Below, one piece after another: positions 1 through 21,559 of a stretch of 21,559 nt of DNA (within the stretch, counting starts at the first letter, position 1; each line of letters opens with the position of its first letter). Source of the stretch: a virus. The stretch covers positions 1-21,559 of the IMG/VR virus record IMGVR_UViG_3300004807_000151, one strand, 5' to 3'. The notes below the pieces were generated by a model. It ran no database searches, was not told the DNA's origin, and saw only the letters and a program-made list of their open reading frames with translations. The translations under genes and the position numbers were made by a program.

Positions 1-1364
1 ATACCGCTAACTTAGCTTATAACCAAGCTAATGTTTCTATATCATCATACAATACGGCTAATCAAGCATACAACCAAGCCAATAACGCATACAATTATGC
101 TAATGGTCAGTTGACATATATCCAGTCAGCATACAACCAAGCCAATAACGCATACAATTATGCTAACAGCCAATTAACCTATATTCAAGCAAGTTATAAT
201 ACTGCTAATGGTGCTTATAACCAAGCTAATGTTTCTATATCAGCTTATAATACTGCTAATCAAGCATATCTACAAGCTAATGGTGCTTATAACTATGCTA
301 ACGGTCAATTAACCTATATTCAATCAAGTTTTAATACTGCTAATGGTGCTTATAACCAAGCCAATAATGCATATAATAAAGCAAATAGTGGAATAAACCT
401 TGTAGCAAATACTGGTACTGGTGTTATAACAATAGGTGGTACCTTGACGGTTAATGGATCAAGTCCAGGTATAATTACATCAGCAACAGCAAACGGATTT
501 ATTATAACAAATAATGGTGTAATTACACTAACATCAGCATCAAATAATAGATTATATTTGACTTCAACATATGGTGCAATTCAAATAGACCTTTCCCCAA
601 TCACAGGATTGTCAGCAGGTTCATACACATATCCATCATTACAAGTGGACTCTTATGGTAGAATTACTACCATATCCAATCAAACACCAGTAACATCATT
701 TAATGGTCAAACTGGTGCAGTAACATTATCAAGTGCAAATGTAACAACTGCATTGGGTTATACACCAGCCAATGCAACCGATTTATCTTCAAATTCAATC
801 TATATACAAGCAGCATACAATACTGCTAATGGTGCTTATAACCAAGCTAATAATGCTTATACCTATGCTAATGGCCAGTTGACATATATTCAAGCTAGTT
901 ATAATACTGCTAATGCAGCATTCAATCAGGCAAACACCGATGTAACTAATATAAATATTACATCAGGGACTTTTGGTAACAACATTACTATACCTGTTAT
1001 ATCGGTCGCGGCAAATGGAAGAATAACTTCTATTTCCAACACCGCATTAACAACGACAAACCCAGTAAGATATTTGGAAATAATTGCCATTCAGTCAACA
1101 ACAACATTAACTAATCAAACAAATATTATAGGTACTGTTGAAATTCCTCTGGCGGCAACAATAACAAATATAAGAGCAAGAACAACAACTGGAACAGCAA
1201 ATGTTGTTTTCAATATAGGTGGTACTAGTATAGGATATGTTAATGCGAATACATCTGGGGTATCGAACACAGTTTCATCTTCAGTTTCAGCTTATAGTGC
1301 ATTAACATTGGATGTAAATAATGCATCCGGTACTGGTCTTTTAGTAACATTAACTATGCAATAA
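1..1364 (+). CDS. Heptad-repeat tail fibre protein, 5'-truncated
   Basis: The reading frame is open from base 3, so the gene starts upstream of the window; the TTG at 111 is not a credible start. At least 454 residues remain. The N-terminal part visible is a series of seven-residue units of the form AYNxANx with occasional QLTYIQx units, repeated again at 813-935. Alanines fall at positions 1 and 5 of each unit, as expected of a slender coiled fibre. Between the repeat blocks lies a beta-rich segment with NGQTGAVTLSSANV followed by ALGYTPAN, a motif common in phage tail fibres. The last ~100 residues look like a compact beta-domain (receptor-binding tip candidate). It lies upstream of the neck genes, where T4 keeps genes 10-12 and wac. 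Role as an adhesin or fibre is inferred from composition and context; the receptor is unknown. Confidence 0.8.
   Translation, partial: TANLAYNQANVSISSYNTANQAYNQANNAYNYANGQLTYIQSAYNQANNAYNYANSQLTYIQASYNTANGAYNQANVSISAYNTANQAYLQANGAYNYANGQLTYIQSSFNTANGAYNQANNAYNKANSGINLVANTGTGVITIGGTLTVNGSSPGIITSATANGFIITNNGVITLTSASNNRLYLTSTYGAIQIDLSPITGLSAGSYTYPSLQVDSYGRITTISNQTPVTSFNGQTGAVTLSSANVTTALGYTPANATDLSSNSIYIQAAYNTANGAYNQANNAYTYANGQLTYIQASYNTANAAFNQANTDVTNINITSGTFGNNITIPVISVAANGRITSISNTALTTTNPVRYLEIIAIQSTTTLTNQTNIIGTVEIPLAATITNIRARTTTGTANVVFNIGGTSIGYVNANTSGVSNTVSSSVSAYSALTLDVNNASGTGLLVTLTMQ
3..389 (+). repeat. 21-bp (7-residue) fibre repeats, block A
   Basis: Degenerate 21-bp units encode AYNxANx heptads, interrupted by QLTYIQx units and one short SIS insertion. 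A 38-base stretch at 66-103 recurs exactly at 129-166, an offset of 63 bases or three units, showing recent tandem duplication. The repeat is inside the coding frame, so copy-number change would lengthen or shorten the fibre without a frameshift. Confidence 0.85.
813..935 (+). repeat. 21-bp fibre repeats, block B
   Basis: A second run of the same AYNxANx heptads with one QLTYIQA unit, separated from block A by a ~420-base beta-rich segment. The unit sequence and order (NTANG, NQANN, YANGQLTYIQ) copy block A, so it probably arose by internal duplication of the fibre gene. Confidence 0.8.
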
Positions 1365-1368
1365 TAAT

Positions 1369-3276
1369 ATGGCAATTTGGTATATCAATCCTTATACAAC
1401 GGTAAGCGGAAATGGAACTTTTTCCAATGCTTTTTCATTAAGTGCAGCAACAAAAGCAGGAATAGCATCGGGTGACCAAATTCGTGTTATTAGTGTTCCT
1501 TTAGCTAATTTATTAAAACCTACCATTTATACAGCATCTTATAGTTCAAGCTTAACACAACAATATTTAATAATAATAACATCTGGTGGGAATTTAGGTG
1601 CAGATTTTGCATCACAAGATGTATTATATTTTCCAGATTATAATACATTTGCAAAAATAACGACAGTATCAGGAAACACATTATCAATAAATACATCCTA
1701 CGCATGTCTGCCTATTGCTAACACCGCCGCAACAACAGTAAATGTAAGAAAAGTGGATGTTGCAAATAATGGATATAGTGCCAACAGTAGTTCTATTTAT
1801 TTTGCAAATACATCAATATTTAATAATTTAACAATTTCTGATGGTTGGATTTCAGCAAATACACAAATTACCGACGGATCGGTAGTATCATTGGTTAATA
1901 ATGGTTATGTTGGTACATCACATAGTATATATTTGGATTCTTCAATATCAGGAACATTATTAAGTCTTAATATAAATTTAAGTCAAACATACATAATTTC
2001 CATGAATACCGCATCATGGTCATATGCATATTTGTATATGAACGGAAGTAATTCATCATATAGTTTAGCACAACAAACTAATTATTATGTACCTGCAACT
2101 GGTGGAGGCGTTCAAGTCGGAAGTGCAACATTTCCAGTACAGAATACGACTATAAATATTACAAACGCAACAGGTGGTGGAAGTTATATTTATAGTATAT
2201 ATGGAAGTAATGTTTCATTATCATATGGTAATGTTATTACCAATTATATTGACGGTGGTCTTTCGATGCCAGCTGGAAGTTGTAATGGATTAACATTAAA
2301 TGTAAACAATATTATATGTGCTCCGGGATCAGCATATAATACTTCGTGTCCGTTTACATTGTATAATGCATATAATACAACCATTAATATTAATGGTATT
2401 ATAGACCAGGCTGGTGTACAAATTTCTTATTTTTCTTCAGGATATGGTTATTATAATATAAACACAGGTCCAAATTTTTCTGTAAAATATAACAAAAGAG
2501 CATCAACACAAACAACATGGTCGGCAGGAATTTATTTTTACGGATCATTGTATGTTTTTGCTGGGGGAAACAAAATGAATGTTCCGATAATAAATCCACC
2601 CAGCGGACACACATTTACAAATACATATAATTTTGGATCATATGGAATATACGGATCAGGAGTGAGCCCAAATTCAAGAACCTATAGAATTCCAAATATT
2701 ACCAACATAGATTTACCTGTACCATCGACTTCAACTCTTATGCCATATGGATATACAATGGGTAATAATTTTTTGCTCACTTATAAAAACGGCGCAGATC
2801 CAATGGAAATGTTATCACCACAAGGAAATGGATATCAAGCCACAGCAGCAAATACAGTTTTTCCTAATGTAACAAAAGATTACACAACATACAGAACATC
2901 GGCACCAAGTTTAAGAAGTTTATTAACGACCAGAACGACTGGATATTGGCAAACACAAACAGGTGCAACATCAAATACAAAAAGTTTTGCAACCAAGACA
3001 ATAAAAGTGCCACTAACGAATGGTGTGCCGATTACGGTTTCTGGTTATATAAGAACGGATGATACTCTGATTGCAAATGGTGATTGTATAATGAGCTTAT
3101 TTGCAAATAATACTGTTTTGGCATCACAAGCAATGACAACTAATAGTATTAATAACTGGGAACAGTTTACATTATCAATAACACCAACAGCAAATGTTGA
3201 AGGTTATTTGTTATGGGATATGTATTATGAAAATGGAGCCAAATCTTTCTGGTTAGATGACTTAACGGTGTCATAA
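1369..3276 (+). CDS. Putative beta-helix tail fibre/adhesin with jelly-roll-like C-terminus
   Basis: A 635-residue protein rich in N, S, T, Y, G and I, with an N-terminus (MAIWYINPYTT...GTFSNAFSLSAA) similar in style to right-handed beta-helix proteins. The middle has many short alternating I-N-I/T-I-N strands. The last ~95 residues (about 540-635) change character, with W-x-x-F-x-L-S-I-x-P-T near the middle and ending in FWLDDLTVS, the pattern of a CBM4/9- or CBM22-type jelly roll. The start ATG lies four bases after the preceding stop, so translation is probably coupled. Location and composition suggest a virion fibre that contacts host polysaccharide. No catalytic residues of a depolymerase could be assigned by eye, and the fold calls are inference. 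Confidence 0.65.
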   Translation: MAIWYINPYTTVSGNGTFSNAFSLSAATKAGIASGDQIRVISVPLANLLKPTIYTASYSSSLTQQYLIIITSGGNLGADFASQDVLYFPDYNTFAKITTVSGNTLSINTSYACLPIANTAATTVNVRKVDVANNGYSANSSSIYFANTSIFNNLTISDGWISANTQITDGSVVSLVNNGYVGTSHSIYLDSSISGTLLSLNINLSQTYIISMNTASWSYAYLYMNGSNSSYSLAQQTNYYVPATGGGVQVGSATFPVQNTTINITNATGGGSYIYSIYGSNVSLSYGNVITNYIDGGLSMPAGSCNGLTLNVNNIICAPGSAYNTSCPFTLYNAYNTTININGIIDQAGVQISYFSSGYGYYNINTGPNFSVKYNKRASTQTTWSAGIYFYGSLYVFAGGNKMNVPIINPPSGHTFTNTYNFGSYGIYGSGVSPNSRTYRIPNITNIDLPVPSTSTLMPYGYTMGNNFLLTYKNGADPMEMLSPQGNGYQATAANTVFPNVTKDYTTYRTSAPSLRSLLTTRTTGYWQTQTGATSNTKSFATKTIKVPLTNGVPITVSGYIRTDDTLIANGDCIMSLFANNTVLASQAMTTNSINNWEQFTLSITPTANVEGYLLWDMYYENGAKSFWLDDLTVS

Positions 3277-3413
3277 TGGCAATGAATAATTTTCACTTAT
3301 ATGGTTACACTATAACAAAACCATATACAAAATTATCAAAAACAGATATATTCTTTGCCCTTATAAAAGTAGCAGTAACAACCGTATTTGTACCTATTAT
3401 TATGTTTTTTTAG
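3276..3413 (+). CDS. Small 45-residue protein with predicted C-terminal membrane segment
   Basis: A short ORF whose ATG overlaps the preceding stop in a TAATG junction. It encodes a polar N-terminal half (MAMNNFHLYGYTITKPYTK) and a hydrophobic C-terminal stretch from about residue 25 to 45 (IFFALIKVAV then FVPIIMFF) long enough to span a membrane once. Its stop at 3411-3413 overlaps the AGAGG ribosome-binding site of the next gene. The tight packing on both sides supports translation. Function is unknown; a small membrane protein of the lysis type or simply a chance ORF filling a gap are both possible. Confidence 0.5.
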   Translation: MAMNNFHLYGYTITKPYTKLSKTDIFFALIKVAVTTVFVPIIMFF

Positions 3414-3423
3414 AGGTTTTAAA

Positions 3424-3678
3424 ATGGCAATTATTACAGACGTACCAACAGACAGAACTATTTTTCCACAACAATATGTGAGAGTTGACAGAGTAAATAC
3501 AGACAAAAATCAAATGTTTGTTGATGTAGGAATATATTTTAACGAATCCATGAAAGATTTACCTCCTCATAGAATTGAACATGTGCAAGGTGAATTTGAT
3601 ATGTATAGCTCTGATAATTTATGGCAACAGGCTTATGTTTATGTTAAGAATCGTTGGCCAGAATATACTGATTGTTAA
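3424..3678 (+). CDS. Conserved-looking 84-residue phage protein of unknown function
   Basis: The start chosen is the ATG at 3424, preceded by AGAGG at 3412-3416; an in-frame ATG at 3388 has no ribosome-binding site and would add a hydrophobic tail overlapping the upstream ORF. The protein (MAIITDVPTDRTIFPQQYVRV...) is a small soluble alpha/beta-looking protein with a tryptophan/tyrosine-rich C-terminus (LWQQAYVYVKNRWPEY). Small proteins of this size often follow fibre genes in T4-like phages, but I cannot name a family. Its last 35 bases overlap the 3' end of the convergent epimerase gene. Confidence 0.65.
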   Translation: MAIITDVPTDRTIFPQQYVRVDRVNTDKNQMFVDVGIYFNESMKDLPPHRIEHVQGEFDMYSSDNLWQQAYVYVKNRWPEYTDC

Positions 3679-4495
3679 TAGCACACGAATATTTCTGATA
3701 ATGTTTCTTTAAGTTATCTGGCATAGGTATCCATTCAATAAGATCGGGGGAACCACAAACTTCTATTGCAACATCATAGAATGATTTTGGTTTCCCTGTT
3801 CCTACATCATATATACCCGATGAACTGTTTTCAAAATGCCATAGTTTCTGACGAATAACTTCTTCAACAGAAACAAAATCTCTAAAGAATTCTTTTGAAC
3901 CTTCAAATAACTTAATCTTTCCTGTTCTTTTCAGTTGTGTTTTAAATGTGTGATATGGGCTAGATTGACCTTCTTTATGATCTTCATTGGGTCCGTAAAC
4001 ATTAAAATATCGCATACCTTGAAGTAATTTAGGAGGTTTGGTGCTACTCATGACCAAGTTTGCAACATGATCGACTTGCATTTTAGATCGTGCATATGAA
4101 TTCAATGGATCCAAATCTTTATTTGGATTATGCCATTCTTCTTTTGATGGATTTCCATAAACGGAAGCTGAAGATGCATATTGTAGTGGTATTTCATTAT
4201 CTCGACAGTAATATATTAACTTCCATGTACAATTAACATTATACTTAAATAGTTTGTGTACATCATTTTCAGTTGTAGATGATATTGCACCTTCATGGAA
4301 TATAGCCTTTATGTTTTTATAATTTTCTATGTTACCATAGAACTCATCCGGAGGAGTAAATTGAATAGGTAAACCTTTGAAATATTCTGGCCTTTGTACA
4401 TAATCAACACAGATGATATTCTTTTCACCTCGTTCAACAAGTTCTCTGACAAGATTGGAACCAATAAACCCAGATGCACCTGTTACAATTATCAT
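3644..4495 (-). CDS. hldD: NAD(P)-dependent sugar-nucleotide epimerase, HldD-like (ADP-glyceromanno-heptose 6-epimerase)
   Basis: A 283-residue short-chain dehydrogenase/reductase. MIIVTGASGFIGSN gives the Rossmann GxxGxxG at residues 6-12. IFHEGAISSTTE (65-76), YASSASVYG (106-114), Y134-x3-K138, RYFNVYGP (162-169), the HK pair at 173-174 and FEGSxxFxRDFV (197-208) match the HldD family as I recall it; the family interconverts ADP-D- and L-glycero-manno-heptose for LPS core synthesis. The start is the ATG at 4495-4493; the longer reading frame to 4729 is an overlap with gp13. HldD is usually about 310 residues; this one stops about 25 residues early with a divergent end (CAINNQYILANDS). It is the only minus-strand gene and interrupts the T4 order between fibres and neck, so it looks like an acquired accessory gene. 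GDP-mannose- or UDP-glucose-type epimerase is a weaker alternative. Confidence 0.8.
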   Translation of the reverse strand: MIIVTGASGFIGSNLVRELVERGEKNIICVDYVQRPEYFKGLPIQFTPPDEFYGNIENYKNIKAIFHEGAISSTTENDVHKLFKYNVNCTWKLIYYCRDNEIPLQYASSASVYGNPSKEEWHNPNKDLDPLNSYARSKMQVDHVANLVMSSTKPPKLLQGMRYFNVYGPNEDHKEGQSSPYHTFKTQLKRTGKIKLFEGSKEFFRDFVSVEEVIRQKLWHFENSSSGIYDVGTGKPKSFYDVAIEVCGSPDLIEWIPMPDNLKKHYQKYSCAINNQYILANDS

Positions 4496-4543
4496 AAATA
4501 ATCTCGCATAAATAGAAATATATATAACAAATTCCAAACCATC
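4496..4543. promoter_or_regulatory. Divergent intergenic region between hldD-like gene and gene 13
   Basis: This 48-base AT-rich gap serves both strands. On the + strand, CATAAATA at 4507-4514 (one mismatch to the T4 late promoter TATAAATA) lies 30 bases before the gene 13 ATG. On the minus strand, a TATATATA-like stretch (about 4518-4527) precedes the epimerase start and could act as a late or sigma70 -10 element. No clear Shine-Dalgarno is present for either gene. Confidence 0.5.
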
Positions 4544-5320
4544 ATGGCAAACATAACATCTAGATCCCAATTTAAAGATTACTGTCTTCGTAGACTTGGT
4601 TTTCCAGTTATTGATATCAATGTAGATGATGACCAGGTTGAAGACAGAATTACTGATGCGCTTCAGTATTTTACTGACAGACATGCCGATGGTACACAAA
4701 AAGTTTATTATATCAAGGCTATAGAACAATCAGATATTGATAACAAATATCTGGATATGGATCCATCAGTCACAACTGATGCTGACAACAATGAAATGGA
4801 AATTGTTGGTGTCAGTAGAATATTTCCTATCTCCGATTCTCAGGCCAATGTCAACATGTTCGATCTTAGATATCAATTGAGATTGAATGAACTCTATGAC
4901 TTCACCTCCGCATCATACATCAACTATACACTCACCCAGCAGCATTTGCGTTCATTAGAAATAATGTTCACTGGTGAAGTTCCAATTCGTTACAATAGAC
5001 ACATGAAAAAGTTGTTCATTGATTGGGCATGGGGAACAGAAGTTATATTAGGTGATGTTGTTGTCGCTGAGTGTTATGCAACATTAAATCCTGATGTGTT
5101 CCCTGGTGTCTGGGATGATCGTTGGTTAAAAGAATATTGCACAGCACTCATCAAGAGAACTTGGGGAAGTAATCTAAAGAAATTTAAAGGAATTCAATTG
5201 CCGGGTGGAGTAGAATTAGATGGTGTAACAATTTACAGTGAAGCTGTGGATGAAATTGAAAGACTTGAATCTGAAATGGAATCAATGTTCGGCGCACCTT
5301 TGGAATTTTTCCTCAATTAA
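4544..5320 (+). CDS. 13: Neck protein gp13
   Basis: A 258-residue protein whose N-terminus (MANITSRSQFKDYCLRRLGFPVI...NVDDDQVEDRITDALQYF) is the recognisable start of gp13 neck proteins in T4-like phages. In T4, gp13 and gp14 form the neck that seals DNA-filled heads and joins them to tails. It is shorter than T4 gp13 (about 309 residues), as in other divergent T4-like phages. It is followed directly by gene 14 (one base between stop and ATG), as in T4. The family call rests on the N-terminal motif and synteny. Confidence 0.85.
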   Translation: MANITSRSQFKDYCLRRLGFPVIDINVDDDQVEDRITDALQYFTDRHADGTQKVYYIKAIEQSDIDNKYLDMDPSVTTDADNNEMEIVGVSRIFPISDSQANVNMFDLRYQLRLNELYDFTSASYINYTLTQQHLRSLEIMFTGEVPIRYNRHMKKLFIDWAWGTEVILGDVVVAECYATLNPDVFPGVWDDRWLKEYCTALIKRTWGSNLKKFKGIQLPGGVELDGVTIYSEAVDEIERLESEMESMFGAPLEFFLN

Positions 5321-5321
5321 T

Positions 5322-6209
5322 ATGCCAACTAATCACTATTTCAATAATTATGGAGCCAAGAACGAACAAAGGCTCGTAGAAGATTTGATTGTTGAATCAA
5401 TCAAAATCATGGGTACTGATGTATATTACCTACCCAATGACAATGATGCAGCTCGTGATTTAATTTATGGTGAAGATCCATTAAAGAAATTTCAATCTGC
5501 TTATCCAATTGAAATATATCCAAGTAATGTCATGGATTACGGCGGTGAAAAAGAATTGTTTGGTAAATTTGGTATAGAAATTAGAAACCAGATTACCGTT
5601 ATAATGTCTAAACGTTCTTTCTCACAAAGAGTACCACAAAATACATATACTAGACCCAGAGAGGGTGATTTGATTTATGTACCTTTCTTGAATGGTACTG
5701 GTGAACTTTATGAGATTAAATTTACCAATCAGAATAAAGACTTCTTTATGTTGGGTCGTAAAGTTCCGTATTTCTATGAACTGGAAATGGAGAAATTCAA
5801 GTATTCACAAGAAGTTATCAATACTGGTATTCCAGATATTGATGAAGTTACAACAAATTCTGCATACACCATAGATTTAATTATAAACAATACAACTGGT
5901 TCAGGTGATTATCAATTGCAAGAAATTGTATTCCAGTCGGCCGACAATACATTGGCCAATGCAACAACATCTGCTATAGTACAAAATTGGTCCTATACAG
6001 CAAATACACTATCTGTAACAAATATCTCCGGTGAATTCATAGATAATGTAATGATAAGAGGCGCAACAAGTAATGCACACTATACATTATATAATTATGA
6101 TCCTATGAACGTCAATGTGAAGAATGAACCTTATGATAACAAGGTCATTGAAAATGAAGCAAATAATTATATTGATAAGACAACAACCAATCCATTTGGA
6201 TCGTTATAA
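5322..6209 (+). CDS. 14: Neck protein gp14 with extra C-terminal domain
   Basis: Start is the ATG at 5322, one base after the gene 13 stop; a longer frame from 5238 is only overlap with gene 13. The first ~180 residues (MPTNHYFNNYGAKNEQRLVEDL... and RNQITVIMSKRSFSQRV) match gp14 of T4-like phages, the partner of gp13 in the head-to-tail neck. The protein has 295 residues against about 256 in T4. Residues about 188-285 form an additional domain that aligns with residues 226-320 of gp15 in this genome (see findings). The stop overlaps the gene 15 ATG (TAATG). Confidence 0.85.
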   Translation: MPTNHYFNNYGAKNEQRLVEDLIVESIKIMGTDVYYLPNDNDAARDLIYGEDPLKKFQSAYPIEIYPSNVMDYGGEKELFGKFGIEIRNQITVIMSKRSFSQRVPQNTYTRPREGDLIYVPFLNGTGELYEIKFTNQNKDFFMLGRKVPYFYELEMEKFKYSQEVINTGIPDIDEVTTNSAYTIDLIINNTTGSGDYQLQEIVFQSADNTLANATTSAIVQNWSYTANTLSVTNISGEFIDNVMIRGATSNAHYTLYNYDPMNVNVKNEPYDNKVIENEANNYIDKTTTNPFGSL

Positions 6210-7189
6210 TGGCAACTACTAATCAAAATAGAATCATAAGAAAATTGATAGTTGCCTTTGGTAATGTTTTCAATAATATTACACTTGTTCGTTACAATGA
6301 AAATAACACAGAACAAGAAAGGTTCTTGGTACCTATTACATACGCACCAAAAGAACTTTATGTTCAGAGATTGGAATCTGATCCAGACCTTGATAAAAAA
6401 GTTCAGATTACCTTACCTAGAATGTCATATGAAATGACAGGTATGGAATATGATTCAGACAGAAAACAGAATACGAACATAAAGAATTTTGCACAAACAA
6501 ATTCTTTACAATCACAATATAATCCAGTTCCATATAACTTTGATTTCTCACTTTCGATTTATACAAGAAATCATGAAGATGTTCACAATATAGTTGAATG
6601 TATTATACCGTTCTTCACTCCAGATTACACCATCAATGTTAATTTAATACCAGAAATGGGAATAACAAAAGAAATCCCAATTGTATTAAATTCAACAGAC
6701 AGAGAGGTGCATTATGATGGTAATCGTGATTCTGATACAAGAATGATTATTTGGACTTTGAATTTTACAGTCAAAGGATTTATTTTTGGTGCAGTAAGTC
6801 CGGTAACAAGTGGATTGATATTAAACTCTATAACAAACATATATAATGATATAACACCTAATACACCAATAACATTCACAATGAATCCTGCTGGTATTGG
6901 AAATTATAAAATTGGAGAGTTGGTATATCAAGGATATACATTAGAATCAGCTACAGCAACAGCAAAAGTTCAATACTGGAAAAATAATCTATTGTCGTTG
7001 ATATCTTTAGATGGAAATTTCATTTCATCTATGCCAATAGTAGGATCATCCAGTTTTGCAAAATACTATTTTACTTCTTATCAACCAGTAGAACAAAAAG
7101 AAGTAATGATTACTGTGGTTCCATATCCTAACACATCAAATGTTGCAAACAATTGGTTAGCAAACACACACATAACCGAATATACATAA
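6209..7189 (+). CDS. 15: Tail sheath terminator/stabiliser gp15 with extra C-terminal domain
   Basis: The N-terminal ~195 residues (RKLIVAFGNVFNNITLVRYN, VPITYAPKELYVQRLESDPD, YDGNRDSDTRMIIWTLNFTVKG) are typical of gp15, which in T4 caps the tail tube and sheath and connects the tail to the gp13/gp14 neck. The protein is 326 residues; T4 gp15 is about 272. The additional C-terminal part (about 200-326) contains a beta-rich module with GxYxxxExVxQ, ATxxAxVQxW and GxFI motifs that also occurs in gp14. ATG overlaps the gp14 stop, so expression is coupled. Confidence 0.85.
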   Translation: MATTNQNRIIRKLIVAFGNVFNNITLVRYNENNTEQERFLVPITYAPKELYVQRLESDPDLDKKVQITLPRMSYEMTGMEYDSDRKQNTNIKNFAQTNSLQSQYNPVPYNFDFSLSIYTRNHEDVHNIVECIIPFFTPDYTINVNLIPEMGITKEIPIVLNSTDREVHYDGNRDSDTRMIIWTLNFTVKGFIFGAVSPVTSGLILNSITNIYNDITPNTPITFTMNPAGIGNYKIGELVYQGYTLESATATAKVQYWKNNLLSLISLDGNFISSMPIVGSSSFAKYYFTSYQPVEQKEVMITVVPYPNTSNVANNWLANTHITEYT

Positions 7190-7192
7190 ATA
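7185..7192 (+). promoter_or_regulatory. Late promoter motif CATAAATA
   Basis: One mismatch to the T4 late consensus TATAAATA, at the very end of gene 15 and 24 bases before the ATG of the 7216 fibre gene. An AAAGG ribosome-binding site follows. Confidence 0.5.
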
Positions 7193-7215
7193 TAAAAAAA
7201 ACTTAAAGGTTTAAA

Positions 7216-7890
7216 ATGTCCGGAATAAAACTATCACAATTACCAGCATTAACATCATTTAGTCCAACAGATACTAATATTTTGTTTTTGGTGGCGAATG
7301 AAAACGGAACACCAACTTCTCAGGCAGTAACCGCCAACACATTGTACTCGGTACTAACTTCCGGTAGTACAAACGAAGCGCAAGGTGCGTTCAATACTGC
7401 CAATATCGCTTACACTACAGCTAATATTGCTTACACTACAGCCAATTCGGCCTATACTACAGCTAACACTATGGTAAAAAAGGCCGGCGATACTATGACC
7501 GGCGCATTGGTTATTTCCAATACAACTACTTCTACGTCAAATACAACAGGAGCTTTAGTTGTTTCCGGAGGTATAGGTGTTAAAGGCAATGTATTCATTA
7601 GTGGCAATACTTACACAACATATATTAGCAGTCCTGTTGGATCAAGTGCAAATTTAATTCTCAATGCAGATGGTACAAATGATATTTTCATCACACCATC
7701 CACTCAACTTTTTTTACAAGATACTACGGCATCCACATCAAATTTAACAGGTGCATTGATAGTTGCGGGTGGTGTTGGTGTTTCTGGTAATGTCAATTGT
7801 AGTGCAACAATTAACGCAAACAATATGACATTAAATTCTGTGCCGGTGGCTAATTTTGTAACTATGTTGACTTTTAATTTAGCATTTTAA
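7216..7890 (+). CDS. Short tail-fibre-like virion protein with AYTTAN heptads
   Basis: A 224-residue protein. Residues 1-50 (MSGIKLSQLPALTSFSPTDT...) resemble the N-terminal attachment segment of phage fibres. Residues 58-85 are four AxxTANx heptads, the same repeat style as the fibre at the left edge of the window. KKAGDTMTGAL (88-98) is a widespread tail fibre motif. Two related beta-modules follow, STSNTTGALVVSGGIGVKG at about 106-124 and STSNLTGALIVAGGVGVSG at about 173-191. An AAAGG site 6 bases before the ATG acts as ribosome-binding site. It sits between gp15 and gp16, a position without a fibre gene in T4, so it is an inserted gene. Target and virion location are unknown. Confidence 0.7.
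   Translation: MSGIKLSQLPALTSFSPTDTNILFLVANENGTPTSQAVTANTLYSVLTSGSTNEAQGAFNTANIAYTTANIAYTTANSAYTTANTMVKKAGDTMTGALVISNTTTSTSNTTGALVVSGGIGVKGNVFISGNTYTTYISSPVGSSANLILNADGTNDIFITPSTQLFLQDTTASTSNLTGALIVAGGVGVSGNVNCSATINANNMTLNSVPVANFVTMLTFNLAF
7387..7470 (+). repeat. Four tandem 21-bp heptad repeats
   Basis: Four in-frame 21-base units encode AFNTANI, AYTTANI, AYTTANS and AYTTANT. The second to fourth units are nearly identical at DNA level (GCTTACACTACAGCTAAT-type), pointing to recent tandem duplication. Confidence 0.8.
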
Positions 7891-7895
7891 AAAAA

Positions 7896-7903
7896 TATAA
7901 ATA
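7896..7903 (+). promoter_or_regulatory. Late promoter motif TATAAATA
   Basis: Exact T4 late promoter consensus in the 46-base gap before the 7937 gene; distance to its ATG is 33 bases, leaving a leader of about 25 bases. Confidence 0.7.
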
Positions 7904-7936
7904 CCAAATCGGCGATCAAAAAGAGTAATCTGAAAT

Positions 7937-8380
7937 ATGAAACAATTATTATCATTCAGTCCAGTATTTAATCCAGCCACAGGAACTTTGGATTTTACAC
8001 AATATCCAGGTTTTAGTGTTAATAGATTATATGCAGTAATCAATGTAACTCAAAATTCTCCTTTATATGTTGCTGGTGCACCAGGTTATGGTATAGCAAA
8101 TACCATAGGTTCTGTAATTACACTATCAGCAAATACTTCTGCATATAGTACCACAGATAAAATAAATGTATATTATGATACTGATCCGGGTATTCAATCG
8201 AATACTGTGAAAGAGTATGGAGGATCGCTACAAGCGATGCAAGAAAGCATCGATCAAGTACTGGTTGAATTGAAGACCATGAATTTTATTTTAGCGCAAG
8301 GACTAAATATAAATATTGATGATATGCAAGCAATCAGAAATGATGTTAACAACATTCAGAACTCAAGTTCTGTATATTAA
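7937..8380 (+). CDS. Putative virion protein of unknown family
   Basis: A 147-residue protein. The first ~90 residues are a beta-rich domain (MKQLLSFSPVFNPATGTLDFTQYPGF, LYAVINVTQNSPLYVAGAPG, KINVYYDTDPG). The C-terminal ~55 residues (GSLQAMQESIDQVLVELKTMNFILAQGLN) form an amphipathic helix likely to coil. This arrangement of a small head plus coiled stem is typical of oligomeric phage appendage proteins. It has its own consensus late promoter and lies between a fibre-like gene and the 8410 gene. I do not recognise a named family; structural role is inferred from context. Confidence 0.6.
   Translation: MKQLLSFSPVFNPATGTLDFTQYPGFSVNRLYAVINVTQNSPLYVAGAPGYGIANTIGSVITLSANTSAYSTTDKINVYYDTDPGIQSNTVKEYGGSLQAMQESIDQVLVELKTMNFILAQGLNINIDDMQAIRNDVNNIQNSSSVY
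8308..8315 (+). promoter_or_regulatory. Candidate internal late promoter TATAAATA
   Basis: Exact late consensus inside the 3' part of the 7937 gene, 95 bases before the 8410 ATG. The flanking TATAAATATTGATGATATG is much like TATAAATATTGTGATGGTA before gene 18. It could drive the highly expressed-looking 8410 gene, but coding constraint (N-I-N-I) could also produce it by chance. Confidence 0.4.
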
Positions 8381-8409
8381 TAATTATTAATTAAAGAGGA
8401 TAAAAAACA

Positions 8410-9057
8410 ATGTTAATTCAAGGTCAAGTAGGCGCTCCGTCGTTGCAGGGTTCATTAGGTCCCGGTACAACTCCGGCTATTCGTCAGGGTCAGTTAGGTG
8501 ATGTAATTGTTAGTGAATTACACGGTCGTTATTATGAAACCAATTATCGTGGTTCACTTTTTGGTGCGGCACTTAATGCTATTACTGTAGGTTCTACCAA
8601 CATTACTCCAGTAAATGGTACTAACACCACTCCAATTTTCGCAATCTATAACCCTATCGGTTCTGGTAAGAATATCAGCATCGTAAAGGTTACACAGTCA
8701 TTAGTATCAGGAACACCAGGTGGTCCTTTACTTTGGAACGTAGTTGCTCTCCCACAGACAATCACAAACACAACCTATACCGTTCCATTCAACTTGTCTA
8801 CCCTAGCGCAGGCAGGTAGTATCGCTAAGTGCTGGACTCAGCAGGCTATTGGTTCAGCTACTGTATTAGGTACTGCATTCCGTACCGCTGGTGGTCAGGC
8901 TGCTATCGCAGCTGGTGCAGGTGTCAACTCTCTTGTTGAAGAATATGCAGGAGACTTCATCATTCCTCAGGGTGTTGCGGTTGCGCTTGTTGCTTATGCA
9001 GCTGGTACTTCACATATCCTAAGTGCATTTGTTGAATGGGAAGAAATTCCAGTTTAA
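8410..9057 (+). CDS. Putative abundant virion/decoration-type protein
   Basis: A 215-residue protein beginning MLIQGQVGAPSLQGSLGPGT...AIRQGQLGDVIVSELHGRYYETNYRG; the ELHGRYYE-type N-terminus is one I associate with uncharacterised structural proteins of many tailed phages. The remainder is beta-rich, small-residue-rich and ends in FVEWEEIPV. Ribosome-binding site AAAGAGG lies 9 bases upstream. Codon choice (GGT, CGT, GCT, GTT) is closer to the capsid gene 23 than to the neighbouring genes, the stop is doubled (TAATAA), and a strong terminator follows, all signs of a highly expressed virion component. Head decoration, neck whisker or fibre tip are possible; no function can be assigned from sequence. 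Confidence 0.65.
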   Translation: MLIQGQVGAPSLQGSLGPGTTPAIRQGQLGDVIVSELHGRYYETNYRGSLFGAALNAITVGSTNITPVNGTNTTPIFAIYNPIGSGKNISIVKVTQSLVSGTPGGPLLWNVVALPQTITNTTYTVPFNLSTLAQAGSIAKCWTQQAIGSATVLGTAFRTAGGQAAIAAGAGVNSLVEEYAGDFIIPQGVAVALVAYAAGTSHILSAFVEWEEIPV

Positions 9058-9078
9058 TAATAAACTGAAAAGAATAAG

Positions 9079-9103
9079 AAAACCGGCTTCGGCCGGTTTT
9101 TTT
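9079..9103 (+). terminator. Intrinsic terminator with TTCG tetraloop
   Basis: Nine-base-pair stem AAAACCGGC / GCCGGTTTT around a TTCG loop, running into seven T residues. It lies 21 bases after the 8410 stop and separates the fibre/virion cassette from the terminase genes. Confidence 0.9.
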
Positions 9104-9138
9104 ATATATAATGTATATTAATCAAATAATTACAAGTT

Positions 9139-9576
9139 ATGTCCAAATTTGAAAAAAGTATGGAAGAAATATTCGATATAGAACCATTCAATGGTAACCC
9201 GAATATTGATTCAGATAAAAAAGTCACAATATTACCTCCGAAACCACCATCATCAGATGTAGATTTATCGCAAGATTTATCAGATGCATATGAACAAACT
9301 AAAGACAACCTTCAAGATATCATAGACCAAGGTAAAGAGGCAATGGAGGAAATTCTTCAGATTGCCAAAGAAGGTCAACATCCTAGGGCATTTGAAGTTT
9401 ATTCTGGTCTACTCAAAAATGTAATTGATGCAAACAAAGAATTATTGAATGTTCAAAAACAAATGCGTGATATGGAAGGTAAAGGAAAAGAAACCAACAA
9501 TACACGAATAGACAAAGCTGTATTTGTTGGAACACCAGCCGAATTAAATAAATTATTAAAAGGTAAGTCAGAATAA
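9139..9576 (+). CDS. 16: Terminase small subunit gp16
   Basis: A 145-residue, charged, mainly helical protein directly before the large terminase, as in T4. The central part (about 45-115: AYEQTKDNLQDIIDQGKEAMEEILQIA, HPRAFEVYSGLLKNVIDANKELLNVQKQM) matches the coiled-coil core of gp16-type small terminases, which assemble into rings, recognise DNA and stimulate gp17. The N-terminal ~40 residues are acidic and proline-rich, likely disordered. No clear Shine-Dalgarno precedes the ATG. A TATAAT-like stretch just after the upstream terminator (9105-9111) may be its promoter. The stop overlaps the gene 17 ATG (TAATG). Confidence 0.85.
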   Translation: MSKFEKSMEEIFDIEPFNGNPNIDSDKKVTILPPKPPSSDVDLSQDLSDAYEQTKDNLQDIIDQGKEAMEEILQIAKEGQHPRAFEVYSGLLKNVIDANKELLNVQKQMRDMEGKGKETNNTRIDKAVFVGTPAELNKLLKGKSE

Positions 9577-11249
9577 TGAAAACTACTTATCGTGATAATC
9601 CACATTTAAGAAGAGAAGGTGTAAATCTAAATTACACACAAGAACAACTTGATGAGTATATCAAATGTTCTAGAGACCCCATATATTTTGCAACAAACTA
9701 TATCAATATTATTACACTTGATCATGGTATTGTAAAATTTGATATGTGGGACTTCCAGAAGGACATGATTAGTACCTTCCACAAAAATAGATTCACTATT
9801 ACAAAATGTCCACGGCAGGTAGGTAAAACCACAGTTTCGATTGCATATCTACTTTGGGTTATTCTATTTCAAGATGATCAAAAGATTGCCATTCTTGCAA
9901 ATAGAGGTAAGACTGCAATTGGTATTTTGGCCAAACTTCAATTGGCATACGAAAATTTACCTATGTGGTTACAACAAGGTGTTGTGGAATGGAACAAATC
10001 TAGTATTGAGTTAGAAAATCATTCAATCATTGTTGCAGACTCCACATCATCATCAGCTGCTCGTTCTGGTTCATATAACATCGTATTCTTGGACGAATTT
10101 GCTTTCGTACCATCAAACATTGCAACAGACTTCTTCACATCAGTTTATCCTGTAATCACATCAGGTACAACAACAAAGATTATTATTGTTTCTACACCAA
10201 ATGGTATGAATCTATTCTACAAATTGTGGATGGATGCAATTAACAAAAGAAACAATTATGTTCCGTTTGAAGTTCACTGGTCGATGGTTCCAGGAAGAGA
10301 TGAGAACTGGAAAGAAGAAACAATTAGAAATACCTCAGAAAGACAGTTTGAACAAGAATTTGAAACACTATTCTTAGGAAGTTCAAATACACTAGTCTCT
10401 GGTAAAAAATTACAAACCATGGTATATCGTGATCCTATTGCTGAACACGATATGATAAAGATATATGAGCATCCAATTAAAGAGGATGGTGAAACAAACC
10501 TCAAAGATCATCTATATTGTATATCTGTAGATGTTTCAGAAGGTAAGAATATGGATTCATCAGCATTTTCTGTAATTGATATTTCTACCACGCCATACAA
10601 ACAGGTTGCAACTTTCAAGAATCCTTTAGTATCACCATTATTGTTACCAACCTACATTTATAATGCGGCCAGATACTATAATGATGCATACATTCTAGTT
10701 GAGATAAATAATAATCCACAGGTTGCTGATATTATACATCAGGATTTAGAATATGAGAACCTGTTGAAAGTTTTCACCGGAAACAAAAAACCCCAGCAGT
10801 TGTCAGCAGGATTTGCTAGAGGCATACAAATGGGATTGAAAATGTCTCCACAAGTGAAAAAAATTGGTTGTTCGAATCTAAAAACATTAATTGAAACAGA
10901 CAAATTACAAATTAATGATTTCGATACTTACTCTGAGTTAACCACTTTTGTTGCTGATAAAAATTCGTTTAAGGCCGAACCTGATGCGAATGATGACCTT
11001 GTAATGTCTCTGGTTATATTTGCATGGGCAGCAACACAAAAGTATTTTAGAGAAATTGTATCACACGATTTGAGAAAGCAATTACAACTTGAAACGATGA
11101 ATCAATATGATGAAGATACTTTACCAGCACCGATCATTGATGATGGATTGGATCATCCATTTGAAGTGTTTGATGGTGACGTTTGGGAAAAAGCAGATTC
11201 TAATCAGCCATATGCAGCTTTCATAAAAGATGCTATAAGGAGATTGTAA
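9576..11249 (+). CDS. 17: Terminase large subunit gp17 (packaging ATPase-nuclease)
   Basis: A 557-residue motor that packages DNA into proheads and cuts concatemers. Walker A is CPRQVGKTT at residues 78-86 (the R-Q-x-G-K-T form of T4 gp17), Walker B is VFLDE at 170-174 with catalytic E174, and STPNG at 206-210 is the coupling motif. The C-terminal RNase H-like nuclease has its acidic residues at D319 (ISVDVSEG), E376 (LVEINNN) and D473/D474 (NDDLVMSL). All key residues are intact. T4 gp17 is about 610 residues; the shorter length lies mainly at the N-terminus and C-terminal tail. It overlaps gp16 by one base. Confidence 0.97.
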   Translation: MKTTYRDNPHLRREGVNLNYTQEQLDEYIKCSRDPIYFATNYINIITLDHGIVKFDMWDFQKDMISTFHKNRFTITKCPRQVGKTTVSIAYLLWVILFQDDQKIAILANRGKTAIGILAKLQLAYENLPMWLQQGVVEWNKSSIELENHSIIVADSTSSSAARSGSYNIVFLDEFAFVPSNIATDFFTSVYPVITSGTTTKIIIVSTPNGMNLFYKLWMDAINKRNNYVPFEVHWSMVPGRDENWKEETIRNTSERQFEQEFETLFLGSSNTLVSGKKLQTMVYRDPIAEHDMIKIYEHPIKEDGETNLKDHLYCISVDVSEGKNMDSSAFSVIDISTTPYKQVATFKNPLVSPLLLPTYIYNAARYYNDAYILVEINNNPQVADIIHQDLEYENLLKVFTGNKKPQQLSAGFARGIQMGLKMSPQVKKIGCSNLKTLIETDKLQINDFDTYSELTTFVADKNSFKAEPDANDDLVMSLVIFAWAATQKYFREIVSHDLRKQLQLETMNQYDEDTLPAPIIDDGLDHPFEVFDGDVWEKADSNQPYAAFIKDAIRRL

Positions 11250-11260
11250 AACTATAACAT

Positions 11261-11268
11261 TATAAATA
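11261..11268 (+). promoter_or_regulatory. Late promoter motif TATAAATA (gene 18)
   Basis: Exact T4 late consensus in the 78-base gap after gene 17, 67 bases before the sheath ATG. The remaining leader ends in TTTAGGAGATAAAA, a strong ribosome-binding site. Confidence 0.75.
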
Positions 11269-11327
11269 TTGTGATGGTATTTAAGAACAAAATTACCTGT
11301 AAACTAATAATAATTTAGGAGATAAAA

Positions 11328-13043
11328 ATGGCATTTCAAATTTCTCCCGGCGTAAATGTTTCCGAAATCGATTTAACTACTGTCGTACCTTCGGTTTTAA
11401 CTACAGCTGGTGCGTATGCCGGATCATTTAAGTGGGGTCCTGCAAATAAGATTATTCTGGTTGATAGTGAAATCACTCTATCAAAGACTTTCGGAACACC
11501 AGATTCCAACTCAGCGGTTTCATTCTTTACTGCTGCTAATTTCTTAGCATATGGTAACAATTTAAGTGTTGTTCGTGCTGTTGGATCAAATACATTTAAT
11601 GCTGATGCGAATACAACTGGTACAAATATTCAGGTTTCAAATTCAGATGTATTCCAGTATACATTATTAGGAACAAATAATAACAATGCATATGGCGCCT
11701 TCATGGCAAGATATCCAGGTGCATTAGGTAATTCACTATCTGTTGTTGTAGTTGATACAGGAAGTAATCTTCGTTCCGACCTTTTCACCAGTGCTCCTGG
11801 AACATCAACTTACGTTTCTAACAATGGCGGCGCTAACGATGAAATTCACATTGCTGTTGTTGATACTGGCGGTCTTTTCACTGGTACAAAAAATACTGTA
11901 CTAGAAACTTTCCCGTTTGTATCTAAAGCGGTTGATGCAATCAATGTGAACGGAAATTCTTCAAATTATTACAAGCAAGTTATCTTTAATAATTCTAAGT
12001 ACATTTATGCAGTAGACCCTGTTGACTATGCAAACACTAATGCAACTTGGGGTAAAACCGCTTCAGGTACAACTTTCGGTCAAATATCATTAACTACTTC
12101 TGGTTATTCAGGAAATAGCACAACAATTACTCTTTCTTCTGGTGCAGATGATACTGTTACTGATGCTAACAGAAATTCCGCTTACTCTTTATTCTCAAAC
12201 AAAGAAACTGTTGATATTTCATTGGTATTAACTGGCGGGCACAGCACAGCAGTACAACAATATGTCATCGACAATATTGCCACTTCTAGAGCAGATTGTA
12301 TTGCATTCATTTCTCCTCCACAAACAGCGGTTGTAAACCAATCAGGTATGGAAGTTTCTAACATTCAAACTTGGTTGACAGCTCTTTCTCGTAGTTCTTC
12401 TTATGTTGTGGTTGATTCCGGATGGAAGTATCAATTTGACGTTTACAACAATGTATATCGTTGGATTCCATTGAACGGCGACATTGCTGGATTATGTGTT
12501 CGTACCGATTCAACAAATGATCCTTGGTATTCTCCAGCTGGATTTAACCGTGGTGCCATTAAAAATGCAATTAAACTTGCATGGAACCCAACAAAATCAT
12601 ATCGTGATACATTATATGCCGCCGGTGTTAATCCTGTAGTGTCATTCCCAGGTCAAGGAATTGTACTATTCGGTGATAAAACTCTACAGAGCAAACCATC
12701 CGCATTTGATCACATCAATGTTCGTAGATTGTTCATTGTTCTTGAAAAAGCAATTTCTAAAGCTGCACAATCTTCTCTATTTGAATTTAACGATACGTTT
12801 ACCAGAACACAATTCGTTTCTCTTGTTACACCTTACTTGAGAGATGTTCAGGGTCGTCGTGGTATTACTGACTTCAAGGTTGTTTGTGATACAACAAATA
12901 ACACTCAACAAGTCATTGATTCAAATCAATTCGTTGGAGACATTTACATCAAACCAGCACGTTCAATCAACTACATTCAGTTGAACTTTATTGCTGTTGG
13001 TACTGGTGTTGACTTCAATACCATTGTTGGCCAAACTGGTTAA
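11328..13043 (+). CDS. 18: Tail sheath protein gp18
   Basis: A 571-residue contractile sheath subunit. The N-terminus MAFQISPGVNVSEIDLTTVVPSV with KWGPANKIILVDSE is characteristic of T4-like sheaths, and the C-terminal part carries PWYSPAGFNRG, LRDVQGRRGITDF and the final DIYIKPARSINYIQLNF strand region that interlocks neighbouring subunits. It is shorter than T4 gp18 (659 residues); the shortening falls in the outward-facing middle domains. Strong AGGAG site and its own late promoter fit the high copy number required. The next gene encodes the tube that fills the sheath. Confidence 0.95.
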   Translation: MAFQISPGVNVSEIDLTTVVPSVLTTAGAYAGSFKWGPANKIILVDSEITLSKTFGTPDSNSAVSFFTAANFLAYGNNLSVVRAVGSNTFNADANTTGTNIQVSNSDVFQYTLLGTNNNNAYGAFMARYPGALGNSLSVVVVDTGSNLRSDLFTSAPGTSTYVSNNGGANDEIHIAVVDTGGLFTGTKNTVLETFPFVSKAVDAINVNGNSSNYYKQVIFNNSKYIYAVDPVDYANTNATWGKTASGTTFGQISLTTSGYSGNSTTITLSSGADDTVTDANRNSAYSLFSNKETVDISLVLTGGHSTAVQQYVIDNIATSRADCIAFISPPQTAVVNQSGMEVSNIQTWLTALSRSSSYVVVDSGWKYQFDVYNNVYRWIPLNGDIAGLCVRTDSTNDPWYSPAGFNRGAIKNAIKLAWNPTKSYRDTLYAAGVNPVVSFPGQGIVLFGDKTLQSKPSAFDHINVRRLFIVLEKAISKAAQSSLFEFNDTFTRTQFVSLVTPYLRDVQGRRGITDFKVVCDTTNNTQQVIDSNQFVGDIYIKPARSINYIQLNFIAVGTGVDFNTIVGQTG

Positions 13044-13049
13044 TAAATA
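13042..13049 (+). promoter_or_regulatory. Late promoter-like motif AATAAATA (gene 19)
   Basis: One mismatch to TATAAATA, overlapping the gene 18 stop and 28 bases before the tube gene ATG; TAGGAG ribosome-binding site follows. Confidence 0.45.
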
Positions 13050-13069
13050 TTAAAAAATAGGAGAAAACA

Positions 13070-13612
13070 ATGGCATTTAATGTAGCGGAATTTAGATCGC
13101 AATTAATTGGAGACGGTGCTCGTCCCAATTTATTTTCGGTTTCATTAGTATTTCCAATCATAGCAAACGATGGAGCTCGAGCCGGACAAACAGCACAATT
13201 TATGGCTAAAGCGGCTCAATTACCGGGTTCATCAATCGGTTCTATTCCAATGTATTATTTTGGTCGTGAAATGAAATTTGCTGGAAACAGAACATTTGCT
13301 GATTGGACAGTCCAAATTATCAATGATGAAAATTTCTTAATTCGTAATGCACTGGAAAGTTGGATGAATGCTATCAACAGCAACCAGGGTAATGTTCGTT
13401 CGGCATCAGCGACAAATTCTTCAAATTATACCTCTGATGCGGCAGTTTCACAATATGGAAAAACTGGTAATGTACTAAAGAAGTACAATTTTGTTGGTAT
13501 GTTCCCAATTGATATTGCACCTATTGATCTTGATTGGGGTTCTAATGATACGATTGAAGAGTACTCAGTAACATTTGCTTACCAGTACTGGACAAACGAT
13601 CAAACATCCTAA
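13070..13612 (+). CDS. 19: Tail tube protein gp19
   Basis: A 180-residue tube subunit (T4 gp19 is 163). MAFNVAEFRSQLIGDGARPNLFSVSLVFP, then AAQLPGSSIGSIPMYYFGREMKFAGNRTFADWTVQIINDENF, is the typical gp19 pattern, ending with DTIEEYSVTFAYQYW. It polymerises into the inner tube through which DNA passes. It follows gp18 and is closed by a terminator. TAGGAG lies 8 bases before the ATG. Confidence 0.95.
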   Translation: MAFNVAEFRSQLIGDGARPNLFSVSLVFPIIANDGARAGQTAQFMAKAAQLPGSSIGSIPMYYFGREMKFAGNRTFADWTVQIINDENFLIRNALESWMNAINSNQGNVRSASATNSSNYTSDAAVSQYGKTGNVLKKYNFVGMFPIDIAPIDLDWGSNDTIEEYSVTFAYQYWTNDQTS

Positions 13613-13625
13613 TAATGTTTTTTAT

Positions 13626-13652
13626 ATGGAGGGCTTCGGCCCTCCATTTTTT
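13626..13652 (+). terminator. Intrinsic terminator with TTCG tetraloop after gene 19
   Basis: Nine-base-pair stem ATGGAGGGC / GCCCTCCAT around TTCG, followed by a run of T. It ends the sheath-tube unit and separates it from the portal gene. Confidence 0.9.
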
Positions 13653-13669
13653 GAGTTTGGAAATAATAT

Positions 13670-15427
13670 ATGTCAACACTAAATAAATTTTCACTTTTTG
13701 GTTTTACGATTTCTAGAGCCAAGTCTGAAGAAGATCAGGCGGTTCAACAGTCGTTTAGTCCACCCACAAACGATGATGGTGCATTAACCATTACATCGGC
13801 TGCATACTATGGAACTTACGTTGATTTGGATGGTACTGCCAAAAATGAGGTAGAATTAATTTCTCGTTACAGAGAAATGGCAATGCAACCAGAAATTGAG
13901 TCTGCAATCGATGATATTATCAATGAAGCCATATGTCAAGATGACGATGGCAAAACAATAAAGATTGTTCTTGATGATTTACAACAACCAGATAAAATCA
14001 AGAAAGCAATCAAAGCTGAATTTCAAACAGTTTTAAAATTAATGAATTTCAATAATATGGCTGCGGATATTTTCCGTAGGTATTACGTTGATGGACGTAT
14101 GTACTATCACATCATTATTGATAGAGAAAAACCTCAAGAAGGAATCAAAGAATTACGATATATTGACCCTAGAAAATTACGCCGTGTTCGTGAAATCAAA
14201 AAGAAAAAGGATGAACGTACCGGTGTTGATATGATGAATGTTATCAACGATTACTACATCTACAATGACAAAGTTATATCAGGTTCTTCGTCAAATTATG
14301 GTCCTGTTGGAGTCAGAATCACTCCAGATTCTATTATCTCTGTTGTATCCGGTCTTATGGACTCTAGGCGCTCTGTGGTACTGTCTTATCTCCACAAAGC
14401 AATTAAGCCTTTAAACCAGTTACGCATGATCGAAGATGCTACAGTCATCTATCGTATTTCAAGAGCACCAGAACGCAGAATTTTCTACATCGACGTTGGT
14501 AATCTACCAAAGTTAAAGGCAGAACAATATCTTCGTGATATCATGGTAAAATACAAGAATAAACTTGTATATGATGCTAACACAGGTGAAGTTCGTGATG
14601 ATCGTAAGTTTATGTCAATGATGGAAGATTTCTGGTTACCCCGGAGAGAAGGTGGCAAAGGCACAGAAATCTCCACTCTACCAGGCGGACAAAACCTAGG
14701 TGAACTAGAGGATGTAAAGTATTTTGAGCGTAAACTATACAAATCACTCAATGTTCCTATTTCCAGACTTGAACCTAATCAAGGATTCTCAATTGGTCGT
14801 GTCGCAGAAGTCACCAGGGACGAATTAAAGTTCTCCAAGTTCGTAGATAGACTACGCAACAAATTCTCTGATGTGTTCGACCAGGCATTGCGGGTACAAT
14901 GTGTACTCAAAGGTATTTGTACCGCAGATGAATGGGATGACTTTAAAGAACATGTGTACTTTGATTTCATTCAAGACAACAACTTCACAGAGTTAAAAGA
15001 CGCCGAATTGATGAAAGAAAGGCTCGATCTTTTAGGTGCTGTCGATCCTTACACCGGCCGTTATTACTCACAAGCATGGATTCAACGTAACGTTCTTCGT
15101 ATGACAGATGATGAAATTGAAGAAATGCAGAAAGAAATTGATATGGAAAAAGAAGCAGGCCTTGGAATACCTGTTGAAGTTACTAATCAGGTAGCGTCAC
15201 AACAAATGGTGGGCGACATTGAAGCTGAACAACAAGCTGGCATGGCACAACATCAAGCCGGACTGGATGCCCAATTAGCTAAGGCCGAATCTGGACAAAT
15301 TACAAAAAGTAAAAATCCAGTAGCAACAAAGAAAAAGGATGATCGTCCAAGTAAGATAGATTATCCAAACCCACAGTTTGAAGACCAAGAGTCTGGTACG
15401 TTCATTAAACTGAAACAATTACTATAA
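13670..15427 (+). CDS. 20: Portal protein gp20
   Basis: A 585-residue portal (T4 gp20 is 524) that forms the dodecameric vertex for DNA entry and initiates head assembly. Recognisable gp20 segments include ELISRYREMAMQPEIESAID near residue 62, EGIKELRYIDPRKLRRVREI near 156, DATVIYRISRAPERRIFYIDVGNLPK near 257 and PGGQNLGELEDVKYFERKLY near 338. The C-terminal ~80 residues are Q/A- then K-rich and probably disordered, accounting for the extra length. There is only a weak GGA ribosome-binding site upstream. A late promoter motif overlaps its stop codon and serves the next gene. Confidence 0.95.
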   Translation: MSTLNKFSLFGFTISRAKSEEDQAVQQSFSPPTNDDGALTITSAAYYGTYVDLDGTAKNEVELISRYREMAMQPEIESAIDDIINEAICQDDDGKTIKIVLDDLQQPDKIKKAIKAEFQTVLKLMNFNNMAADIFRRYYVDGRMYYHIIIDREKPQEGIKELRYIDPRKLRRVREIKKKKDERTGVDMMNVINDYYIYNDKVISGSSSNYGPVGVRITPDSIISVVSGLMDSRRSVVLSYLHKAIKPLNQLRMIEDATVIYRISRAPERRIFYIDVGNLPKLKAEQYLRDIMVKYKNKLVYDANTGEVRDDRKFMSMMEDFWLPRREGGKGTEISTLPGGQNLGELEDVKYFERKLYKSLNVPISRLEPNQGFSIGRVAEVTRDELKFSKFVDRLRNKFSDVFDQALRVQCVLKGICTADEWDDFKEHVYFDFIQDNNFTELKDAELMKERLDLLGAVDPYTGRYYSQAWIQRNVLRMTDDEIEEMQKEIDMEKEAGLGIPVEVTNQVASQQMVGDIEAEQQAGMAQHQAGLDAQLAKAESGQITKSKNPVATKKKDDRPSKIDYPNPQFEDQESGTFIKLKQLL

Positions 15428-15430
15428 ATA
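15423..15430 (+). promoter_or_regulatory. Late promoter motif TATAAATA (prohead core gene)
   Basis: Exact late consensus overlapping the gene 20 stop codon, 27 bases before the ATG at 15450. The stop codon TAA is part of the motif. Confidence 0.65.
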
Positions 15431-15449
15431 ATCTTATTTGGAGATAAAA

Positions 15450-15986
15450 ATGTCTGGAACAAGAACCATTATTGATTTTGCAGTCGGTGATCAAGGAAAA
15501 GAAATGCGTGATGCTCTGTATGCAGAAATTCACGACCGGGTAATGTCACACATCGAAGACAAGAAAAAGGAAATTGCACAAGGCATCTTTGCAAATGAAG
15601 AAGTTGTGTCTGAAGCACATGACGATGAAGAAGATGATAAGAAACTTGTCAAAAAGATGGTTAAAAAAGACTGCCTAACTAAAGAAGGTATTGAAGATAC
15701 TGAAGATGAATACGACGAAGAATATGATGATGAGGAAGATGAAGAAGATTATGAATGGGATGATGAACTTGCAGAAGAACTTTCACAGTATACTGTAGAA
15801 GAAATCCAAGAATTCATGCAAACTGAAGATTTTGAACAATTGGACGAACTTTCTAAATCAACTATGGGAAGTTATTTACAAAAGGCATTGAGCCAAAAGA
15901 TGAGTGGAAGTGGAAAAAAAGATAGACTTCCTGGTATGCAGAAAGCATACAAAAATATAGCATACAGAAAGACAACAACAAAATAA
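15450..15986 (+). CDS. Acidic prohead core protein, gp67-like position
   Basis: The start is the ATG at 15450 with GGAG at 15440-15443; an upstream TTG is not needed. The 178-residue protein starts MSGTRTIIDFAVGDQGKEMRDALYAEIHDRVMSHIEDKKK, has a highly acidic centre (about residues 58-106, runs of D/E), and then LDELSKSTMGSYLQKAL, a motif recurring in phage core/scaffold-type proteins, followed by a basic tail. T4 has the acidic core proteins gp67 and gp68 at exactly this place between gp20 and gp21, where they help shape the prohead. The assignment is by position, size and charge; sequence identity to T4 gp67 was not evident. Its stop overlaps the next ATG. Confidence 0.65.
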   Translation: MSGTRTIIDFAVGDQGKEMRDALYAEIHDRVMSHIEDKKKEIAQGIFANEEVVSEAHDDEEDDKKLVKKMVKKDCLTKEGIEDTEDEYDEEYDDEEDEEDYEWDDELAEELSQYTVEEIQEFMQTEDFEQLDELSKSTMGSYLQKALSQKMSGSGKKDRLPGMQKAYKNIAYRKTTTK

Positions 15987-16231
15987 TGAAATCCTTCAAG
16001 GAATTTAAATCAAATATTGTGGAGGCCAAGGATAAAAGCTTGGATCCTCCCAATATTTTGATTATGCGTAGACAATCCATAAGGATGTATCCCAATCAAC
16101 AAAGGGTTGCTTTGTACTTTGTGGATAAAATAAATAAATATATTACTGTTCCATATACTGCTTCACAATGGTCTTCTTCGGGACCGCCAGTAGAGGAAGA
16201 ATTTCAACCAGAAGAAGAAATTAAGGATTAA
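15986..16231 (+). CDS. Small prohead core/internal protein, gp68-like position
   Basis: An 81-residue protein overlapping the upstream stop by one base. The N-terminus MKSFKEFKSNIVEA resembles the capsid-targeting sequences of T4 internal proteins (MKTYQEFIAEA type as I recall) and contains I-V-E before A at residues 11-14, which fits the gp21 cleavage consensus. The centre (ILIMRRQSIRMYPNQQRVALYFV) is basic and the C-terminus acidic and proline-rich. Position between the acidic core gene and gp21 equals that of T4 gene 68. Function as a core or packaged internal protein is inferred. Confidence 0.6.
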   Translation: MKSFKEFKSNIVEAKDKSLDPPNILIMRRQSIRMYPNQQRVALYFVDKINKYITVPYTASQWSSSGPPVEEEFQPEEEIKD

Positions 16232-16233
16232 AA

Positions 16234-16818
16234 ATGGCAAACAAATTCACTTATCAAGTATTGAGAGATACTGTAACTGATACCGTTATTAAATTAACCG
16301 GTACTTTTGACGGAACTTCTGGTAATGAATCAAATAATTCAAGAATTCAAGCAAACACTTTATATGGTGCTTTAGATGCCAACGGCGTACCATTGAGAAG
16401 CTCATTAAGTGTTAGTAATACTGCACTCGGTTATTATGATCTTCAGCTAACTGGATTGAAGTATTATGTAAACTTCGCTCAAGCTGCGCCATTAGGATCA
16501 GTTGAAGTTTTTTGGAATGGGGCCGGCGCTACTCCGGCCGCTCAATATGCAAATTCATCAACCATTTTCCATCTAAACTCACAAGGTGAATTTGGTTTAG
16601 GTGAACAACTACCTTCAATTCTAAACAATTCTGGAAACACAATTATTGGGGCTGCAAGTATAGGAAACGGAGACATGGGTGTATATACCTATGGTGCAAC
16701 AGCTAATGCAGCATATACTTTGATTATTTCTTTCCGTAAAAATAACGCTCAATATCAACGTGGTCAATTCAACGATCCGGCGGCATTCAATTTCGGCCCA
16801 TACAGCACAAGACCATAA
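16234..16818 (+). CDS. Beta-rich protein of unknown function inside the prohead module
   Basis: A 194-residue protein with no T4 counterpart at this locus. It starts MANKFTYQVLRDTVTDTVIKLTGTFDG and continues with alternating strands, NNSRIQANTLYGALD, GSVEVFWNGAGATP and AYTLIISFRKNN, ending in GPYSTRP. No transmembrane segment, coiled coil or catalytic motif is apparent. The composition (N/T/G/A-rich, beta) resembles virion surface proteins. ATG is two bases after the previous stop, GGA/AAGGA upstream serves as ribosome-binding site. A head decoration protein or minor capsid component would fit the location, but I cannot name the family. Confidence 0.65.
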   Translation: MANKFTYQVLRDTVTDTVIKLTGTFDGTSGNESNNSRIQANTLYGALDANGVPLRSSLSVSNTALGYYDLQLTGLKYYVNFAQAAPLGSVEVFWNGAGATPAAQYANSSTIFHLNSQGEFGLGEQLPSILNNSGNTIIGAASIGNGDMGVYTYGATANAAYTLIISFRKNNAQYQRGQFNDPAAFNFGPYSTRP

Positions 16819-16829
16819 GAGTTACAATA

Positions 16830-17474
16830 ATGAAACTTATCACAGAACTTACAGAATCCGTACAATATATTACGGAAGAAAAAGATGGGAAAAAGACCCT
16901 CTTCATAGAAGGTCCATTTCTAGTTTCCGAAAAACAAAATCGTAACGGCCGCATGTACAAAGAAGAGACCATGCGTAAAGAAGTTAACCGTTATGCGGAA
17001 GAATATATAAATAAAAACCGTGCCTTTGGTGAACTTGGACATCCAGATACACCATCAATCAATCTAGATAGAGTGTCACACTTAATTGTGTCTCTTCGTC
17101 AAGAGGGAACCGATTGGATAGGCAAAGCTAAAATTCTTGACACACCAATGGGTCAGATTGCAAGAAACCTTATCGAAGGTGGTGCTCAATTAGGAGTATC
17201 TTCTAGAGGTATGGGATCTCTTAAAAATGTCAATGGTGTTAATATAGTTCAAGATGACTTCTATCTAGCCACAGCGGCGGATATTGTAGCAGATCCTTCT
17301 GCTCCTGGCGCCTTTGTGCAAGGGATCATGGAAGGTAAAGAATGGATGTTAGTAAATGGTGTTTGGACCGAAATGCATTATGAAGCGGCTCGTAAGGAAT
17401 TACGTCAAGCTTCTCGCAATGAAATTGAAGCAGTAGGTCTAAAAATCTTCGAAAACTTCATTAGAAAACTATAA
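16830..17474 (+). CDS. 21: Prohead core protease gp21
   Basis: A 214-residue serine protease (T4 gp21 is 212) of the herpesvirus-assemblin-like prohead protease fold. Visible signatures are SEKQNRNGRMY (33-43), GELGHPDT with catalytic H71, and LGVSSRGMGS with nucleophile S124 or S125, then ADIVADPSAPGAFV. It degrades the scaffold and trims capsid proteins before packaging. The N-terminus MKLITELTES has L-T-E before S10, a possible self-processing site. It lies between core proteins and scaffold as in T4. Confidence 0.95.
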   Translation: MKLITELTESVQYITEEKDGKKTLFIEGPFLVSEKQNRNGRMYKEETMRKEVNRYAEEYINKNRAFGELGHPDTPSINLDRVSHLIVSLRQEGTDWIGKAKILDTPMGQIARNLIEGGAQLGVSSRGMGSLKNVNGVNIVQDDFYLATAADIVADPSAPGAFVQGIMEGKEWMLVNGVWTEMHYEAARKELRQASRNEIEAVGLKIFENFIRKL

Positions 17475-17476
17475 AA

Positions 17477-17484
17477 TATAAATA
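17477..17484 (+). promoter_or_regulatory. Late promoter motif TATAAATA (gene 22)
   Basis: Exact late consensus directly after the gene 21 stop, 39 bases before the gene 22 ATG; AAGGAG ribosome-binding site follows. Confidence 0.75.
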
Positions 17485-17515
17485 TCCAGTATAAAAATCA
17501 AGGAGATTTTCAAAA

Positions 17516-18667
17516 ATGGGAAATTTTAATCTTACTGAAGCCGCTAAAGAAATTTTAGATGCTAACGTATCCGCTAAAAGAGGCGGTCAACAACATGGAG
17601 TCGGCGATACTGCACTAAAGGCTGATGTGGCTTATGGTTCAAAATCAGCTGGTATGATCGGTCAATCACCAGAAAAATCAACAGACGAATTACCCGATTA
17701 CTTAAAGGGTGTTCCTTCTGCTACTCCTCCGGGTGCTACTCCTCCAGTCGGTTCTGAAAAAGACGGCGTTGGTGCAACTAAGCCAGAAGGACAACCACAG
17801 GAAACTCAAGGACGTACCGATTTGAGATACGTTAAGAAGCCAGACGCAGAAGATTATGAAAACATTCGTGACCGTGTAAAGTATTCTGCACCAGGACAAA
17901 CTTTTGAAAAGAATCCAGGAGCTACTTTCCAGAATTACGGTGAAGATATTGAAGCAATGCTTTCTGGTGAAAACCTTTCGGAAGAATTTAAAGAAAAGGC
18001 AACAATGATTTTCGAAGCGGCTGTAACAGCTCGTGCAGAAGAAGTTATTGTTTCTATTCAACAAGACATGCAGGAACAATTTGAAATCGCAGTTGAAGAA
18101 ATCAAAGAAGAACTTGCAGAAAAGGTTGATGGTTATCTAGATTATATGGTTGAAGAATGGATCAAAGAAAATGAACTTGCAATTGATTCGGGCCTAAAGG
18201 CTGAAATTGTTGAAGATTTCATTTCTGGTTTACACAACCTATTCAAAGAACATTACATTAACATTCCTGATGAAAAAGTTGATGTTGTTGAAGAATTGAC
18301 AAATAAAGTTGAAGAATTAGAAGATTCACTCAATGAACAGATCAAAGATGCCGTTGAACTCCGTAAAGAGTTACACGAACACAAAAAATTTGAGGCTATT
18401 TACGCAGCATGTGAAGGCCTGACGCAGACCCAAGTAGAAAAGATGAAGTCACTTGCAGAAGGTGTAGAATTTACTACTGAGGAAGAATTTGCAGACAAAC
18501 TAGAAACATTCAAAGAATCTTATTTTAAGTCGGATGTTAAAGGTGCTGACAAATCTGCTCTAGACGATGAAGTACAAATCGTAGAAGAAAAGAAACCGAT
18601 TGCTGGTAGCACAGACGCAGAAATGAATGTCTATGCAAAGGCTATCTCACAAACTCTGATTAAATAA
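17516..18667 (+). CDS. 22: Prohead scaffold protein gp22
   Basis: A 383-residue acidic, helical scaffold (T4 gp22 is about 269), so clearly longer than in T4. Residues 1-30 contain L-T-E before A9, a gp21-type site. Residues 50-105 are P/G/T-rich and probably flexible; much of the extra length is here. The conserved core begins at EDIEAMLSGENLSEEFKEKA and MIFEAAVTARAEEV (about 143-177) with I-F-E before A168, another gp21-type site. Coiled-coil prediction by eye is strong from 180 to 290. The C-terminus GLTQTQVEKMKSLAEG...FADKLETFKESYF matches gp22 of T4-like phages. It is removed by gp21 during maturation. Confidence 0.92.
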   Translation: MGNFNLTEAAKEILDANVSAKRGGQQHGVGDTALKADVAYGSKSAGMIGQSPEKSTDELPDYLKGVPSATPPGATPPVGSEKDGVGATKPEGQPQETQGRTDLRYVKKPDAEDYENIRDRVKYSAPGQTFEKNPGATFQNYGEDIEAMLSGENLSEEFKEKATMIFEAAVTARAEEVIVSIQQDMQEQFEIAVEEIKEELAEKVDGYLDYMVEEWIKENELAIDSGLKAEIVEDFISGLHNLFKEHYINIPDEKVDVVEELTNKVEELEDSLNEQIKDAVELRKELHEHKKFEAIYAACEGLTQTQVEKMKSLAEGVEFTTEEEFADKLETFKESYFKSDVKGADKSALDDEVQIVEEKKPIAGSTDAEMNVYAKAISQTLIK

Positions 18668-18670
18668 ATA
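18663..18670 (+). promoter_or_regulatory. Late promoter-like motif AATAAATA (gene 23)
   Basis: One mismatch to the late consensus, overlapping the gene 22 stop; the ATG of gene 23 is 43 bases away, preceded by TAAGGAG. Confidence 0.45.
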
Positions 18671-18705
18671 ATAATTTTAACAGATACTAATAAGGAGATA
18701 ATTAG

Positions 18706-20049
18706 ATGTATCTAACAGAAGAACTTCAGAAAAAATGGCAGCCAATTCTGGAACATCCAGAACTAGAAACCATTAAGGACCCATACAAGAAAGCGGTTAC
18801 CGCACTTGTATTGGAAAATCAACAAGCGGCTCTAAAAGAATCTCGTCAGATGCTGAACGAAGTTTCTGATCAGGGTCCGACTAACGTTGCTGGCGGCGTA
18901 TCAAACTTCGATCCAATTTTGATCTCTCTTGTTCGCCGTGCATTACCTAATCTGATTGCGTATGACGTTGCTGGCGTTCAGCCAATGACTGGTCCTACCG
19001 GTTTGATCTTCGCAATGCGTGCTCGTTATCAGAACCAAACTGGTACAGAAGCTTTCTACAACGAAGCTAATACTGTATTCTCTGGTCGTACTGACGCTAA
19101 CAACCCATATGGTTTCCAAGGTACTGTTGCAACCGATACCGCTAACAGCGCTATCTCCAATATCTCTGGTGCGAATACTGTATTCTCAACTGGTATTGGT
19201 ATTTCAACTGCTAACGCTGAAATTTTGGGTTCTGACGCATCAGCTCAAGGTTTTGCAGAAATGGCATTCAGCATTGAAAAGGTTACTGTAACCGCTCAAA
19301 GCCGTGCATTGAAGGCAGAATACTCTCTTGAACTTGCTCAAGACCTTAAAGCTATTCATGGTCTGGATGCTGAAACTGAACTTTCTAACATCCTTTCTAC
19401 TGAAATCCTTGCTGAAATCAACCGTGAAGTTATTCGTACTATCTACACTTGTGCTGTCGCAGGTGCTCAGTATGGTACTACAACTGCTGGTTACTTCGAC
19501 CTTGACACCGACTCTAACGGTCGTTGGTCAGTTGAACGTTTCAAGGGTCTTATTTTCCAGATCGAACGTGATGCTAACGTAATCGCTAAGCAGACTCGTC
19601 GTGGTAAGGGTAATGTTCTTATCGTATCTTCTGACGTTGCATCTGCAATGGCAATGGCTGGTGTTCTTTCTTACACACCTGCTCTGTCTGCTGATCTACA
19701 GGTAGACGATACTGGTAACACCTTCGCTGGTATGTTACACGGCCGTATTAAGGTCTACATCGACCCATATTTCGGTGGTTATACTTCTAACCAGGAACTT
19801 GTTACAATCGGTTATAAGGGTTCTTCTCCTTATGATGCTGGTCTTTTCTACTGCCCATACGTTCCTCTACAGATGGTTCGTGCAGTTGACCAGTTCACTT
19901 TCCAACCAAAGATTGGATTCAAGACTCGTTACGGAATGGTTGCAAACCCATTCGCACAGGGACCAACCATCCCAGCAAGCTTGAACCAAACTCTGCAGCC
20001 ACGCACCAACGTGTACTACAGAATCTTCGGTGTAAAGAACCTTATGTAA
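18706..20049 (+). CDS. 23: Major capsid protein gp23
   Basis: A 447-residue HK97-fold major head protein (T4 gp23 is 521, with shorter versions usual in divergent T4-like phages). GVSNFDPILISLVRRALPNLIAYDVAGVQPMTGPTGLIFAMRARY (from about residue 64) is diagnostic. The N-terminal ~52 residues are a helical propeptide; L-N-E before V53 is a plausible gp21 cleavage point near the expected place. The conserved C-terminus (FQPKIGFKTRYGMVANPF) is intact. Codons are strongly biased to GGT, CGT, GCT, AAC and TTC compared with neighbours, as expected for the most abundant virion protein. AAGGAG precedes the ATG and a terminator follows. Confidence 0.97.
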   Translation: MYLTEELQKKWQPILEHPELETIKDPYKKAVTALVLENQQAALKESRQMLNEVSDQGPTNVAGGVSNFDPILISLVRRALPNLIAYDVAGVQPMTGPTGLIFAMRARYQNQTGTEAFYNEANTVFSGRTDANNPYGFQGTVATDTANSAISNISGANTVFSTGIGISTANAEILGSDASAQGFAEMAFSIEKVTVTAQSRALKAEYSLELAQDLKAIHGLDAETELSNILSTEILAEINREVIRTIYTCAVAGAQYGTTTAGYFDLDTDSNGRWSVERFKGLIFQIERDANVIAKQTRRGKGNVLIVSSDVASAMAMAGVLSYTPALSADLQVDDTGNTFAGMLHGRIKVYIDPYFGGYTSNQELVTIGYKGSSPYDAGLFYCPYVPLQMVRAVDQFTFQPKIGFKTRYGMVANPFAQGPTIPASLNQTLQPRTNVYYRIFGVKNLM

Positions 20050-20079
20050 TGATAAAATCCCCATTAAGAGGGAGTTTAG

Positions 20080-20105
20080 AGAGGCACTTCGGTGCCTCTT
20101 TTTTT
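20080..20105 (+). terminator. Intrinsic terminator with TTCG tetraloop after gene 23
   Basis: Eight-base-pair stem AGAGGCAC / GTGCCTCT around TTCG followed by seven T. It closes the head gene unit 30 bases after the capsid stop. Confidence 0.9.
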
Positions 20106-20109
20106 GTCT

Positions 20110-20117
20110 TCTAAATA
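20110..20117 (+). promoter_or_regulatory. Late promoter-like motif TCTAAATA
   Basis: One mismatch to TATAAATA immediately after the gene 23 terminator and 28 bases before the next ATG; a new promoter is needed here because the terminator ends upstream transcription. TAGGAG follows as ribosome-binding site. Confidence 0.4.
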
Positions 20118-20137
20118 GTGGATTATAGGAGATAATC

Positions 20138-20668
20138 ATGACTGTTTTAACTCGTACACCACAGAACACAAATTTACTACAACCTACAAAGTTTTTATTA
20201 ACTTTCACTAGGATTCCAGATGTTCAGTATTTCTGTCAAGAGGTGAACATTCCTGGTGCAACTATGCCTGAAGCACAAATTCAATCACCTTTCCACAATT
20301 ACACCATAGCTGGTTTAAATATTCAGTATAATTTATTGAATATTGGATTCTTAGTTGATGAATCTTTGCGTTCTTGGAGAAATATCTACAATTGGTTTCT
20401 TGCAATTTCTTCACCGGTAGGTTTTGAAGAAAGAAATAGATATCAGATGATACAAAATGGAGGAGTTTTACCTAACTTTCCAAGTTATTCTGATGCAATT
20501 TTAACCATCATGTCCAATCTAAACAACCCAATAGCACGGGTTCAATTTTACAATGCTTTTCCAACTTCTCTTTCTGATATATCATTTGACACTAAATCAT
20601 CGGCAGATCACATTATTACTGCTGATGCTTCGTTCAATTATGAATATTTCGAATTTTTAGACCCTTGA
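20138..20668 (+). CDS. Tail-tube-fold protein (gp19/gp54-like tail protein)
   Basis: A 176-residue protein with KFLLTFTRIPDVQYFCQEVNIPGATMPEAQ near the N-terminus and IQYNLLNIGFLVDESLRSWRNIYNWFLAI in the middle, followed by a final beta segment. This pattern (F-x-R-I-P-x-V-x-Y-F-C-Q, later F-L-V-D-E and I-Y-N-W) is one I associate with tube-like tail proteins of T4-like phages that are distinct from gp19. Tube initiator (gp54-like) or another tube-end protein is likely; T4 gp3, the tube terminator of similar length, is the alternative by size and placement. Good TAGGAG site. Its stop overlaps the -35 box of the uvsY promoter. Confidence 0.65.
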   Translation: MTVLTRTPQNTNLLQPTKFLLTFTRIPDVQYFCQEVNIPGATMPEAQIQSPFHNYTIAGLNIQYNLLNIGFLVDESLRSWRNIYNWFLAISSPVGFEERNRYQMIQNGGVLPNFPSYSDAILTIMSNLNNPIARVQFYNAFPTSLSDISFDTKSSADHIITADASFNYEYFEFLDP

Positions 20669-20693
20669 ATTATATTATAAATTGTGATATAAT
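20665..20693 (+). promoter_or_regulatory. Sigma70-type promoter for uvsY
   Basis: TTGAAT (20665-20670), a 17-base spacer and TATAAT (20688-20693) with TG at 20685-20686 (extended -10). This is a close host sigma70 consensus, unlike the T4-late TATAAATA motifs elsewhere in the window, and would allow early or middle expression of uvsY. Confidence 0.7.
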
Positions 20694-20720
20694 TCAGATT
20701 TAACTTATTATTATTTTATT

Positions 20721-21155
20721 ATGGACGAAATACAAAAATTACTAGAACACTGGAAAAAAGATTCCATTGTAGATCAAACAGAACCAAGTAAGGAACTGTT
20801 AAAGATTCCTTTACTTCATAGTAAGTATCTTGAAATGCTTATCGAATATAAGATGCAAGTCAAGAAGCTTCAATTCGATTATCAAAAGATGAAAAAATTG
20901 AAGTGGGAATATTACACCGGCAAATTAGATCAAGACGATCTAGAAAAATATGGATGGGAACCTTTCCCATTTACCCTCAAATCTGACATATCTACATACT
21001 TAGAAGCTGATCAAGATTTAGTCAATATTCTAAAAAAGAAATGCGTTTATGATGAATGTGTTTCTGCGGTCGAATCAATTATGTCAGAACTCAAAAGTAG
21101 AACTTTCCAATTAAGAGATTATATTGGTTGGGAGAAATTTATCGGCGGACAATAA
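20721..21155 (+). CDS. uvsY: UvsY recombination, repair and ssDNA-binding mediator
   Basis: A 144-residue, charged helical protein (T4 UvsY is 137). MDEIQKLLEHWKKDSIVDQTE, IPLLHSKYLEMLIEYK, KLKWEYYTGKLD and the end SRTFQLRDYIGWEKFIGG match UvsY of T4-like phages. UvsY loads the UvsX recombinase on gp32-coated single-stranded DNA for recombination-dependent replication. There is no Shine-Dalgarno before the ATG (TTATTATTTTATT), so initiation is weak or leader-independent. A sigma70-type promoter directly upstream distinguishes it from the structural genes. An AAAGGAG site for the following gene begins right at its stop. Confidence 0.88.
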   Translation: MDEIQKLLEHWKKDSIVDQTEPSKELLKIPLLHSKYLEMLIEYKMQVKKLQFDYQKMKKLKWEYYTGKLDQDDLEKYGWEPFPFTLKSDISTYLEADQDLVNILKKKCVYDECVSAVESIMSELKSRTFQLRDYIGWEKFIGGQ

Positions 21156-21167
21156 AAGGAGAATGAA

Positions 21168-21559
21168 ATGTTTGATGAAAATGGTTTTTATGCCAGTATA
21201 ATACCACTAATCGATAGAATTAAAGATTTGGGTAATGATATTGTTGGTTGTGAAATTGGTGTATGTGAAGGATGTAGCTTGAAGTATACATTAGAAAATG
21301 CCGATATCAAAATTATACATGCTATCGATCCATATGTGGATTTTCAAGATTTTTATGGTCGAATTGAACAAGACGTATTAGATAATTTTAAACAGAAATT
21401 TGAAGATATTCAGAATGGTTTTGAAAACAAAATCAACTTTATCCAAAAATATTCAGACGATGCAAAAGATGACATTGAAGATGATTCTTTAGATTATATT
21501 TTTATTGATGGTAATCATAGTTATGATTTTGTTTGTAGAGATATGCAGAATTATTATTC
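21168..21559 (+). CDS. SAM-dependent methyltransferase, 3'-truncated by window end
   Basis: The first 130 codons are present. ATG at 21168 is preceded by AAAGGAG; an ATG at 21163 is out of frame. IVGCEIGVCEGCSL (about 25-38) is a motif I SAM-binding loop of class I methyltransferases, HAIDPYVDF (51-59) follows, and DYIFIDGNHSYDFV (109-122) matches the Methyltransf_24-type D-G-x-H-x-Y motif. Such enzymes modify sugars or other small substrates; the acceptor cannot be told. It is the gene immediately after uvsY and probably cotranscribed with it. The C-terminal part and any operon partners lie outside the window. Confidence 0.75.
   Translation, partial: MFDENGFYASIIPLIDRIKDLGNDIVGCEIGVCEGCSLKYTLENADIKIIHAIDPYVDFQDFYGRIEQDVLDNFKQKFEDIQNGFENKINFIQKYSDDAKDDIEDDSLDYIFIDGNHSYDFVCRDMQNYY

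Follow-up and report, generated by a model that had tools for sequence, protein, structure and literature searches.

A predicted beta domain inserted into the adjacent neck proteins gp14 and gp15 of T4-like phages

Why would two neighboring neck proteins of a T4-like phage share a stretch of sequence near their C termini? The question is raised by a window of 21,559 nucleotides, a 21.6-kb IMG/VR virus record in which T4-type structural genes lie in a block. Its gp14 gene (5322..6209, plus strand) encodes a head-closure or neck protein of 295 aa (phrog_460, E 6e-67), and its gp15 gene (6209..7189, plus strand) encodes a tail terminator or sheath stabilizer of 326 aa. Over their cores, gp14 scores 104 bits against the T4_neck-protein family (PF11649, E 9e-30) and gp15 scores 223 bits against the T4-gp15_tss family (PF16724, E 4e-66), each with a cut-off of 25. 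The T4 gp14 structure matches the gp14 model at Z 11.4, other stopper proteins also match its core, and the T4 gp15 crystal structure (4hud) matches the core of the gp15 model at Z 14.9. Pfam and PHROGs assign the N-terminal ~185 residues of gp14 to the T4 neck protein and ~230 residues of gp15 to the sheath stabilizer. Beyond these N-terminal cores, neither protein has curated Pfam coverage.

The C-terminal parts of the two proteins contain homologous modules. A preliminary description had aligned them by eye and proposed that two adjacent neck components carry a paralogous domain, and both points hold. BLASTP matched gp14 174-287 to gp15 213-320 at 34% identity (E 4e-12), with no second significant match between the proteins. 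With phmmer, dozens of relatives gave the cross-match as well (E about 1e-6 to 1e-10), and hhalign of the gp14-module and gp15-module families returned a probability of 99.5% and an E value of 2.1e-22. These three results rule out chance similarity. A profile of the shared module, ~75–80 residues long, found exactly two places in the window, corresponding to residues 178-260 of gp14 (5853..6101, plus strand; E 4.6e-31) and residues ~217-292 of gp15 (6857..7084, plus strand; E 7e-34). Two of the motifs aligned by eye do not belong to it. The P-Y and A-N-N matches fall in the proteins' own tails, where PY and ANN each occur in 3 of 83 gp15 sequences, and PYDN and ANN in 10 and 9 of 80 gp14 sequences, respectively. 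From this location and rare conservation we take them to be coincidental.

Structure prediction suggests that the module folds independently as a small beta domain. AlphaFold models of gp14 and gp15, built with 32 and 37 sequences, are moderate as whole proteins (mean pLDDT 66 and 65) and confident over the modules (pLDDT 79–90 in gp14, 81–93 in gp15). The confident regions, gp14 183-258 and gp15 221-293, each comprise six predicted strands, which appear to form two similar three-stranded halves. Dissimilar profiles or folds had been named in advance as grounds for abandoning the relationship. Profile-profile similarity is instead significant and the predicted strand order identical, placing both copies in one domain family. 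Glycine and hydrophobic core residues make up most of the conserved positions.

The closest solved structures point to a baseplate protein. The gp14 module best matched residues about 762-846 of chains that we take to be T4-type gp7, from their length and their position in T4 baseplate entries (Z 7.9, 7.6 and 7.2 in three entries; rmsd 2.2–2.5 over 74–76 residues; 10–14% identity). The next match outside gp7 had Z 5.7. Since the gp7 matches lie under a caution line of Z 8, where such values can reflect a common arrangement, the likeness in fold is tentative; it covers the gp14 copy, the structure lists for gp15 being filled by its core. Sister contigs of the window encode gp7-like proteins with copies recognizable by sequence, whereas in the T4-like phage RB3 the module profile finds nothing at E 0.1. 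A PDB profile search with the module returned nothing below E 0.5. No Pfam or NCBIfam model matched at its cut-off, in libraries that list what had been described at their date. Ig-like and other accessory domains of phages are similar in kind, being small beta domains inserted in various virion proteins. The module differs in being a two-fold repeat of three strands each, and no Pfam Ig family scored above cut-off, with one of 16 module members touching an Ig-like model at E 0.07.

The module is an insertion that leaves the old C terminus in place. It had been described as an extra C-terminal domain; the shared domain is real, its terminal position is not. Relatives without the module retain the tail in both proteins, ruling out a C-terminal fusion. 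The gp14 tail (NEANNYID...NPFG; 6102..6206, plus strand) lies outside the module and is kept in the module-less gp14 of Mosig and DLP6, isolates outside the window's clade. The gp14 profile aligned to Mosig over positions 1-190 and then 275-293, and to DLP6 over 1-175 and then 270-291, with the module columns missing between. The C-terminal strand and tail of gp15, VMITVVPYPNTSNVANNWLANTHITEYT (7085..7186, plus strand), likewise lie outside the module. They are kept in loci L059, L068 and L096, whose gp15 lacks exactly the module block and, soon after a GLIxxxxTN strand, continues with a tail like that of gp15 proteins with the module. Against Mosig, the gp15 profile aligned over positions 4-218 and then 299-324, at residues 5-224 and 229-254. 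The gp15 insertion point comes after GLI..SITNIYND, which aligns with residues 207-215 of RB3 gp15, where a GLIRTTYTD strand begins at 207. In gp14 the insert lies between a strand aligned with RB3 residue 174 and the retained tail. The proposal that both proteins exceed their T4 counterparts by about the size of the module is rough against T4-type RB3 (gp14 295 vs 256 aa, +39; gp15 326 vs 272 aa, +54) and apt against the module-less gp15 of L068 (245 aa, +81).

The module is widespread in the window's clade of IMG/VR contigs, for which we use "freshwater" as a short label and not as a habitat finding. We sampled 80 loci found with gp14 and 80 found with a module-less gp15. Among distinct complete freshwater proteins, the module is present in 80 of 80 gp14 and 79 of 83 gp15, the exceptions being L059, L063, L068 and L096. 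Cyanomyovirus gp14 carries it in all 10 cases examined, some with extra GGSGYxxxP-type repeats inside or ahead of it. Cyanophage gp15 gave no convincing match to the module. Six cyanophage gp15 proteins (L082, L084, L085, L088, L092 and L093) have a different domain of ~70 residues (TTLxxxI...ExMxV...GNxLxVxRG...) adjoining the site that the module occupies in the window's clade, and other lineages too have different domains at these gp14 and gp15 ends.

Occurrence of the module extends beyond the neck. Longer sister contigs encode it within a gp8-like protein of ~465 aa, which matches phrog_438 and, weakly, the Phage-Gp8 family of Pfam, and as two tandem copies in a ~1190-aa protein that matches a baseplate wedge family (phrog_17744) and that we call gp7-like. 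In Syn19 it occurs in giant virion proteins, gp8 and VrlC, and module sequences also match PHROGs of structural and tail-fiber proteins. Thirteen of 16 module sequences match phrog_460 (best E 2e-16). This family, PHROG 460 (Hc2, cyanomyovirus gp14), matches the gp14 module plus tail over positions 265-376 (E 2e-13); as a whole-protein family it does not split the module out, and occurrences in gp15, gp13 and baseplate proteins fall outside its description. Our literature search, with most subscription journals outside its coverage, found no description of these gp14 and gp15 inserts. The module defines a domain without a Pfam name so far, moved between neck and baseplate proteins by T4-like phages of lakes and oceans.

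Distribution indicates that the module is older in gp14 than in gp15. In a tree of gp15 cores, the module-less freshwater proteins fall in one clade (99/98). Two state changes are required. For gp15 it is therefore enough to assume a single gain, at the root of the freshwater lineage or close to it, accompanied or not by a single loss. In a tree of the modules, the freshwater copies from gp14, gp15, gp8 and gp7 form a group (85/94) that excludes most cyanophage copies. The best tree, inferred from 78 columns, which are few, places gp15 beside the gp8 and gp7 copies (89/76), and an AU test did not reject gp14 and gp15 as a single group (p 0.36). The module is old in gp14, where it is common to cyanomyoviruses, and gp15 probably acquired its copy at the root of the freshwater lineage or close to it. 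The notion that it is peculiar to the gp14-gp15 pair finds no support: it is older in gp14, occurs in gp7-like and gp8-like baseplate proteins, and has a permuted relative in gp13. Only with the window viewed in isolation does the pairing seem special.

Comparison with T4 locates the two copies in partner segments of the head-tail joint. In T4, the free neck shows gp14 178-256 as disordered, and in the virion this segment contacts gp15 203-245 extensively, the insertion regions of the two proteins binding each other as head meets tail; gp13 190-239 is the fibritin-binding domain (PMC12270204). The window has the core proteins and gene order of the T4 neck (gp13-gp14-gp15 plus a fibritin collar). 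Unlike the window, T4-type gp14 and gp15 lack the module, and the window's gp13 lacks the fibritin-binding stretch. The gp14 insert lies within the part corresponding to the T4 178-256 arm and the gp15 insert follows the aligned gp15 strand, so that each partner of the head-tail contact contains one copy. The carriers are adjacent neck components, as the preliminary description said, and the regions that match the modules touch each other in T4. By analogy with T4, the module would lie on the outside of the joint.

The module is a mobile domain of predicted beta fold, present as an insert in gp14 and gp15, and we consider it probable that it is displayed around the head-tail joint as decoration. 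T4-like phages of fresh and sea water insert it repeatedly into virion proteins. The gp14 copy occupies the stretch that corresponds to the T4 arm, which stays flexible until head and tail join, and the gp15 copy the stretch that in T4 receives this arm. The finished virion could carry up to six gp14 and six gp15 copies outside the joint as decoration or a cuff, adding bulk and contacts and presenting a fast-evolving surface. A surface collar built by the modules, as first suggested, is possible. Placement in the joining segments is the point of interest and can be tested by structure. It offers a concrete structural prediction for cyanomyovirus necks, marks these gp14 and gp15 segments as sites that would tolerate and display inserts, and suggests where laboratory phages might take inserts for display studies.

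A permuted form of the module appears in a third neck protein. Aligned with RB3 gp13, the gp13 of the window (258 aa; 4544..5320, plus strand) has no insert and shows a gap opposite most of T4 residues 190-239, so that it lacks the mark of a fibritin collar. Seven loci have a gp13 insert of ~78 residues. In L031, the permuted module profile spans the whole insert (27.9 bits, positions 6-77 of 79), against 21.1 bits over one half for the normal order and 8.8 bits for the best of 200 shuffles. The L078 insert is weaker (12.4 against 6.2 bits), and those of L047 and L055 are unconvincing taken alone. The two halves of the module resemble each other (probability 95% and E 3e-8 in the cyanophage set; above all 60 column shuffles in the full set), so the gp13 permutation may be another phase of the same two-fold repeat. 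In part of this lineage, for example L031 and L033, there is some chance that all three neck proteins carry this kind of module, gp13 in permuted form, and that up to 24 copies (12+6+6) make a collar without fibritin that braces the head-tail joint, although we hold this to be unlikely. If true, it would be an alternative route to a collar, in which reused inserts replace fibers.

The modules might instead bind host glycans or surface polymers as weak adhesins, a role similar to one proposed for Ig-like domains on phages. Their presence in peripheral baseplate proteins and tail-fiber PHROGs would suit such a role, as would their rapid sequence evolution. Also suggestive is the gp15 of Pelagibacter phage Mosig (L214, 12386-13984; 532 aa), whose long C-terminal extension, near the insert site of other lineages, has a weak laminin-G-like match (PDB phmmer E 0.004); Pfam does not confirm a lectin domain there, with no match at E 0.05. 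The module itself, however, matched no known binding domain in Pfam or the PDB, and its conserved glycine and hydrophobic core positions are expected from the fold alone. Surface binding is a possible but doubtful role.

Contact of the two segments in T4 (PMC12270204) could mean that the gp14 copy binds the gp15 copy directly, forming an interlocking ring that clamps head to tail. Pairing is frequent among paralogous folds. Yet the gp14 module occurs where gp15 has none, in ten sampled cyanophages and in L059, L063, L068 and L096, and the rate of evolution in the modules is about double that of the cores. Across 57 genomes with both proteins, the two copies showed no signal of co-evolution beyond that of the cores (partial Mantel r 0.09, p 0.10), which weakens the case for mutual binding. 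We therefore rate a docking latch as unlikely.

Selection bears on whether the inserts do anything at all. A functionless domain could be retained since it folds harmlessly at a permissive site; the module was lost or never gained in one gp15 clade, and the region is hypervariable in other T4-like phages. Over 256 pairs, however, dN/dS was 0.208 for the gp14 module and 0.176 for the gp15 module, compared with 0.070 and 0.077 for the respective cores. Purifying selection acts on the modules, though less strongly than on the cores. This constraint, the near-universal retention in the freshwater sample and the persistence of the gp14 copy across freshwater and marine lineages make a merely tolerated insert improbable.

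Anchoring of the proteins encoded between gp15 and gp16, as proposed for the fiber cassette next door, is most improbable: the cassette is present in the window and many relatives, but many module-bearing gp15 genes run directly into gp16 (L003, L014, L030, L031, L036, L057 and many more), with a gap of 14 bases in L003, one of the window's nearest relatives, so the module is independent of the cassette and does not require it.

Three small ORFs lie between gp15 and gp16 in the window (7216-9057). Of these, the first contains TANIAYTTAN repeats, with a weak alanine-zipper match, and hits head-decoration and tail-fiber PHROGs; the second and third have no matches. Upstream, a nucleotide-sugar epimerase gene (3644-4597, minus strand; phrog_540, E 1e-46) runs antisense between fiber-like genes and gp13. 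In a subclade near the window (L004–L008), gp15 was not found after gp14, and in L005 gp16 follows gp14 directly (4888-4913). Neither the L005 record (15.6 kb) nor those of L007 and L008 gave a match to the gp15 core, so the gene has probably moved elsewhere in these genomes. The gp17 terminase gene of L005 (5325-8074) is broken by an intein-like stretch with an HNH-type endonuclease-like ORF inside, as judged by eye. Also by eye, L028 has a 219-aa GIY-YIG homing endonuclease-like ORF between gp14 and gp15 (4952-5611), and its gp14-gp15 gap is shared by L029, L038, L042, L044, L147 and L155.
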